A DNA stretch of 64,000 nucleotides from Bulleidia sp. zg-1006 (GTDB lineage: Bacteria; Bacillota_I; Bacilli_A; Erysipelotrichales; Erysipelotrichaceae), in the NCBI RefSeq assembly GCF_016812035.1, contig NZ_CP069178.1:1364001-1428000 (forward strand), given 5' to 3'. Each line of letters opens with the position of its first letter. Within the stretch, counting starts at the first letter, position 1. The position numbers were made by a program, and so were the translations under genes. Positions 1 to 64,000 of this stretch are shown here, in pieces. The notes under the pieces are model-generated. The model had not been told where the DNA came from. It did not search any database and was given only the letters and a program-made list of their open reading frames with translations.

Positions 1-51
1 TAATTGTATTTGTAATTCTTTTGCGATATTTTGAATGATTTGTTCGTTCAT
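1..51 (-). CDS. Start of a Tex-like RNA-binding protein (partial)
   Basis: Only the first 17 codons are in the window; the gene runs off the left edge. An ATG at 49-51 is preceded by a good ribosome binding site (AAGGAGAAAA). The visible peptide begins MNEQIIQNIAKELQ, which resembles the N-terminus of Tex-family S1-domain transcription accessory proteins. The match rests on a very short stretch, so the name is tentative. It is divergent from the SPFH gene at 140. Confidence 0.4.
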   Translation of the reverse strand, partial: MNEQIIQNIAKELQIQL

Positions 52-139
52 AATTTTTCTCCTTACTTTATTATCATACCATTATTTTTTTCGATAAAAA
101 TTTTGATATACTGATAAGGGAATAAGGAGGTATTATTGT

Positions 140-1075
140 ATGCCTATATTTGTTTATTGGATTGTTGTTTTTATGCTTGTGTTAGCCATTTTAGTTAGCA
201 CGCTAAATGTTGTCCCACAAGAACACGCTTATGTGATTGAAAGACTAGGTCGTTACCACACAACATGGGATGCCGGCATCCATATTAAGGTTCCTTTGAT
301 TGATCGAATCGCAAAAAGAATGCTTTTAAAAGAACAAGTTGCTGACTTTGCGCCTCAACCGGTTATTACAAAAGACAATGTTACAATGCAAATTGACTCA
401 GTGGTTTACTTTAAGGTTTTCTCTCCTCATCAATATGCCTATGGGGTTGAAAATCCAATTATGGCAATGGAAAATCTAACTGCCACAACACTTCGTAATA
501 TCATTGGTGATATGGAATTAGACCAAACACTAACATCACGTGAAGCCATCAATAGCCAAATGTTACAAACAATTGATTTAGCAACGGATCCTTGGGGAAT
601 TAAAATTACTCGTGTTGAATTGAAGAACATTCAACCACCGGCGGCGATTCGTGAATCCATGGAGAAACAGATGAAAGCTGAGCGTGAGAAACGTGCTGCC
701 ATCTTAACTGCTGAAGGTGAAAAACAAGCTATGATTTTAGCGGCTGAAGGTAATAAAGAATCCGCTGTCTTAAATGCGGAAGCCAAGAAACAAGCAACGA
801 TTTTGGCCGCTGAAGCTGAACGTGAAAAGGAAATCAAAGAAGCAGAAGGTCGTGCCGAAGCAATTCGTGCCATTCAACAAGCTACCGCGGAAGGTTTAAA
901 AGCCATTAAAGAAGCCGGTGCTGATGAAACGGTTATTAAACTAAAGAGCTTAGAAGCCTTTGCCCAAGCTGCGAATGGTCAAGCCACTAAGATTATTATT
1001 CCTTCTGAAATTCAAGGCATTGCCGGTTTAGCTAAGGGAGTTTTTGAGACAATCAAAGAAGAAAAGAGTAAATAA
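140..1075 (+). CDS. SPFH/stomatin-like membrane protein (QmcA/HflK type)
   Basis: A 311-residue protein with one N-terminal membrane segment (about residues 4-25), then an SPFH/band-7 domain starting at the VVPQEHAYVIERLGRY region, and a long charged Ala/Glu/Lys coiled coil (about 175-250). This is the usual build of bacterial stomatins, which form oligomeric scaffolds in membrane microdomains and often work with proteases or NfeD-type partners. The start follows an AAGGAGG site. The next gene begins 2 bases after the stop, so the two are likely cotranscribed. The sequence shows no NfeD homologue; the small partner may take that place. Confidence 0.9.
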   Translation: MPIFVYWIVVFMLVLAILVSTLNVVPQEHAYVIERLGRYHTTWDAGIHIKVPLIDRIAKRMLLKEQVADFAPQPVITKDNVTMQIDSVVYFKVFSPHQYAYGVENPIMAMENLTATTLRNIIGDMELDQTLTSREAINSQMLQTIDLATDPWGIKITRVELKNIQPPAAIRESMEKQMKAEREKRAAILTAEGEKQAMILAAEGNKESAVLNAEAKKQATILAAEAEREKEIKEAEGRAEAIRAIQQATAEGLKAIKEAGADETVIKLKSLEAFAQAANGQATKIIIPSEIQGIAGLAKGVFETIKEEKSK

Positions 1076-1077
1076 TC

Positions 1078-1347
1078 ATGGAGTTTAGAATAATCTTATT
1101 CACTTTAGTCATTATCACAGTTGTGTTCTATCTTATGATTATTGCTATCCTTTCCAGGATGAGGCATGCCGAAACCCATAAGCCAGCCAAGTTTGAAGAC
1201 CTTAAAGTTAAGCTGGAAAAGTATCTTGGAAATGTGAGTTCCGACCAATTCCCCCAGCCAAAAATTCTGGATAAGCCAGAGGCTGAACAAGGTTATGTAG
1301 TTTTAAATGGTATTAAAAGAAAACTTGAAGATTGCAAAGATTTATAA
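1078..1347 (+). CDS. Small single-pass membrane protein next to the SPFH gene
   Basis: An 89-residue protein with one N-terminal hydrophobic segment (about residues 4-26) followed by a soluble, Lys/Glu-rich tail. No family is recognised. It starts 2 bases after the stomatin-like gene and probably shares its mRNA, so a role as a microdomain partner is possible but unproven. Just after its stop lies the left arm of a hairpin (1350-1361) whose other arm is now found beyond an IS element at 3861-3872. Confidence 0.65.
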   Translation: MEFRIILFTLVIITVVFYLMIIAILSRMRHAETHKPAKFEDLKVKLEKYLGNVSSDQFPQPKILDKPEAEQGYVVLNGIKRKLEDCKDL

Positions 1348-1445
1348 GAAAAATGGAGAAAACAAATGAAGTGACCCCCAAAAGTTAGACTTTTTTAGCG
1401 TAGCAGTTTATATGGCTGCTCCGCTATTTTTATGTAGCCAAGAGT

Positions 1446-1978
1446 CTAAGCCTGTATTGCACCGGACTTAGCCATCCCAGTTTCTTCTTTCCCCTCTATT
1501 CTCTTATCTCTAATATCTAATCTCTTATCTCTATTCTCTGGCGGACAAATGTCCGCCACTTGTCCACCATCATTTAGACAAATGTCCTCTAAAAGTCGTA
1601 TTTTTTCTTGATTTTCAAGCCTTGCTTTTCGCTTTCTTTCGCCCTCTGTTGATGATTTTCCAATGAAAAGCTCTATATCTGCCATATACAAAATCTTATC
1701 GGGTAATTGGTCTATCAGTTCCAATTCCAAAAATATTTTTATTGCCCTCTCCGCAGTACCTACTTGATGGCGTGTTATGGCGGCAATCATTTCGTTGTAT
1801 ATGGTATGTTATCTCTGAAGATCAGCTTGCCGTTGTTTTTAAGGCTCATCAGATACAATTTTAATAAAATGTTGGAATACATTACTCCGTCTTTCATACT
1901 CTCAAGTAAGGTTATGGTTTCACTTGTAAAGAAATCTTCCTTTAGCTTGAGATAATAGTATTTTTTGTTATCACTCAT
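1446..1978 (-). pseudogene. Frameshifted phage-type replisome organizer
   Basis: Two reading frames join into one protein. The first (1978 down to about 1790) starts MSDNKKYYYLKLKEDFF and matches the N-terminal domain of phage replisome organizers. The second continues from EMIAAITRHQVGTAERAIKIF, the rest of that domain. Between them the sequence reads TAT-AC-AAC-GAA where TAT-AAC-GAA is expected, so a 2-base insertion near 1790 ends the first frame with TGA. The C-terminal part is short and repeat-like (RDKRLDIRDKRIEGKE). Such proteins load helicase at phage or ICE origins. It is a remnant inside the IS3 element. Confidence 0.7.
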
Positions 1979-1998
1979 TTTCTTCTCCTTGCAATAAA

Positions 1999-2030
1999 AA
2001 AGAGAAGTAGATTATTTCTCCACTTCTCTA
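1999..2030. terminator. Hairpin between the DUF1016 gene and the replisome organizer remnant
   Basis: AGAGAAGT and CACTTCTCT form a stem with A-rich sequence on one side and T-rich on the other. It lies just upstream of the replisome organizer start and downstream of the DUF1016 gene on the minus strand, so it could end the latter. Confidence 0.4.
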
Positions 2031-2058
2031 ATCATTCATAAATTATTTTGTTTTCTAT

Positions 2059-2115
2059 AATTGTGCAACGCCCGTTGCATAATTTTCAATTAGTCAGATG
2101 CCATCTGACCAATTG
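2059..2115. repeat. Two AATT-flanked palindromes after the DUF1016 gene
   Basis: At 2059-2084, AATT-g-TGCAACG-cc-CGTTGCA-t-AATT. At 2087-2115, CAATT-a-GTCAGATG-c-CATCTGAC-c-AATTG. Both are nearly perfect, share the AATT border and have a centre of one or two bases. They stand in tandem between the DUF1016 stop and the next hairpin. A third palindrome of the same build sits inside the gene at 2846-2872. Confidence 0.7.
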
Positions 2116-2130
2116 CATCTTCCATTGACT

Positions 2131-3156
2131 TTATTTTTCCTTATAATTCCTTAAAACTCTCTCAACTTGTTCTTCTAATTGTTCTCTATCAGGAATATAT
2201 AAAGTATACTTAGAAGCAAATATCTTATTGGACAAACTACCAAGTGCATATTCTGCCTGTATACTGTCCTTATCAGTGCAAAGGATAATTCCAATCGGTT
2301 CATTATCCGTATCGTCATTAACTTCCGCCTTGTAGTAGTTAAGATACATATTGATTTGTCCGACTGCTTCCGACATTAGTTTTCCTGTTTTAAGTTCAAT
2401 CAAAACATAGCTCTTAAGTATCTTGTTGTAAAATACCATATCAACATAATAATGGGTATTCCCAAGTGTTACTCTTTGTTGTGAGCCTACATACATAAAG
2501 CCCTTGCCAAGTTCAAGCAAGAATTTTTCAATATGAGTTATTAGGGCTTTTTCTAAATCATTTTCCATAATCGGCTTTTCTTCAGGCAGTCCTAAAAATT
2601 CAAATACATAGGGATCTTTTACAACATCACTTGCCTTATTTATTTCATTTCCCTTTAAGGCTAACTCTAATACCTTTTCTTTATTTTCATCTCCTGATGA
2701 AAGTAAAAGTCTTTCAAAAAGTGAGGTTTTTATTTGTCTTTTTAACTCTCTTACAGACCAATTGGCATTGATAGTTTCTTTTTCATAAAAACTTCTTTTC
2801 TTCTCATCGCTTATGGAAAGTAGTTCACAATAATGCGACCAACTTAATTTTCCAGACAGTGTCTGGAAAATTGGAAAACTCAAATAAAAATTTCTCATGT
2901 TAAACAAGTTGGATTTTGAAAATCCCTTGCCATATTCTTTTATGAGCCTCTTTGATAAGTCTGTTACCAACTGTTTTCCATACTCTGCTCTATCTGAATT
3001 TCCTTGTTCATCTTCTACGATAATTCGCCCAATCTCCCAGTAGGTTTGAATAAGGATATTATTAACTTCTATTGCAACACTATTTCTTGCATTATCCATC
3101 AATTCTTTAATGTTGCTATAAACATCTCTATGAATTTTATCCATTTCATTATTCAT
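2131..3156 (-). CDS. DUF1016/YhcG-type PDDEXK nuclease-domain protein
   Basis: A 341-residue protein. The N-terminal half is the DUF1016 N-domain (IQTYWEIGRIIVE, KGFSKSNLFNMRNFYL, LSWSHYCELLS). The C-terminal half has a PDDEXK-like core with YYVDMVFYN and YVLIELKTGKL, giving the D...ExK residues. Family members are often found with restriction or mobile DNA, and their exact role is not settled. The gene looks intact, though it sits within a dead IS3 element. The coding sequence holds a perfect 27-bp palindrome at the position encoding IFQTLSGK. Confidence 0.85.
   Translation of the reverse strand: MNNEMDKIHRDVYSNIKELMDNARNSVAIEVNNILIQTYWEIGRIIVEDEQGNSDRAEYGKQLVTDLSKRLIKEYGKGFSKSNLFNMRNFYLSFPIFQTLSGKLSWSHYCELLSISDEKKRSFYEKETINANWSVRELKRQIKTSLFERLLLSSGDENKEKVLELALKGNEINKASDVVKDPYVFEFLGLPEEKPIMENDLEKALITHIEKFLLELGKGFMYVGSQQRVTLGNTHYYVDMVFYNKILKSYVLIELKTGKLMSEAVGQINMYLNYYKAEVNDDTDNEPIGIILCTDKDSIQAEYALGSLSNKIFASKYTLYIPDREQLEEQVERVLRNYKEK
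2846..2872. repeat. Perfect 27-bp palindrome inside the DUF1016 gene
   Basis: The arms AATTTTCCAGACA (2846-2858) and TGTCTGGAAAATT (2860-2872) flank a single G. It encodes part of the IFQTLSGK segment in frame and has AATT at both ends, as the two palindromes downstream do. Confidence 0.8.
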
Positions 3157-3290
3157 ATAGCTACCACCTCTTTGTCTACTACAGTTTTGATTATTATACC
3201 ATAAATATTGAGTATATTCAATATTATGTTACTTATATTTATATGTCGGTGAATGTCAACATTAAATGCAGAATTTTATCAATTTATTTT

Positions 3291-3824
3291 TAGAAGCTCC
3301 AAAACCTATTGAATCGCAAATTTGTAGCTACAAAGCCTAACCGGAAATGGGTAACTGACGTTACAGAGTTCAATGTTCGTGGAGAAAAGGTTTACTTGTC
3401 ACCTATTCCGGATTTGTTCAATGGGGAAATAGTAAGCTATAATATTTCACTTCATCCAGTATTCCATCAAGTCATGGATATGCTAGAAAAGGCTTTTGAA
3501 AAGATTCCAAATACAAGCGAAACGATTCTGCATTCAAATCAAGATTGGCAATATCAAATGAAAAAATACCAGCACATGCTTAAAGAGCATGGCATAATAC
3601 AAAGCATGTCTGGAAAGGGAAACTGTTTAGATAATTCTGTCATGGAAAACTTCTTCGGTCTACTTAAGGCAGAGATGTTTTACAAACATGAATTCAAATC
3701 TACAGAACACCTAATTTCTGAAATTGAAGCATACATTGACTATTACAACAATAGACGAATTAAGTGCAAGTTAAAAGGACTGAGTCCTGTGCAATACAGG
3801 ATTCAGTCCTCTAAAGCTACTTAA
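3291..3824 (+). pseudogene. IS3-family transposase OrfB, 5'-truncated
   Basis: From about 3294 the frame reads KLQNLLNRKF and continues into a rve/integrase core: WVTDVTEF (first Asp) and NSVMENFFGLLKAE (the Glu). An in-frame TAG at 3291 marks the break, and no ATG is available, only TTG at 3309. The second catalytic Asp, normally in HSDQGWQY, is replaced: the protein has HSNQDWQY. The N-terminal half and OrfA are missing. The enzyme is therefore both truncated and probably catalytically dead. Confidence 0.85.
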
Positions 3825-3941
3825 TTATACTGTCCAACTTTTGGGATTCAGTTCAAATCATTTCTCCATTTTGTTTTTATGTGATTTTAAAATAATGCCT
3901 GGCGCTGATTATCTGCTAATCTAAAGCTTTCAATCCATACT

Positions 3942-6644
3942 CTATTCTCCAATGATTTTTATTGTACTACCAGTTTGAAACTCTTTTGTGACAATAATTT
4001 TCTTTTCAACACGTTCCTTTAATTCTTGCACATGAGAAATAATCCCGACCAAACGATGGTTACCGGCCGTCTTTTCTAAAATCAACATGACCTTCTTCAA
4101 TAGCTCTTGATCCAAGCTGCCAAACCCTTCATCAATAAAGATGGTTTCCATTTCAATACCCCCATGTAAAGAACGTATCGCATCCGCCATGCCCAAAGCC
4201 AGTGATAAAGAAGCCATGAAAGCTTCCCCACCACTTAAAGTATGCACTGGGCGACTTTGTCCACTATACAAATCTTGAATATCCAAAGCCAAGGTTTGTT
4301 CACTTTGACCACTTTTCCGACTCGTTCGAACTAAGGCATATTGACCATCTGCCATCTGTTGAAACCGCTCATTCGCAAAGCCGAGAATTTGATCTAAATA
4401 AAGACTTAAAACATACGCATCCAAACTCAATTTATTACCATCTTCCCCCGATCTTACATAGTATTTCGTTATATCCTGTTTCCAAACCAACGCTTGCATC
4501 TTCGCCTCTTGTTTCTGATAAGCATGTTTTACTCGTGTATAGACCGCTTCTATCCTTTGTAACCGGGCGTATAAAGTTTGTTTCTGATGGTCCAACTCTT
4601 CTCTTAGCTTGCTGTTCAATTTGATTTCTTCAACCAATTGATTAAAATCGAAAACCAACTCTTCTTTTAATTGCTTGGAAAGAGTTTCTATCTGAGCCAC
4701 TAAAGTAACCAAGGATAATTTCCCTTGTTGCAAATCATCTTGGTACTGCTTTTTTTTCTTTGTTAAATTGGCAAGAAGGCGTTGTTCTTCTCGGTATTTC
4801 TCTTCCGCTTCTTCCTTTTTAAAAAGAGGTAAATCTTTCTTTTTTAGATGATACTCCACATGAATACTCTTTAACTGGAGCTTTTCTTCTTGAAGCTTTA
4901 CTTGGTCTTGTTCAATCTCTTTTCTTAATTCATGGATGCTATTTTCTCTTTGCCGGAAGACTTCCTTTTGCTGCTCATTATCTTTCAAAATAGATTTTTG
5001 CGTTTGTAACTCCTTTTTGGATTGCCGGTATTGCTTTTGCAACTTTGTATAAAACACTGTCCATTCTTCCATTGAAATAGAATACTTTTCCGCCATTTCT
5101 TTTAAGCTTTTTTCATCATGCTTTAAAGAAGTCTTTTCTTCACTCATTCTTTGTGAAAAATAAAAGCGCTTTTGATTGAAAGTTTGCACTTTTTCTTTCA
5201 AAAATTGAATTTGACTTTGGTTATAAACCTTTTCACCTTTTGGAGTCGGCTTTGGATGATGCAAGGAACCACACACAGGACAAGGCTTACCTTCTTGTAA
5301 ATTTTCTGCCAAAATACCGGCTTGTTCTTGTAAGAAACGACTTTGTTGAAATTCATATTCTTGTTGTAAGTTACCATATTCTTGTTGTAAATCTTGATAT
5401 TCTTTTACATGCTTTTGGTAGTCCATCTTATTTTTTTCATACGCTTCTTTTCTCGATAAAGCCTGTTGAAATTCATTTAAAGAAAGACTTTCTTTTTCTA
5501 AATCCATTTCCCGTTTCTGGACAAGTAATTTTTGTTGGCCAAGTTTTTCATCTATGTTTTTAAAATCTTCTTGCTCTTTTTGCTGATGCACAAGACTATC
5601 TTGTTTTAAGATTAGTTTTGTTTGTGCTTCCTTGACGAAATGTGTTTGTTGCTTAAGCTTTATTTCAAGTTCATCCACCACTTGATAAAGAGAAAGCTGT
5701 TCCTTCAATTGATTTAATTCTTTTTCTTTTTGCTTAAAAAAATCTTCATTGCATTCCTTTTGGAAAGTTTGCCATCTCGCTTCTAAAGATTGATAGTCTT
5801 TTTCTAGCATCAGTTTTTTTTCTTGTGCTTTTTTATAGTCCAAACGATTTTTTTGCTGGTCTAGGAATTTTTGTTTCTGAATATTTTGTTCTTGAAGAGT
5901 TAAGTCTATCTGTTCCAGTTTCGATACAATTTCTTGATATCGAAGATAATCGAATTCTTGCTTATTTTTCAACAAGTTTAACTCTTCTAAAATGGTTTTA
6001 CCATCTAATTGGAAATGAACTTCTTCTAAAAGACGCTCAATCTCTTTCTTGGTTTCATTCACTTCCTTTTGAAGATAATCCACCTCTTTTTTACTTCTTT
6101 CAATAAATGAACTGAAAGCTGACACATCAAAAACCGTCTTTAATAGCTCCGCTCTTTCATTACCTTTTTTCAAGAGAATATCACGGAATGTTCCTTGGGC
6201 AATCATCACCACTTGACGAAATTGTTTTTTATCCAAACCAATGATGTCTTTAATTTTTTCATTGATTTCTGCTTGTTTAGATAAACTTTTTCCATCCGGC
6301 AAAGCTAAATAACATTTTTGATGAACATCACTGCCATCCTTTTTTAGCTTAAAAGAGCGATGAACGGTGTACACCAAACCCTTATTTTCAAACTCTAGTT
6401 CAACAATGGTTTCCACTTTTCTATCTTGTTCCTGACGATTTCTAAAATCGAATGGTCTATGTAGCTCTTGACCACTTTGTTCACCATATAAAGCGTAGGA
6501 AATACCATCAAAAAGCGTCGTTTTCCCGGAGCCTGTATTTCCCCAAATTACAAAGATACCATTCTGCCCTAATTGGCGAAAATCAATAACCGTCTTTTTT
6601 TGATACGACGAAAAAGCCTGTAGTGTTAGTTGTAGAGGTCTCAT
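3942..6644 (-). CDS. sbcC: Exonuclease subunit SbcC
   Basis: A 900-residue SMC-like ATPase. Walker A is GNTGSGKTT near residue 35. A long coiled coil is interrupted by the zinc hook CPVCG near residue 455. The signature LSGGE and Walker B FIDEGFGSLD stand near the C-terminus. With SbcD it forms the Mre11-Rad50-like complex that opens hairpins and processes DNA ends. The start overlaps the sbcD stop by 4 bases, so the two are translated together. Rather short for the family, but all catalytic elements are present. Confidence 0.95.
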   Translation of the reverse strand: MRPLQLTLQAFSSYQKKTVIDFRQLGQNGIFVIWGNTGSGKTTLFDGISYALYGEQSGQELHRPFDFRNRQEQDRKVETIVELEFENKGLVYTVHRSFKLKKDGSDVHQKCYLALPDGKSLSKQAEINEKIKDIIGLDKKQFRQVVMIAQGTFRDILLKKGNERAELLKTVFDVSAFSSFIERSKKEVDYLQKEVNETKKEIERLLEEVHFQLDGKTILEELNLLKNKQEFDYLRYQEIVSKLEQIDLTLQEQNIQKQKFLDQQKNRLDYKKAQEKKLMLEKDYQSLEARWQTFQKECNEDFFKQKEKELNQLKEQLSLYQVVDELEIKLKQQTHFVKEAQTKLILKQDSLVHQQKEQEDFKNIDEKLGQQKLLVQKREMDLEKESLSLNEFQQALSRKEAYEKNKMDYQKHVKEYQDLQQEYGNLQQEYEFQQSRFLQEQAGILAENLQEGKPCPVCGSLHHPKPTPKGEKVYNQSQIQFLKEKVQTFNQKRFYFSQRMSEEKTSLKHDEKSLKEMAEKYSISMEEWTVFYTKLQKQYRQSKKELQTQKSILKDNEQQKEVFRQRENSIHELRKEIEQDQVKLQEEKLQLKSIHVEYHLKKKDLPLFKKEEAEEKYREEQRLLANLTKKKKQYQDDLQQGKLSLVTLVAQIETLSKQLKEELVFDFNQLVEEIKLNSKLREELDHQKQTLYARLQRIEAVYTRVKHAYQKQEAKMQALVWKQDITKYYVRSGEDGNKLSLDAYVLSLYLDQILGFANERFQQMADGQYALVRTSRKSGQSEQTLALDIQDLYSGQSRPVHTLSGGEAFMASLSLALGMADAIRSLHGGIEMETIFIDEGFGSLDQELLKKVMLILEKTAGNHRLVGIISHVQELKERVEKKIIVTKEFQTGSTIKIIGE

Positions 6645-7771
6645 TCTTTTTCTCCCTCATTCCATATCTTTTGAACCCATGCCAGTTGTTCATCACTTAA
6701 ATCATGACCGCTGACCTGCTGATACCATGTAGCAATAATTTCCAACGGATTTAAGGATTTCATATTGGTATTGGATTGTGTTTGTTGCAAATTGTATTTT
6801 CTTTTTGCTGGAATAATACTCATGTAATTCGGGTATTTCTTTGCGATTTCCGAAATAGAAGTGTAAGGAAAATATTCATCGCTTAATTCAAAATAAAGAT
6901 AGTCCATGGAATCAACAGCCTTTATTCCCATTAAAACATCCTTTATTGTTGCTTTAATGAATTTTACTTCATGTCGTGGTTGTAAAGGGATTAATTCTAT
7001 TTCTAAACTTCCTTTTTCTTTTAAACTAAAGATAGGCATTGTTTTTGATTGGTTCGCTTCTGCTTTTGAATAGGCTAAAGGAGAACCGCTATAACGAATA
7101 CGACCACTTGCATTCAAAATCGCTTCCGGTTTATGAATATGTCCTAAAGCCACATAATCAAAGTCTTCAAAAATGGGACTGCTGACTTCCTCTGAACCAC
7201 CAATCATTAATTCTTCTGAGCTATCTTCACTTGGTTTACTAACACCAAGAACGAATTGATGTGCCACTAGGATATTTCTTTGTTTTGTATCTAACTTTAA
7301 ATCTTCTAATAAAAGATGATAACCTTCTTTTAAACGAGGTGTTTCTTCTAAATGAAGAGCATTTTTAATATCAAAGCGATTCATGTAGGGGATGCTATAG
7401 ATATAAATTGGTCCATATTCATCCTTTAAGACAATAGCTTGGTTTGAATAGTTGGTTTGTAGATAGATATCGCCTTGCTTGAAAAAGCTTGAACCAAAGG
7501 CTAAGCGGGATGAACTATCATGATTGCCACTGATTAAAATTACTTTGATTTCCTTTTCATGCAGTGCTTTTAAGAAGTTATTTAAAACTCCCACTGCTTC
7601 GATACTTGGAACTGATTTATCGTAAATATCACCCGCTATTAATAGACAATCCACTTTTTTTATTTCTAGTTGTTGTAAAATTTGGTTTAAAATATATCTT
7701 TGATCTTCTAAAAAAGAATGACCATTTACCACCTTTCCCAAGTGCAAATCGCCAATATGTGCAAACTTCAT
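6641..7771 (-). CDS. sbcD: Exonuclease subunit SbcD
   Basis: A calcineurin-like phosphoesterase of 376 residues starting MKFAHIGDLHLGK. The metal ligand motifs GDLH, GDIYD, SGNHD and ALGHIH are in order. The open frame extends 11 codons further, but the ATG at 7771 has AAAGAGG upstream and gives the standard family N-terminus, so I chose it. It is the nuclease half of SbcCD and overlaps sbcC by 4 bases. Confidence 0.95.
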   Translation of the reverse strand: MKFAHIGDLHLGKVVNGHSFLEDQRYILNQILQQLEIKKVDCLLIAGDIYDKSVPSIEAVGVLNNFLKALHEKEIKVILISGNHDSSSRLAFGSSFFKQGDIYLQTNYSNQAIVLKDEYGPIYIYSIPYMNRFDIKNALHLEETPRLKEGYHLLLEDLKLDTKQRNILVAHQFVLGVSKPSEDSSEELMIGGSEEVSSPIFEDFDYVALGHIHKPEAILNASGRIRYSGSPLAYSKAEANQSKTMPIFSLKEKGSLEIELIPLQPRHEVKFIKATIKDVLMGIKAVDSMDYLYFELSDEYFPYTSISEIAKKYPNYMSIIPAKRKYNLQQTQSNTNMKSLNPLEIIATWYQQVSGHDLSDEQLAWVQKIWNEGEKE

Positions 7772-7800
7772 ATAGCCTCTTTCTGCTTTTATTATAGCAA

Positions 7801-7836
7801 ACAAAAAACAGAATCAGTTTCCTAACTCTGTTTCAT
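7801..7836 (-). terminator. Terminator of duplicated pair, copy A
   Basis: AAACAG and CTGTTT arms with an inner AGTT/AACT pairing, read on the minus strand into a T-run ending TTTTTTG. It follows the membrane-protein gene. The same hairpin stands after copy B. Confidence 0.6.
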
Positions 7837-7854
7837 AAAATTAGAAAATTAAAA

Positions 7855-8181
7855 TCACCAATTCTCGCTATGGATTAAGACATATCTTATGTGCATAGCA
7901 AGCCCAACTGGAATATAGGAATATTTAGTCAAAGAAGGAACAAGATTCTTTGGCTTGAAAATTATAAACAAAGCAACACCAAATACAATCAAAATTCCTA
8001 TCTCAATTAAATTCTTTCTTCTTATTTCTTCTAAGTCAATAACACTAAAAGTGATACAACCTATTATGAAAATCAAAGCATTCACAAAATCAGCCTGTGA
8101 AAACCATCCTATCAACAAGGAAATAGCGATATTCGCTATCATGATGATTCTTTTCTGCTGTTTAGTAAACATAATAATCAA
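7855..8181 (-). CDS. Small membrane protein, copy A (possible immunity-type partner)
   Basis: A 108-residue protein with three hydrophobic stretches (about 11-28, 31-46, 62-77) and a C-terminus ending HIRYVLIHSENW. No family is recognised. It overlaps the end of the secreted-protein gene by 20 bases, so the two are translationally linked. Its first 40 residues and last dozen are identical to copy B, while the middle differs strongly. A small polytopic partner of a secreted protein could be an immunity protein; that is inference from layout only. Confidence 0.65.
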   Translation of the reverse strand: MIIMFTKQQKRIIMIANIAISLLIGWFSQADFVNALIFIIGCITFSVIDLEEIRRKNLIEIGILIVFGVALFIIFKPKNLVPSLTKYSYIPVGLAMHIRYVLIHSENW

Positions 8182-8716
8182 TCATCTTATATCTATGAAC
8201 CCATCCTCTTGAGCCCATATTGCTTTCCTCACATTGAAATTTTGTTCGTGTTGTAAAGGTTCTCTTAGAAGGATAATTTCTATGTGCTAAGGCATCATCA
8301 ATGGCAGTTATTATTTTATTATCTGACAATACTATACCCACTGCGATACCTATACCAATATTCCCAAGAATACCTGTTCCAGCACCAAGCAAAGCACCCA
8401 AAATAGCACCTCCAATTATATTATCACGCTCAATTTTTTTCCTATATTTTATTAAATCACTTTTTGAAATAGTTCCATATACCGTTTTTGTTTTCCCCTT
8501 ACAGCGCCCAAGATTATAATATAAACTATATCCACCAGAATTAGATTTTTCTGATTCTAAAACATCAATGTAAAGTTCATTATCAATAACTTCTACCCCA
8601 ATGATTTTACTTGTATCAATTGTCCCCGTGGAGCAATCATCACAAGCCAGTACTTTTGTTGGTGCAAAGCCTATTAGCATGACAGCCGTTAAAAGTAAAA
8701 CAGTGATTTTTTTCAT
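8162..8716 (-). CDS. Secreted glycine-zipper protein, copy A
   Basis: A 184-residue protein with a signal peptide (MKKITVLLLTAVMLIGFAPTKVLA, then CDDC). Cys after VLA could be lipidated, but the site is not a classic lipobox. A middle domain is polar. A glycine-zipper hydrophobic segment (GGAILGALLGAGTGILGNIG, about residues 102-130) could insert in a membrane. A conserved tail ends YYVY. No known family is recognised. Promoter, leader and partner gene are all duplicated. A toxin, bacteriocin-like or envelope role are all open. Confidence 0.65.
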   Translation of the reverse strand: MKKITVLLLTAVMLIGFAPTKVLACDDCSTGTIDTSKIIGVEVIDNELYIDVLESEKSNSGGYSLYYNLGRCKGKTKTVYGTISKSDLIKYRKKIERDNIIGGAILGALLGAGTGILGNIGIGIAVGIVLSDNKIITAIDDALAHRNYPSKRTFTTRTKFQCEESNMGSRGWVHRYKMIDYYVY

Positions 8717-8832
8717 TATACTCTTTTCCTTTCTAAGTAATATTCCATACTGTATACTTTTTATTTTTTCTGTTTTTACTCTCCTTTCTTTCTCATAGCT
8801 TTAAAAATAAAAAGTACTTCTTATGTGATTTC

Positions 8833-8861
8833 ATTCTATGCTCATTATTTATGAATGTAAA
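8833..8861 (-). promoter_or_regulatory. Promoter of the copy A pair
   Basis: On the minus strand TTTACA (8861-8856), a 17-base spacer and TAGAAT (8838-8833). It is followed by a leader of over 100 bases before the ATG at 8716, which has AGAAAGGAAAAG as ribosome binding site. Confidence 0.65.
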
Positions 8862-8965
8862 CCCTTACAAAATATTTTTGTTTCGCTATTTTAAGGCACT
8901 TGAATTTACACTCTATGAAGTCTATTATTCAACTACGTTGCACTTAGCTTGACAATTCAAACAAA

Positions 8966-9000
8966 CAAAAAACAGAATCAGTTTCCTAACTCTGTTTCAT
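8966..9000 (-). terminator. Terminator of duplicated pair, copy B
   Basis: Same hairpin as at 7801-7836, with AAACAG and CTGTTT arms and a T-run on the minus strand. Confidence 0.55.
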
Positions 9001-9018
9001 AAAATTAGAAAATTAAAA

Positions 9019-9345
9019 TCACCAATTCTCGCTATGGATTAAGACATATCTTATATGCCTAGCAAATCCCATTGGGATATAGATATACCTTAACCAAGAA
9101 GCCTCCAAACCCCTTGGCTTGAAAATAATATACGCAATAAAACCTATTACACCAATTAATCCTATTTTAATTAAATACTTCTGTGTAATTTCTTCTACAT
9201 CGATAATATCAAAGGTAATAAAACCTATTATGAAAATCAAGGCATTCACAAAATCAGCCTGTGAAAACCATCCTATCAACAAGGAAATAGCGATATTCGC
9301 TATCATGATGATTCTTTTCTGCTGTTTAGTAAACATAATAATCAA
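9019..9345 (-). CDS. Small membrane protein, copy B
   Basis: 108 residues, same length as copy A. Residues 1-41 are identical (MIIMFTKQQKRIIMIANIAI start) and so is the HIRYVLIHSENW end, but the middle, about residues 42-95, carries many replacements while keeping the hydrophobic pattern. The reading frame is intact even though its upstream partner has lost most of its middle. It overlaps that partner by 20 bases. Confidence 0.65.
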   Translation of the reverse strand: MIIMFTKQQKRIIMIANIAISLLIGWFSQADFVNALIFIIGFITFDIIDVEEITQKYLIKIGLIGVIGFIAYIIFKPRGLEASWLRYIYIPMGFARHIRYVLIHSENW

Positions 9346-9562
9346 TCATCTTATATCTATGAACCCATCCTCTTGAGCCCATATTGCTTTCTTCACATTG
9401 AAATCTCGTTCGTGTTGCAAAGGTTCTCTTAGAAGGATAATTTCTATGTGCCAAAGCATCATCAATTGTCCCCGTGGAACAATCATCACAAGCCAGTACT
9501 TTTGTTGGTGCAAAGCCTATTAGCATGACAGCCGTTAAAAGTAAAACAGTGATTTTTTTCAT
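9326..9562 (-). CDS. Secreted protein, copy B, with internal deletion
   Basis: A 78-residue version of the copy A protein. Signal peptide and CDDCSTGTID are followed directly by DALAHRNYP and the conserved tail. 106 residues, including the whole glycine-zipper segment, are missing. The deletion joins two copies of ATCAAT (8296-8301 and 8613-8618 in copy A), so it probably arose by slippage between short repeats. The frame is kept. It may still be secreted but cannot have the same membrane activity. Confidence 0.6.
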   Translation of the reverse strand: MKKITVLLLTAVMLIGFAPTKVLACDDCSTGTIDDALAHRNYPSKRTFATRTRFQCEESNMGSRGWVHRYKMIDYYVY

Positions 9563-9678
9563 TATACTCTTTTCCTTTCTAAGTAATATTCCATACTGTA
9601 TACTTTTTATTTTTTCTGTTTTTACTCTCCTTTCTTTCTCATAGCTTTAAAAATAAAAAGTACTTCTTATGTGATTTC

Positions 9679-9707
9679 ATTCTATGCTCATTATTTATGA
9701 ATGTAAA
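9679..9707 (-). promoter_or_regulatory. Promoter of the copy B pair
   Basis: Identical to the copy A promoter: TTTACA, 17 bases, TAGAAT on the minus strand. Confidence 0.65.
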
Positions 9708-9746
9708 CCCTTACAAAATATTTTTGTTTCGCTATTTTAAGTCATA

Positions 9747-9780
9747 AAAACCTAAATCTATCCTAAGGATAAATCTAGGT
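9747..9780 (-). terminator. Terminator after the M18 aminopeptidase gene
   Basis: A long stem (AAAACCTAGATTTATCC with GGATAGATTTAGGTTTTT, read on the minus strand) with a T-rich end. It follows the aminopeptidase stop. The symmetric A/T flanks would let it work on both strands. Confidence 0.75.
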
Positions 9781-9791
9781 TTTTCTTCTAC

Positions 9792-11096
9792 TTATTTCCA
9801 CTCATATCCAGACTTTGTTTGAACCAAAGATCGACTAAAAAATTCCGCTAAAGCATCAATCAGATAAGCCGTATCCTTAACACCGGCCGTTTCAACTGGT
9901 GAGTGCATTGCCAATTGAGCCAAGCCAACATCTACCGTCACCAAAGACACATGCGCATTGGAAATATTCCCTAAAGTACTACCACCACGAACATCCGAAC
10001 GATTGGTAAATACTTGGAAAGGAAGTTCTTGGCTTTGACAAATATCCTTAAACAAGGCGGCACTAATACCATCGGTTGTATAGTGCTGATTGGCATTAAA
10101 TTTAATCACAATTCCTTCATTCAATTTTGGGTGATTGACCGGATCATGCTTGGCAACATAGTTTGGATGTACTCCATGGGCATTATCCGCTGACACCATC
10201 ATTGAATTCGCAATGACTTGTGGGTAACTATTCAGGTCATGTCCTAAAGCCTGATGAATACGACTTAAACAATCACTTAAGAACGTACTATCCGCTCCTT
10301 GTTTCGTTAAAGAACCGACTTCCTCATTATCAAAAATCACCATGACAGGAATACTATGCGCATCCTTAGCCCCTAAAAAGCCATATAAATTAGCGAAGGC
10401 ACACTGCAAATCATCCAAACGAGGCGAAGTCAAAAACTCTTGGTTCATTCCCCAAACATAGGCTTTTTCTCTTGGATATAGGAATAAGTCATGCGAAAGA
10501 ATATTTTTTTCCTCAATCTTCAACTTTTCCGCAAAATAGCGAAGAACTTGATTGTCTTTCTTTCCTTGCGCAATCATTGGCAATAAATCATTTTGAATAT
10601 TATAACTATGATTTTCATTCGCATTACGATCTATGTGAATGGCTAAATTCGGAATCATAGCGATGGTTTCTTCAGAATTGACTAAATAGGAAGAAAAGAA
10701 ATTCCCATCTTTCACAACCACTCTTCCGGCAATCCCTAAAGGACGATCAAACCATGGCGCCATCAACATGCCACCATAGCCCTCAACATTCAATTGAAGA
10801 TAGCCTTCTTTTTCAATCTCGCTATTCTCTTTCAATTTAAAACTAGGTGAATCCGAGTGTGCCGCTCCAATCATAAAGCCATGATAATCCTTACAAGGAA
10901 CACGGAAAGCTAGGATACTAGAGCCATTTCGACAAACAAAATAACGCCCATCTTCTTCTAAGTCCCAATTTTCACTTTCTTGCAGCTCTGTATAACCACC
11001 ACTTCTTAGTTTCTCTTTTACTTGATGAATCGCATGATACGCCGTTGGTGAAGCATTGATAAAATTCATCAATTGTTCATTCACATTTTTTATCAT
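9792..11096 (-). CDS. M18-family aminopeptidase (aspartyl aminopeptidase type)
   Basis: About 434 residues with the dinuclear-zinc motifs of the M18 family in order: GAAHSDSPSFK, SPRLDDLQCAFA, FDNEEVGS, SADNAHGVHPNY and HSPVETAGVKD. It removes N-terminal, often acidic, residues from peptides in the cytoplasm. The start may be ATG at 11096 or the adjoining GTG at 11099, which touches the stop of the upstream M29 gene. The two peptidases form one operon and suggest peptide-based nutrition. Confidence 0.92.
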   Translation of the reverse strand: MIKNVNEQLMNFINASPTAYHAIHQVKEKLRSGGYTELQESENWDLEEDGRYFVCRNGSSILAFRVPCKDYHGFMIGAAHSDSPSFKLKENSEIEKEGYLQLNVEGYGGMLMAPWFDRPLGIAGRVVVKDGNFFSSYLVNSEETIAMIPNLAIHIDRNANENHSYNIQNDLLPMIAQGKKDNQVLRYFAEKLKIEEKNILSHDLFLYPREKAYVWGMNQEFLTSPRLDDLQCAFANLYGFLGAKDAHSIPVMVIFDNEEVGSLTKQGADSTFLSDCLSRIHQALGHDLNSYPQVIANSMMVSADNAHGVHPNYVAKHDPVNHPKLNEGIVIKFNANQHYTTDGISAALFKDICQSQELPFQVFTNRSDVRGGSTLGNISNAHVSLVTVDVGLAQLAMHSPVETAGVKDTAYLIDALAEFFSRSLVQTKSGYEWK

Positions 11097-11098
11097 CA

Positions 11099-12340
11099 CT
11101 ATTCACCAATCACAAAGCTACCTTTCCTAAACACCGGTACAACCGTTCCATCTCTTTGAATACCATCCACATCCATTCCTTTGGTACCAAACATAAAGTC
11201 CACATGCACTAAAGAGGTATTCATGCCACGCTTCTTTAGGCTTTCTTCCTCATCTGTTAAACCACCTTGAATGTTCTCCGGATAGGCACGTCCCAAAGCC
11301 AAATGGCAAGCCGCATTTTCATCAAATAAGGTATTAAAATATAGAATACCTGATTGTGAAATTGGCGAATTATATGGCACCAAAGCCACTTCTCCTAAAT
11401 GCGAAGAACCTTCATCAAAGTTCACCAGCTTATCCAAAGCTTCCTTTTCTTTTTCAGCTCCATATTCCACCACTTTTCCATTTTCAAAACGGAACCAGAA
11501 ATTCTCAATCACTTTCCCCGAATAACTCAAAGGCTTAGAAGCGTACACAATTCCATTTACTCTATCTTTATGAGGCATAGAGAACACTTCTTCAGTTGGA
11601 ATATTTGGCTCAAAGTGAATCCCAAAGAAAGAATCGGTACCACCACCTTCCCAAATATTTCCATCCACTAAGCCTACCTCTAAATCAGTACCCAGTTCAG
11701 AAGTGAAATGTAATTTTGTGAATTGATAGTCGGTCATTTTCTTGGCATATGCTGTTAGACGAGCATCGTGTTCCAACCAATTCTGTTCTGGATTAGACTG
11801 TTCATCCACCCTGGAAGCGGAAAAGATTGCCTTTTCTAAAGCACTATACGCTTCTTCTGGACTTAAATTAGGAAACACCAATTCCGCCCAATCTTGTGAT
11901 GGTAAAGCAACGATTGACCATTGACCAATATTTTTCATTTGATAGTCCATCAAGTCATCCATTTTTTCCGAGAAAGCTCTTGAATACGCACTAATCTTTT
12001 CTTGATCCAAATCCTTTAAGCCACCCGGACAATCCGATACCACCGCTAAAGAACATATTCCCTTATCCTGAAGATACTTGTGTTTATCATGGAGCCAATC
12101 CGGAATATCCTTTAATCGTTCTAAGCTTTGGTATTGGAATTTATGACGGCTTAATTCCTCATCACTCCAATCCACAATCACATCCGAAGCCCCAACTTCA
12201 TAGGCCTCTTTTGAAACCATCCGCACAAATTCCACATCTCGAACATTGGCTCGCACCAATAAAGGCTGATCCTTTTGTACATGAACACCCATACGAACCG
12301 CCAATTTCGCTAATTTTTCATAAAGATTTTGATTTTTCAT
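11099..12340 (-). CDS. M29-family aminopeptidase (AmpS/PepS type)
   Basis: 413 residues with the M29 metallopeptidase features: the catalytic Glu in the EGSSHLGEVALVP segment, HLALGRAYP, and HVDFMFGTKGMDVDG near the C-terminus. It is a cytoplasmic aminopeptidase that clips N-terminal residues. Its start overlaps the stop of the membrane-protein gene upstream by 4 bases (ATGA) and its end meets the M18 gene, so all three are cotranscribed. Confidence 0.93.
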   Translation of the reverse strand: MKNQNLYEKLAKLAVRMGVHVQKDQPLLVRANVRDVEFVRMVSKEAYEVGASDVIVDWSDEELSRHKFQYQSLERLKDIPDWLHDKHKYLQDKGICSLAVVSDCPGGLKDLDQEKISAYSRAFSEKMDDLMDYQMKNIGQWSIVALPSQDWAELVFPNLSPEEAYSALEKAIFSASRVDEQSNPEQNWLEHDARLTAYAKKMTDYQFTKLHFTSELGTDLEVGLVDGNIWEGGGTDSFFGIHFEPNIPTEEVFSMPHKDRVNGIVYASKPLSYSGKVIENFWFRFENGKVVEYGAEKEKEALDKLVNFDEGSSHLGEVALVPYNSPISQSGILYFNTLFDENAACHLALGRAYPENIQGGLTDEEESLKKRGMNTSLVHVDFMFGTKGMDVDGIQRDGTVVPVFRKGSFVIGE

Positions 12341-13512
12341 TTCGTTTCCCCCTCTTGTATCACTTCCATAACACGATTTAATTCTTTCATTTGATTTTCA
12401 AATTGTTGGATATCCACCACGAACCGACTTGTCCCAAAAGGATTGATAATAATTCCCATATCTTCCTTTTTAGCCTGACTTAAAACCTCTTGGAAAGGAA
12501 CTTTCTTTAATTCCAAACCTTCTAATTCCACTAAGTCTTGATTCCGAAAGGCCTCTTTTGGACTAGTATAAATGGATTTCAAATAAGCATTGCTTGCCGG
12601 AATAAAGACTTTATCATACAAAATTGTGTTTTGTTCAAAATCACCCGTGTATTTTAATTGATAAAAGTCCGCCTTTTCAAATGAACAAAACAATTGATGA
12701 ATATAATGATAATCCATCACATGCGACGGGACTTCTTTCAATAAACCATTCACATACTCACTCTTCGTCCTATCCTTAGCTAAATAGCCTGATAATAATT
12801 GATAAGCATTCACACTCAATTTTTCATTAAAGTGAACTTTCAAGCGAACCTTTTCTTCCTTTGCGGATTTCTTTTGAACATCTTGTACAAAGATTTCCTC
12901 TACTTTTCCCTCACTCAATACAACCGGTACGGTTTCACCACCTTTTTCAACCAATTGATCCAATAAAGAAACCCTCTCACCTTGAAAAATTTCTCCCCGA
13001 ACAAAGCCTTCAATATAAGAACCATCAACCCGATCAATCAATAAACTAAAAGCTTCCTTTCCTTTTTGGTAGGATTTTTTCTTGTCTTTCCAAAGCAAAA
13101 CATAATTTCCGAAGCGATTCAAGTACCATTTTCCCAGGTAATAAATACCAAAAGAACTGAGAATAACGACACTTATCTTTTGCGTGAAGGAATAAAGGTC
13201 TGCCTCTAAGTAACAAACATCCATTGCGTAATAAATCAAAAGAACACCGGCTTGTAATACCAGAGATAAATACACATAACGCCCTAAATGAAAGCGTTGG
13301 GAGATGATACGACCTTCTTCTTTATCCATGAATTTATTGATATAGTGTAATATCATCCAATGCACCAATTCTACATTCACAATGAAGTGATGGGTATACA
13401 ACAGACTTATGTTATAAATAGGCGCTACGAGCCATTGGATTAGTAAGAACATTGACGCCAAGCCAAGGAATAGCGCAATCACCTGATTTAATCGAAGTAA
13501 TAATCGTTTCAT
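12337..13512 (-). CDS. Membrane protein with cytoplasmic domain, unknown family
   Basis: 391 residues. About four hydrophobic segments lie in the first 130 residues, followed by a long soluble part rich in Lys, Glu and Tyr. No motif is recognised. It is the first gene before the two aminopeptidases, overlapping the M29 gene by 4 bases, and follows the prepilin peptidase gene closely. Its function is unknown. Confidence 0.65.
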   Translation of the reverse strand: MKRLLLRLNQVIALFLGLASMFLLIQWLVAPIYNISLLYTHHFIVNVELVHWMILHYINKFMDKEEGRIISQRFHLGRYVYLSLVLQAGVLLIYYAMDVCYLEADLYSFTQKISVVILSSFGIYYLGKWYLNRFGNYVLLWKDKKKSYQKGKEAFSLLIDRVDGSYIEGFVRGEIFQGERVSLLDQLVEKGGETVPVVLSEGKVEEIFVQDVQKKSAKEEKVRLKVHFNEKLSVNAYQLLSGYLAKDRTKSEYVNGLLKEVPSHVMDYHYIHQLFCSFEKADFYQLKYTGDFEQNTILYDKVFIPASNAYLKSIYTSPKEAFRNQDLVELEGLELKKVPFQEVLSQAKKEDMGIIINPFGTSRFVVDIQQFENQMKELNRVMEVIQEGETK

Positions 13513-13524
13513 GCATTTATTTTA

Positions 13525-14178
13525 TCATTGATATGTCAGAATGAGTAGTAACCAGCCCACCAGTAACAGCCATGGACCAAAAGGGATTCTTCTTTTCTTA
13601 GTACTAATCGCAAATAATAAACCAAAGCCGCTCGCAAGTCCTAACCATAAATGGAACAATTCCCATGGCAAGCCAAATAAAAAAATGCCGCACAAACAAA
13701 TATCCCCCTCCCCCATCCATTGATTTCTTAAATAAGGGGAAATAAGGATACACACAACAGCGATAAGCCACTTCCCTTCTAATCCACGATAATAAAAGAA
13801 AGCCATTAACGAAGCACTTAACCATAAATCTATGCTTTGTATTTTTTCGCTATACGCATCTTCTAATCCCATCTTTATGAATAAAAAAGATAAACTCATA
13901 AAAGGAAGAATAGGCATTTCAGAGTTTTGCCAAGCTAATCCTACCAAAAGACTATACACATCTATACCAAACCAAAAAAGTGGAATAGCTTGTTTACAAT
14001 AGGAGCATTTTCCTTGATTCAGTAAGTAGCCCAACATAGGTAGCTTCATCCACCACTTCAATTCCTTATAACAAAAATCACAGACACTTTTCCCTTTTTG
14101 ACCACGATGAAAATAATGTCGATACGAATAGGTTAAACAAAAACTGAACCAAGCCAATGAAAAAAGAACTTTCTCCAT
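13525..14178 (-). CDS. Prepilin peptidase (A24 family, ComC/PilD-like)
   Basis: 217 residues, mostly hydrophobic with about six membrane segments. Two CxxC pairs near the N-terminus (CDFC and CSYC) match the zinc-binding loop of bifunctional prepilin peptidases. The active-site GxGD motif is present as GEGD in MGEGDICLCG. The other catalytic Asp is likely in LEDAYSEKIQSIDLW. It cleaves leader peptides of type IV pilin-like proteins, as used for competence. No pilin gene is visible in the window. Confidence 0.85.
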   Translation of the reverse strand: MEKVLFSLAWFSFCLTYSYRHYFHRGQKGKSVCDFCYKELKWWMKLPMLGYLLNQGKCSYCKQAIPLFWFGIDVYSLLVGLAWQNSEMPILPFMSLSFLFIKMGLEDAYSEKIQSIDLWLSASLMAFFYYRGLEGKWLIAVVCILISPYLRNQWMGEGDICLCGIFLFGLPWELFHLWLGLASGFGLLFAISTKKRRIPFGPWLLLVGWLLLILTYQ

Positions 14179-14213
14179 ACTTATCTATTACCAAGCAAAG
14201 AGAAAATCCTTGT

Positions 14214-14660
14214 TTAATGAGGCATCTTTTTAACCGATACCGAATATTTCGCTAAATAGTCACGAAACTCTTCATATTGAGAAGGTTCAAAGAATAAGGC
14301 GTTGATTTTGTGAAAGTGTTCAAAGAATAAACTGGAATCTTTCCTAGATAAGGTTAATTGCCCTATTTTTTTATATTTAACTAAGGATCCCATTAGAACC
14401 ACCCCTTTTGGTGATAAACCGGATTTCATATTCATATACATAATTCCCAAACCCAGGACCACGCCGGATTGAATGTAACGGAATGCTCCTTGGTTATGCA
14501 TAAAGCCGACTATCGCTAATAACACAAATAAAACAAATACTGCCCAACGATTGCCTACCTTTGTTTCAACTTCAACTTGACTAGAATGCACCAACATCAA
14601 TGTGAACATCGCAAAGACAAGCACATCCAACACTAAAAAAATCATTTGATTGACTGACAT
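14214..14660 (-). CDS. Membrane protein of unknown function (DUF5673-like)
   Basis: 148 residues with four hydrophobic segments in the first 100 and a soluble tail with the pattern LTLSRKDSSLFFEHFHKIN. This recalls small membrane proteins with a C-terminal DUF5673-type domain, but the assignment is weak. A ribosome binding site (CGAGG) precedes the ATG. It lies just upstream of the prepilin peptidase gene. Confidence 0.55.
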   Translation of the reverse strand: MSVNQMIFLVLDVLVFAMFTLMLVHSSQVEVETKVGNRWAVFVLFVLLAIVGFMHNQGAFRYIQSGVVLGLGIMYMNMKSGLSPKGVVLMGSLVKYKKIGQLTLSRKDSSLFFEHFHKINALFFEPSQYEEFRDYLAKYSVSVKKMPH

Positions 14661-14723
14661 GTTTTTACCTCGTACCTACTATACCAAAAAGATTTTCTTT
14701 TTACTTCCTTTTACAAAGAAAAA

Positions 14724-14754
14724 GCTTAAAACGATGCTCATTTTAAGCTTCTAA
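14724..14754 (-). terminator. Terminator after the DUF349 gene
   Basis: AAGCTTAAAA and TTTTAAGCTT arms around a GAGCATCG-type loop, followed on the minus strand by TTTTTCTTT. Confidence 0.8.
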
Positions 14755-14758
14755 AAAA

Positions 14759-16114
14759 TTAGTTGATTTTATTCTTTAAATCTTCAATGTCATCCTTGAT
14801 TTGTTCCAACATTGCTTTTTTGCGAGAAATTTGGCGTTCCATTTCATGTACTTCTTCGTAATCATCGACTTGGAAAACATCTTCTTGAAGTTGGTTGATT
14901 TCCTTGCGTAAAGATTCAGTCAACTCTTCTTTGTGAGCTAGAATATCTTGGAAACGTTGTTGATTGGCACCATGCTTCGCATCCCAGAATTGTTCCTTAA
15001 CAGCCTTGAATTCTTCCCAGATACGATCATTATCTTTTCTTCCCGAGTATCCGGCTTCTCTCCAAGCCACATCTAAGCTCTTCATCTTTTCGGTATTTTC
15101 TTTATCTAAATTACCAGATGCGACAATTTCTTTTGCTTGTTCAATTAAAGCGTTTTTCTTAGCTAAGCTAGCACTAAATTCTTCATTTCTCTTCTTAAAG
15201 AACTCTTTACGTTCGGCGAAGAACTTTTGACGAGCTCCATTGAAAGCTTCCCACAATTGATCATCCCATTCACGACCGGCAGAACCTAAGGCTTTCCAAT
15301 CGTTCATCCATTCATCCATCTTACTGGATAAAGCATTGTAATTCACATTCTTTTCCACTGCTTCTTGAACAAGCTTAATGAGCTCTTCTTTCTTCAGCTT
15401 AGCTTCACCACGAACGGTATCTAAATTAGCGAAATATTCCTTACGGCTCTTATTGAATTCTTTACGTGCTTTTTTGAACGATTCCCAAAGCGTATTTTCC
15501 TTTTCACCGGCATGACCAATATCTTGCCATTGTTCTTGCAACTGGCGGAAAGCCTCTTGTGTATCTTTCCATGCGGTTGAATTCTTCAATTCTTCCGCCT
15601 TTTGAACCAACGTCTCTTTTAAGCTTGCGTTTTGAACTGCTTTCTCTTTACGCATTTTTAATTTTTCTAAAGATGCTTCAAACCAAGTCTTATATTCTTG
15701 TTCTTTCGCTGTTTTCCAATCTGGAATGGCTTCCCATTCTTTCTTAATAGCCTCTATTTCTTCTTCACTTGTTCCGGCGTTCAATGTTTCAACTTGACGG
15801 CATAAATCTTGTTTATGACGAACGTCTTTTTCTAATTCTTCAACAGCGTTTTCTTTAAATTCTGTTCCGTATTCAATATCTCCACCTTGGCTCGCCGGCT
15901 TTTGCCAAACAAGCATGGTGTATTCTCCATTGGATTCAATGCCATACCAACGACCATGACCATCTTCATGACCTTCTACCGCTAATGTTGGTTGTCCCTT
16001 TTCGTCAACAGCTCCATAAAGAACTTCGATGACCTTTCCATCAAATGTTTTATGCGACTTGATGGTAACTTTCGCATATTTTTCTTCGTAACCTTGTAAT
16101 GTCTTCCAATCCAT
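14759..16114 (-). CDS. DUF349-repeat coiled-coil protein
   Basis: 451 residues. After an N-terminal domain of about 100 residues there are at least three DUF349-type repeats marked by W..G followed by LW..F..AR..F...RKE (for example around WMNDWKALGSAGREWDDQLWEAF). The C-terminus is coiled coil. DUF349 proteins occur in many bacteria; their role is poorly known. It stands alone, with its own terminator and a good ribosome binding site (CGAGGAAACAG). Confidence 0.8.
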   Translation of the reverse strand: MDWKTLQGYEEKYAKVTIKSHKTFDGKVIEVLYGAVDEKGQPTLAVEGHEDGHGRWYGIESNGEYTMLVWQKPASQGGDIEYGTEFKENAVEELEKDVRHKQDLCRQVETLNAGTSEEEIEAIKKEWEAIPDWKTAKEQEYKTWFEASLEKLKMRKEKAVQNASLKETLVQKAEELKNSTAWKDTQEAFRQLQEQWQDIGHAGEKENTLWESFKKARKEFNKSRKEYFANLDTVRGEAKLKKEELIKLVQEAVEKNVNYNALSSKMDEWMNDWKALGSAGREWDDQLWEAFNGARQKFFAERKEFFKKRNEEFSASLAKKNALIEQAKEIVASGNLDKENTEKMKSLDVAWREAGYSGRKDNDRIWEEFKAVKEQFWDAKHGANQQRFQDILAHKEELTESLRKEINQLQEDVFQVDDYEEVHEMERQISRKKAMLEQIKDDIEDLKNKIN

Positions 16115-16236
16115 TCTGTTTCCTCGTTTCTACCTACTGATTTTATGCGAAAAAGGGTATTTTGTCTAATGGTTTAAAGGATTTTTGACTTATCGCTTGA
16201 ATAATGTTACTTGTTATGGTGCGTAGGGGGTATTTT

Positions 16237-16755
16237 ATGAAATTCGAAAGAGAAATTCGAGAGCTTTATACTTCTGCTTTTCCACCTTTAGAAAGAATTC
16301 ATTTTTGGGTATTGAAGAATATTCAAAAAAGAAAGAAAGGTAAGTTTTACCCAATTGTTCAACTTAATCATTTCATCGGGTTTTTCTTTACGATTGAAAA
16401 TGAAACTTGTGTTTATTTATTCTTTTTTGCCTTAGACCCTTCCTTAAGAAATCAAGGTTTAGGTGGGAAAGCTTTGGATCATATGGTTGCTCGTTTCAAG
16501 CATAAAAAAGTTTTTCTTTTAACCGAATTAGTTGAAGAAAAGAATTCCCTTCCATATCGAAGAAAAAACTTCTATCTTCGTCATGGCTTTAAAGAAACAC
16601 ATTGTTACTTTAAAGAGAATTATGTTTGGTATGAAATGTTATGCCAAAGCGATGATTTTAGCCGAAAGGAATATCATCAATTGATGAAAGAGGCTTTTTC
16701 ACCTCTTGAGTATCGTTTCTTCTTTAATCCACAAGACAGTAAAAGGGAATTCTAG
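16237..16755 (+). CDS. GNAT-type N-acetyltransferase
   Basis: 172 residues starting MKFEREIRELYTSAFPPLER. The acetyl-CoA loop is in LDPSLRNQGLGGKALDHMVARF (the Q/RxxGxG/A pattern). The C-terminal NFYLRHGFKET is typical of the family. The frame extends 11 codons further, but the ATG at 16237 follows AGGGGG and gives the usual N-terminus. The substrate is unknown. It stands alone, divergent from the DUF349 gene. Confidence 0.8.
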   Translation: MKFEREIRELYTSAFPPLERIHFWVLKNIQKRKKGKFYPIVQLNHFIGFFFTIENETCVYLFFFALDPSLRNQGLGGKALDHMVARFKHKKVFLLTELVEEKNSLPYRRKNFYLRHGFKETHCYFKENYVWYEMLCQSDDFSRKEYHQLMKEAFSPLEYRFFFNPQDSKREF

Positions 16756-16926
16756 CTAGGATAAAAACAAAGAATCCAAACCGATAAGCATCCGCAAAAA
16801 CCTTTGTGCTATTCAATCGTTTAGAAAGAAGAACTAGAAGCCAAAGCACTTAAGCGTGCTACTTTTTAGGAAGTACTAAAAAAGATGCTTACATAACCTT
16901 TGTAAACACCTTTTTATACAACAAAG
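16756..16926. other. Intergenic stretch with weak hairpins
   Basis: Between the acetyltransferase and tRNA-Asn I see no gene. AGCAC-GCTTAA-GTGCTTT (minus strand, near 16843-16860) and CTTTTTAG...CTAAAAAAG (near 16862-16885) could end tRNA transcription, but neither is a strong terminator. Confidence 0.35.
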
Positions 16927-16999
16927 CGCCTTAAACAGGGCTCGAACCTGTGACCTAGCGGTTAACAGCCGCTCGCTCTGCCGACTGAGCTATTAAGGC
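16927..16999 (-). tRNA. tRNA-Asn (anticodon GTT)
   Basis: The reverse strand folds into a full cloverleaf: acceptor GCCTTAA/TTAAGGC, D arm GCTC/GAGC, anticodon stem AGCGG/CCGCT with loop CTGTTAA (GTT), and T arm with GGTTCGAGCC. Discriminator G. The CCA end is not encoded. 73 bases. Confidence 0.96.
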
Positions 17000-17009
17000 G
17001 TGCTTAAAT

Positions 17010-17037
17010 AATATACCACATATTTTTGGAAAATCAA
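17010..17037 (-). promoter_or_regulatory. Promoter of tRNA-Asn
   Basis: On the minus strand TTGATT, a 16-base spacer and TATATT, ending 11 bases before the tRNA 5' end. Confidence 0.6.
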
Positions 17038-17185
17038 CCAACTTTTTAACTTTTTCCGTGTGCCAAAAAAATTAGAGGAGAAACCATTAAAAAGAACCGT
17101 GGGAATCACTTAATTAGCTGAAGGGTATTTATTATAGCAGAAAAGCCCCTTTCTTATGGGAAAATGAATTTTTCCAAACGATACA

Positions 17186-17215
17186 CAAAAGCCTCGATTT
17201 TTCGAGGCTTTCCTT
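17186..17215 (-). terminator. Terminator after the transketolase genes
   Basis: Perfect stem AAAGCCTCGA/TCGAGGCTTT with a T/A loop, immediately after the stop of the C-terminal subunit gene. The rest of 17038-17185 holds no recognisable feature. Confidence 0.85.
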
Positions 17216-17225
17216 TTCAAACTTT

Positions 17226-18158
17226 CTAATGACTAGAAAGAACTTTTTTCACTTCTTCACAGACACCATCACCATCTAATTTATATTTCTGCATCAGCGC
17301 TTTTGCACTACCGGATTCCGCAAAGCAATCCTGCATACCAATTCGATGGATTATTCTTGGGTATAGTTTTGTTGAAATTTCGGCAATTAAACCGCCTAAG
17401 CCACCAATCACATTATGCTCTTCCGCCGTAAACACTCGGTCAAACTGACTTAAAATCTTTGCGATTTCTTTTTCTGAACAAGGTTTAATCGCAAAAACAT
17501 CCACAACCGCAATACTCTTGCCCTCTTCTTGTAATTTATTCGCCGCTTCTAAAGCGGATTGAACCATTGATCCACAAGCGAAAATAACCGCATCCTTACC
17601 CTCTTTCACCATCTTAGGCTTCGCGAAATCAAAGACTTCCTTTTCATCATAGACATCTTCCACGGAAGATCGACCCAAACGAACATAACTTGGCTTATTC
17701 GTATGAGCTACATGACGAATGATTGCCTTTGTTTCAGTCGCATCACAAGGGACATACACTTCCATTTCAGGAATAACACGCATTAAGGCAATGTCTTCAA
17801 TGGCTTGATGAGAGACCCCATCCTCACCGACTGAAATACCCGCATGCGTTCCACAAATCTTAACATTCAACTTTGGATAGGCAACGCTATTACGAATCTG
17901 TTCCCAAGCACGACCTGTACAAAACATCGCAAAGGAAGAAGCGAAAGCCGTATATCCACTCGCCGCTAAACCAGCCGCATGACCAATCATATCCGCTTCC
18001 GCAATACCCATATCAAAGAATCGTTCAGGTGCAACCTTTTTCGCTAAATTCGTTTTCGTACTACCGGCTAAATCCGCATCCAACACAACAATTTTTTTAT
18101 TCTCTTGAACCAATTGTGCTAAAGCTTCACCATAAGCTTCTCTCGTTGCTTTTCCCAT
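17226..18158 (-). CDS. Transketolase, C-terminal subunit
   Basis: 310 residues covering the pyrimidine-binding and C-terminal domains (ADLAGSTKTN, GIAEADMIGHAAGLA, GISVGEDGVSHQAIEDIALMR). Together with the product of the next gene it makes one transketolase, which moves two-carbon units between sugar phosphates in the pentose phosphate pathway. The split form is common in Firmicutes and archaea. Its ATG overlaps the stop of the N-terminal subunit gene (TAATG). Confidence 0.95.
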   Translation of the reverse strand: MGKATREAYGEALAQLVQENKKIVVLDADLAGSTKTNLAKKVAPERFFDMGIAEADMIGHAAGLAASGYTAFASSFAMFCTGRAWEQIRNSVAYPKLNVKICGTHAGISVGEDGVSHQAIEDIALMRVIPEMEVYVPCDATETKAIIRHVAHTNKPSYVRLGRSSVEDVYDEKEVFDFAKPKMVKEGKDAVIFACGSMVQSALEAANKLQEEGKSIAVVDVFAIKPCSEKEIAKILSQFDRVFTAEEHNVIGGLGGLIAEISTKLYPRIIHRIGMQDCFAESGSAKALMQKYKLDGDGVCEEVKKVLSSH

Positions 18159-18973
18159 TATTGTGCCTCCAATTCTTGCAATGCTTGTTCATATTGTTCT
18201 AGGTTGGGTGCCTTACCATGCCAACCGGCTTGGTCTTCCATGAAAGAAACACCTTTTCCTTTAATTGTTTTAGCAATAATCACTGTTGGTTGTCCTTTTG
18301 TTTCGCTAGCTTCTTTGAACGCGGCTCTTAATTGTGTAAAATCATGTCCATCCACACAAACCACATGCCAACCAAATGCTTTAAACTTTTCATCCAATGG
18401 ATTTGGATTCATCACATCACTTGTGCGACCATCAATCTGTAAGCCATTCACATCAATAATGGCACATAAATTATCATTTTTATAATGGGCGGCAGCCATT
18501 GCCGTTTCCCAAATTTCACCTTCTTGAGACTCACCATCACCAATTAAGCAATACACACGATGCGAATTGCCATCCAGCTTATTCGCTAAAGCCATACCAT
18601 CCGCAGTCGCAAAGCCTTGTCCTAAAGAACCGGTGGACATATCCACACCAACAACGTAATTCATATTAGGATGACCTTGTAATTTGGAATTAATCTTACG
18701 GAAAGTATCTAATTGTTCATCAGCTAATACGCCTTTTTCCGCTAACACCGCATATAACAACGGTGAAGTATGTCCTTTGGATAATACAAAACGATCACGA
18801 TTAATTCCATTCACATTCGTTTCATCCATGTCCATGACTTCAAAAAACAATTCTGTCAAAATATCCGTTGCGCCCAGAGAACCACCCGGGTGTCCCGATT
18901 GAGCTGAGAAAATCTCTCGTAAAATGTTTTTACGAATGTTTTTAGCATGAGCTTGTAATTCTTTTATTTCCAT
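18158..18973 (-). CDS. Transketolase, N-terminal subunit
   Basis: 271 residues forming the thiamine-diphosphate-binding half: SGHPGGSLGATDIL, KGHTSPLLYAVLAEKG, TGSLGQGFATADGMALA and GDGESQEGEIWETAMAA (the GDG...N cofactor motif continues at IDVNGLQIDG). It pairs with the subunit encoded downstream. The ATG follows a CGAGG ribosome binding site. Confidence 0.95.
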   Translation of the reverse strand: MEIKELQAHAKNIRKNILREIFSAQSGHPGGSLGATDILTELFFEVMDMDETNVNGINRDRFVLSKGHTSPLLYAVLAEKGVLADEQLDTFRKINSKLQGHPNMNYVVGVDMSTGSLGQGFATADGMALANKLDGNSHRVYCLIGDGESQEGEIWETAMAAAHYKNDNLCAIIDVNGLQIDGRTSDVMNPNPLDEKFKAFGWHVVCVDGHDFTQLRAAFKEASETKGQPTVIIAKTIKGKGVSFMEDQAGWHGKAPNLEQYEQALQELEAQ

Positions 18974-19037
18974 TCAAAATTTCCTCGTTTCTTTCTCTAA
19001 TTATTTTAACACTGAACAAAAGAAAAAGGAGGCTTTA

Positions 19038-19133
19038 ATGGATAAAAAGATAGGTCTATTCCTTTATTGGCATACTACACTAAGATTTTTGCCTTGTATT
19101 TATCTCTATAATGAGAACGACTTAAATGAATGA
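19038..19133 (+). CDS. Possible 31-residue protein
   Basis: A short ORF starting MDKKIGLFLYWHTTLRF and ending NENDLNE. It has an excellent ribosome binding site, AAAGGAGGCTTTAATG, almost identical to those of the genes at 25946 and 31872. It lies in the 164-base gap between the transketolase and BceB-like genes and stops 5 bases short of the convergent permease gene. I see no clear promoter. The coding call rests on the ribosome binding site alone. Confidence 0.35.
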   Translation: MDKKIGLFLYWHTTLRFLPCIYLYNENDLNE

Positions 19134-19137
19134 CTTT

Positions 19138-21189
19138 TTAGTGCTTTACAATATCGTAATATGTCCTTGTCGTTAAAGTATAGACAATATAGAAGAAGAT
19201 TAGGTAAACAGCCAAACTAGCGAAGGTAATCCATGCAAACGTTGAAAAGCTAATCTTAACGATTATCTGCAACACCAAGTGCATAAATTTCGTGGCCGCC
19301 AAAACATGCATGGTCGCAATCAACGGTGGTAAGAAGAATATAATCTTAACCTGTTGACGAATCGTCCTGTGAATCATCCTTTCATCCATACCAACCTTAC
19401 GCATAATTAAGTAGTTTTCACGGTCTCTTGTTCCCTCACTTACCTGTTTGTAGTAAATCACAAGTACGGATACCGATGTGAATAAAACCACCAACATACT
19501 CAACACATAGATAGTACCAACATGAATGCTTAATAGTTCACGATAATTCAGTCGCTTTGAATTAAGTAAGTAGCCATATTTTGAATTCGCTACATTCTTA
19601 TGATATTCCGCTTCAATAACGTTTTTAAGATCATTCATGTACTTTTCTTCATCGATGGCTTGACCATTGTACTTAATCGTCAAATAATAACGACTTTCTT
19701 CTCCTAGTTGTTTTGCTTGCAAAACATTCACATTTGCCAGGCTTTCAACACTATCCACCACAATCACAATTTGTTTTAAAACCGTTGTATTTACAGCATT
19801 AAATAAAGTCATATTGATATTCGATAAGGTTTGATACTTCTTCTTTGTACCAAAGTAGTTTAAATCCTTTCCTTGTAAGATATTATCCGGATCATAAACT
19901 GCCAATTCACCTTTTTTTAATTTCAAATTTGTTCCAAAAACTCGGTTGACATCCTCTTGCAACACATATGTTACCTGCACAGCATTTAATGCGTCCCAGC
20001 TGCTTCTTTGATCCTGCTCTTCAAAAGAAAATTCCCCATTTTTTAAAGTTAAAGTTCCACTTGTTGCACGGAAATAACTGATGTCTTGAGGTTGAATGTG
20101 GTGTTTCTCATTCAAAGTCGCAATCGCTTTTAAATAGCCTTCCGCTTCTTCAGTGCTTGGAATTTTATAATAATGTCCATCTGATGCGTTCGTATCCTCA
20201 TTTCGACTATATACAGAAATTTCATAATCACGAGGATATTGGTAATCAATGGTTGATTTAATCCCTATAACTAATGAAGCTGATATAGATAGAATGATAA
20301 TAACCATCGTTGAAAGAATCGCAATGTTTCCTAAACCCACCGCATTAGCTTTCATACGGTATAAAAGATTTGAAATATTCACAAAATGTTCTGGTTGATA
20401 ATAAACCTTCTTCTTGCTCTTACGCCATTTCAAATAAGTAATGGAACCTGCTGTAATCAAGCAATAAGTACCAATAATAACCGCTACCACCGCTACCACA
20501 AACATGGCGATTGCTTTTAATGGATTTTGAATTGTTAAGGCAAGATAATACCCAAAGCCCATAAATACCAAACCAATAAGAGCTAGCCAAGTCTTCGCTT
20601 TTGGTTCTTTCTCACCTTGAGAAGACAATTGTCTTAAACTAGAAATCGAATGCAATTGAATTTGGAAACCGGTCCGAATAAAGAAACCAAAGTATAAAGC
20701 CAAGAAAATAGAACAGGTATAGAGAATAGCGTTCGCTGAAATAAAGAAGCCAAACTTCACTTGACCATCTAAGAACATCGTCATGGCCGCAAAGATTAAT
20801 TTATCCACTAAAATCCCAAGTGTAATCCCTAAAACAATCGTCCCTAGATATAAAAGTAATAATTCAATTAAAACCATGGAACGAATATGTTTCTTTTCTA
20901 AACCTAGGGTGTTTAATAAGGAAAATTCTTCCTGTCTACCTTTCAATACAAAGGAATAGGCATAAAAACTAATAATTAAAGTCGCAATACCGACAATCCA
21001 TCTACCCACAGTCAATACTTGAATAATATTTCTACCACCACGAGAATTTAAAATATAAGGATTCATTCCCATAGAAATGAAGTTATACATCATAAGAGTT
21101 AATAAACTCATCGCTAACAAGAAAGGCACAAACCGCTTTCGATCGTTATGAATATTTTGAATGGCTAATCGACTATATAGCTTAAACAT
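19138..21189 (-). CDS. BceB-like ABC transporter permease
   Basis: About 683 residues with a FtsX-like layout: one N-terminal membrane segment, then groups of three, a large extracytoplasmic domain (about 320-560) and a final group of three segments. Ten segments with one large outer domain is the mark of BceAB/VraDE peptide-sensing and detoxifying transporters. The start at 21189 (MFKLYSRLAIQNI) follows GGTGGTGAG and overlaps the ATPase gene by 8 bases. It is the last gene of a regulator-kinase-ATPase-permease run. The substrate peptide is unknown. Confidence 0.88.
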   Translation of the reverse strand: MFKLYSRLAIQNIHNDRKRFVPFLLAMSLLTLMMYNFISMGMNPYILNSRGGRNIIQVLTVGRWIVGIATLIISFYAYSFVLKGRQEEFSLLNTLGLEKKHIRSMVLIELLLLYLGTIVLGITLGILVDKLIFAAMTMFLDGQVKFGFFISANAILYTCSIFLALYFGFFIRTGFQIQLHSISSLRQLSSQGEKEPKAKTWLALIGLVFMGFGYYLALTIQNPLKAIAMFVVAVVAVIIGTYCLITAGSITYLKWRKSKKKVYYQPEHFVNISNLLYRMKANAVGLGNIAILSTMVIIILSISASLVIGIKSTIDYQYPRDYEISVYSRNEDTNASDGHYYKIPSTEEAEGYLKAIATLNEKHHIQPQDISYFRATSGTLTLKNGEFSFEEQDQRSSWDALNAVQVTYVLQEDVNRVFGTNLKLKKGELAVYDPDNILQGKDLNYFGTKKKYQTLSNINMTLFNAVNTTVLKQIVIVVDSVESLANVNVLQAKQLGEESRYYLTIKYNGQAIDEEKYMNDLKNVIEAEYHKNVANSKYGYLLNSKRLNYRELLSIHVGTIYVLSMLVVLFTSVSVLVIYYKQVSEGTRDRENYLIMRKVGMDERMIHRTIRQQVKIIFFLPPLIATMHVLAATKFMHLVLQIIVKISFSTFAWITFASLAVYLIFFYIVYTLTTRTYYDIVKH

Positions 21190-21949
21190 GTTGCTCACCA
21201 CCTACGCTCATCAAGGTGATGGTATCACTAATTCTCTTGTATAATTCTTCATCGTTTAAATCCCCACGGTAAAGCTGATGAAATAAATGACCGTCACGAA
21301 TGAATAAAATACGATTGGCTTTACTAGCCGCCATAGTCGAATGCGTTACCATCAAAATGGTTTGCCCGGCTCGATTCAACGATTGAAATAAATCCAATAA
21401 GGTAGCGGAAGAATGGGAATCTAAAGCACCTGTCGGTTCATCCGCCAATAATAAATCAGGTTGCGTAATCACCGCTCTAGCAACTGCCACTCTTTGTTTC
21501 TGACCGCCGGATAATTCATAAGGATACTTCTTTAATAAATTCTGAATATTTAAAATCGGAGCAATTTCATCCAAGCGCTTTTTCATTTCACCATAAGGCT
21601 TGCGTGATAAAACCATCGGTAAATAAATATTATCTTCCACATTTAATGTGTTCATTAAATTAAAATCTTGGAAAATAAAGCCCAAATGTTCACGCCTAAA
21701 CTGTGCTAGCTCTTTTTCTTTTAAAGAAGAAAAGGCCTTTTCTCTTAACGCAACCGACCCCTTTGTCGGTTGATCTAAGGTAGCTAAGATATTTAGTAAA
21801 GTCGATTTACCAGCTCCACTTTCCCCCATGATAGCGATAAATTCGCCCTCTTCCACCTTGAAGTCAACGTCTTCCAAAGCCACTACTTTTTGATTGGATA
21901 ATTTGGAAGAATAAATTTTTTGAATATGTTTAATCTCTAATAAACTCAT
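21182..21949 (-). CDS. BceA-like ABC transporter ATPase
   Basis: About 255 residues starting MSLLEIKHIQKIYSSKL after AAGGAGA. Walker A GESGAGKST, Q-loop FIFQDFNLMNTL, signature LSGGQKQRVAVARA, Walker B LLLADEPTGALD and the switch VTHS are complete. It energises the permease encoded downstream. A GTG 9 bases upstream is possible but too close to the ribosome binding site. Confidence 0.93.
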   Translation of the reverse strand: MSLLEIKHIQKIYSSKLSNQKVVALEDVDFKVEEGEFIAIMGESGAGKSTLLNILATLDQPTKGSVALREKAFSSLKEKELAQFRREHLGFIFQDFNLMNTLNVEDNIYLPMVLSRKPYGEMKKRLDEIAPILNIQNLLKKYPYELSGGQKQRVAVARAVITQPDLLLADEPTGALDSHSSATLLDLFQSLNRAGQTILMVTHSTMAASKANRILFIRDGHLFHQLYRGDLNDEELYKRISDTITLMSVGGEQHV

Positions 21950-21989
21950 ATCTGACACTCTCCTTACACTCTTAGTCTAAAAGATGGAA

Positions 21990-22042
21990 AAAAGCTTCAC
22001 CATTGATGAAGCTAACAATTAGCTTACAATCCTGTAAGCTAC
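21990..22042 (-). terminator. Two hairpins between kinase and ATPase genes
   Basis: AGCTTCA/TGAAGCT (about 21993-22013) and TAGCTTACA/TGTAAGCTA (22020-22041) stand in tandem in the gap after the kinase stop. Neither has a strong T-run on the minus strand beyond TTTTTTCC. They may attenuate, not stop, transcription into the transporter genes. Confidence 0.45.
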
Positions 22043-22971
22043 AATAATACATTCTTATTTTCAAAATGAATGCGTATCTTCGTTCCCACGCCCACTTGGG
22101 ATTCAACGGAAATCGGATGATTTAGTTGATGTGAAATTAAAGACACCAAGTATAAACCATAACCACTTGAATACTGCCCATGATGCCCGTTTTGACCCGT
22201 ATAGCCGGCCTCAAAAATTCTTGGCAAATCCTCTTTTGAAATTCCATAACCGGTATCTTCTATGATTAGCTCTTGTTTTTCTTCATAAATACAAATCTTT
22301 CCATTCGGACTATATTTAATGGCATTACTTAAAAACTGGTTCAGCATAAAAGACAACCATTTATTATCACTAAGTACCGATTGCTGAATATCTCTTAGCT
22401 CCAAAGAAATGTGATTTAAAATAAACAAAGGGCGAAGTTGTTGCACACATTGACGCACCACTGTATCTAATTTCACTTCCCGAATGCTTAAATCCTGTTG
22501 ATTATCCTTTTGTTTAGCATACATCAAAATCATATCCACCAATTGATTCATCTTAATCAATTGACTTTCTAAAACCAGTTTATCACTTTTTTCTTCCTCT
22601 AAAGCCAACTGTAAGGTAGATAAAGGCAACTTAATCTCATGTACCCACATTGTATAAAAATGTTGATTATCTTCTTGGATTTGTCGATCATTCAACTGTA
22701 CTTTTTGAATGAGTTGTTGATAGCGTTGATAAATTTTACTTTCTTTTTTAGGTAAAACCGCATCGAATTCCACATTTTCTAAATGGTCTGAATTCAATAA
22801 ACGATTTCTTTCCTTTTGTATTTTATGTTTCTTTTCAAAACTAGATAGCGCAACGGGAATAGTCATAACGATTAAAGTGAAAGCCGTTAAAACCAAAAAT
22901 TCCATTGGTATTTGATATAAATGCCCAAGCCCAAATAAAGTCACCAGCCATAATGTAAGCAAAAAAATCAT
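22039..22971 (-). CDS. BceS-like intramembrane-sensing histidine kinase
   Basis: 310 residues. Two N-terminal membrane segments with almost no outer loop, typical of kinases that sense through a Bce transporter. The phosphorylated His is in MWVHEIKLPLS. The ATP-binding part has the N box (NQFLSNAIKYSPNG), DTGYGISKEDLP and GYGLYLV. It overlaps the response regulator gene by 4 bases. Confidence 0.92.
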   Translation of the reverse strand: MIFLLTLWLVTLFGLGHLYQIPMEFLVLTAFTLIVMTIPVALSSFEKKHKIQKERNRLLNSDHLENVEFDAVLPKKESKIYQRYQQLIQKVQLNDRQIQEDNQHFYTMWVHEIKLPLSTLQLALEEEKSDKLVLESQLIKMNQLVDMILMYAKQKDNQQDLSIREVKLDTVVRQCVQQLRPLFILNHISLELRDIQQSVLSDNKWLSFMLNQFLSNAIKYSPNGKICIYEEKQELIIEDTGYGISKEDLPRIFEAGYTGQNGHHGQYSSGYGLYLVSLISHQLNHPISVESQVGVGTKIRIHFENKNVLL

Positions 22972-23624
22972 ACTAGACGATACCCCATTCCACGAATTGT
23001 TTCAATATGATAGGGAATATCCATTTCTTCCATCTTCTTACGCAAGCGAGACACATTCACTGTCAAGGTATTCTCATCCACAAAGTCTTCACTCTTCCAT
23101 AAATAGTCCATCAGTTCTTCTCTTTTCAAAATCTTAGGAGCTATTTTTAATAAGCATTTTAAAATCTTCGCTTCATTTGGGGAAAGAACCAATTCTCTTT
23201 CTTGGTAGTAAAGCGATAATTCTTCTAATTTCAATTCTTTGTATTGATAAAAATCAAGTTGAGCTTGGCTTCTCCTTAAAATCGCTTGCACCTTTGCGAT
23301 TAGTAGTTCTAAAGAAAAAGGTTTTTGCAAGAAATCATCGCCACCCAAACTTAAAGCGTGAATAATGTTCATTTCTTCATTCGCACTGGAAAGAAAAAGG
23401 ATAGGTGTATTCGTTTCTTTGCGGATTTTTTCACACCAATAAAAACCATCGTAATAAGGTAAATGGATATCCAATAAAATTAAATCCGGTTGGTAGCTTT
23501 TCACCTCTTCATCCAAATGTTGAAAGTCTTGTGTTCGATGAGTTTGATAGCCCCATTTTTCTAAATTCTTTTGGATTTGAATGGATAAGGCATAGTCATC
23601 TTCAATTAGGTAAATAATACTCAT
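22968..23624 (-). CDS. BceR-like response regulator (OmpR type)
   Basis: 218 residues: receiver domain with the phospho-acceptor Asp in PDLILLDIHLPYYDG and Lys in FLQKPFS, then a winged-helix DNA-binding domain (LSPNEAKILKCLL...VNVSRLRKKM). It should control the transporter genes downstream. Its ATG has no ribosome binding site; a perfect extended -10 lies so close that the transcript may begin at the ATG itself. The first 95 codons are duplicated beyond the neighbouring IS element. Confidence 0.93.
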   Translation of the reverse strand: MSIIYLIEDDYALSIQIQKNLEKWGYQTHRTQDFQHLDEEVKSYQPDLILLDIHLPYYDGFYWCEKIRKETNTPILFLSSANEEMNIIHALSLGGDDFLQKPFSLELLIAKVQAILRRSQAQLDFYQYKELKLEELSLYYQERELVLSPNEAKILKCLLKIAPKILKREELMDYLWKSEDFVDENTLTVNVSRLRKKMEEMDIPYHIETIRGMGYRLV

Positions 23625-23644
23625 GATACCATTATACCAAAATC
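23336..23644. repeat. 309-bp direct repeat, left copy
   Basis: Identical to 25596-25904. It covers the first 289 bases of the response regulator gene and 20 bases upstream of it. It abuts the left end of the IS1634-type element. Confidence 0.93.
23631..23639 (-). promoter_or_regulatory. Extended -10 promoter of the response regulator
   Basis: On the minus strand TGGTATAAT, a perfect TGnTATAAT element, ends 6 bases before the ATG at 23624. A start 7 bases downstream of the -10 falls on the A of the ATG. There is no good -35. In this copy the upstream side is IS sequence; the same element stands with native upstream DNA at 25891-25899. Confidence 0.65.
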
Positions 23645-23667
23645 CTAAATTTGACAGTTTTAAAAAG

Positions 23668-23716
23668 ATAAAGATGAAAAAACGCTCTATTTAAGCCTTT
23701 TTTTCATCTTTTTTCT
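23668..23716 (-). terminator. Terminator after the IS1634-type transposase
   Basis: AAAGATGAAAAAA and TTTTTTCATCTTT arms around a GCTCTATTTAAGCC-type loop, with a T-run on each side. It probably insulates the element. Confidence 0.7.
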
Positions 23717-23738
23717 TTATTCAAAATGTAATAATATT

Positions 23739-25460
23739 TTAACTTTTGGTCTTCTTATTAATTTCATTTAAGCTTTTAAAACTCATAATCTCATAGTCAG
23801 TATTAAACTTAAAAACATCGTGTAATTTATCAGTTATTACTGTTCTAGTATAAGCAGGAATGTATTGTTTATTGCCTATCTCACATAATTGCATACTTCT
23901 TAAGGTTGTTATAATTTCTTTTGTGGTGTATTGAACTAAGTTTTTTTCAATAATCCTTTCAACTAACAATGCCATAAAGCAAGTTAAAAAGTGTGAGTAT
24001 ATTCTACTTTCTCTACTAAGATATACCGGTCGTGCTTTAAATTCACTTTTTAATATTCTAAAACTTTCTTCAATCTTCCATCTTTGACGATGTACTTGTA
24101 AGATAATCTTGATATTATCTTCTAAATTAGTGCTAATACAGTATAAACCATCCCATTTGCTTTCTTCAGCTATTTTTTCACTATTTAAGGATAGATGTTG
24201 TTCTTTTGCGGATACTCCATCTTCATTGGTATAGTCAATGGCTATTAATCGTTTAAAATCTGTTGCTTTTTGATGATTTCTTAATTTCTTATTACTTGAA
24301 ATGACTGCTTCTGCTCTGATTATTTGTTTGGATCTAAGATGTTCTTGATAACCGGCGTATTCCGGCGAATAACTTACAATGATTCTTTCTTCAACACCAT
24401 TTTCCTTAATCCATCTTTCTTTATAATAGATATGATAGTCATTTTCTAATTCTTTTATTTCTGATAATCGAAAAACTTTACCATCACCATCTCTTTTCCA
24501 ACCACTATCTTCAAATACCCAATCTTTAATTGCTTGTTTTGCCTTTTTAAGTGAATAAGTCATAATAAAACCACGATTAGTGATATCATTGAATTTCTTA
24601 TTAGTACAACTATTTAAACCGGCATCACAACAGATAATCACTTTATCTAATCCATAGTCTTTAATAATTTTTTGTTCGATAGGTTTTAGAGAAGCTTGTT
24701 CGTTTTTATTGCCTTGAAAGATATCAAAAGCAAGGGGTAAACCATACTGATCTAAAAATAAGCCCATTTGCACAATCGGATTAGGTCGATGTTCTTTAGA
24801 TAATCCATATTGTCTAATTCCTTTTTCTTCTTCAATTTCAAAAAAGTAGTTAGTACAATCATAATATAAGATAGATGAATTGCGTTTAAAGTTATTGTGG
24901 GTTGTTTGGTATAAACTTTCTTGAATAAAATCTTTGTATTCATACATTTTTTCTAAAGTACGATATACATCGTGTAAAGCGAAATTTGGGGCTTCAAAGA
25001 AATGCTTTGAAAACTCAAAAGTGGATAGTTTAGAACCAGGTGCTAAAATCCTACTCGCAACAAGATAACGCATAATTTGGTTTAAATCAAATTTGAATTG
25101 TCCTTCTTTTTTGATTTTATCACTAATCTTAGTTAAACCACAGTCCTTTAATATTTTTTGGATAAAGAAATAACCAATATGCACATGACGAATTGTTTTA
25201 TGATTAATTCGATTAGCAGGCGCAAAAGAAACAGTAATTCTTTCCTTATCTTCTTTCATCTCTAAAGTTTTTTGCTTAGCATATGCTTTAGTCCAAGTAT
25301 CAACATCAAGATTAGGGTCACCCACCTTTTTACGAATATCATCAGCACTTCCAAGGGCTTCAAAGATATGGGTAGAAACTTTTTTACCGGTTCTTTTAGA
25401 ATAGGCAAGATAATAAAAGGTCGAGTTTTTAGATTTCGATTTAGTGATAAACATAGGCAC
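23739..25460 (-). CDS. IS1634-family transposase
   Basis: 573 residues starting MPMFITKSKSKNSTFYYLAYSKRTGKKV, the typical N-terminus of the family. A DDE core is spread over YDCTNYFFEIEEEKG, IICCDAGLNS and a C-terminal region with QVHRQRWKIEESFRILKSEF holding the Glu. The frame is intact with no stops, so the element may be active. A ribosome binding site (GGAGGTG) precedes the ATG. Confidence 0.93.
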   Translation of the reverse strand: MPMFITKSKSKNSTFYYLAYSKRTGKKVSTHIFEALGSADDIRKKVGDPNLDVDTWTKAYAKQKTLEMKEDKERITVSFAPANRINHKTIRHVHIGYFFIQKILKDCGLTKISDKIKKEGQFKFDLNQIMRYLVASRILAPGSKLSTFEFSKHFFEAPNFALHDVYRTLEKMYEYKDFIQESLYQTTHNNFKRNSSILYYDCTNYFFEIEEEKGIRQYGLSKEHRPNPIVQMGLFLDQYGLPLAFDIFQGNKNEQASLKPIEQKIIKDYGLDKVIICCDAGLNSCTNKKFNDITNRGFIMTYSLKKAKQAIKDWVFEDSGWKRDGDGKVFRLSEIKELENDYHIYYKERWIKENGVEERIIVSYSPEYAGYQEHLRSKQIIRAEAVISSNKKLRNHQKATDFKRLIAIDYTNEDGVSAKEQHLSLNSEKIAEESKWDGLYCISTNLEDNIKIILQVHRQRWKIEESFRILKSEFKARPVYLSRESRIYSHFLTCFMALLVERIIEKNLVQYTTKEIITTLRSMQLCEIGNKQYIPAYTRTVITDKLHDVFKFNTDYEIMSFKSLNEINKKTKS

Positions 25461-25532
25461 ACCTCCACTAATATTATATCAGATATTACATATTATTACA
25501 AACGAAATCCCCTGAATTTGACATGAAAACAG

Positions 25533-25563
25533 CAAAAAAGCTAGTATTTACTAGCTTTTTAAG
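25533..25563. terminator. Hairpin at the right end of the IS1634-type element
   Basis: AAAAAGCTAGTA and TACTAGCTTTTT form a stem with A/T tails on both sides, between the transposase start and the right inverted repeat. It could stop outside transcription from entering the transposase gene. Confidence 0.65.
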
Positions 25564-25595
25564 AAAATATAAAATTCAAAACTGTCAAATTCCCG

Positions 25596-25884
25596 CATCG
25601 CCACCCAAACTTAAAGCGTGAATAATGTTCATTTCTTCATTCGCACTGGAAAGAAAAAGGATAGGTGTATTCGTTTCTTTGCGGATTTTTTCACACCAAT
25701 AAAAACCATCGTAATAAGGTAAATGGATATCCAATAAAATTAAATCCGGTTGGTAGCTTTTCACCTCTTCATCCAAATGTTGAAAGTCTTGTGTTCGATG
25801 AGTTTGATAGCCCCATTTTTCTAAATTCTTTTGGATTTGAATGGATAAGGCATAGTCATCTTCAATTAGGTAAATAATACTCAT
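25596..25884 (-). pseudogene. Duplicated start of the response regulator gene
   Basis: It encodes the first 96 residues of the regulator, including the phospho-acceptor Asp, then runs out of the repeat into IS sequence and stops after three foreign codons. It keeps the extended -10 and the ATG. If made, it would be a receiver domain without a DNA-binding part. This copy holds the native promoter surroundings, so the true gene start was here before insertion. Confidence 0.85.
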
Positions 25885-25904
25885 GATACCATTATACCAA
25901 AATC
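25596..25904. repeat. 309-bp direct repeat, right copy
   Basis: Identical to 23336-23644. It abuts the right end of the IS element and runs into the native upstream region of the SPFH gene at 25946. Confidence 0.93.
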
Positions 25905-25945
25905 ATTTTTAGTATTATAATAAAAGCATTAAAAGGAGGCTTATT

Positions 25946-27007
25946 ATGGGCTTTATATCAGTCGGTGTTGAAGCTGTACGCTCCACCTTAAAAGATGTTT
26001 GGAAGGATTACATTTATTGTGATGCTTTAGACAACAATACCTTAGTAACGAAAGGTCTTAATCGCAATTCCAGCAATGGTAATATCTTAAGCGATCAATC
26101 GAAAGTGATTGTTTCGGATGGTCAATGTTTACTTGTTGTTGAAAATGGGAAAGTGATTGACTTAGTGGGAGAACCTGGTGAATATATCTACGACAAAAAC
26201 GCAGAGCCAAGTATTTTCTTAGGTAGTTTCAAAGACGCTGTCAAATCTGTTTTTAGTGAAATTGGTAGCCGTTTTAGTTATGGAGGACAAGCCGGTCAAG
26301 ATCAACGTGTCTACTTCATCAACATCAAAGAAATTACCGGTTTGAAGTATGGCACACCAAATCCGATTCCTTTCCGTGTTGTAGAAGAAAAAGCCGGTAT
26401 TGATATGGATATTTCCTTGAAGGCTTTCGGTACTTATAGTATCCGCATTGTTAATCCGGTTCTTTTCTACACCAATGTTAGCGGCAATGTGGAAAATGAT
26501 TATAATTTAGACACATTAAATGAACAATTGCGTGCTGAATTATTGACCGCTCTACAACCGGCTTTAGCGAAGCTTTCCGATCAAGGCATTCGTTATAGTC
26601 AAATTCCTGGTCATACAGAGGAATTAGCCCAAAGTTTAAATGAACAATTAAGTTCTAAGTGGACGGACTTACGTGGTATTCAAATTGTGTCCTTTGGGGT
26701 CAATTCTATCGTTGCTGATGAAAATGATGAAGCAACGCTTAAATCTCTACAAAAAGCAACGGCTTTCCGTGATCCTAACTTAGCAGCGGCGAATATTGCG
26801 GCGGCTCAAGCTCAAGCCATGCAAGATGCGGCTAAAAATCCAAATGGTGCCATGATGGGCTATGTAGGTTTAAACGCCGCCCAGCAAGCCGGTGGAATTG
26901 ATGTGAACGAGCTCTACAAACAAGGCGGTCAATGGCTTTGCCCAAGTTGCCAAACCACAAATGAAGGTAAGTTCTGCAGTAACTGCGGTACTAAAAAACC
27001 AGAATAA
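25946..27007 (+). CDS. SPFH-domain protein with zinc ribbon (YdjI-like)
   Basis: 353 residues: an SPFH domain of the YdjI/virion-core type with no membrane segment, an Ala/Gln-rich stretch (about 285-300), and a C-terminal zinc ribbon with CPSC and CSNC pairs. The ATG has a strong AAAAGGAGG site. In Bacillus subtilis a similar protein is encoded with a zinc-ribbon membrane protein and a TPM-domain protein and works in a phage-shock-like membrane stress complex. The next two genes here match that set. Confidence 0.88.
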   Translation: MGFISVGVEAVRSTLKDVWKDYIYCDALDNNTLVTKGLNRNSSNGNILSDQSKVIVSDGQCLLVVENGKVIDLVGEPGEYIYDKNAEPSIFLGSFKDAVKSVFSEIGSRFSYGGQAGQDQRVYFINIKEITGLKYGTPNPIPFRVVEEKAGIDMDISLKAFGTYSIRIVNPVLFYTNVSGNVENDYNLDTLNEQLRAELLTALQPALAKLSDQGIRYSQIPGHTEELAQSLNEQLSSKWTDLRGIQIVSFGVNSIVADENDEATLKSLQKATAFRDPNLAAANIAAAQAQAMQDAAKNPNGAMMGYVGLNAAQQAGGIDVNELYKQGGQWLCPSCQTTNEGKFCSNCGTKKPE

Positions 27008-28101
27008 TGAGTCAATCTTCAACAAATATCCAGTGTTTTAACTGTGGTTCCCCTTTGCGCTTTGACGCTAGTCAACAAAAGCTCGTTTGTGATCATTGTG
27101 GTTCCATTTATTCGCCGGAAGAAGTGGATACGCGTTTAGAAAAGAGGGAAAGTAAGCCTGAGCTAAAAGGTAGCTTTGCGCAAAAAAGTAATCATTTAGA
27201 CCATTGGTCAGAAGTGGAAGAAAATCAAATGGCTTCTTACTCTTGTCAAAGCTGTGGGGCTCAAATCATAGCGGATAAAACCATGGCGGCATCTAGTTGC
27301 CCCTATTGTGCCAATCCAATGGTCATTGAATCACAAATCAATGGTGGCTTAAAACCGGATCAAATCATTCCCTTCAAGCAGGTTAAACAAACAGCCATTA
27401 ATACTTTAAAACATTTTTATAAGAATAAACCACTTCTACCCAATAACTTCAAAGAAGAAAATCACATCAAAGAAATCAAGGGAATTTATGTGCCTTTTTG
27501 GCTTTATGATGGTCGAGTTGAGGGATATAGTCAATGCAAAGCAACTGTCACCACTTCTGATTATATAGGTGATGATATATACCAACACACCCATCACTAT
27601 CTCGCAACCCGTGCCGGTGACGTTGAGTTTGAACGAGTTCCGGCCGATGCTTCTACGAAAATGCCCGATGAATTGATGGATGCGATTGAACCTTTTCATT
27701 ATGATGATTTAACGGATTTCCAAATGAGCTATCTAGCCGGTTATTTTGCGGATCGTTATGATGTCAATTCTGATGAAGATTCTAATCGTGTCGATCAGCG
27801 TATTCAAAACACAACTATACATCTTTTTAATCAAGAGTTCAGTGCTTATGATACAAGCTATCCAATTCATGAAAAATATGAAATTCATCCAGGTAGTATT
27901 CATTATGTTTTCTTGCCCGTTTGGTTATTAACCACAAGATATAAAGGTAAAAACTATCGTTTTGCGATGAATGGACAAACCGGGAAAATGGTATCCGATG
28001 ATTTACCGGTGGATAAAAAGAAAGCGCTTCGTTACTTTACTTTAACGGCACTTATTATTTTCGCTATTCTATATGTTTCGTTGTTTATACTATGGAGGTA
28101 A
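27007..28101 (+). CDS. Zinc-ribbon membrane protein (YdjG-like)
   Basis: 364 residues. Two TFIIB-type zinc ribbons: CFNCGSPL...CDHCGS near the N-terminus and CQSCGAQ...CPYC near residue 80. The middle is soluble, and the last 25 residues form one membrane segment. It overlaps the stop of the SPFH gene (TAATG). By family, it would anchor the SPFH protein at the membrane. Confidence 0.85.
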   Translation: MSQSSTNIQCFNCGSPLRFDASQQKLVCDHCGSIYSPEEVDTRLEKRESKPELKGSFAQKSNHLDHWSEVEENQMASYSCQSCGAQIIADKTMAASSCPYCANPMVIESQINGGLKPDQIIPFKQVKQTAINTLKHFYKNKPLLPNNFKEENHIKEIKGIYVPFWLYDGRVEGYSQCKATVTTSDYIGDDIYQHTHHYLATRAGDVEFERVPADASTKMPDELMDAIEPFHYDDLTDFQMSYLAGYFADRYDVNSDEDSNRVDQRIQNTTIHLFNQEFSAYDTSYPIHEKYEIHPGSIHYVFLPVWLLTTRYKGKNYRFAMNGQTGKMVSDDLPVDKKKALRYFTLTALIIFAILYVSLFILWR

Positions 28102-28104
28102 TGT

Positions 28105-28866
28105 ATGCGTAAAAAAATAACTTTTTTCTTCTTTGCATTATTACTTTTCCTTTGCCTTATTCCTGTTCAAGCTAATGAAAATACTCCTCATGTAGTTGAT
28201 AAATATGGTTTACTTTCGCAAGAACAAATCCATCAGTTAGAAGAACGCGCTCAAAAAATTGAACAGGAACATAAGATTGCTGTTTACATCCGTGTTTACC
28301 TGGATAAAGGCAGTTATTCAACGATTGAATCTTTTTCCGAAGCTATTTATAAAAATGAAAAACTTGGCTATGGTGCTAACCATGATGGTATTATGTTAGT
28401 ACTAACGATGTGGGATCGACGCTTTGATGTTGTGACCTATGGTAAAAAAGCTTCATCCATTTATACAGCTAAAAAGCGTGAAAAGATTGCTTCAGTGGTG
28501 GTGAAGAAATACTTGCGTCATAACAAGTATTATGAAGGCTTTCAACGTTTTATGAAAGAAACGGTTGATGTCATTATCATTCCTTTCTACATTCGTAGTG
28601 CAATTGTGATTTTCGTGCCTTTATTACTAGCCGGTATCTATGTTTTTAGACTTAAAAAACGACACCATAGTGCAGATATTCAACTAGAGGCATCCGATTA
28701 TACGAAAAAAGGTCTACAACTATCTCAACAAAGTGATGTCTTCTTATACACCACAACTGTTGTCATTCATAAGCCGAAGGATGATTCCGATAATGATAAT
28801 TTCGATGGTGGTGGCTTTAGTAGTTCAGAAAGCGGTGGCTTTGGTCATACCTCCGGTAGCTTCTAA
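28105..28866 (+). CDS. TPM-domain membrane protein (YdjH-like)
   Basis: 253 residues: signal peptide (ends near VQANEN), an extracytoplasmic TPM domain (VVDKYGLLSQEQIHQLEERA and GANHDGIMLVL), one membrane segment near residue 175, and a Gly/Ser-rich tail (DGGGFSSSESGGFG). It starts 3 bases after the previous gene. It is the third member of the YdjGHI-like set, probably in the same membrane complex. Confidence 0.87.
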   Translation: MRKKITFFFFALLLFLCLIPVQANENTPHVVDKYGLLSQEQIHQLEERAQKIEQEHKIAVYIRVYLDKGSYSTIESFSEAIYKNEKLGYGANHDGIMLVLTMWDRRFDVVTYGKKASSIYTAKKREKIASVVVKKYLRHNKYYEGFQRFMKETVDVIIIPFYIRSAIVIFVPLLLAGIYVFRLKKRHHSADIQLEASDYTKKGLQLSQQSDVFLYTTTVVIHKPKDDSDNDNFDGGGFSSSESGGFGHTSGSF

Positions 28867-29438
28867 CGAATTCTTTTAGCGACAGCTAATCCATCTCCGA
28901 TTTCTAAATAAAAATCGGTTTGGAAACGCTTGTCGTTTTTTAGTCTTTCTTGAAACTTTTTAAGCTTATGAACTAACTGTTTCGTACTACGATTGTTGGT
29001 TTTAGAATCATCTTTCACAAGACCATGAAAAGCTAAATTATCAAACACAAAATAGCTACCAATATGACTATTCCCAATAAAATGTTCTACATAACGTGCG
29101 TATTGAGCCTTCGCCACATCCACAAAGATAAAATCATAATCTTGGTAACTTTTAAAATTAGCCGCATCTTCTAAATAAGCATGAATGCGATTTTCTAATT
29201 TCTCTTCTTGAATATTTTGTAAAGCTTGTTGATAACGCTCGACATCAATTTCCAAGCTATCAATACGCATATCAAAGCGTACCTTTGCCATTTGAATAGC
29301 AGAATAGCCAATCGCCGTACCTATTTCTAAGATGGATTGGATTTCTGTATGTTCATTTAAAAAAGATAATAAAAACGCAAGACCACTATCTTGCATAATA
29401 GGGATGTGATTCTGTTTCGCTTTTATTTTTAAATCCAT
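28863..29438 (-). CDS. SAM-dependent O-methyltransferase
   Basis: 191 residues with the class I fold of the O-methyltransferase family 3/TrmR group. SAM loop EIGTAIGYSAIQMA, acidic residue in SLEIDVERYQQA, and YDFIFVDVAKAQY and FVFDNLAFHG as metal and substrate sites. Members modify small catechol-like molecules or tRNA wobble uridines. Convergent with, and overlapping by 4 bases, the TPM-domain gene. Confidence 0.85.
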   Translation of the reverse strand: MDLKIKAKQNHIPIMQDSGLAFLLSFLNEHTEIQSILEIGTAIGYSAIQMAKVRFDMRIDSLEIDVERYQQALQNIQEEKLENRIHAYLEDAANFKSYQDYDFIFVDVAKAQYARYVEHFIGNSHIGSYFVFDNLAFHGLVKDDSKTNNRSTKQLVHKLKKFQERLKNDKRFQTDFYLEIGDGLAVAKRIR

Positions 29439-29488
29439 ATAACTATTTTACTTTTTCCCGCTTCATTTCTACAATAGAAATTTGTCTA

Positions 29489-29528
29489 AATACAAAAAAA
29501 TCCTAGCTCATCAGTTAGGATTTTTTAA
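29489..29528. terminator. Bidirectional terminator after the sigma-like SH3b gene
   Basis: AAAAAAATCCTA and TAGGATTTTTTA arms with an inner CT/AG pair. It lies upstream of the methyltransferase and just downstream of the sigma-like protein gene on the minus strand. Confidence 0.8.
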
Positions 29529-29532
29529 TGAA

Positions 29533-30630
29533 TTAGTTTGTGGCTTTTTCAAAATTCACATAACCCAATGGATTCGCAATCCATCTATTTTCTCCAATAC
29601 GATACCAAGTGTAATTGTCCGCTTGTTTTATTTCTAAAACATCATAACTTTCACCTTGTTTCAAAGTTCCTAAATCTTTACCTTTGGTCGTTGGTTGATT
29701 ACGAACATGAAGACCTGTCTTAGTGATATTTACTTTACCTAATGTGGCTTCCTTAGATGGACTTGGTGTTTCTGGTTTTGTCTGTTCTATTTGTTGAGCA
29801 GGCGTTGTCGGTTGTTCATTCGGAGTTGTCGTTTGTTGCGTAGTTGGCGTTGTTACTTGGTTTTTATTCTTATTGCCAAAGAAATAATCTAAGGCCAGCC
29901 ATTCCACAGTCAAGATAATAACACCTACCAGGATATAAATCATGGTCGTCTTCCAACCGCTCTTTTTCTTTTGTTCTTTTAGTTCTTCCTGCTCATCCTC
30001 TTCTTCTATCTCTTTCACATAAGCAGGCACTTTTTCTACCATAACTGATGTGGTAGGCATTCGCTCGGAAAGGGATATTTCAGTTGGCTCAGAAACATTT
30101 AATAATCGAGAATAATCCTCAAAAGAAAAGCCTTCAGCCGATAAATGGTTCTTGGCTCTTTCCAGTAAAGAATGCACATCTTCTTTCGATAAACAAATCT
30201 TAGAAGCAATGGCATCTTCATCCATCTTTTTAATAGCAAAAAGATTTAAAACTGTTCTTTCCCCATCGCTTAAACCATCGCTATACGCAAATACCTTTGC
30301 CCAAGCATTTTCATCATCCACTAAGCCAACTTCCTTTACTTCTCCTGTTTCAAACGGATTAAAAGGCAATAAGCTTTCTAAAGCCTTATCCATCGTTTCC
30401 CGGGATAACCATGTCTCAAAATGATCCACATGATTTAAGGCTTCATCTAAATTAGTGAATACTTTCGTAATCGTGTTCTTCGTAATGAATTTCGCTAATT
30501 CTTTGTTCCCTGTGTATAACTTTGAATTACGATAAATTTCTTGTTGATAACTTTTGACTAATTTATTTAAACCGTCAACATTTCCACTCTTCGCTTCCTG
30601 AAGAATAACCTTTAATGTATTTTTATCCAT
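29533..30630 (-). CDS. Membrane-anchored sigma-like protein with SH3b domain
   Basis: 365 residues in three parts. The N-terminal 190 residues resemble an ECF-type sigma factor: EAKSGNVDGLNKLVKSYQQEIYRNSKLYTGN as region 2 and LSDGERTVLNLFAIKKMDEDAIASKICLSKEDVHSLLERAK as region 4. One membrane segment follows at about 226-248, then a Thr/Pro/Gln-rich linker, then an SH3b domain (VNITKTGLHVRNQPTTKGKDLG). So a cytoplasmic sigma-like part is fused to an outside domain that may touch the wall. It stands next to a lipoprotein gene on the same strand. Confidence 0.75.
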   Translation of the reverse strand: MDKNTLKVILQEAKSGNVDGLNKLVKSYQQEIYRNSKLYTGNKELAKFITKNTITKVFTNLDEALNHVDHFETWLSRETMDKALESLLPFNPFETGEVKEVGLVDDENAWAKVFAYSDGLSDGERTVLNLFAIKKMDEDAIASKICLSKEDVHSLLERAKNHLSAEGFSFEDYSRLLNVSEPTEISLSERMPTTSVMVEKVPAYVKEIEEEDEQEELKEQKKKSGWKTTMIYILVGVIILTVEWLALDYFFGNKNKNQVTTPTTQQTTTPNEQPTTPAQQIEQTKPETPSPSKEATLGKVNITKTGLHVRNQPTTKGKDLGTLKQGESYDVLEIKQADNYTWYRIGENRWIANPLGYVNFEKATN

Positions 30631-30656
30631 AATTACCTCTACCCATATATTATAAT

Positions 30657-31772
30657 CTATTTTTTCTCATCTATGAAATCACTACTGCTTAATCCACAAT
30701 AATAAAGCTCTAATTTAAAATAATCCTTTACTTTTTTGAAAATATCCAGGTTGTTTTGCGAACAAGCACTCGATTTCGCCCCATTGTTGAAATTGTAAGT
30801 ACAGCTTCCTGTACTGGCGATATTACTCTTCCAGTTATAAACATACTCCAAAGAATAATTTTTATATTGGAAGCTTGTTATATCAAATAAAAAGCTATAT
30901 TCCTCGTGACTATTGAATTTAGACTTAAACTCATTATCCGATACCTTTTTGTAATCCAAACGACCGACTAGACGTTTCTTTAAGGTCGCTAAAACATCAT
31001 TTTCCGGCGTATCATCGGTTTTCGTTTTAGCTTTTATTTGTGAAGTATCAATATTCTTAAAGTGAACGTATTTCTTTTCTTGTTCTTTTTGGGCTTCTGA
31101 AATAGAAATCTTTGTGCTGCCAACTTGACTTCTTTCGGCTTTGGATTGATATTCCACTTCAACCTTCTGATTATTCTTTTTAATTTCTAAAGTGAATTTC
31201 ACTGTTTCGGAAATGAATGTATTTCCTTGGAAAGTATCTATAATTTCATTCTTCTTTACTTTCAATTCATCCATTTTATTTAAACCATAGCTATCAAAAT
31301 GGTTTAAGAACACTTCTTTCGCCGGCTCCGGTTTATAGGAGTAAGTATACACTCCATTTTTCACTCGATAGCTTTCTAATTGTTCTGCCTTTATAGTCCG
31401 CAATGGTTCAATTGGCACTAACATCGTTTTAATTAAGGCATCCATTCCCATTTCTTCATAATAAGAAACACCATTGAAAGTATTGTGAATTCTTCCATTG
31501 TAATAATTCCCTTTGATGATTGAACGCTGACCATTCGCATTGATATTTTGCGAAAGGATGGCTTCATTACCTTTCCTTTGCAGTAAAGCATCTTGGGCAT
31601 AGGTATCCAATGTTTCATTAGCGAATTTCAACTTATATTGCGAATGCACTGCAACGGTATAGTTATCACCCTTCTGTTCTTGCGGAAAGGATTGGAGCTT
31701 GATAGGTTCTGTTTTCTTAGTTCCGCAGGCAACTAATGCCAAGCATAATAAACAAGCTAATAATTTTTTCAT
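30657..31772 (-). CDS. Lipoprotein of unknown function
   Basis: 371 residues. A short signal peptide ends in the lipobox LVAC, giving a Cys-anchored outer-face lipoprotein. The rest is soluble and Lys-rich, with no recognised motif. It lies 27 bases upstream of the sigma-like SH3b gene on the same strand, so the two may be cotranscribed and act together at the envelope. Confidence 0.7.
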   Translation of the reverse strand: MKKLLACLLCLALVACGTKKTEPIKLQSFPQEQKGDNYTVAVHSQYKLKFANETLDTYAQDALLQRKGNEAILSQNINANGQRSIIKGNYYNGRIHNTFNGVSYYEEMGMDALIKTMLVPIEPLRTIKAEQLESYRVKNGVYTYSYKPEPAKEVFLNHFDSYGLNKMDELKVKKNEIIDTFQGNTFISETVKFTLEIKKNNQKVEVEYQSKAERSQVGSTKISISEAQKEQEKKYVHFKNIDTSQIKAKTKTDDTPENDVLATLKKRLVGRLDYKKVSDNEFKSKFNSHEEYSFLFDITSFQYKNYSLEYVYNWKSNIASTGSCTYNFNNGAKSSACSQNNLDIFKKVKDYFKLELYYCGLSSSDFIDEKK

Positions 31773-31821
31773 ACGTCTATTTTATCCTATTTTTTAAGAA
31801 TATGAGAATAGAAAAGAATTC

Positions 31822-31850
31822 TTGACTATCTTGGAAAAATAATTTAATGA
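31822..31850 (+). promoter_or_regulatory. Promoter of the FAD-oxidoreductase gene
   Basis: TTGACT, a 17-base spacer and TAATGA, ahead of an AAAGGAGG ribosome binding site. A 10-base palindrome AAGAATTCTT (31814-31823) overlaps the -35 and could be an operator. Confidence 0.65.
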
Positions 31851-31871
31851 TAAATAACAAAGGAGGCTTTT

Positions 31872-33212
31872 ATGTGTGCCGTTAAAAATATACCTGTTTT
31901 AGATGAATATGATGTTTGTGTCATTGGCGGTGGTAGTGCTGGATGTAGTACTGCCTATACCTGTGCAAAATATGGATTGAAAACTTTAATTGTTGAAAAA
32001 AGTACTAAGTTAGGTGGTTCCTCTAACAATGCTCTAGTGACACCGATGATGCGCTCTTATACCAAGCACCACCCTAATTTTTATGATTTAGTCAACCAAT
32101 TAAACACTTATGCGCATACAGAAGATCAACAAGGTTCTGGACAAATTTGGTTTTCGGCAGAAGCGATGAATAATAGCTGGGAAAGCTTATACACCAATGT
32201 GAATGGACATATTCTTTACGATACAAGTTTAATTGATGTGAATATTGAAAATGGAACTATTGTTTCCATTGTGGTGGACTGTGTTGAAGGCTTATACGAA
32301 ATAAAAGCGAAACATTTTGTGGATGCTACCGGTGATGCCAAGCTTTCTCGTTTATCGGGTATTCCTGTGGAACATGGTGATCATCATTTAGAAAATCAAA
32401 TTAGTTCCTTACGCTTTGAAATGGGTGGTATTGATATTGAGAAATTCCGTGCATATGTTTTCTCATTAAATGACAGCTACAGCATTCATCGAACTAAAAA
32501 AGATTACTTTGAAGCGGCAATGGTTGTTCATAAAGGATTTGCAATGGAACCCCTTTTTCAAAAGGGAGTTGAACAAGGCTATCTAATTCCAAGTGATTTG
32601 CATTATTTTCAGTGTTATTCCATCCCCGATAAACCGGGTGGAATGTCTTTCAACTGTCCTCATATCGTTATGATGAAAGATAATACAAATGCTGTTGAAA
32701 GATCAAAAGCTTATGTGTATGGTCATCAAGCCATTCAACGTTTAGTCACCTTTCTAAAAGCCATGATGCCGGGCTTTGAACATTCCTTCCTATTGCAAGT
32801 AGCGAACCAATTAGGCATTCGTGAATCTTGGCGTATCGTTGGTCAATATCAAATGCAAGAGGATGCATACGCAACTATGGCTCGCTTTGAAGATGCGATT
32901 GCTCGTGGGGATTGGTATATTGACGTCCACTCAGCCAGTCAATCCTTAGTGCACCAAAAGTCTTACCAAAAAGGTGACTACTATGAAATACCTTATCGCT
33001 CGCTTATTACAAATGAATTAGACAATCTAATTGTGGTTGGCCGTTGTATCTCTGCTACTTTCTTAATGCAAGCTAGTATTCGTATTATTCCAACTTGTAT
33101 TGATATTGGTGAAGCGGCTGGAGAAGCCATTCATCTTTGTGAAGTCGATAAGTGCTCCCTCAAAAAACTAGATGGTAAAAAGCTTTCTAAGTTAATAAAT
33201 AATTATCGTTAA
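31872..33212 (+). CDS. FAD-dependent oxidoreductase
   Basis: 446 residues. The N-terminal dinucleotide fold is CVIGGGSAGCSTAYTCAKYG with EK at the end of strand 2. A second FAD contact is at VDATGDAKLSRLSG, and the C-terminal NLIVVGRCISATFLMQASIRIIPTCIDIGEAAGEA closes the site. This is the FAD_oxidored group whose members oxidise or reduce unknown, often acidic or sugar-derived, substrates. It has its own promoter and leads the catabolic cluster that follows. Confidence 0.87.
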   Translation: MCAVKNIPVLDEYDVCVIGGGSAGCSTAYTCAKYGLKTLIVEKSTKLGGSSNNALVTPMMRSYTKHHPNFYDLVNQLNTYAHTEDQQGSGQIWFSAEAMNNSWESLYTNVNGHILYDTSLIDVNIENGTIVSIVVDCVEGLYEIKAKHFVDATGDAKLSRLSGIPVEHGDHHLENQISSLRFEMGGIDIEKFRAYVFSLNDSYSIHRTKKDYFEAAMVVHKGFAMEPLFQKGVEQGYLIPSDLHYFQCYSIPDKPGGMSFNCPHIVMMKDNTNAVERSKAYVYGHQAIQRLVTFLKAMMPGFEHSFLLQVANQLGIRESWRIVGQYQMQEDAYATMARFEDAIARGDWYIDVHSASQSLVHQKSYQKGDYYEIPYRSLITNELDNLIVVGRCISATFLMQASIRIIPTCIDIGEAAGEAIHLCEVDKCSLKKLDGKKLSKLINNYR

Positions 33213-33230
33213 AAAATCGCTTTTGTTCTA

Positions 33231-33260
33231 TTGCATTTCTAAAACTAGAAGTGTTAGAAT
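33231..33260 (+). promoter_or_regulatory. Promoter of the ROK-type regulator gene
   Basis: TTGCAT, an 18-base spacer and TAGAAT. The palindromic operator lies 11 bases downstream. Confidence 0.6.
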
Positions 33261-33271
33261 GAAAGCGGTTA

Positions 33272-33296
33272 ATTTATTTCGGACTCCGAAATAAAT
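33272..33296 (+). promoter_or_regulatory. Perfect palindromic operator, NagC/ROK type
   Basis: ATTTATTTCGGA and TCCGAAATAAAT flank a single C: 12-base arms with no mismatch. The TTATTT...AAATAA frame is like that bound by NagC/Mlc/XylR proteins. It lies between promoter and ATG of a ROK-type regulator, so bound protein would block transcription of its own gene and probably of the genes after it. Confidence 0.75.
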
Positions 33297-33309
33297 AGAA
33301 AGAAAGTCC

Positions 33310-34203
33310 ATGAAACATTTAAAGATTGAAGAAATTCGTAAACAAAATAAACATTTACTTAAGGAAACCATTCATCATCATCCCGGTATTTCCAGAATAG
33401 AGCTATCAAAATTGGTTGATTTGGCTCCTAGTACTGTCACGGAGATTGTGAATGAACTGTTGGAAGATGGCATTCTTCAAGAAAAGAAAAGTGCCATTCA
33501 AAGAAAAGGAAGACCTGCCAAAAAGCTTTACTTTCAAGATAATTCGCTTCCGTATCTGTTGATTGAATTTAGAGCCAAAATAATTTATACCTATGTCTAT
33601 TCTTTAAATCACGAATTACTAGAATCAAGAAACTTCTATAATCAAGAAAATGACGGTAGCCTCATTTTTGAATGGGTGAAAGATATGTTCCCCAAGAATT
33701 GTGTTTCTAAAATCGGCTTGTTGGTTCATGATGATACCCAGCTTTCCGACTTAAACGTTCTTTATGATACTGGTTATGTTTCACAAATTTTAACCATTCG
33801 TGATGCTTTAAAGGATTATTACCATTGTCCTGTTGAAGAACAGGTTTCCGGTCTAACAACCCTATCGGAACTCATGGCTCTCTCTCTTCATAAACAAGAT
33901 GCGTTCATTTGTGTTTCTAAGAAGATTGAAGGAAAAATCTTATTGGAAAATGAGGTTATTCCCTTGAATCGGGATTATTTAAGTGAGATTTTCAACTCTA
34001 ATTTAGAAGTTATCGCAACACAATTAAATCAATTACGCCGTTTCTTAAACTTAAAGAATATATTTATTTATTGCTTAAATGAGAAAAGCTTTGGACGCTA
34101 TATGGATTTGAATAGCTTATCCATTACGGTATATCAAGTGAATTCAAGCTTATCCAGGCAGGTCTTATTTCATAAGATGCTACTAATTGGAACCAACGGT
34201 TAA
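33310..34203 (+). CDS. ROK-family-type transcriptional regulator, reduced C-terminus
   Basis: 297 residues. The N-terminus is a MarR-like winged helix as in NagC/XylR (HPGISRIELSKLVDLAPSTVTEIVNELLEDGILQ, then GRPAKKLYF). The remaining 220 residues follow the size of a degenerate ROK effector domain, but the sugar-kinase glycine motif and zinc cysteines are not seen. It is about 80 residues shorter than usual. The perfect palindrome just upstream suggests it controls itself and the cluster. Confidence 0.78.
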   Translation: MKHLKIEEIRKQNKHLLKETIHHHPGISRIELSKLVDLAPSTVTEIVNELLEDGILQEKKSAIQRKGRPAKKLYFQDNSLPYLLIEFRAKIIYTYVYSLNHELLESRNFYNQENDGSLIFEWVKDMFPKNCVSKIGLLVHDDTQLSDLNVLYDTGYVSQILTIRDALKDYYHCPVEEQVSGLTTLSELMALSLHKQDAFICVSKKIEGKILLENEVIPLNRDYLSEIFNSNLEVIATQLNQLRRFLNLKNIFIYCLNEKSFGRYMDLNSLSITVYQVNSSLSRQVLFHKMLLIGTNG

Positions 34204-34243
34204 AACCGTGTTCATACAAAACATATAGGAGGATAGAAAGTAT

Positions 34244-35545
34244 ATGTTGCAAGGAATTTTAATTCTTCTTGTATTTGCGGTTATTGCCGTTTTCATGATG
34301 ACGAAGAAATTACCTACCTTGGTGGCTTTACCACTGATGGCTGTGTTAATTTGTGTTATCGCCAAAGTACCGGCGATTGCCGTTAATGACAAAGGTGTTG
34401 CAATCGGCTGGCTTCAAGTCGTTGTTGAAGCAGGAACCGTTCGTATGGGATCCGCTATTATGGCTGTTATCTTCGGAGCTTGGTTAGGTCAATTGATGAA
34501 CAAAACCGGTATTACTGAAAATTTAGTGAAAAAATCAGCTGAATTGGGCGGTGATAAGCCATTGTTAATCACATTGGTTTTAAGTGCTGTTGTGGCTGTT
34601 TTATTCACAACATTAAGTGGCTTAGGTTCCATCATCATGGTTGGTACCATTGTGCTGCCAATTCTTATTTCCGTTGGTATTCCGGCTATTTCAGCGGCTT
34701 CCATCTTCTTGATGTCTTTTACGACCGGCTTATCTTTCAATATCGCAAACTGGAAGACATTCGCTACTCTTTTCTCATTAGACATCCATCAAATTCGTGA
34801 CTTTGAAGTTTACCTAATGGCAGCTACAGCTTTCGCTACTTTGGTCTTAATCTTCGTTGAATTCAAAAAGAATGGTATTAAGTTTGCCTTCTCAACCCAA
34901 ATGCAAGAACCAAAGTCATCTCAACAACTCACCGGTATTCGTGGGGCTTTAGCCATGCTTACACCATTGATTCCAATTGTATTAGTCGCTATCTTTAAAT
35001 TCCCTGTTGTCCCTGCTTTTATTGTTGGTATTCTTTGGATTTTATTGATGAGTCAAAACAGTTATAACAAAGCCATGAACCTTCTAACAAAAACCTGTTA
35101 CGATGGTGTTACCGATGCTGGTCCGGCCTTAATCTTAATGGTCGGTATTGGCATGTTATTCTTGGCAGTCACTCACCCAATGGTTAAGGCTGTCTTAAAT
35201 CCATTGTTACTAAAGATTATTCCATCGACTCGTCTTCCTTACATTATCTTCTTCTCCCTATTAGCTCCATTAGCTCTTTATCGTGGACCGATGAACTTAT
35301 TTGGTTTAGGTTCCGGTATTGCGGCTTTGATTATTGGTCTTGGTACTTTATCCCCATTAGCGGTTATGGGCGCTTTCTTAGCGGCTGAACGTATTCAAGG
35401 ATGTGGCGATCCGACGAACACGCAAAATGTTTGGGCGGCTAATTTCTGTGAAGTGGATGTTAATAATATTACGAAGAAGTTATTACCTTATCTTTGGGCA
35501 ATTGCGGTATTTGGAGTTGTCTTATCCGCAATTCAATTCTTCTAA
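34244..35545 (+). CDS. Ion-transporter-superfamily permease (citrate/gluconate-like)
   Basis: 433 residues with about 11-12 membrane segments and two inverted halves, as in CitMHS/GntP-type carriers. Conserved small-residue loops include LSGLGSIIMVGTIVLPILISVGIP and the late RIQGCGDPTNTQN segment. By family it would take up an organic acid with protons or sodium. It is placed between regulator and hydantoinase genes, so it probably imports the substrate of this cluster. Confidence 0.78.
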   Translation: MLQGILILLVFAVIAVFMMTKKLPTLVALPLMAVLICVIAKVPAIAVNDKGVAIGWLQVVVEAGTVRMGSAIMAVIFGAWLGQLMNKTGITENLVKKSAELGGDKPLLITLVLSAVVAVLFTTLSGLGSIIMVGTIVLPILISVGIPAISAASIFLMSFTTGLSFNIANWKTFATLFSLDIHQIRDFEVYLMAATAFATLVLIFVEFKKNGIKFAFSTQMQEPKSSQQLTGIRGALAMLTPLIPIVLVAIFKFPVVPAFIVGILWILLMSQNSYNKAMNLLTKTCYDGVTDAGPALILMVGIGMLFLAVTHPMVKAVLNPLLLKIIPSTRLPYIIFFSLLAPLALYRGPMNLFGLGSGIAALIIGLGTLSPLAVMGAFLAAERIQGCGDPTNTQNVWAANFCEVDVNNITKKLLPYLWAIAVFGVVLSAIQFF

Positions 35546-35608
35546 TTCAAATACAGACAAGAGGTCTGCATTGGCAGGCTTCTTTTCATACAAGGGAGGA
35601 AGTTATTT

Positions 35609-37756
35609 ATGAAAGTACGTATTGGAATTGATGTTGGTGGTACTTTTACGGATGCCGTTGCGATTGATAATGAAAGCTTTGAATTTATTGGTTCCACAAA
35701 AATTCCAACTACCCATAGTGCGAAAGAAGGAGTTGCGGCCGGAATTATTCAAGTCTTGCAAGACATCATGCAAAAATACCGAATCAAGCCGGAGGATGTT
35801 AGCTTTATTGCGCATGGTACTACCCAAGCAACCAACGCCTTATTGGAAGGAGACGTTGCGAAAGTAGGCATTATTACTTTAGGACAAGGCTTGCAAGGAA
35901 TGAAATCCAAAAGCGATACAAATTTAGGGGATATTGAATTATCCAAGGGAAAATACCTTAATAGCGAAAATGGCTATGTGGATACCAAAGAGAATATGGA
36001 TGAACAAATACAAATAGCCATTCAAGAATTACTAGCTGAAGGATGCACTAGTATTGTGGCGGCGGAAGCTTTTTCCGTGGATGATGCAAGCAATGAAAAT
36101 AAAGTCATTGATTTTTGTGCTAAGCAAGGTATTCCGGCAACCGCAACGAGTGATATTTCTAAACTATATGGTTTAAAGGTAAGAACTAGAACCGCTGTCA
36201 TTAACGCTTCTATTATGCCTAAGATGCTAGAAGCCGCTACGATGACCAATGATTCTATCCATAAAGCCGATATTCAAAATCCATTGATGGTTATGCGTTG
36301 TGATGGCGGAGTTATGAGTGTTGATGAGGTTCAAAAGCGACCTATTCTGACCATTTTATCGGGACCGGCTGCCGGCGTAGCCGGGGCTTTGATGTATGAA
36401 AAACTAAGCGATGGTATCTTCTTTGAGGTTGGTGGTACCTCAACGGATATTTCTTGCGTTAAAGATGGAAAGGTCATGATTAAATACGCTGAAGTTGGTG
36501 GTCATAGTACTTATCTTAACTCTTTGGATGTTCGTACGGTTGGTATTGGTGGTGGTTCTATGGTTGAAATGGAAGATGGAAAAGCCATCAATATCGGACC
36601 AAGATCAGCACATATTGCAGAATTAGATTATGAAGTGTATACCGATGCTGATAAAATTTCGCATCCGGTATTAAAAACCATTCAACCAAAGAAAGGCGAT
36701 CCTAACTATGCCTATGTGGAATGTGATTATGGTGTTTGCGTTGCTCTAACCATGGCCGGTGCCGCTAATATTGCCGGCTATGTTCAAGAAGGACAATACG
36801 CTTATGGAAATATAGAAGCCGCTAAAAAAGCTTGGAAACCATTAGCGGATCAAATGCACTTAACCGTTGAAGAATGTGCTGAGAAGGTTCTTTCTTTCGC
36901 GGCCATTAAAAACGCTAAAGTTGTAGAAAGCTTAATGAAGGATTACCACATGGATCCAAGAACCACACTCTTTGTTGGTGGTGGAGGTGGAGGTACAACG
37001 GTTGTTCCTCATTTAGCCGAAACCATGGGTCATGAATTTAAGATTGCCAAAAATGCTCCGGTGATTTCTACGATTGGTGTTGCCTTAGCCATGGTTCGTG
37101 ATATGGTTGAAAGAGTCATTTCTAATCCAAGTGATGAGGATATTTTAGCTATTCGTCATGAAGCTGTTCAAAAGGCAATTCAAAATGGTGCTTCGCCAAA
37201 TTCAGTGGAAGTTTCCATTGAAGTAGACACGCAAAGAAATTTAGTTCGTGCTATCGCAATCGGTTCAACGGAATTACGATCTAAGAATCGCTTAAAAGCC
37301 CAACTATCTGAAAAAGAATTGCTTGAAACAGTATCCGCAAATTTAAATCTACCAGTTAGTCATTTATTTATCTCCGGTAAAACCGATGGTCTTTACGCAA
37401 TACAAGCTCATCAAGTCGAAAAAAAGCTCTTCGGCTTTATGAAAACAAAGACCACTCCACTTCGCCTAATTGATGATGAGGGGGTTATTCGTTTACAAAA
37501 AAAGAATGCGATGGTTTTATCATCACAAGCAAAAGACTGGTCTTCGGTGTTAAATCACATCCTGGAAGAACTCACAGAATACAACGACGGTGGTTCCAAC
37601 TTACCAAATGTTTATTTAATCATTGGTAAACGAATTGTGGATTTAGCCGGTTTACCGGAAGAAAGCCAAATACAATCTCTTGGGGACTTAGAAATTAAGG
37701 CGATCCCTCAAGATCAAGAAATTTTAGTCATCGCCACCAAACGAATTGATGGTTAA
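35609..37756 (+). CDS. Hydantoinase/oxoprolinase family protein (subunit A)
   Basis: 715 residues. N-terminal signature IGIDVGGTFTDAVAIDN, ATP-fold motifs FIAHGTTQATNALLEG, LSGPAAGVAGA, FFEVGGTSTDISC and GIGGGSMVEM. Members open 5-membered lactam or hydantoin rings with ATP, or carboxylate small ketones. The partner B subunit is missing here. The ribosome binding site is AAGGGAGGAAG. The substrate is not shown by the sequence; the neighbours suggest a product of amino-sugar breakdown. Confidence 0.87.
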   Translation: MKVRIGIDVGGTFTDAVAIDNESFEFIGSTKIPTTHSAKEGVAAGIIQVLQDIMQKYRIKPEDVSFIAHGTTQATNALLEGDVAKVGIITLGQGLQGMKSKSDTNLGDIELSKGKYLNSENGYVDTKENMDEQIQIAIQELLAEGCTSIVAAEAFSVDDASNENKVIDFCAKQGIPATATSDISKLYGLKVRTRTAVINASIMPKMLEAATMTNDSIHKADIQNPLMVMRCDGGVMSVDEVQKRPILTILSGPAAGVAGALMYEKLSDGIFFEVGGTSTDISCVKDGKVMIKYAEVGGHSTYLNSLDVRTVGIGGGSMVEMEDGKAINIGPRSAHIAELDYEVYTDADKISHPVLKTIQPKKGDPNYAYVECDYGVCVALTMAGAANIAGYVQEGQYAYGNIEAAKKAWKPLADQMHLTVEECAEKVLSFAAIKNAKVVESLMKDYHMDPRTTLFVGGGGGGTTVVPHLAETMGHEFKIAKNAPVISTIGVALAMVRDMVERVISNPSDEDILAIRHEAVQKAIQNGASPNSVEVSIEVDTQRNLVRAIAIGSTELRSKNRLKAQLSEKELLETVSANLNLPVSHLFISGKTDGLYAIQAHQVEKKLFGFMKTKTTPLRLIDDEGVIRLQKKNAMVLSSQAKDWSSVLNHILEELTEYNDGGSNLPNVYLIIGKRIVDLAGLPEESQIQSLGDLEIKAIPQDQEILVIATKRIDG

Positions 37757-38297
37757 GAACATTCCATTTCCCGAAAAACAGGACTGCTTTGAAGAATTAA
37801 AACGGGATTATTCCTATGCCAAAATACCTCCTTCTGATTACCAAAAGGTCATTGATTGTGCTTGGGAACAAGGTGAAAAAGCGGCCAAGGATATTTTTGA
37901 ACAATACCACCATGGTCAATTCAAAGTTATTCTCAATGCGTACCACTTAAAAATCATTGAAAAAGATATGGATTTCGTTTCTGGTCATAACCGATATTAC
38001 TCTGATTATTTATCCGGCAAAAATGAGATTACCTTATACACAAAGTCCATCGCTTTATGGGCAAAGGAAAATCAACTCTCTATGGATGAAGCGATTAATT
38101 TAATTTTAAGTCATGAACTTTATCATTACTTAGAAATGAATTCTATCGGCAAGACAAGTCAACTCTACACTCTACCAATACTTCAAATGGGAAAATTAAA
38201 AATAGGCAAAACAGGCCTAGCCATTCTTTCCGAGATTGGCGCTTATGCCTTTACGCATACCTATTTTAACTTACTTAACTCGAATGAGTACATTTAG
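37749..38297 (+). CDS. HEXXH-motif protein, unknown family
   Basis: 182 residues, cytoplasmic. It has HELYHYLE, a zinc-metalloprotease-like HEXXH, about 120 residues in, and a possible third ligand Glu in ILSEIGAYAFTHTYF. I do not recognise the family. The ATG overlaps the end of the hydantoinase gene by 8 bases, so the two are probably translated together. A peptidase or a metal hydrolase role is possible. Confidence 0.6.
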   Translation: MVKNIPFPEKQDCFEELKRDYSYAKIPPSDYQKVIDCAWEQGEKAAKDIFEQYHHGQFKVILNAYHLKIIEKDMDFVSGHNRYYSDYLSGKNEITLYTKSIALWAKENQLSMDEAINLILSHELYHYLEMNSIGKTSQLYTLPILQMGKLKIGKTGLAILSEIGAYAFTHTYFNLLNSNEYI

Positions 38298-38315
38298 GAA
38301 AGGAGAATTATATTT

Positions 38316-39011
38316 ATGACTAATCAAGAAATAATAGAGACCATCAAAGGTCAATTGATTGTTTCATGCCAAGCTTTACCGGAAGAACCACTTCATTCTT
38401 CCTTTATCATGGGAAGAATGGCACTTGCGGCTTTTCAAGGTGGTGCCAAAGGAATTCGTGCTAATACGATAGAAGACATTCAAGAAATTAAAAAAATGGT
38501 GAATTTGCCAATTATTGGCATCATCAAGAAAGTCTATGCGGATGAACCAAATGTTTATATTACACCTACCATGGTTGAAGTGGATGCTTTGGTTGAAGAA
38601 GGAGTGGATATTATTGCTTTAGATGCCACAAAAAGAATGCGTCCAAACCATCAATCCATGGATGATTTATTCCAAGAAGTGCGTAAGAAATATCCAAATC
38701 AATTATTCATGGCTGATACTTCTAATTTACAAGAAGGTCTTCATGCGGCTGAAATTGGCTTTGATTTCGTTGGTACCACACTAGCAGGTTACACGGGCTA
38801 TACAAAGGGTATATCTTTACCACCTTATCGTTTCTTAAAGGATTTGGTAGAACAATGCCCCGTTCCAATTATTGCAGAAGGAAATATTTCCACTCCTGAG
38901 CATTGTCGTCATGCGATGGATATGGGGGTGCATGCGGTGGTTGTGGGAAGTGCAATCACTCGTCCTTTGGAAATCACCAAGAAATTTATGAAGGCTTTAA
39001 ATGAAGAATAG
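38316..39011 (+). CDS. nanE: N-acetylmannosamine-6-phosphate 2-epimerase
   Basis: 231 residues, a TIM-barrel of the NanE family: [16 protein letters not shown] start, [32 protein letters not shown] and AGYTGYTKG, then [12 protein letters not shown]. It converts ManNAc-6-P to GlcNAc-6-P. No sialate lyase NanA is visible nearby. It starts after a GGAAAGGAG site and overlaps the kinase gene by 11 bases. Confidence 0.92.
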
Positions 39012-39879
39012 AATTGCATGCGCTGATATTGGTGGCACCAATATTAAACTGGCATTATTTATTGATGGAATACTTTCCCTCCAAGAAGAAATAGCCACGG
39101 AAGCGAACAAAGGATCTCAACAGGTTTTAGAAAAGGTAATGAACTGGTTAAAACAAGTTGAACCAATTCAAGCCATCGGTATTAGTACATGTGGACAAGT
39201 CAATGTAAAAGATGGTTCTATCCATTATGCTAATGATAATATGCCCGGCTACACCGGCACTAAGGTTAAGGAATATTTTGAAACTATTTTCCATGTTCCC
39301 TGTTTTGTTGAAAATGATGTCTATGCGGCGGCTCGTGGAGAATATTTTTTGGGCAGTGCTCAAGGACTAGATGATTTTATTTGCCTAACCTATGGAACCG
39401 GAATTGGCGGCGGTATTTTCCTAAATGGAAAAGCTTACTATGGAAGTGGTTCTTCTCAAGGTGTGATGCTGGGTGCTTTAACCCTTCACGCAAAAAAGAA
39501 CACAAACTCATGGGATATGAGCTATGAACATAATTGTTCTACGACCGCTCTTATGAAGAAGGTTCATGAAGTTGATTCTAGTATTCAAAATGGAAGAGAA
39601 CTCTTGAAACAAATTCAACGACCTGAATTACAAGCAATTGTGAATGAATGGATTGATGAAATTGTGATTGGTTTACAGTCTTTATCTTATGTATGGAATG
39701 TCCCTACGCTCATTTTAGGTGGTGGTATTCTGGAACAACCTTATATATTTAAGCGCATCCGAAATTCATTTCAAAAGAATTTATTAGACGGCTTCCATGG
39801 GATAGAACTTAAAAAAGCCAAACTGGGAAATTTGGCCGGTTTATATGGAGCTTATTCCTTAACACAAGAAAGGCAGTAG
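39001..39879 (+). CDS. ROK-family sugar kinase (probable N-acetylmannosamine kinase)
   Basis: 292 residues. ATP-binding [13 protein letters not shown], sugar-binding [26 protein letters not shown] and a late GGGIL motif. The usual ROK zinc motif CxCGxxGC is not seen, which is also the case in some NanK-like kinases of Firmicutes. The overlap with nanE suggests it makes ManNAc-6-P for that enzyme. Glucokinase activity cannot be ruled out. Confidence 0.82.
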
Positions 39880-39895
39880 TTGCCTTTTTTTGTTT
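39869..39895 (+). terminator. Terminator of the nanE cluster
   Basis: AAAGGCA/TGCCTTT stem with a TAGT-type loop and a T-run, overlapping the kinase stop. Confidence 0.85.
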
Positions 39896-39903
39896 AGGCA
39901 TTA

Positions 39904-39934
39904 AAAAGGATAAAAGTTTTCCTTCTATCCTATT
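39904..39934 (-). terminator. Terminator of the cysK-cysE operon
   Basis: AGGATAGAAG and CTTTTATCCT stem followed by TTTTTAA on the minus strand. It overlaps the cysE stop. Confidence 0.75.
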
Positions 39935-40751
39935 GTCTATTCGGATTAAAATAAACCGTTTCTCCTGCTTCAACTGAATTTGTGATCCAGACACTTGCGC
40001 CAATCACACAATCATCACCGATGCTGGTTTCACCACCAAGGATGGTCGCATTCGCATAGATAACAACATTATTCCCAATATTTGGATGTCGTTTACCACC
40101 TTTAACCAACTTTCCATCCTCATCTTTTTTAAAACTCTTCGCTCCCAAAGTAACACCTTGGTACAACTTGACATGATGACCTAATACAGCCGTTTCACCA
40201 ATCACAACACCAGTACCATGATCAATACAGAAATAATCCCCTATCGTTGCACCGGGATTAATATCAATCCCCGTTTTTTCATGGGCATATTCTGCCATTA
40301 AGCGTGGAATATAAGGAATTTGTAGTGTGTATAGCACATGCGCTATGCGGTAAATAAAGATGGCATGGAAGCCCGGATAAGCTAAAATCACTTCAGCCTT
40401 TGACCAAGTGGCTGGATCACCATCATAAATTGCTTGAATATCCGTAAGAATAGAGCGTTTCATCTTTGGCATTTGCTCCAGAAATTGATCTCTCAGTCTT
40501 CCACAAATAGAGCAATCTCTGCTATTAAACTGCAAAGCGGCTTGTATTTCTTTTTTTAAATCTTTGGCAAGCTGATCCAAAATCTGTTCTTGACTCATAT
40601 TTTCAATAAGATAATAATCCGGTAGTAATAAAGCTTGTATCTGTTTTATAATCGCAATAATTTTCGTTCGTTCCGGTGCTTTTACTTTTAAAAGAACGTC
40701 CTCATCTTGAATAGCGTTTAATTCATCTATTAATGTTTTAAAATTTTCCAT
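39930..40751 (-). CDS. cysE: Serine O-acetyltransferase
   Basis: 273 residues. The C-terminal left-handed beta-helix has hexapeptide repeats (GIDINPGATIGDYFCIDHGTGVVIGETAVLG, VTLGAKSFKKDEDGKLVKGGKRHPNIGNNVVI), including the catalytic His-Asp region. The long N-terminal helical part is the SatA type. It makes O-acetylserine for cysteine synthesis. It starts 2 bases after cysK, in the same operon. Confidence 0.93.
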   Translation of the reverse strand: MENFKTLIDELNAIQDEDVLLKVKAPERTKIIAIIKQIQALLLPDYYLIENMSQEQILDQLAKDLKKEIQAALQFNSRDCSICGRLRDQFLEQMPKMKRSILTDIQAIYDGDPATWSKAEVILAYPGFHAIFIYRIAHVLYTLQIPYIPRLMAEYAHEKTGIDINPGATIGDYFCIDHGTGVVIGETAVLGHHVKLYQGVTLGAKSFKKDEDGKLVKGGKRHPNIGNNVVIYANATILGGETSIGDDCVIGASVWITNSVEAGETVYFNPNRQ

Positions 40752-40753
40752 TT

Positions 40754-41686
40754 TTATTCCGTGAATAAAGAAGTTGATAAATAACGATCGGCTGAATCCG
40801 GTAATAATACCACAATCAATTTTCCCTCATTTTCCTTTCGTTTCGCTACCGCAAGCGCCGCCCACATCGCAGCACCTGAAGAAATACCAACCAATACTCC
40901 TTCCTTTCTTCCTATTTCAGCACCGGTTTTGAATGCGTCTTCATCCGTAACCGCAATTATTTCATCATAAATCTCTGTATCTAATGTTTTTGGAATAAAA
41001 CCGGCACCAATTCCTTGAATAGAATGCTTTCCGGGCTGACCACCATTTAAGACAGCACTATTCGCCGGTTCAATCCCAATCACCTTTATATTTGGGTTTT
41101 GTTCCTTAAGATATTTCCCTGTTCCTGATATGGTTCCACCTGTACCAATAGCAGAGATAAAGATGTCTACTTTACCATCGGTATCTTGCCAGATTTCCGG
41201 ACCGGTCGTTATATAATGCGCTTTACGATTGGATAAGTTTTCAAATTGTTGTGGAATAAATGAATTCTCAATTTCTTTCGCCAATTCTTCTGCTTTAGCA
41301 ATCGCTCCATTCATCCCTTTTGCGCCCTCTGTTAATACTAATTCAGCACCATAGCCCTTCATAATTTTACGACGTTCAACTGACATTGTTTCAGGCATTA
41401 CAAGAATAACTTGATAACCCCTTGCGACACCAACGGCAGCTAAACCAATGCCGGTATTACCGGAGGTGGGTTCAATAATCGTTGCTCCAGGTTTTAATAC
41501 GCCTGCTTCTTGTGCATCACAAATCATTTGGTAAGCAATGCGATCTTTAACCGAACCTGTTAAATTGAAATATTCTAATTTTGCGACCAAACGTGAACGC
41601 AAGTTTAATTCCTTTTCATAATGTGTCAACTCTAATAATGGTGTATGACCAATGAGTTGTAATATTGATGTTTTAATGTTTCCCAT
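40754..41686 (-). CDS. cysK: Cysteine synthase A
   Basis: 310 residues starting MGNIKTSILQLIGHTPLLE after AAAGGGAG. The PLP lysine is in NLTGSVKDR, the phosphate loop in SGNTGIG and GTGGTISGTGKYL. It makes cysteine from O-acetylserine and sulfide. The frame extends 13 codons upstream, but that stretch is part of the leader. Upstream lie an attenuator-like terminator and a Cys-rich leader ORF. Confidence 0.95.
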   Translation of the reverse strand: MGNIKTSILQLIGHTPLLELTHYEKELNLRSRLVAKLEYFNLTGSVKDRIAYQMICDAQEAGVLKPGATIIEPTSGNTGIGLAAVGVARGYQVILVMPETMSVERRKIMKGYGAELVLTEGAKGMNGAIAKAEELAKEIENSFIPQQFENLSNRKAHYITTGPEIWQDTDGKVDIFISAIGTGGTISGTGKYLKEQNPNIKVIGIEPANSAVLNGGQPGKHSIQGIGAGFIPKTLDTEIYDEIIAVTDEDAFKTGAEIGRKEGVLVGISSGAAMWAALAVAKRKENEGKLIVVLLPDSADRYLSTSLFTE

Positions 41687-41734
41687 TTTTATACTCCCTT
41701 TTTCTGACCGCTTATCACCAAACAACCGATAAAA

Positions 41735-41764
41735 TAAAAATCCAAGAATATACGCCCTTGGATT
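41735..41764 (-). terminator. Attenuator terminator of the cysK leader
   Basis: AATCCAAG/CTTGGATT stem followed by TTTATTTTATC on the minus strand, between the leader ORF and cysK. Just upstream TTAGTAGC and GCTATTAA can pair; the second arm reaches into the terminator stem, so it could act as antiterminator. Confidence 0.75.
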
Positions 41765-41802
41765 AATAGCTAGATGATTTCATTCGCTACTAAAGTGCAC
41801 AC

Positions 41803-41889
41803 TCAAAGCAGAGTCAACGAACATAAAGTATCAATCCGGACATTCTTGAAACAGCAACAACACATCATTTTTTTAGTATATTGTTTCAT
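41803..41889 (-). CDS. Cysteine-rich leader peptide of cysK-cysE
   Basis: A 28-residue ORF with the ribosome binding site AGGAGGGAAGGAT. It begins MKQYTKKMM followed by four Cys codons in a row (TGT TGT TGC TGT), and has a fifth Cys near the end. It lies in the 5' leader of cysK-cysE, upstream of a terminator. The layout is that of leader-peptide attenuation: a ribosome stalled at Cys codons when Cys-tRNA is scarce would favour an antiterminator. The role is inferred from sequence. Confidence 0.75.
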   Translation of the reverse strand: MKQYTKKMMCCCCFKNVRIDTLCSLTLL

Positions 41890-41923
41890 ATCCTTCCCTC
41901 CTATTCGTTGTTTGTATGATTTT

Positions 41924-41938
41924 TAATGATAATCATTA
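41924..41938. promoter_or_regulatory. Fur-box-like palindrome upstream of cysK
   Basis: TAATGAT-A-ATCATTA, a perfect 7-1-7 palindrome identical to the central 15 bases of the classical 19-base Fur box. It lies 35 bases upstream of the leader ORF start. No clear promoter could be placed with confidence in 41940-42040. Confidence 0.55.
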
Positions 41939-42040
41939 GGCTTAGATTTGTCTACTTATATGCTTTCTAAGAAAACTTTTTGTCCAACTAACCAACTTCA
42001 TTTACTTATTTCTTTGCGCTTGTCATTGATTCTCTATGTC

Positions 42041-42070
42041 TAAAAAAGGAGAATGACCAGCACTCTCCTT
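42041..42070 (-). terminator. Terminator of the ribosomal cluster
   Basis: AAAGGAGAGTG and a CATTCTCCTTT arm around CTGGT, followed by a T-run on the minus strand, 8 bases after rplQ. Confidence 0.85.
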
Positions 42071-42077
42071 TCCTAAA

Positions 42078-42440
42078 TTAAACTAATTCAATGAATGCCA
42101 TAGGAGCAGAATCACCACGGCGTACACCTGTCTTAATAACACGCGTGTAACCACCATTACGATCTGCATACTTAGGAGCTACTTCATCAAATAATTTTTG
42201 TAAGACGGTCTTTTGTGTTACTTCATCAGCTACTACATGACGAACATAAGAAGCGGCTTGACGTCGAGCAGCCAAATCACCTTTCTTACCTAAGGTGATT
42301 AAATGGTCAACGACCGAACGCATATCCTTAGCCTTAGCTTCAGTTGTTTCTACACGACCGTATAGAATGACAGAAGTAGCCAGGTTTCTTAACATCGCTT
42401 TACGGTGATCCGCATTGCGACCAAATTTACGATTCCACAT
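42078..42440 (-). CDS. rplQ: Ribosomal protein L17
   Basis: 120 residues starting [23 protein letters not shown], the clear L17 N-terminus. It is part of the large subunit near the exit tunnel. Last gene of the cluster, 12 bases after rpoA and just before the terminator. Confidence 0.97.
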
Positions 42441-42452
42441 AATATTCCTCCA

Positions 42453-43412
42453 TTAGTCAAAGGTCTTAAAGCTAAAGCCCATTTCGATAAGCTTATCTTT
42501 AACTTCCTTAAGTGATTTCTTACCAAGATTACGCACACGCATCATTTCATCTTCTGTCTTTTGTGTTAATTCATCAACAGTTTGGATACCTGCACGCTTT
42601 AAGCAGTTATAAGAACGCACCGATAAATCTAAATCTTCAATCATCATTTGGTGACCCTTATTTGGTCTTTCTGCTGTACTTTGCTTAATAACGCTATCGG
42701 ATACAACAACCTCGTCGTTAATTCCAGCAACAATCTCTAAGTGGTCTACTAAAATCTTAGCGGCCAACGATAAAGCTTTTTGTGGATTAATGGAACCATC
42801 GGTTGTTACTTCCATGGTTAATTCATCGTATTTCACATTTTCACCAACACGTGTTGGTTCTACATGATAAGCCACTTTTGTGACTGGAGTGTAGATGGAA
42901 TCTGTATAAACAGTACCAATTCCTTGAGAAACACCCGATCTTAATTGCTTATTGATATCAGCACTAACGTATCCACGTCCATTTTGTACTTTAATTTCCA
43001 TTTCTAATGTTGCACCTTCTTCAAGGTTGGCAATCACCAGGTCTTTGTTTACTATTTCAACTTGTGCAGGAACGATTAAATCCATAGCCTTCACAGCACC
43101 CGGACCCTTAGCAGAAATTTGTAAAGTATATTCTTCATCATCTTCAATCTTCATCACTAATTGCTTAAGATTTAAGATAATCATGGACACATCTTCACGA
43201 ACACCTGAAATAGAGGTGAATTCATGATAGACTTGATCCACTTTGATGGAGAAAACTGCAGCTCCAGGCAAAGAGGAAAGTAGTACACGACGAAGCGCAT
43301 TCCCAATTGTGGTACCAAATCCTCTCTCCAATGGAGTTAGGACAAATTTACCGTAATTTTCAGATTCAACGTATTCTTGAACTTCAAAATCAGCGCGTTC
43401 AAATTTTTGCAT
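42453..43412 (-). CDS. rpoA: RNA polymerase alpha subunit
   Basis: 319 residues starting MQKFERADFEVQEYVESENYGKF after AAGGAGGATGG. The N-terminal domain (GFGTTIGNALRRVLLSSLPG) dimerises and binds beta subunits; the C-terminal domain (DLDLSVRSYNCLKRAGIQTVDEL) contacts UP elements and activators. The open frame extends 18 codons upstream into the gap after rpsK, so I chose the internal ATG with the ribosome binding site. Confidence 0.97.
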   Translation of the reverse strand: MQKFERADFEVQEYVESENYGKFVLTPLERGFGTTIGNALRRVLLSSLPGAAVFSIKVDQVYHEFTSISGVREDVSMIILNLKQLVMKIEDDEEYTLQISAKGPGAVKAMDLIVPAQVEIVNKDLVIANLEEGATLEMEIKVQNGRGYVSADINKQLRSGVSQGIGTVYTDSIYTPVTKVAYHVEPTRVGENVKYDELTMEVTTDGSINPQKALSLAAKILVDHLEIVAGINDEVVVSDSVIKQSTAERPNKGHQMMIEDLDLSVRSYNCLKRAGIQTVDELTQKTEDEMMRVRNLGKKSLKEVKDKLIEMGFSFKTFD

Positions 43413-43435
43413 GTTTCCATCCTCCTTATCTTTCA

Positions 43436-43840
43436 TTAACCACGAGGTCTCTTTGGTGGACGACAACCATTATGAGGAATAGGTGTTACATCATTGATTA
43501 CAGTGATGTTCAATCCGGCTGTCTGTAAGGAACGAACAGCCGCTTCACGACCGGCACCGGGTCCTTTAACATTTACTTCAACGCTCTTCATACCTTGTTG
43601 AACAGCGGCTTTACCAGCCGCTTCAGCGGTCAATTGAGCTACATAAGGAGTTGACTTACGAGAACCCTTATATCCTAACGCCCCGGCAGAGCTCCAAGCA
43701 ACAACATTACCTGCTTCATCAGAGATGGTTACGATAGTGTTATTAAATGTGGAATGAATATGGGCGATTCCTTTAGCGACGTTGCGGCGTATTCTCTTCT
43801 TGCGAGTAACAGCACCCTTTTTCTTTGTATTAGCTGCCAT
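43436..43840 (-). CDS. rpsK: Ribosomal protein S11
   Basis: 134 residues, with [19 protein letters not shown] and the C-terminal [19 protein letters not shown] typical of S11. It forms part of the 30S platform near the Shine-Dalgarno helix. Confidence 0.97.
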
Positions 43841-43852
43841 ATTATCCTCCTA

Positions 43853-44218
43853 TTACTTCTTCTTGTTGGCCACTGTACGACGTGGTCCTTTTCTTGTACG
43901 AGCGTTAGTCTTGGTTCTTTGACCACGAACAGGTAACCCTCTCTTATGACGTGTTCCACGATAAGATCCAATTTCCATTAAACGTTTGATGTCTAATGCT
44001 GTTTCACGACGCAAGTCACCTTCCGTCTTAATAGAATCCACTTTGGAACGAATTGCTGTTTCTTGTTCATCCGTTAATTCAGATGTTCTTGTAGCTGGAT
44101 CAATTCCACATTCTGCCAAAATCTTATTAGCAGTTGTAGGACCAATACCATAAATATAAGTTAATGAAATTCCAATCACCTTATGACGTGGAATATCAAC
44201 ACCGGCAATACGTGGCAT
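43853..44218 (-). CDS. rpsM: Ribosomal protein S13
   Basis: 121 residues starting [24 protein letters not shown], with [20 protein letters not shown] at the end. It contacts tRNA and 50S from the 30S head. Confidence 0.97.
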
Positions 44219-44236
44219 ATTTATTTCCTCCCTTTA

Positions 44237-44350
44237 TTAACCCTGTCTTTGTTTGTGCTTAGGGTTTTCACAGATTACCATAACAACGCCCTTGCGCTTG
44301 ATAACTCTGCACTTATCACAAATTGGTTTTACTGATGGTCTAACTTTCAT
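44237..44350 (-). CDS. rpmJ: Ribosomal protein L36
   Basis: 37 residues starting [17 protein letters not shown] and ending HKQRQG. The zinc ligands C, C, C and H are all present (CDKC, CENPKH). It lies between infA and rpsM, as in Bacillus. Confidence 0.95.
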
Positions 44351-44383
44351 GTTTTGTGCCTCCTAGACATTTTCTATATTGTA

Positions 44384-44602
44384 CTACTTATGACGATAAG
44401 TAATACGCCCACGTGTTAAATCATACGGTGAAATTTCAACGGTAACCCGATCTCCCGGTAAAATGCGAATGTAATTCATACGGATTTTACCAGCAACGTG
44501 GGCTCGGATTTCGTGACCATTTTGAAGTTTCACTAGGAAGTTCGCATTCGGAAGAATATCTTCGATTACGCCTTCGATTTCAATGACATCTTGTTTACTC
44601 AT
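44384..44602 (-). CDS. infA: Translation initiation factor IF-1
   Basis: 72 residues, one OB fold: [39 protein letters not shown] and [12 protein letters not shown]. It follows adk directly; the map gene usually found between them is missing. Confidence 0.97.
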
Positions 44603-44612
44603 TTATTTTCCC

Positions 44613-45263
44613 TTATTTAACTGCGTCAAGAATACTCTGGATATCAGCGAATACCTTTTCCGGTTGTTGACCAGCATCCACATACTTCGCAATCCCTTGT
44701 TTTTCATAATACTGAATAACAGGCTCTGTTTGGTTTCTATATTCATCCATACGAACTTGAAGTTGTTCTAACGTATCATCTTTTCTTTGTGTTAACTCAC
44801 TACCACAAACATCACAAACACCCTCTACTTTTGATGGGTGATTTTTAATGTGGTAAATCGAACCACAATTCTTACAAATACGTCGACCTGTAATTCTCTG
44901 TTCCAGAACACGAATATCAACACCAAGAACCAAAGCCACATCCACCGAACGATGAATTTTATTCGTGATTTCGGTTAAAGCTTCCGCTTGACCAAGGCTA
45001 CGAGGAAAGCCATCTAACAGATAACCATTTGCACAATCATCTTGTCGAAGGCGATCCTCCACCATATCATTGACCAAAGAATCCGGTACTAACTTACCGG
45101 CTTCCATGTATTCTTTCGCTTTGACGCCAAGAGGAGTGTTTTTTTTGATATTCTCGCGGAACATATCACCGGTGGAGATATGAGGAACGTTGTACTTTCT
45201 TTTAATTTCTTTTGACATAGTGCCTTTACCAGCACCTGCTGGACCCATAATGAGAATATTCAT
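44613..45263 (-). CDS. adk: Adenylate kinase
   Basis: 216 residues with the P-loop GPAGAGKGT and the long LID of Gram-positive type, holding four Cys (CKNC and CDVC) that bind zinc. It interconverts AMP, ADP and ATP. It starts 9 bases after secY. Confidence 0.97.
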   Translation of the reverse strand: MNILIMGPAGAGKGTMSKEIKRKYNVPHISTGDMFRENIKKNTPLGVKAKEYMEAGKLVPDSLVNDMVEDRLRQDDCANGYLLDGFPRSLGQAEALTEITNKIHRSVDVALVLGVDIRVLEQRITGRRICKNCGSIYHIKNHPSKVEGVCDVCGSELTQRKDDTLEQLQVRMDEYRNQTEPVIQYYEKQGIAKYVDAGQQPEKVFADIQSILDAVK

Positions 45264-45272
45264 CTTTTCCTC

Positions 45273-46559
45273 CTACTTTTTGAAGAACCCTTTGTATTGT
45301 TTCTGGGTTAATTGACCTTTTAACTGCTTCATCGTTTCTAAGGCAACACCCACAACGATAATAATACCAGTACCATTTACTGCCGTTGCTTGCGATAACT
45401 TCGTAAACATCGTTAATAAGTAAGGAATAACCGCAATAATCGTTAGACCTGTTGCCCCTAAAACAGTAATACGGTGTAGGACTTTTGAAACATAAACTTT
45501 TGTTTCATTCCCCGGACGAATACCTGGAATATACGCCCCTGATTTACCTAAGTTATCCGCCATTTGTTCCGGATCCACTTGTAAATCCGTATAGAAGAAT
45601 GTAAACAAGATGGTTAATACAGCATACAAGCCAAGACCGGTCCAAGTCGTCAAACTCAACCACTGACTTAATTTGTTGTATAAATCAGCATTGAAAAAAC
45701 TAATAATAATCTGTGGGGCAAGCATAATGCTTTGCGCAAAGATAACCGGAATAACCGAAGCCGAATTAATCTTAAGAGGAAGGAAGGTGACATCCGATCC
45801 CCCTCTTGTTGTAGAGCTATTTGTATATTGAACAGGAATCTTACGAATTGCCGTTTCCATAACAATAACGAAGACGATAATTGCAAGGAATAATAAGATA
45901 TACAAACCAAACTGTAAAATTCCATTAAACATTTCGCCCTGTGTTGAGCCACCGGTTAAGATAGCGTAGACCTGACTAAATGCGGCCGGAAAGTTCGATA
46001 CAATACCGGCAAAGATAATAATAGATAAACCATTACCAATACCTTTCATGGAAATACGGTCACCAATCCAAATAAGGAACATGGTACCTGCCGTCATGAC
46101 GGTTGCTGTGTATAAATATCCTGAAAAATGTGCATTTTGCAAAATCTTATATTGAACATCAAATCCATATACAAGTGAGAAGGATTGACCGAAGGCCAAC
46201 ACAACACCTAAGTATCGTGTAATCTTTTCAATCTTCACACGACCCGTTTGTCCGGATTTACTCATTTCTGTTAAAGAAGGAATCACATCCATCGATAACA
46301 GCTGAATGATAATACTAGCCGTAATGTAAGGGGTAACCCCCATGGCGAAAATGGAAAGTCTTTCCAAAGCACCACCACCAAGTAAGTTCATCATGCCAAG
46401 TAATGAGTTGCCGGCAATCTGCTTAGCAAACTGGGATGTATTCACACCCGGAACCGGAATAGCAGATCCAAAACGGTAAATAAGCAGCATAGCTAAAGTA
46501 AAGAAAATCTTATTTCTTGTTTCTTTATTTTTAAACAAGCCGGCAAAGGTCCCTAACAT
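45273..46559 (-). CDS. secY: Preprotein translocase subunit SecY
   Basis: 428 residues with ten membrane segments. Plug and pore region near GSAIPVPGVNTSQFA, and the ribosome-binding loops between segments 6-7 and 8-9 (IPVQYTNSSTTRGG and PEQMADNLGKSGAYIPGIRPG). It is the channel for protein export and sits 1 base after rplO. Confidence 0.97.
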   Translation of the reverse strand: MLGTFAGLFKNKETRNKIFFTLAMLLIYRFGSAIPVPGVNTSQFAKQIAGNSLLGMMNLLGGGALERLSIFAMGVTPYITASIIIQLLSMDVIPSLTEMSKSGQTGRVKIEKITRYLGVVLAFGQSFSLVYGFDVQYKILQNAHFSGYLYTATVMTAGTMFLIWIGDRISMKGIGNGLSIIIFAGIVSNFPAAFSQVYAILTGGSTQGEMFNGILQFGLYILLFLAIIVFVIVMETAIRKIPVQYTNSSTTRGGSDVTFLPLKINSASVIPVIFAQSIMLAPQIIISFFNADLYNKLSQWLSLTTWTGLGLYAVLTILFTFFYTDLQVDPEQMADNLGKSGAYIPGIRPGNETKVYVSKVLHRITVLGATGLTIIAVIPYLLTMFTKLSQATAVNGTGIIIVVGVALETMKQLKGQLTQKQYKGFFKK

Positions 46560-46560
46560 G

Positions 46561-47001
46561 TTAGAGCACCTCTACACTTCCGCCTGCCGCCTCAATTGCC
46601 TTCTTAGCTGATTCAGAGAACTTATTAGCCTTGACCGCTAACTTCTTTTCTAATGCACCATTTCCTAGAACCTTAACACCATCAAATGTCTTTTTAACAA
46701 GACCACAAGCTTTTAAAGTTTCAACATCAACTGTAACGCCTTCTTCAAAAGTATTTAATGCTTCAACATTCACAACTGCATATTCCTTACGGTTGAAGTT
46801 TGTGAACCCACGTTTAGGCATTCTCTTGAAGAAAGGTGTTTGACCACCTTCAAATCCAATAGCTACACCGCCACCGGAACGAGAGTTTTGACCTTTTTGT
46901 CCACGACCAGAAGTCTTTCCATTACCAGAACCTTGGCCGCGACCAACACGATTTGAACTAAAACGTGCTCCTTCGTTATACTGTAGGTTTTCTAATTTCA
47001 T
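46561..47001 (-). CDS. rplO: Ribosomal protein L15
   Basis: 146 residues with the Gly/Arg-rich N-terminus [21 protein letters not shown] and [18 protein letters not shown]. It starts 11 bases after rpsE; rpmD, normally between them, is missing. Confidence 0.96.
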
Positions 47002-47012
47002 CTTGGACCTCC

Positions 47013-47534
47013 CTAGCGAACTTCAGCGACTTTCTTGTCGCGTAGTTTAGCTACTTCATTAACTGTACGTAATCCCTTTAATGCTTCTAAAGTTGCATAA
47101 ACGACGTTTACGCTTGTTCTTGAACCAATGACCTTAGATAGCACATCAGATACACCGGCTAATTCAAGAATTGAACGAACTGCACCACCGGCGATTACTC
47201 CGGTACCTGGAGCGGCCGGTGCTAAGAACACCGTTGAAGATAAATGTTTACCCTTAACTTGGTGAGGAACGGTACGGAAATTGTCTACTAAGTTGACACG
47301 GAAAACGTTCTTTTGAGCAGATTCCGTAGCTTTACGGATTGCGTCCGGAACTTCTGCGGCCTTACCCATGCCAAATCCAACACGACCCTTCTTATCACCG
47401 ACAACAACAAGAGCGGCAAAGCGCATGCGACGTCCACCCTTGACTGTCTTACTTACTCGGTTAATGGAGACAACAACATCTTCGAACTCTTTTGGTTCGC
47501 GTTTTTTAAAGTTTTTCTTATTTTCGTTTGCCAT
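47013..47534 (-). CDS. rpsE: Ribosomal protein S5
   Basis: 173 residues: [27 protein letters not shown] and [19 protein letters not shown]. It helps decoding accuracy and mRNA unwinding. Confidence 0.97.
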
Positions 47535-47548
47535 TTGTTTTCTCCTTA

Positions 47549-47905
47549 CTAGAACTTCAAGCCGGCTTCTCTAGCCGCATCTGCTAAAGCTTGCACACGA
47601 CCGTGGTATACATATCCGCCTCTATCGAAACGAACACTTTCAATCTTAGCCGCTAAGCACTTCTTAGCAATATCTTCGCCAACCTTCTTAGCCGCCTCTA
47701 CATTTCCGCCATTTTCCAGCTTGAGTTCAAGAGAACTAGAAGCACACAATGTCTTATGCGCAACATCATCAATAACTTGTGCATAAATTTGTGCATTCGA
47801 ACGGTACACATTCAATCTAGGGCATTCAGGAGTGCCGTTGACAATCTTACGTACACGTTTATGACGACGAATACGAACTTGATTCTTATCGATTAATTTC
47901 AACAT
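47549..47905 (-). CDS. rplR: Ribosomal protein L18
   Basis: 118 residues, ending [26 protein letters not shown], the typical 5S-rRNA-binding L18 C-terminus. Confidence 0.97.
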
Positions 47906-47922
47906 ATTCTTATCTCCCTTCC

Positions 47923-48465
47923 CTATTTCTTAGCCGTCTTTCCTTCTTTACGGCGAACAATTTCATCAACATAACGAATACCTTTTCCACCATATGGCTC
48001 CGGTTTCTTGGTTGCACGAACAACAGCGGCGAATTGACCGACAATTTGCTTGTCAATTCCACTCACATTGATGGTATTTGCGTCAGGTACTTCTACCTTA
48101 ACATCACTTGGAACTGTAAACTTAACCGGATGTGAGAAACCGACATTCAATGTTAGTTCAGAGCCGGCTAAAGCGGCACGATAACCAATACCAACAATTT
48201 TTAAGGTCTTAGTGAAACCGGTGTTTACACCTTCAACCATAGCGGCAATCAAAGCACGAGTTGTACCATGCAATTGTTTTGTATGTTTTTCTTCATTTGG
48301 GCGCTTAACTGTAAGTACATTAGCGTCCACGGAAATTTCCATCAATGGAGAAAAAGTCTTCACTAATGTTCCCTTAGGACCCTTTACAGTCACCTCATTA
48401 CCACTAGCGATGCTAACTTCTACGCCGGCAGGAATGGTAATCGCCTTATTACCGATACGTGACAT
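47923..48465 (-). CDS. rplF: Ribosomal protein L6
   Basis: 180 residues with [17 protein letters not shown] at the start and [23 protein letters not shown] at the end, both L6 signatures. Confidence 0.97.
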
Positions 48466-48482
48466 TCTTTTCTATCCTTTCC

Positions 48483-48881
48483 TTACCAAACATAAGCGAC
48501 AACTTCGCCGCCAATGTGGTTCTTACGAGCTTCGCGATCGCACATCATACCCTTAGAGGTAGAGATAATAGCAACACCTAAACCATTTAACACCTTAGGA
48601 ATGTTATCACCTTTGGCGTAAACACGAAGACCCGGTTTTGAAATACGTTTAATTCCAGAGATTACCTTTAAATCACCTTGATACTTCAATGTAACGGTGA
48701 TTTTCTTTTCTGTACCTTCACCAGATACAACATAGTTTTCAATGTAACCTTCAGACTTCAATAATTTTGCGATTTCTACTTTCACTTTAGAAGCAGGAGC
48801 AACATCCACACTCTCTTTACGAGCTTGAACACCGTTTCTAATGCGTGTAAGCATATCAGCAATAGGATCTGTCATATTCAT
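48483..48881 (-). CDS. rpsH: Ribosomal protein S8
   Basis: 132 residues starting MNMTDPIADMLTRIRNG after AAGGAGGAAAG. The frame reaches seven codons further into rpsN, but only this ATG has a ribosome binding site. It ends with GVAIISTSKGMMCDREARKNHIGGEVVAYVW. Confidence 0.96.
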   Translation of the reverse strand: MNMTDPIADMLTRIRNGVQARKESVDVAPASKVKVEIAKLLKSEGYIENYVVSGEGTEKKITVTLKYQGDLKVISGIKRISKPGLRVYAKGDNIPKVLNGLGVAIISTSKGMMCDREARKNHIGGEVVAYVW

Positions 48882-48895
48882 AATGTCTTTCCTCC

Positions 48896-49081
48896 TTACC
48901 AACTTGCCTTCTTAACACCAGGAATTTGACCCTTGTAGGCTAATTCACGGAAGCAGATACGGCAAACTTTATATTTCTTTAAAACTGAATGTGGACGTCC
49001 ACAAATTTCACAACGAGTATACTCACGTGTGGAGAATTTTGCAGGACGAGATTGTTTAACTTTTAAACTTGTCTTAGCCAT
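48896..49081 (-). CDS. rpsN: Ribosomal protein S14, zinc type
   Basis: 61 residues. Two CxxC pairs (CEIC and CRIC) show the zinc-binding short form. Confidence 0.97.
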
Positions 49082-49095
49082 GATATTCTCCTTTC

Positions 49096-49635
49096 TTATT
49101 TAACAAATGGCATACCCATGCCCTTTAATAGTGCGACAGCTTCAACATTTGTCTTAGCTGTTGTCACGATAACAACATCCAAACCACGAACCTTATTCAC
49201 CTTATCAAAATCAATTTCAGGGAAAATCAATTGTTCCTTAACCCCTAATGTATAGTTACCGCGACCATCAAAAGCAGTAGCACTCACACCACGGAAGTCA
49301 CGAACACGTGGAAGCGAAAGATTGATTAACTTATCTAAGAACTCATACATTCTTTCACCACGTAATGTAACCTTACAACCGATAGACATCCCTTCACGAA
49401 GTTTAAAATTGGCAATGGACTTCTTAGCCTTTGTTACAACCGGCTTTTGACCGGAAATAGCCGTCAATTCCTCAACTGCTTCATCCAATAATTTAGGATT
49501 AGCAATCGCATCACCAACACCCATGTTAAGAACAACCTTAACAATCTTCGGTGCCTCCATAACCGAGCTGTAATTGAATTCTTTCATTAAAGAAGGCTTA
49601 ACAACTTCATTATATTTAACATGTAATTCGTTCAT
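49096..49635 (-). CDS. rplE: Ribosomal protein L5
   Basis: 179 residues: [44 protein letters not shown] and [22 protein letters not shown]. It binds 5S rRNA. It overlaps the rplX stop by one base. Confidence 0.97.
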
Positions 49636-49958
49636 TATTTCTTAGCCTCCTTCACTTCTTTCCCGGTCTTCTTTAAGACACGAACTTTCTTGCCCTTCGC
49701 ATTAATAGAATAGCCAACACGAGAAGCAACCTTTTCTTTCTTGTCATACAACATAACATTTGAAACATGAATAGGAGCTTCACGTTCAACAACGCCACCT
49801 TCCGGATTAGCTTGTGTTGGCTTCAAAGACTTCTTAATCATGTTGACACCTTCTACGATAATACGGTTGGTTCTTGGACTAACCGCCTTAACTTCAGCAA
49901 TTGTTCCTTTATAGTGGCCACTGATGACCTTGACTGTATCGCCTGTCTTAATTTTCAT
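49635..49958 (-). CDS. rplX: Ribosomal protein L24
   Basis: 107 residues starting [19 protein letters not shown] after AAGGAGACC. The KOW motif is at the N-terminus. An upstream extension of 16 codons lies within rplN and is not used. Confidence 0.96.
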
Positions 49959-49968
49959 ATTGGTCTCC

Positions 49969-50337
49969 TTATAACACTTCCGGTGCAAGGGAAACAATCT
50001 TTGCATAACCCTTGTCTCTTAATTCTTTAGCAACCGGTCCAAAGATACGTGTTCCAACCGGTGTGTTATCTTCCTTGATGATTACAGCGGCGTTTTCATC
50101 AAACTTAATATAACTACCATTGTCACGGCGAAGACCATATACCGTACGAGCGATAACCGCTTTAACGACTTGACCCTCCTTAACCGTTCCATGTGGAGCC
50201 GCATGCTTTACCGAGCAAACCACAACATCACCAATTGTAGCACTCTTACGCTTTGAGCCGCCTAAACAACGAATAACCAATAATTCCTTGGCACCGGTGT
50301 TATCAGCAACCTTCAATCTTGTTTCATTTTGAATCAT
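49969..50337 (-). CDS. rplN: Ribosomal protein L14
   Basis: 122 residues starting [20 protein letters not shown] after AGGAGGACAG. Ends [24 protein letters not shown]. The longer frame overlaps rpsQ and has no ribosome binding site. Confidence 0.97.
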
Positions 50338-50353
50338 ACTGTCCTCCTGTGCC

Positions 50354-50614
50354 TTATAAGATAACTGCCTTTTCAACGACTTTCACAAGACGGAAATGCT
50401 TATCTTTACTTAATGGTCTAGTTTCCATGATTTCAACAACATCACCAATCTTAGCAACATTTTCTTCATCATGAGCTTTGTATTTTTGTGAGTACTTAAC
50501 GCGTCGGCCATATAAAGGATGGCTTCTAGTTGTACTAATTTCTACAACAATGGTCTTGTCCATCTTGTCCGAAACAACCGTTCCGCGTAGGACTTTACGA
50601 GAATTTCTTTCCAT
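50354..50614 (-). CDS. rpsQ: Ribosomal protein S17
   Basis: 86 residues: [17 protein letters not shown] and [40 protein letters not shown], all typical of S17. Confidence 0.97.
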
Positions 50615-50628
50615 TTCCAGCTCCTCCT

Positions 50629-50829
50629 TTACTTAGCTTCAGAACTTTCACGTTCTGTTAATACTGTATAAATACGTGCAATTGTCTTCTTAATGTCCTT
50701 AATACGAGCAGGATTTTCTAAACTTCCGGTCGCTTGAGCAAATCGAAGAGTATAAAGTTCTTCTTTAAGGCTAACAACTTCCTTTTGAAGTTCTTCACTA
50801 CTTAAATCTCTAATTTCTTTAACGTTCAT
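50629..50829 (-). CDS. rpmC: Ribosomal protein L29
   Basis: 66 residues, two helices: [27 protein letters not shown]. It ends [10 protein letters not shown]. Confidence 0.96.
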
Positions 50830-51242
50830 TATTTAGCCTCCTCGCCTTTTTTCACAAAGCGGGTTTTAACGCCTAACTTGTTAGCAGCTAAACGCAAAGC
50901 TTCGCGGGCAATTTCTTCACTAACCCCTGCAACTTCAAACATAATGCGTCCCTTTTGGACAACCGCTACCCAGTGATCAGGAGCCCCTTTACCGGAACCC
51001 ATACGGACTTCTAAAGGTTTCTTCGTCTTAGCCAAGTGTGGGAAAATCTTAATCCAAACTTGACCTTGACGGTTCATATGACGTGTCATAGCAACACGGG
51101 CCGCTTCGATTTGAGCAGAGGAGATATAAGCACCATCATCCGCTACCAAGCCATATTCACCAAAAACAATCTCACGACCGGCCTTGGAAATACCTTCATA
51201 GCTTAAACGATGAGGTCTTCTATACTTTGTACGCTTAGGCAT
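50829..51242 (-). CDS. rplP: Ribosomal protein L16
   Basis: 137 residues starting [41 protein letters not shown] is the L16 signature. The two codons upstream in the frame are not needed. Confidence 0.97.
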
Positions 51243-51250
51243 CAACATAG

Positions 51251-52048
51251 TTATTTTTGACCTCCTTTGTTTTCTTCAGCAACAGCTTCTACCTTTTCTT
51301 GACGAGCTGCATGGTTGTTTGCTCGACGATCACTTCTTCCGCCACGGCGGTTGTTACGACGGTCATTCCCACGCCCCTTAGGAGCTTCCGGTTCTTTAAC
51401 CATTTGTCCGGGAAGAACTTCACCACGGCAAATCCAAACTTTAACGCCTAACTTACCATAGGTTGTGGTTGCTTCTTGAGCCGAATAATCAATATCACTG
51501 CGTAGTGTATGTAAAGGTACAACACCACGTGAGTAACCTTCTTGACGAGCAATTTCAGCTCCTCCTAAGCGACCCTTCACTAATGTCTTAATACCCTTAG
51601 CACCAGATTTCATCGTTTGTTGAATGGCTTTCTTTTGCGCAATACGGAATGATTGACGAGCTTCTAATTGTTCAGCAATACGACGAGCAACTAAACGAGC
51701 GTCTAAATCCGGATTAGCTACCGCAACAACATCAACCTTGACCTTCTTGCCACCAGTTAACTTACCTAACTTCTTGCGTAAAACAACCATCTTATCTTGG
51801 TCACCATCTTTGCCTAGTAGAGCACCCGGACGAGCGCAACGAATGATTACTTTAGCATCTTTCTTCCCGGTTCTTTCAATTTCAATACGAGAAATATAAG
51901 CATCTTTAAATTCTTTTTCTAAGAATCCACGAACGCGATTGTCTTCATTTAGAAGATCACCGAAGTCTGCTTTATCAGCATACCATCTGGATTCCCAATC
52001 ACGAATAACGCCAACGCGCAATCCGATTGGATTAACTTTTTGACCCAT
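51251..52048 (-). CDS. rpsC: Ribosomal protein S3 with basic tail
   Basis: 265 residues. [22 protein letters not shown], the KH domain and [25 protein letters not shown] are normal. The last 45 residues are an Arg/Asn/Gly-rich tail ([21 protein letters not shown]) with an acidic end, beyond the length common in Bacillus. Confidence 0.97.
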
Positions 52049-52063
52049 TTTTGACCTTCCTCC

Positions 52064-52399
52064 TTACTTCACATCGCTAACCACAACCGTAATATGGCTA
52101 GTTCTCTTTAAGATTTGAGTAGCGTTACCTTTTGCTCTAGGCATGAAACGCTTCATAACCACGCCTTCGTTTGCATAACATTCTTTCACATATAATGCAT
52201 CAGCGTTTAATTGATGATTGTGTGTCGCATTAGCCGCCGCACTCTTAACAACTTTCGCTACAGCAGTAGCTGCATGATTGGGCATGAATTGAAGAATTGC
52301 CAAAGCCTCTTCAACGCTCTTGCCACGTACTAAATCTAAAACCAATCTCACTTTACGAGGCGTATAGCGGACTGTTTTCGCTGTTGATTTAACATCCAT
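52064..52399 (-). CDS. rplV: Ribosomal protein L22
   Basis: 111 residues: [17 protein letters not shown], then the hairpin loop [25 protein letters not shown] that lines the exit tunnel. Confidence 0.97.
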
Positions 52400-52413
52400 C
52401 TTTACCTTCCTCC

Positions 52414-52683
52414 TTACGCCTTCTTGTCATCCCCATGACCACCAAACTTGCGGGTAGGAACGAATTCACCTAACTTATGACCAACCATATCTTCGGTTAC
52501 ATAAACAGGCACATGTTCTTTACCGTTGTGAACCGCAAAGGTATGTTCAACAAAGCTAGGAAAAATGGTTGAACGACGAGACCATGTCTTAATCACTTCT
52601 TTTTTGCCGGTCGCATTCAATGCTTCAACCTTTTTCATCAAATGGTCATCACAGAATGGACCTTTTTTCAAACTTCTTGACAT
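52414..52683 (-). CDS. rpsS: Ribosomal protein S19
   Basis: 89 residues starting [19 protein letters not shown], with [22 protein letters not shown] and [16 protein letters not shown]. Confidence 0.97.
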
Positions 52684-52701
52684 CTAATTTCTCCTTTCAA
52701 C

Positions 52702-53535
52702 TTACTTTCCATTACGTCTTCTGACGATGTACTTACTACTATGTGCCTTAGGATTACGTGTCTTAAGACCCATAGCTTTCTTACCCCAAGGTGTCATAGG
52801 TGCCTTACGTCCAATTGGAGCACGACCTTCACCACCGCCATGCGGGTGATCCACAGGGTTCATAGCTGAACCGCGAACGGTAGGACGAATACCTAGCCAG
52901 CGAGAACGCCCGGCTTTACCTAAATTCACTAAGCTGTAATCACCATTGCCAACAACTCCCACCGTTGCCCGACAATTGCCATGAATTCTTCTAACTTCAC
53001 CGGATGTCAAACGAACAGTAACGAACTTACCTTCTGAACCCAAGATTTGCGCCGAAGTACCGGCCGCACGAGCCAATTGACCACCCTTACCGGCTGTTAA
53101 TTCAACATTATGAACGAATGTACCATCAGGAATGTTTTGTAGTTCCATTGCATTACCAACTTTAATATCGACCGCAACATCAGAAATGACGGTGTCACCA
53201 ACATGTAAGTCAGCCGGTGCTAAGATGTATCTCTTTTCACCATCTACATAATGCAATAGTGCAATGTTCGCATTACGGTTCGGATCGTATTCGATACCGG
53301 CAACCTTAGCAGGAACACTATCTTTATTACGTTTGAAATCAATAATACGGTACTTCTGTTTTGCCCCACCGCCTTGATGGCGAGTTGTGATACGACCCGT
53401 ATTATTACGTCCACCCTTTTTATTAAGTGGAGCTAATAAGCTCTTCTCAGGCGTTTTCTTAGTAATGCGCTCATTACTAAGAGTCGACATATTACGACGA
53501 CCGGCACTGGTTGGCTTGTATTTAATAATTGCCAT
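52702..53535 (-). CDS. rplB: Ribosomal protein L2
   Basis: 277 residues, with [21 protein letters not shown] and the peptidyl-transferase-centre loop [17 protein letters not shown]. Confidence 0.97.
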
Positions 53536-53593
53536 TTTCTTTTTCCTTTCGCATTTTGTCCGGAGATAGCGATTTCCTCCGATAGTAAATCAA

Positions 53594-53884
53594 TTATTCA
53601 GCTGAACCAAATAATTCAATTGAACTTCCTTCAGGCAATTGAACAATCGCCTTCTTTAAAGCGGAAGTCTTTCCTTCGTAACGTCCAACTCTTCTTGTCT
53701 TGGAATGAACATTAACGATATTAACTTTTTCGGCTTTGATGCCATAGATTTCTTGAATGGCTTGTGCAACCGAAATCTTGTTTGCGTTCTTGTGAACGAT
53801 GAATGTTACTTTGTTTTCTTCGCTCGATAAACGCATTGTCTTCTCTGTAACAACAGGTCTTACGATGATATCACGTGCAGTCAT
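53594..53884 (-). CDS. rplW: Ribosomal protein L23
   Basis: 96 residues: IIVRPVVTEKTMRLSSEENKVTFIVHKNANKI. It docks trigger factor and SRP at the tunnel exit. It overlaps rplD by one base. Confidence 0.96.
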   Translation of the reverse strand: MTARDIIVRPVVTEKTMRLSSEENKVTFIVHKNANKISVAQAIQEIYGIKAEKVNIVNVHSKTRRVGRYEGKTSALKKAIVQLPEGSSIELFGSAE

Positions 53885-54513
53885 TACGCAAATACCTCCC
53901 CGGCTTTTTCAACAGCCTTTTCTGTGAAAACAACCTTATTTGCATTCACAATGTCATAAACATTTAGGCTAGAAACAGTTGTCACCAATGCGTTTGGTAA
54001 GTTTCTCATTGAAATATAGGCGTTATCAAATTCTTCCGAAGAATCCGCCACGAATAATGTCTTACGATCGAAACCAAAAGCATTTAATAAAGCAACTGCT
54101 TTCTTTGTCTTAATTTCATCAAAGTTCAAGTTTTCAATTAAAACGAAATTGGATTCCAGAACCTTTTCCGATAAAGCGGAACGCAAAGCTAAACGACGAA
54201 CTTTGCGATTTGTCTTCACACCATACTTACGAGGTTGTGGTCCAAAAGCAACTCCGCCATGTCTCCATTGAGTTGCCCTTGTCGAACCTTGACGAGCACG
54301 ACCTGTTCCTTTTTGGCGGAAAGGCTTCTTACCTGTTCCCGAAACAAAGGCTCTTGTCAAAGTCGAATGCGTTCCTTGTCTTAATCCGGCTTGGTAAGCA
54401 AGAACAGCGTCAAACATAACTTGTTGGTTTGGTTCAATACTGAACACAGCATCAGAAACTTCTACTGTCTTAACAGACTTAGCTTCCTGATTGAATACCT
54501 CCATTTTAGCCAT
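53884..54513 (-). CDS. rplD: Ribosomal protein L4
   Basis: 209 residues with the extended loop KKPFRQKGTGRARQGSTRATQWRHGGVAFGPQPRKY. L4 is the autogenous repressor of the S10 operon in some bacteria. Confidence 0.97.
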   Translation of the reverse strand: MAKMEVFNQEAKSVKTVEVSDAVFSIEPNQQVMFDAVLAYQAGLRQGTHSTLTRAFVSGTGKKPFRQKGTGRARQGSTRATQWRHGGVAFGPQPRKYGVKTNRKVRRLALRSALSEKVLESNFVLIENLNFDEIKTKKAVALLNAFGFDRKTLFVADSSEEFDNAYISMRNLPNALVTTVSSLNVYDIVNANKVVFTEKAVEKAGEVFA

Positions 54514-54524
54514 TCGTTATTCCT

Positions 54525-55283
54525 CTACTTTCCCGCTTCAGTCGCAACTGCTTCTGAAGCAATTTCCTCATCAATTGTTTCAGCAACTTTTTCAAGCTCT
54601 TCTTCAACCGATGTGCCAGCATAAGAAATGATTTCAATTGGAGCAACCTCCTTAACTGGCTTCACTGTTGTCTTAACAACAACAAGTCCTTTTTTAGGTC
54701 CGGGAATATTTCCCTTCACTAACATATAACCTTCTTCAGCATCCACTTTGATAACTTGAAGATTTTGATTGGTTGTGGTGTAGCCGCCTTCTTGACCGGG
54801 CATAGCTGTTCCTTTATTAACAACGCCATTATTACGACCATTCGTTGCTAAAGAACCAATATGACGGTGATGACCGGAGCCATGACCCATAGGTCCACGA
54901 GCCGCATTGTTACGAACGATTGTACCGCTATAGCCTTTACCTTTACTTGTACCTTGTACATCAACAATGTCACCGGCTTTGAATAAGTCAGCCTTAACTT
55001 CAGTACCAACTTCAAGATTCATCATCTCATCCGCTCTGATTTCCTTAATGTACTTCTTAGGAGCAGTGTTTGCTTTCTTAGCATGTCCCATTGCCGGTTT
55101 GTTTGAACGATGTTCTTTAACATCTTCATAGCCTAGTTGAACCGCTTCGTAGCCATCTACTTCCTTTGTTTTCTTTTGTAGTACGACATTTGGCTTAACA
55201 TCAATCACAGTGACAGGAATTAAAGTTCCATCAATTGCGAATACTTGAGTCATACCAAGTTTACGTCCTAGAATACCTTTCAT
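54525..55283 (-). CDS. rplC: Ribosomal protein L3 with acidic tail
   Basis: 252 residues. MKGILGRKLGMTQVF and the central GPMGHGSGHHRHIGSLATNGRNNGVVNKG loop are standard. The last 40 residues (EVAPIEIISYAGTSVEEELEKV...) are an acidic tail longer than that of typical L3. Confidence 0.97.
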   Translation of the reverse strand: MKGILGRKLGMTQVFAIDGTLIPVTVIDVKPNVVLQKKTKEVDGYEAVQLGYEDVKEHRSNKPAMGHAKKANTAPKKYIKEIRADEMMNLEVGTEVKADLFKAGDIVDVQGTSKGKGYSGTIVRNNAARGPMGHGSGHHRHIGSLATNGRNNGVVNKGTAMPGQEGGYTTTNQNLQVIKVDAEEGYMLVKGNIPGPKKGLVVVKTTVKPVKEVAPIEIISYAGTSVEEELEKVAETIDEEIASEAVATEAGK

Positions 55284-55300
55284 GCTTTATCCTGTCCTTT

Positions 55301-55612
55301 CTATAACTTGATTTCGATGTCAACACCGGATGGTAAATCCAAACGACTTAAAGCATCGATTGTTTCAGCACTTGGACCAATGATTTCAATCAATCTCTTG
55401 TGCGTACGAATTTCGAATTGTTCACGAGCATCCTTATATTTGTGGACAGCTCTTAGAACAGTGATGATTTCTCGTTCGGTAGGTAACGGAACAGGTCCGA
55501 CAATCTTCTTAGCACCGTGGCTAGCAACCGTCTTCACAATCTTTTCGCCGGCTGCGTCAAGACTTCTGTTCTCGTAAGCCTTCAAACGAATTCTTACTGA
55601 GTTCTTTGCCAT
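55301..55612 (-). CDS. rpsJ: Ribosomal protein S10
   Basis: 103 residues: [60 protein letters not shown]. First gene of the cluster. It has a strong TAAGGAGGAAAAATTC start region. Confidence 0.97.
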
Positions 55613-55618
55613 GAATTT

Positions 55619-55740
55619 TTCCTCCTTATATTCACTCCACCTTCCGTGGATCGCTCCGTGGAAATTCCCCGGTTATCACGCCTTATGACAACGCCTCTCG
55701 GCGTGCCGGCAACCTCCCACATCCATGCGAGTGCTTTAGT
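55619..55740 (-). promoter_or_regulatory. Structured 5' leader of the S10 operon
   Basis: About 115 bases between promoter and rpsJ can form several stems, for example GCACGCC/GGCGTG and TCCAC...GTGGA close to the ribosome binding site. GC content is above the surroundings. It may be a ribosomal-protein autoregulation site; I could not match it to a known leader by eye. Confidence 0.5.
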
Positions 55741-55768
55741 AGTTTACCACAAAAATAGGAGATTGCAA
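55741..55768 (-). promoter_or_regulatory. Promoter of the S10 operon
   Basis: On the minus strand TTGCAA, a 16-base spacer and TAAACT. The -35 overlaps one arm of the barstar terminator. Confidence 0.5.
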
Positions 55769-55789
55769 GAACTTTCGCACAATCTCCCA
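55755..55789 (-). terminator. Terminator of the barnase-barstar genes
   Basis: GGAGATTG/CAATCTCC stem followed by TATTTTTG on the minus strand. Confidence 0.8.
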
Positions 55790-55846
55790 ACTATATTTTT
55801 TCCCCGATAAACACTAAGCTTTCTAAGCTTTGTAAATTTCTAAATT

Positions 55847-56104
55847 CTAAATCAATTCCAAATGGAAACGTTGCTCCTCCGAGACCAAAAATACTAACAT
55901 TTTTAAAAAGCAATACGAAAAAGAACCGATGCTCATCTTAGCTAAATCTGCTTGTTCGAGATAAAAATAATACTCCATTTCTCCTTCTGAAAGACAATCC
56001 GCTAAAGCATCTAGGTTATTCACATCCCATCCAAATCCCTTTTTTACCCATATCATAAAAGACTTTCGGTCTTGAACATCGCTATATCGAATTTTTATTT
56101 CCAT
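55847..56104 (-). CDS. Barstar-like ribonuclease inhibitor
   Basis: 85 residues with the barstar fold signature: a short beta strand, then KSFMIWVKKGFGWDVNNLDALADCLSE, which includes the Asp of the inhibitory helix. It follows the barnase-like gene by 2 bases and should bind and block the nuclease in the cytoplasm. Confidence 0.88.
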   Translation of the reverse strand: MEIKIRYSDVQDRKSFMIWVKKGFGWDVNNLDALADCLSEGEMEYYFYLEQADLAKMSIGSFSYCFLKMLVFLVSEEQRFHLELI

Positions 56105-56106
56105 GT

Positions 56107-56550
56107 CTATTCCCCTTTATATAGTTGTTTAAAATGACCATAATGGTCAGCAGTATACCAAACATCTCCCTTTTTCGTGAAGATAATTCGCTTATCTCCA
56201 CGTTTCTTTCTGCCAATTGTATCAATGTCTGCTTCAAAATACTTTTCATTTTTATAGGGTAGTTTTCCTTCAAAATTTCCATAACGGTCACCACCTATCG
56301 CTCTATCGGGTACCATCGTATCCAAACTGCCACTTGACCAACCCTTCTTACGTGCTTCTGCTTTTGTCATATAAAAGGAAGGTAATTTTTTATGCCGATA
56401 AACATACATAGCCACCGCTTCTTTCGAATCATCGACTGACCTTTCCGGAATTCTTCCTCGATTATCATGCATTGGTAATAATCTAAGAAAAATAAAACCG
56501 GCAAAAACAAACAATACAGTAAACAACGCTACTTTAGACTTCTTTCTCAC
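56107..56550 (-). CDS. Barnase-like secreted ribonuclease
   Basis: 147 residues, with a signal/anchor segment (about 6-26) and a guanyl-specific RNase domain: KLPSFYMTKAEARKKGWSSG, PDRAIGGDRYGNFEGKLP, then Glu in YFEADIDTIG, Arg in RIIF and His in YTADHYGHF, matching the catalytic Glu73, Arg87 and His102 of barnase. The start is GTG at 56550 with GGAAAGGATG before it, overlapping the HAD gene by 17 bases. The nuclease looks active. Confidence 0.9.
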   Translation of the reverse strand: MRKKSKVALFTVLFVFAGFIFLRLLPMHDNRGRIPERSVDDSKEAVAMYVYRHKKLPSFYMTKAEARKKGWSSGSLDTMVPDRAIGGDRYGNFEGKLPYKNEKYFEADIDTIGRKKRGDKRIIFTKKGDVWYTADHYGHFKQLYKGE

Positions 56551-57214
56551 AATTCATCCTTTCCAAGCATTCTTCTAATTCTTGATAACTGGAAACTTGG
56601 GCAATATCCAAATTCGTTATTCCTTTTCTTTCATAACAAAACCAAATTGGTATTAAACCGGCTCTTATTGCTCCAACAATATCAGTTGAAAAAGTATCAC
56701 CCACAAAAACAACTTCCTTCGGTTTTAAATCCATTTCCTTTACCGCCGCTAAATAAATCTTGGGATTTGGCTTTGCACAACCAAAGGCTTCCGATACTAA
56801 TAAAGGATGGAAATCATCCCTCATTCCTAAAGCCTCCACTTTCATCAATTGGCTTTCTGTAGGACCATTGGTAATCATGCCGATTTGGTATTTTTTCTTT
56901 AATCTCACTATCGTTTCTTTCGCATTTGGCATTAGATATTGGTGTTTATGAAAATGTTGATACCAAAGCCGATACATCTTTTCTATCTCCAAGTCAGGAT
57001 AATACCTTGCTTTTAATTGTTCCAAAGCAAAGCATTTGTTGATGGTTCCGTATTGATCCCACAATAAACATCTTTGTAAAATCTCTTCTTTACGCAATAC
57101 ATCTTCTTTTAAGCTTGGATCAATCTGCTCTAAAAACCAATGGTACATTTCAAAAGCGGCTTTGTATCGATAACTAACCGTTCCATCAAAATCAAATAGA
57201 ATTCCTTTAATCAT
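56534..57214 (-). CDS. HAD-superfamily hydrolase (YjjG/phosphatase type)
   Basis: 226 residues: DFDGTVS (nucleophile Asp, motif I), TNGPTESQ (motif II), a Lys in CAKPNPKIYLAA (motif III) and GDTFSTDIVGA (motif IV). A helical cap lies between motifs I and II. Probably a phosphatase for nucleotides or sugar phosphates. It is in one operon with barnase and barstar. Confidence 0.88.
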   Translation of the reverse strand: MIKGILFDFDGTVSYRYKAAFEMYHWFLEQIDPSLKEDVLRKEEILQRCLLWDQYGTINKCFALEQLKARYYPDLEIEKMYRLWYQHFHKHQYLMPNAKETIVRLKKKYQIGMITNGPTESQLMKVEALGMRDDFHPLLVSEAFGCAKPNPKIYLAAVKEMDLKPKEVVFVGDTFSTDIVGAIRAGLIPIWFCYERKGITNLDIAQVSSYQELEECLERMNCEKEV

Positions 57215-57273
57215 AAATATCCCTTCTAATACCGAAAATCACAAATAGTCTAACACGAAAGCTAAATCAACAT

Positions 57274-57282
57274 TGCTATAAT
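57274..57282 (+). promoter_or_regulatory. Extended -10 promoter of the GatZ-type gene
   Basis: TGCTATAAT, an exact TGnTATAAT element, 24 bases before the ATG at 57307. No good -35 is seen. Confidence 0.5.
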
Positions 57283-57306
57283 TAAATCATAAAAGGAGAA
57301 AGTATC

Positions 57307-58614
57307 ATGATAAAACACCCTTTAATGCACTTGATTGATTTACAAAAAGCAGGGCAAGCCGTTGGTATTTATTCTGCTTGTACCGCCAATCCATTGGTTA
57401 TTCGTGCTTGCTTACAAAAAGCAAAAGAAACTCATTCTATTTTGTTGGTTGAAGCAACCGCAAACCAAGTGGATCAATATGGTGGTTATACCGGAATGAA
57501 GCCGGCTGACTTTATTGAATTTGTTCAAACATTAGCGAAAGAAGAAAACTTTGACAGTGAACGCATCCTCTTTGGCGGCGATCATTTAGGACCTTTAACC
57601 TTTGCTCATCACGAGGAAGAAAAAGCCTTACAAGAAGCGGAAGAATTAATTCGCCAATATGTTTTAGCCGGTTTCACTAAAATTCATATTGATACCAGTA
57701 TGAAAGTAGCCGGTGATCCTGTAGATGTTCGTTTAAGTGATGAAATCATCGCTACCCGTGGTGCTCGTTTGGCTAAGATTGCTGAAGCGGCTTATCAAGA
57801 AAGAATCAAAAAATTTCCTAATTCCATTCATCCTGTTTATGTGGTTGGTTCAGAAGTGCCAATCCCCGGTGGTTCACAAGAAGCCGTGGATACCGGCATC
57901 CAAGTGACGAAAGTTGCAGACTTCAAGAATACCGTCGCCACTTTTGAAAAAGCCTTTCCAAAGGAAAGCTGGCCTTATGTAATAGCGGTTGTAGTTCAAC
58001 CCGGTGTAGAAGAAAAGGATGCTGGCTGTACGGATTATGACCGTTTGAAAGCGGTGGATTTAATGGCTAGTATCAAAGATTATGCCAATCTTGTCTTTGA
58101 AGGTCATAGTACCGATTACCAAACCCAATACCATTTAAGAGAAATGGTGGAAGATGGAGTGGGAATATTAAAAGTAGGTCCCGGATTAACCTACGCCGCT
58201 AGAGAAGCTTTATTTGCTTTAGCGTATGCCGAAAAGGAAGTGTACAAAGCCCAAACTTCCAAACAAAGCCATTTTATGGAAGTCTTGGAAGAAGAAATGT
58301 TAAAAAATCCAAAATACTTTGTGAAACATTACCATGGAACCGAAGATGAGATTTCTTATAAACGTAAGTTCAGCTTCTCCGATCGTTCTCGTTATTACTT
58401 ACCCCAAGAACCGGTTCAAAAAGCCATTGCGGTCTTATTGGAAAACTTTAAAGACGGTGTTCCTTATGGTGTACTAAGTCAATTCTTACCAAGAGAATAC
58501 ACTGCTGTTCGTGCCGGTCAATTAAAGAATGAGCCAATGGAGTTAATCAAAGCCCATGTTGGTTATACCATTGATGAGTATTTATATGCTTCTCATCAAG
58601 AACAATTAGGTTAA
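57307..58614 (+). CDS. GatZ/KbaZ-type D-tagatose-1,6-bisphosphate aldolase subunit
   Basis: 435 residues of the GatZ/KbaZ family: IYSACTANPLVIRACL, VEATANQVDQYGGYTGMKPADF, FGGDHLGPL and FEGHSTDYQTQ. It supports the class II aldolase GatY/KbaY, which is not in the window. It is 1 kb from an amino-sugar PTS locus and could serve the tagatose route of galactosamine breakdown. Confidence 0.9.
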   Translation: MIKHPLMHLIDLQKAGQAVGIYSACTANPLVIRACLQKAKETHSILLVEATANQVDQYGGYTGMKPADFIEFVQTLAKEENFDSERILFGGDHLGPLTFAHHEEEKALQEAEELIRQYVLAGFTKIHIDTSMKVAGDPVDVRLSDEIIATRGARLAKIAEAAYQERIKKFPNSIHPVYVVGSEVPIPGGSQEAVDTGIQVTKVADFKNTVATFEKAFPKESWPYVIAVVVQPGVEEKDAGCTDYDRLKAVDLMASIKDYANLVFEGHSTDYQTQYHLREMVEDGVGILKVGPGLTYAAREALFALAYAEKEVYKAQTSKQSHFMEVLEEEMLKNPKYFVKHYHGTEDEISYKRKFSFSDRSRYYLPQEPVQKAIAVLLENFKDGVPYGVLSQFLPREYTAVRAGQLKNEPMELIKAHVGYTIDEYLYASHQEQLG

Positions 58615-58617
58615 TTT

Positions 58618-58652
58618 AAAAATGAGGTTATTTCAATATAACCTCATTTTTA
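58618..58652. terminator. Bidirectional terminator after the GatZ-type gene
   Basis: AAAATGAGGTTAT and ATAACCTCATTTTT form a near-perfect stem with A/T flanks, between convergent genes. Confidence 0.85.
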
Positions 58653-59360
58653 GCTTAATTCTTTTACCAACGTTTCTAATGCCAACCAATCTTTCTTATC
58701 CCAAATGGATTTGATTTGTGGTGCATAGATAGTTTCTTTCAATCTTTCATAAGCATTGCTTAAACATTGCAAAGCAATTTCGTTTTCTTTGCGATAATTG
58801 TTCGCAAGTGCCGCTTTTAAGAAAAAGACACCAGCGGTTAAACCATCCCGCTTACTCTTCGCCGCTTTTTCCAATTCCTTTGCATAATGACCACTGTGTT
58901 CAAACACAAGGGATTTTGTCATCTCCAATTCATCCAACAAAGGTTGGTATTGCTCTTTTTTACTTTGGCTTAAATACTTAAAGTTTTCTTTAGCAACCGC
59001 AATGTAACGATACGCTTCTTCCTTCTTATTGCGACGAACACAATAAGAGAATTCCTTTGCTGTTACAATCAATCTTTCTACCGAACGCAGACGAAAGCTA
59101 TCCACAATTGGTATAATCTCTTGAATTTTTTGATCATTATCCTCTAATAAAATTGCATCCAATCTCATCAAGGTTCTTAGCTTCTTAGTAAAGAAAAATT
59201 TACTGGAAACTGTTTCTAATTCCTTATAGTAGCCATCAAAATCTCTACTCTGATACAACAAAATTGAGAGTAAAGCGGCTTGTCTTTGAGAGAAAAATGT
59301 ATACGATAAATAGAATATAATTGCTAAAATGATAAAAATTACTATTAGTTTCCAATCCAT
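58650..59360 (-). CDS. Membrane-anchored helical-repeat protein, unknown
   Basis: 236 residues: one N-terminal membrane segment (about 4-22), then a helical part with repeated A/L/Y pattern (ARYRYIAVAKENFKYL-like). This resembles TPR-like folds, but no family is recognised. It stands alone on the minus strand. Confidence 0.6.
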   Translation of the reverse strand: MDWKLIVIFIILAIIFYLSYTFFSQRQAALLSILLYQSRDFDGYYKELETVSSKFFFTKKLRTLMRLDAILLEDNDQKIQEIIPIVDSFRLRSVERLIVTAKEFSYCVRRNKKEEAYRYIAVAKENFKYLSQSKKEQYQPLLDELEMTKSLVFEHSGHYAKELEKAAKSKRDGLTAGVFFLKAALANNYRKENEIALQCLSNAYERLKETIYAPQIKSIWDKKDWLALETLVKELS

Positions 59361-59446
59361 ATTTCAATCCTTTCTTTCTCATTATAGGGTTTCCATACTT
59401 CCTTGTCATACTTTTTTGAAGTATTCTTATACAGAGGGAGTATTTT

Positions 59447-59626
59447 ATGAGTCCATTCATCGTTCCAATTCTCTTAATCATCGTTATATCAGCTTACTTT
59501 ATGTTATCGAAATGGAAACACAAAAAAGCGGTTCGGAATAAACAAGAAGATTATCACATTGAACTAAGTGATGATATTCAAAAAGAATATTTTGATGAAT
59601 ACGAAAGAGAAGAAAAAGGCTTGTGA
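59447..59626 (+). CDS. Small single-pass membrane protein (59 residues)
   Basis: It starts MSPFIVPILLIIVISAYFML, a membrane segment, then a charged tail ending EREEKGL. The ribosome binding site is GGGAG. A possible promoter TTGTCA...TTATAC (18-base spacer) lies before it and a terminator after it, so it is a complete small gene. The family is unknown. Confidence 0.65.
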   Translation: MSPFIVPILLIIVISAYFMLSKWKHKKAVRNKQEDYHIELSDDIQKEYFDEYEREEKGL

Positions 59627-59642
59627 CGACACAAGCCTTTAA
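59614..59642 (+). terminator. Terminator after the small membrane protein
   Basis: AAAGGCTTGTG/CACAAGCCTTT stem around ACGA, overlapping the stop codon. It can also end the PTS operon from the other side. Confidence 0.8.
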
Positions 59643-59650
59643 TTAGTTTA

Positions 59651-60556
59651 TTACTTAACCCTCCAAGGTACTGGTACCAATGGTGTATATTCACCGGATG
59701 ACCAAATACCGAAAGCACAACCAACAATACCAATAACAAGAAGTAAGAGGATGCACTTTGTTGGCGACCAATTCTTCTTCTTAATTAATGTATAGCACAT
59801 TAAAGTTAATCCTAATGGGATCAATGCCGGTAAGATACCATTCAATAATGCTTGAATATCAATGAAGTTTTCAACTGTTTTCTTCGTTGCCGGATCAATC
59901 TTTGTGCCATTAGGAATTAAGATACCTAAAGCTGTTGAACCATAGTTACATGTCAAAGCACCAACGATGAAGACACCTAATAAAGAGGCGGCGTGGGTAA
60001 ATTCACGAGCATTCTTAGTTAAGACTTCAATCGCACGTGTTCCTAAATCATAAGACCAGTACATTAACCAGTAACGTAAAGCCATTTCAACGCCGAACGT
60101 GATGAGGAAATAAAGGATAGGACCGGCAATACTGCCACCGATGGCCATATTAGCCGTAATACCGGCTGTGATAGGAACTAATGTGAACCAGAATAATGCG
60201 TCACCAATACCGCCTAAAGGACCCATAGCGGCTGTACGGACACCACGAATTAAGTTGACATCAGCTTTTTGTTGTTCAAGGGATAACACAATACCCATAA
60301 CGAATGTTACTAAGAATGGGTGGGTGTTAAAGAATTCCATGTTGTGCGTCATAGACGTACTTAAGTCTTCTTTATTTGTGTGAATTTTTTCCAGACCCGG
60401 TAAGATACTCCATAACCAACCGGCCGCCTGCATTCTTTCGTAGTTGAAGGCTGCTTGTAGGTTAAGAGAACGCCAAACCATCTTATTAAGAGTGGACTTG
60501 TCTAATGGCTTAGCAGGTGTTTTATCCACATAAGTTAAGTATTTATTAGATTCCAT
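59651..60556 (-). CDS. PTS mannose-family EIID component
   Basis: 301 residues starting MESNKYLTYVDKTP after TGGAGGTG. The pattern SLNLQAAFNYERMQAAGWLWSILPGL and GGIGDALFWFTLVPI is typical of EIID. With EIIC it forms the sugar channel in the membrane. It overlaps the EIIC gene by 11 bases. Confidence 0.93.
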   Translation of the reverse strand: MESNKYLTYVDKTPAKPLDKSTLNKMVWRSLNLQAAFNYERMQAAGWLWSILPGLEKIHTNKEDLSTSMTHNMEFFNTHPFLVTFVMGIVLSLEQQKADVNLIRGVRTAAMGPLGGIGDALFWFTLVPITAGITANMAIGGSIAGPILYFLITFGVEMALRYWLMYWSYDLGTRAIEVLTKNAREFTHAASLLGVFIVGALTCNYGSTALGILIPNGTKIDPATKKTVENFIDIQALLNGILPALIPLGLTLMCYTLIKKKNWSPTKCILLLLVIGIVGCAFGIWSSGEYTPLVPVPWRVK

Positions 60557-61337
60557 CTGTTTCACCTCCATTAGAAGAGCCGGTACTATTCTTAATCTTC
60601 ACATTTGTTTGGTAATCAAACAATGCAATTGCGATACCGATAAATGCGGTTAAAAGTAATGTTGCGCCGGATGTTGCTTGAATATTTCCGAGAATTGCCG
60701 CAAAAGCGAAACCTGCGAAGTAAATACCCCACATATCGTTTGCTAACATAATCTTTAATAGAACAGCGAAACCAACGAAACGCATCATTCCGCCTGCCGC
60801 ACCTAAGCCGGCCATTACCCAAGAAAAGTTCTTCTTAAATTCAGCTAAAGTTTCTCCGGCCGCACTACCACCATAGTAAGCAACAATGGATAATACAGCG
60901 AATAAGGAACCCAAGATTAACATTGAAATTAAAGTAACATTTGTGATTCCCTTTGGATTAGCTTCTTCAGCCGCCTTATCACCGGCAGCCATGAAGTAGG
61001 ACATAACCGTAAATGTTAAGGTCACAACGTATTGTCCAAATACCGAGAAAATCATGGCTAAACCTAATGCTTCTTCAACTGCTAAGTTTGACTTAACAGC
61101 GAAAATCATTGCGACTACCCCACCTAAAACTGCGTTTGGCGGCTGAGCTCCGCCAACAGGCATGTTACCGACCATCATCAATTCATAAGTACCACCAACA
61201 ACTAAACCGATGTTAAGGTTACCTAAGATTGCCCCAATAATTGGGCAGGCGATGATAGGACGATACAACAATTCTGTTAACGAGAATTGGTCAATCGCAA
61301 AGATGAATGTAACAATTGCAAGTAATACAACTTCCAT
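60546..61337 (-). CDS. PTS mannose-family EIIC component
   Basis: 263 residues, hydrophobic, with YRPIIACPIIGAILGNLNIGLVVGGTYELMMVG and PVGGAQPPNAVLGGV, both typical of EIIC of the amino-sugar (Aga) type. It follows EIIB by 72 bases. Confidence 0.93.
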   Translation of the reverse strand: MEVVLLAIVTFIFAIDQFSLTELLYRPIIACPIIGAILGNLNIGLVVGGTYELMMVGNMPVGGAQPPNAVLGGVVAMIFAVKSNLAVEEALGLAMIFSVFGQYVVTLTFTVMSYFMAAGDKAAEEANPKGITNVTLISMLILGSLFAVLSIVAYYGGSAAGETLAEFKKNFSWVMAGLGAAGGMMRFVGFAVLLKIMLANDMWGIYFAGFAFAAILGNIQATSGATLLLTAFIGIAIALFDYQTNVKIKNSTGSSNGGETDGI

Positions 61338-61409
61338 CTTTCCATCCTCCTAAATATATGTGGAAAATCCTTACAGAAACGCTTTTATCAATTCCATCCG
61401 TTTACTACT

Positions 61410-61886
61410 TTATTTAAAAAGCTTGCTTAAATCTTCAGCCCCTTCTTGAGGCACACGACGAATCTCTAATTCAACGCCTAATTCTTGTAGGCGTTTAAAA
61501 GCAGCTACATCTGCATCATCTACAGCAACACTACCTACCACTTGTCGTTTTCCTTCCGACATGTGCATATTACCGATGTTTACTTTTTTGATTGGTACTC
61601 CACCTTCTACTAACTTCAAGACATCTTGAGGTGTTTCACAGACCAAAAAAATATGTTGCGATGGAGAAGCTTTATGAATCGTTGAAATCGTCTTCTCCAA
61701 GGTCCAATATCTTGTCTGAGCATAAGAAGGAGCGGCCATATCCATCAAACCTTGACGGAAACTGTTGCCTGCCACCTCATCATTGGCTACTAACAACAAA
61801 TTAGCCCCAATCGAACTAGACCATTGCGTTGCTACTTGGCCATGAATCAGTCGGTTGTCAATTCTAGTTAAAACTATATCCGGCAT
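61410..61886 (-). CDS. PTS mannose-family EIIB component
   Basis: 158 residues. The phosphorylated His is in RIDNRLIHGQVATQW. It passes phosphate from EIIA to the sugar. A possible cre site for catabolite control lies 32 bases upstream of the ATG. Confidence 0.94.
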   Translation of the reverse strand: MPDIVLTRIDNRLIHGQVATQWSSSIGANLLLVANDEVAGNSFRQGLMDMAAPSYAQTRYWTLEKTISTIHKASPSQHIFLVCETPQDVLKLVEGGVPIKKVNIGNMHMSEGKRQVVGSVAVDDADVAAFKRLQELGVELEIRRVPQEGAEDLSKLFK

Positions 61887-61917
61887 ACAAACTTCCTTTC
61901 TAACAATGCAACTTGCT

Positions 61918-61931
61918 TGTAAGCGTTTCCT
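61918..61931. promoter_or_regulatory. Possible cre site (catabolite control)
   Basis: TGTAAGCGTTTCCT, which agrees with the cre consensus at the central CG and 12 of 14 positions when N positions are counted. It lies between the likely promoter (TATATA near 61938) and EIIB. Confidence 0.45.
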
Positions 61932-61976
61932 TACTTATATAGTAACATCCTTTCCCTAATCATATTTACATTTTTT

Positions 61977-61991
61977 TACACAATTTGTGTA
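61977..61991. promoter_or_regulatory. Palindromic operator candidate between PTS and AraC genes
   Basis: TACACAA-T-TTGTGTA, a perfect 7-1-7 palindrome in the centre of the divergent region, within a longer A/T-rich stretch that includes AGTAAAA...TTTTTACT arms. Confidence 0.5.
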
Positions 61992-62078
61992 CTTTTTAGT
62001 AAAAGAAAAATATTTTTGACAATTTTTACTACGCTTTCACTGAAATAATCTTTAGAATAGAGATAGAGGTTTACCATA

Positions 62079-63239
62079 ATGTTCAATAAAACAACCAGCT
62101 CCCATTTTTTAAAATATGGTTTTGTTTCAAGAGAGATTCCACGAACAAACTTGCAAAAGCAAGATTACACCATCTTCAACGAAAATACCACTACGCTCAT
62201 ATCCTATTCCAAGCCCGTTTACATCGAGCCAATGGAAGGAATGGCTTTATTACACATCGCAAAAGAGGAACAACTTAATCAAATTGAAACCTTTGCCTTG
62301 CATCGCAAAATTTGCATTTATCCGGGAAATGCGTTCGCATTAGTCACCATGAGCAATTACATTGTTTATAACCTATACATGCCTAAAGAGTCTGAAATTA
62401 AAAAGATTAGTCTTGCCAAAACATTGATGTATCATCGCATTAAACCAAGCATTCGTATTCAAGAATTATTGGCTTATTACTATGTTGTTAAACGTCCACA
62501 TTACCAATTTAAAGGCGAGATTCATCCTTATTATGAACTCACCTTTGTTGACCAAGGGGAACTCGAAACGACCGTTGAAGACGAAACTTTTACTTTAAAA
62601 GCCAATGACTGTTTATTCTATGGTCCAGGTCAATTTCATAATCAAAAAGTCACTTCCGAAAATCCTTGTTCCTATCTAACCGCTATCTTTGAAGCCGATG
62701 GTTTGTGCCATGATAAACTCGTTCGAAAAATCTATCATTGCAATCGAGAAGAAATTCAGCTTATTCAACAATTCGTTAAGTACACTGAATTTGAAAATGA
62801 CTACCAAAACGATTTGTTGGTTTCTAGTTTAGAAACCTTTATCATTCAGCTACAGAGTCATATGGGTCATTCTACCCAAAAGACCAGCTCACCAGCCAAC
62901 CAGCATTATGAAAATAGCCTACTAGAAGAAATTGTGCAATACATCAATTTGCATCTATATGAACCACTACCAATTGATTCGCTTTGTGATAACTTTGCGA
63001 TTTCAAGAAGTACTTTGCAAAATCTATTTAATAATTATATGAAGATTACACCGAAAGCTTATATCAATAATGAGAAACTGAATCTAAGTCGTTTATTGAT
63101 TCGTGATGGTAAATATTCTATTACTCAAGTAGCTAATTTATTAGGCTTTAATTCCATTCATTATTTTTCCCGAAAATTCACTCGAAAATTCCACATCAAT
63201 CCAAGTGAATACGCAAAGAAAATCTATGACCAACTCTAA
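62079..63239 (+). CDS. AraC-family regulator of the PTS locus
   Basis: 386 residues. The middle has a cupin-like sensing region (EIHPYYELTFVDQGELETTVEDETFTL). The C-terminal 100 residues hold two helix-turn-helix motifs (IDSLCDNFAISRSTLQNLF and ITQVANLLGFNSIHYFSRKFTRKF). It is divergent from EIIB and convergent with EIIA, so it probably controls sugar uptake genes on both sides. Confidence 0.88.
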   Translation: MFNKTTSSHFLKYGFVSREIPRTNLQKQDYTIFNENTTTLISYSKPVYIEPMEGMALLHIAKEEQLNQIETFALHRKICIYPGNAFALVTMSNYIVYNLYMPKESEIKKISLAKTLMYHRIKPSIRIQELLAYYYVVKRPHYQFKGEIHPYYELTFVDQGELETTVEDETFTLKANDCLFYGPGQFHNQKVTSENPCSYLTAIFEADGLCHDKLVRKIYHCNREEIQLIQQFVKYTEFENDYQNDLLVSSLETFIIQLQSHMGHSTQKTSSPANQHYENSLLEEIVQYINLHLYEPLPIDSLCDNFAISRSTLQNLFNNYMKITPKAYINNEKLNLSRLLIRDGKYSITQVANLLGFNSIHYFSRKFTRKFHINPSEYAKKIYDQL

Positions 63240-63262
63240 GAAGCGAAAGCTTCTTTTTTACT
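63238..63262 (+). terminator. Terminator of the AraC-type gene
   Basis: AAGAAGC-GAAA-GCTTCTT with a T-run, a perfect GNRA-like hairpin right after the stop. Confidence 0.9.
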
Positions 63263-63263
63263 G

Positions 63264-63292
63264 AAAAAGAGCGGCTTTTCACCACTCTTAAA
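63264..63292 (-). terminator. Terminator of the EIIA gene
   Basis: AGAGTGG and CCGCTCT arms around TGAAAAG, followed by TTTTTCAG on the minus strand. Confidence 0.6.
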
Positions 63293-63722
63293 TGCCATCT
63301 TCCATTTCTACTTCTTCCCGTTCAACGAATTCATACTTCATGGTTTGATCATGACCTGTTTGTACCAATTGATTCGCTAAAGCATCCACGCTTTCCGCAA
63401 ATTGGCGAACAAGATTACCTTCAATAATCATACCTAAGTTCGTTCCCGAAAGAACTCGAATTTCTTTTTCACTATGAACCATGCTTAATTCAACCGCTAC
63501 TTTAAATGGTGAACCACCTAGTAAGTCGGTTAAGATTAAAACTCCTTCACAATCCTTTAATTGTTCCAAAGCATTCTCTAAATTTTTCTTTAAATCCTCT
63601 GTACTGTGATTTTGTTCAAAATCAACCGATACATAGAAATCTGGATATCCAGCAATCAATTCAACCGATGAAGTAACACCTGTCGCAAAATGACCATGTC
63701 CACTAACAATCATTCCAATCAT
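63288..63722 (-). CDS. PTS mannose-family EIIA component
   Basis: 144 residues. The phosphorylated His is in IVSGHGHFATG; LTDLLGGSPFKVAVEL is the family's second motif. It takes phosphate from HPr. It follows the isomerase gene by 12 bases. Confidence 0.93.
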   Translation of the reverse strand: MIGMIVSGHGHFATGVTSSVELIAGYPDFYVSVDFEQNHSTEDLKKNLENALEQLKDCEGVLILTDLLGGSPFKVAVELSMVHSEKEIRVLSGTNLGMIIEGNLVRQFAESVDALANQLVQTGHDQTMKYEFVEREEVEMEDGI

Positions 63723-63734
63723 ATAATTTTCCTC

Positions 63735-64000
63735 CTATTTACTATATGGGTATAAAATAACACCCTTGACCACACGGTTTACTTCACCTGTTGGACATGG
63801 GTTATCCGGTGTGATGGATAACGAAAGCGATTTAAACAATGCCACCAATTGAGCAACGGTAATATACGCTAATCCATTCACAACATTATCCCTTTCTTCA
63901 CCATTAAAACAATAATACCAATCCGCTAATTCTTTCGCTTCAGAACATTCTATGTTCGCTACCACTAAAATCTTATTGCCTTTACGCTGAACTGCCATTT
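63735..64000 (-). CDS. AgaS-like SIS-domain sugar isomerase (C-terminal part)
   Basis: The last 88 residues of a gene that continues past the right edge. NGLAYITVAQLVALFKSLSL and DNPCPTGEVNRVVKGVILYPY match the end of AgaS-type isomerase/deaminases that turn galactosamine-6-P into tagatose-6-P. It supports a galactosamine role for the PTS genes beside it. Confidence 0.8.
   Translation of the reverse strand, partial: MAVQRKGNKILVVANIECSEAKELADWYYCFNGEERDNVVNGLAYITVAQLVALFKSLSLSITPDNPCPTGEVNRVVKGVILYPYSK

Follow-up and report, generated by a model that had tools for sequence, protein, structure and literature searches.

A probable cysteine-responsive leader-peptide attenuator upstream of cysK-cysE in Bulleidia sp. 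zg-1006 and its relatives

The window (the whole stretch of DNA that was analysed, 64,000 nucleotides from Bulleidia sp. zg-1006) carries on its minus strand, as read from its sequence, the genes cysK and cysE together with all elements of a leader located ahead of them. The gene cysK (40754..41686, minus strand, start codon ATG at 41686) encodes cysteine synthase A of 310 aa, recognized by PF00291 and by TIGR01139 with 437 bits, above the cut-off. Directly 3´ of cysK and in operon with it lies a cysE-like gene for serine O-acetyltransferase (39930..40751, minus strand). Its assignment is based on the Pfam domains SATase_N and Hexapep and on a TIGR01172 score of 161.6 bits, lower than the curated cut-off of 210.65.

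Upstream of cysK, a leader ORF of 28 codons, MKQYTKKMMCCCCFKNVRIDTLCSLTLL (41803..41889, minus strand), was identified, which recurs in relatives. As described in the initial annotation, it possesses a strong ribosome binding site, the Shine-Dalgarno sequence AGGAGG (41897..41902, minus strand) placed 7 nt 5´ of the ATG, and four consecutive Cys codons, TGT-TGT-TGC-TGT, at codons 10-13 (41851..41862, minus strand), the proposed stall site; Cys23 is a further Cys codon in this ORF. A promoter-like site with 10/12 matches, TAGACA-17-TATCAT, is located at 41926..41954 (minus strand). It is weak by itself, because shuffled sequences yield 2.1 such sites per region; promoter-like sites are found at comparable distances ahead of the leaders of many relatives. 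Farther upstream, 3´ of a ribosomal protein gene (ORF 42440-42078), a stem GGAGAGTG...CATTCTCC followed by a T-run occupies positions 42040-42070 of the window and is probably the terminator of this upstream ribosomal protein operon.

Between the leader ORF and cysK there is an intrinsic terminator, AATCCAAGGG-CGTATA-TTCTTGGATT (segments 3:4; 41739..41764, minus strand; -9.0 kcal/mol), reading as a whole AATCCAAGGGCGTATATTCTTGGATT, then TTTATTTTAT, with a U-rich tail at 41738-41729. A scan of 471 nt detected no other terminator, with an expectation of 0.2 from shuffled sequences, in agreement with the clear terminator claimed initially. Four segments emerge when the leaders are compared. Segment 1, CAACGAATAGGAGG...GGATAT (41888..41910, minus strand), spans the ribosome binding site and start of the leader and is predicted by minimum-energy folds to pair with segment 2 and the stretch behind it, forming an anti-antiterminator. 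Segment 2, TCCGGATTGATACTT (41826..41840, minus strand), begins 10-11 nt past the last codon of the Cys run. It is followed by a predicted middle hairpin, CTGCT...AGTAG (41787..41811, minus strand), holding the leader stop codon, and by segment 3, AGCTATTAATCC (41760..41771, minus strand), which is either the partner of segment 2 in the antiterminator or, via AATCC, a part of the terminator.

The same arrangement was seen in relatives, where segment 2 is CCCGGAT-like and located within a few nt 3´ of the Cys run, terminator arms 3 and 4 are ATCCGGG and CCCGGAT, and the counterpart of the middle hairpin, between segments 2 and 3, reads GGATTG...CAATCC or GGCTGC...GCAGC. RNAalifold applied to ten leaders gave both the 2:3 antiterminator and this middle hairpin unprompted. 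Invariant sequence in the leaders is largely confined to the Cys codons, the CCGG pairing core and the terminator. The antiterminator proposed originally, TTAGTAGC/GCTATTAA, was mis-assigned: the two sequences can pair, but this hairpin does not compete with the terminator, since both sit in one minimum-energy fold. According to the predicted folds, the real competing pair is TCCGGATTGATACTT with AGCTATTAATCC.

Next, we examined conservation of the Cys run. Within the genus, 70 cysK upstream regions were inspected, and 19 of them contain a short ORF with a ribosome binding site and CCC; any other amino-acid triplet XXX occurs in at most two of the 70, and Cys triplets on the opposite strand in none of them. 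The two closest congeners (CysK 82% identical) have MTQVKTNQMCCCCKLKNVRMITV (G093) and MNKQMVNQMCCCCNLNNVRMNAVTASGLL (G059) ahead of cysK, and, besides congeners, at least three more genera of this family possess leaders with runs of 2-6 Cys codons. In 42 non-redundant leaders, where the run usually starts at codons 6-11, we counted 21 different TGT/TGC strings; evidently, the amino acid is kept and not the nucleotide string. Conservation of the run had been set beforehand as the test for refutation, and the run is indeed kept in relatives, with TGT and TGC interchanged. Many cysK copies of the genus lack a Cys-run leader, and no Rfam family matches 20 cysK upstream regions devoid of the Cys run. 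In one genome, a Cys leader (CCCCIC) with a terminator precedes an ORF without Pfam match (L250, 1515-1660), and a second copy of the leader stands 5´ of cysK (L261).

The distribution of Cys runs bears on a simple alternative, namely that a constitutive partial terminator is accompanied by a chance Cys-rich ORF, untranslated or non-regulatory. Short ORFs are common and four Cys codons are moderately frequent by chance, TGYTGYTGYTGY (four TGY codons in tandem) having 4 occurrences in the 1.5-Mb genome (1.545 Mb, 99.8% complete). Nevertheless, the run recurs with synonymous variation in ORFs with strong ribosome binding sites, its place between segments 1 and 2 is fixed and runs of other amino acids are missing, so that we regard a chance ORF as extremely improbable. 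The sole in-frame Cys run behind GGAG...ATG in the genome is that of the window leader. A genome-wide search with the pattern GGAG-ATG-TGYTGYTGY, which is blind to reading frame and therefore too noisy, was dropped.

Two covariance models were used for searches, R1 trained on Cys leaders only and R2 built without the leader of the window. R2 recovered the window leader with 65 bits (E 1e-17), the next-best match in the window scoring 8.5. At E<=0.01, R1 matched 24 of the 70 genomes of the genus and 54 of the 273 genomes of the family, with one strong match per genome in about 20 congener genomes; all strong matches in the genus are located 5´ of cysK and at least eight of them were outside the training set. 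Weak R1 matches in G007, G014, G079 (C289 and C308) and G114 (C42) contain no Cys leader and were taken as chance. Applied to 80 named cysK loci, mostly from other Firmicutes and a few from other phyla, R1 returned no hit at E<0.5, and in the order outside the family it gave nothing convincing at E<=0.001. Judged by the 80 cysK loci, the scaffold is not found outside the family. Two of these 80 loci, L053 and L086, have Cys-containing short ORFs (MRKATFSCICCCTVCCDQHPRFVVPM and MAMTIRALAICKNVCCLQHARFAIPI, respectively) with terminator-like hairpins behind them before cysK; their scaffold is a different one, which perhaps arose by convergence.

Pairing between the segments was evaluated in 22 leaders. 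The 2:3 pairing exceeds that of shuffles (Fisher 1e-16), and segment 2 fits segment 3 of its own leader better than segment 3 of a foreign leader (permutation p 5e-5). The corresponding values for 1:2 pairing, which is missing in about one third of leaders, are 5e-6 (Fisher, against shuffles) and 5e-5 (own-partner test). In the window leader taken alone, the 1:2 duplex has -18.5 kcal/mol (shuffle p 0.07), the 2:3 duplex is borderline (p 0.06, or 0.03 by fold energy). The check for covarying stems in alignments turned out negative: on MAFFT alignments, column-wise covariation stayed within the range of shuffles, without excess for 1:2, 2:3 or 3:4. This is partly because several MAFFT rows are out of register, and the evidence for pairing is consequently alignment-free and thermodynamic.

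States of the ribosome were modelled by restricting the fold to RNA that lies in front of the ribosome, assuming no pairing across it. This procedure replaced folding with a masked ribosome and pairing across it allowed, in which the states hardly separate. With the ribosome on the Cys codons, 41 of the 42 leaders are predicted to form the 2:3 antiterminator, far above the level of shuffles. Placing the ribosome at the first Cys codon yields a mean probability of 0.97 for 2:3 pairing before segment 4, compared with 0.36 for shuffles (p 9e-13, 42 leaders); in the full leader, with the ribosome on the Cys codons, mean terminator probability is 0.44, compared with 0.84 in shuffles (42 leaders). 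For the window leader this probability is 0.00 (shuffles 0.94), and its antiterminator (-24.8 kcal/mol) is still the minimum-energy fold at full length. When the ribosome is at the stop codon, the RNA in front of it forms the terminator with a probability of 0.98 in the window leader; when the ribosome is absent, the value is 0.78. The stop codon of this leader lies about 20 nt past segment 2, so that a ribosome positioned there leaves segment 2 uncovered; release would then proceed via a ribosome located between segments 2 and 3, or via 1:2 pairing.

These features suggest with high confidence that the leader is a transcription attenuator of the trp/his type, mediated by the ribosome and responsive to cysteine. 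The layout of leader-peptide attenuation recognized initially is thereby supported, a 2:3 antiterminator competing with the terminator being predicted in nearly all leaders. Starting from the ORF, the codon run, the terminator, recurrence in relatives and predicted mutually exclusive folds, we infer transcription, stalling, dependence on tRNA charge and the direction of response as follows. Transcription would begin shortly 5´ of the leader ORF and a ribosome would translate the leader. If Cys-tRNA is scarce, the ribosome would stall on Cys codons 10-13, leaving segment 2, just past its leading edge, free to pair with emerging segment 3; with this antiterminator formed, RNA polymerase would continue into cysK-cysE. 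With plentiful cysteine, the ribosome would reach the stop codon and sit between segments 2 and 3, segment 3 would pair with segment 4 and transcription would stop. If the leader is not translated, segment 1 would pair with segment 2 and the terminator would form again. Since relatives keep the leader layout, a cysteine-sensing switch is probable, and the bacterium probably turns on cysteine synthesis when its ribosomes are short of cysteine.

A stalled ribosome could also act on translation, altering access to the cysK ribosome binding site or mRNA stability instead of termination. Such action has a parallel in mycobacterial poly-Cys leaders, which have been reported as translation attenuators (cited in PMC13236596). 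However, a canonical terminator with U-run stands between the leader and cysK in the window and in most relatives, and segment 2 has its competitor in the 5´ arm of this terminator. Control at the level of translation is thus very unlikely, and transcription attenuation is the reading we prefer.

Cysteine genes of Firmicutes are usually thought to be controlled by CymR or by T-boxes. Rfam gave no match at the window leader, T-box (RF00230) included, and the initial statement that no T-box motif is present upstream of cysK holds. Elsewhere in the genome there are 11 T-box matches, eight of them above the cut-off, with tyrS, valS, leuS, hisS, pheS, ileS, serS and a metN-like gene as neighbours (identified from the sequences of the genes themselves). 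This location before tRNA-synthetase and metN-like genes implies that the genome uses T-boxes, but not for cysK; no T-box match was found near cysS of the host genome either. A protein of the Rrf2 (CymR) type, PF02082, was not found in the 99.8% complete genome, although it is present in 13 of 14 control genomes. If our reading is true, the leader accounts for cysteine control in bacteria without a CymR-type protein.

With T-boxes in use elsewhere in the genome and a structured leader ending in a terminator, one could think of a cysteine- or tRNA-binding RNA, a riboswitch or an unusual T-box, which contains the ORF by accident. The lack of an Rfam match, the scarcity of invariant sequence and the existence of His-codon relatives preceding other genes all contradict this possibility and make it most improbable. 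Attenuation by a stalled ribosome remains the favoured explanation.

Enterobacterial trp/his attenuators work by 1:2, 2:3 and 3:4 alternative pairing steered by the stalled ribosome, and the same alternative pairing is predicted for the window leader. They differ in the position of the stalled ribosome, which is on segment 1 in enterobacterial trp/his and would be between segments 1 and 2 in the window, where segment 1 lies over the ribosome binding site. Closer in phylogeny are His leader-peptide attenuators, published for the Bacillus cereus group, Peptostreptococcaceae and Erysipelotrichales (PMC9413887) and, in bacilli, at hisS/hisZ (PMC2965389). They share with the window leader a short ORF in which three to five codons stand in tandem, a terminator with an antiterminator, and the phylum, probably also the order; they sense His and govern his operons or hisS/hisZ, whereas the window leader has Cys codons and precedes cysK-cysE.

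Cys-codon leaders have been predicted or reported in other phyla. The uORFC-8-2 motif before cysS of Rhodobacterales, predicted as a Cys-codon leader with terminator (PMC8632094), also has tandem Cys codons in a short ORF, an intrinsic terminator and proposed stalling on Cys codons. It contains two Cys codons and belongs to alpha-proteobacteria and to cysS instead of cysK, the distinction being drawn from description. In Actinobacteria including mycobacteria, poly-Cys leaders were predicted and no terminator hairpin was found (PMC1262725); leaders of this kind are also the subject of Canestrari et al. 2020, as cited by others. Like the window leader, they have Cys-codon runs in a short ORF, located 5´ of cys or cbs genes, but the mycobacterial ORFs are leaderless and lack a terminator, whereas the window ORF is Shine-Dalgarno-started and has an intrinsic terminator.

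A Cys leader attenuator in Firmicutes was not described in the literature searched; subscription journals were largely outside the search, and novelty is thus not proven. The initial opinion that a Cys-stall leader is unusual in Firmicutes holds in part: no Firmicutes Cys leader was found in this literature, but leader-peptide attenuation itself is known there from the His leaders (PMC2965389, PMC9413887). The mechanism is one already known for other amino acids, and Cys specificity in Firmicutes, which we did not find described, would be the novel part. If confirmed, it adds cysteine to the specificities of leader-peptide attenuation in Firmicutes.

R1 also finds leaders with another codon run. 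These are MTLFMERRNHHHHHNDRTLCVAFFG, ahead of an operon for an ABC transporter whose binding protein is of the SBP_bac_3 type, and MKLVMESRIHHHRHHCSGRTSCVVSFV, ahead of a homologue of that operon; the domain SBP_bac_3 comes from the one His-leader locus scanned. A search for His runs in the genus revealed further leaders (e.g. MQKRSEMRMHHHHHRFLINRTPVVRIF), followed by terminators and binding-protein genes, and His-run leaders occur both in the genus of the window and in a sister genus. With them, the His attenuators of PMC9413887 may come to include transporters among their targets. Such leaders before amino-acid ABC transporter binding proteins were noticed at L263 (155-260, G151), at L243 (about 1515-1597) and at L288, L283, L282, L281, L296, L287 and L292.

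In two other cases (L267 and L272), a CCC leader with terminator precedes an ATC hydrolase gene (PF14196, E 3e-18), 3´ of which lies a solute-binding-protein gene. ATC hydrolase is an enzyme tied to cysteine formation. The change of codon accompanies the change of gene, and this is the best evidence in our data for the codon run as the sensor. It is conceivable, and in our judgement evenly balanced, that one RNA scaffold (segments 1-4, CCGG-type core, middle hairpin) has been re-coded within the family by swapping the codon run only, Cys before cysK-cysE and ATC hydrolase and His before amino-acid ABC transporters, giving a modular attenuator family that replaces CymR and T-box control there. 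If so, the Cys and His versions provide a natural series for testing codon identity as the attenuator signal. At L264 (about 166-315), a leader-like ORF, MNKTVLHNCCSGKIVSRRSSGIVLL, with a terminator was detected before an apparent MFS sugar-type transporter (R1 E 4e-5).
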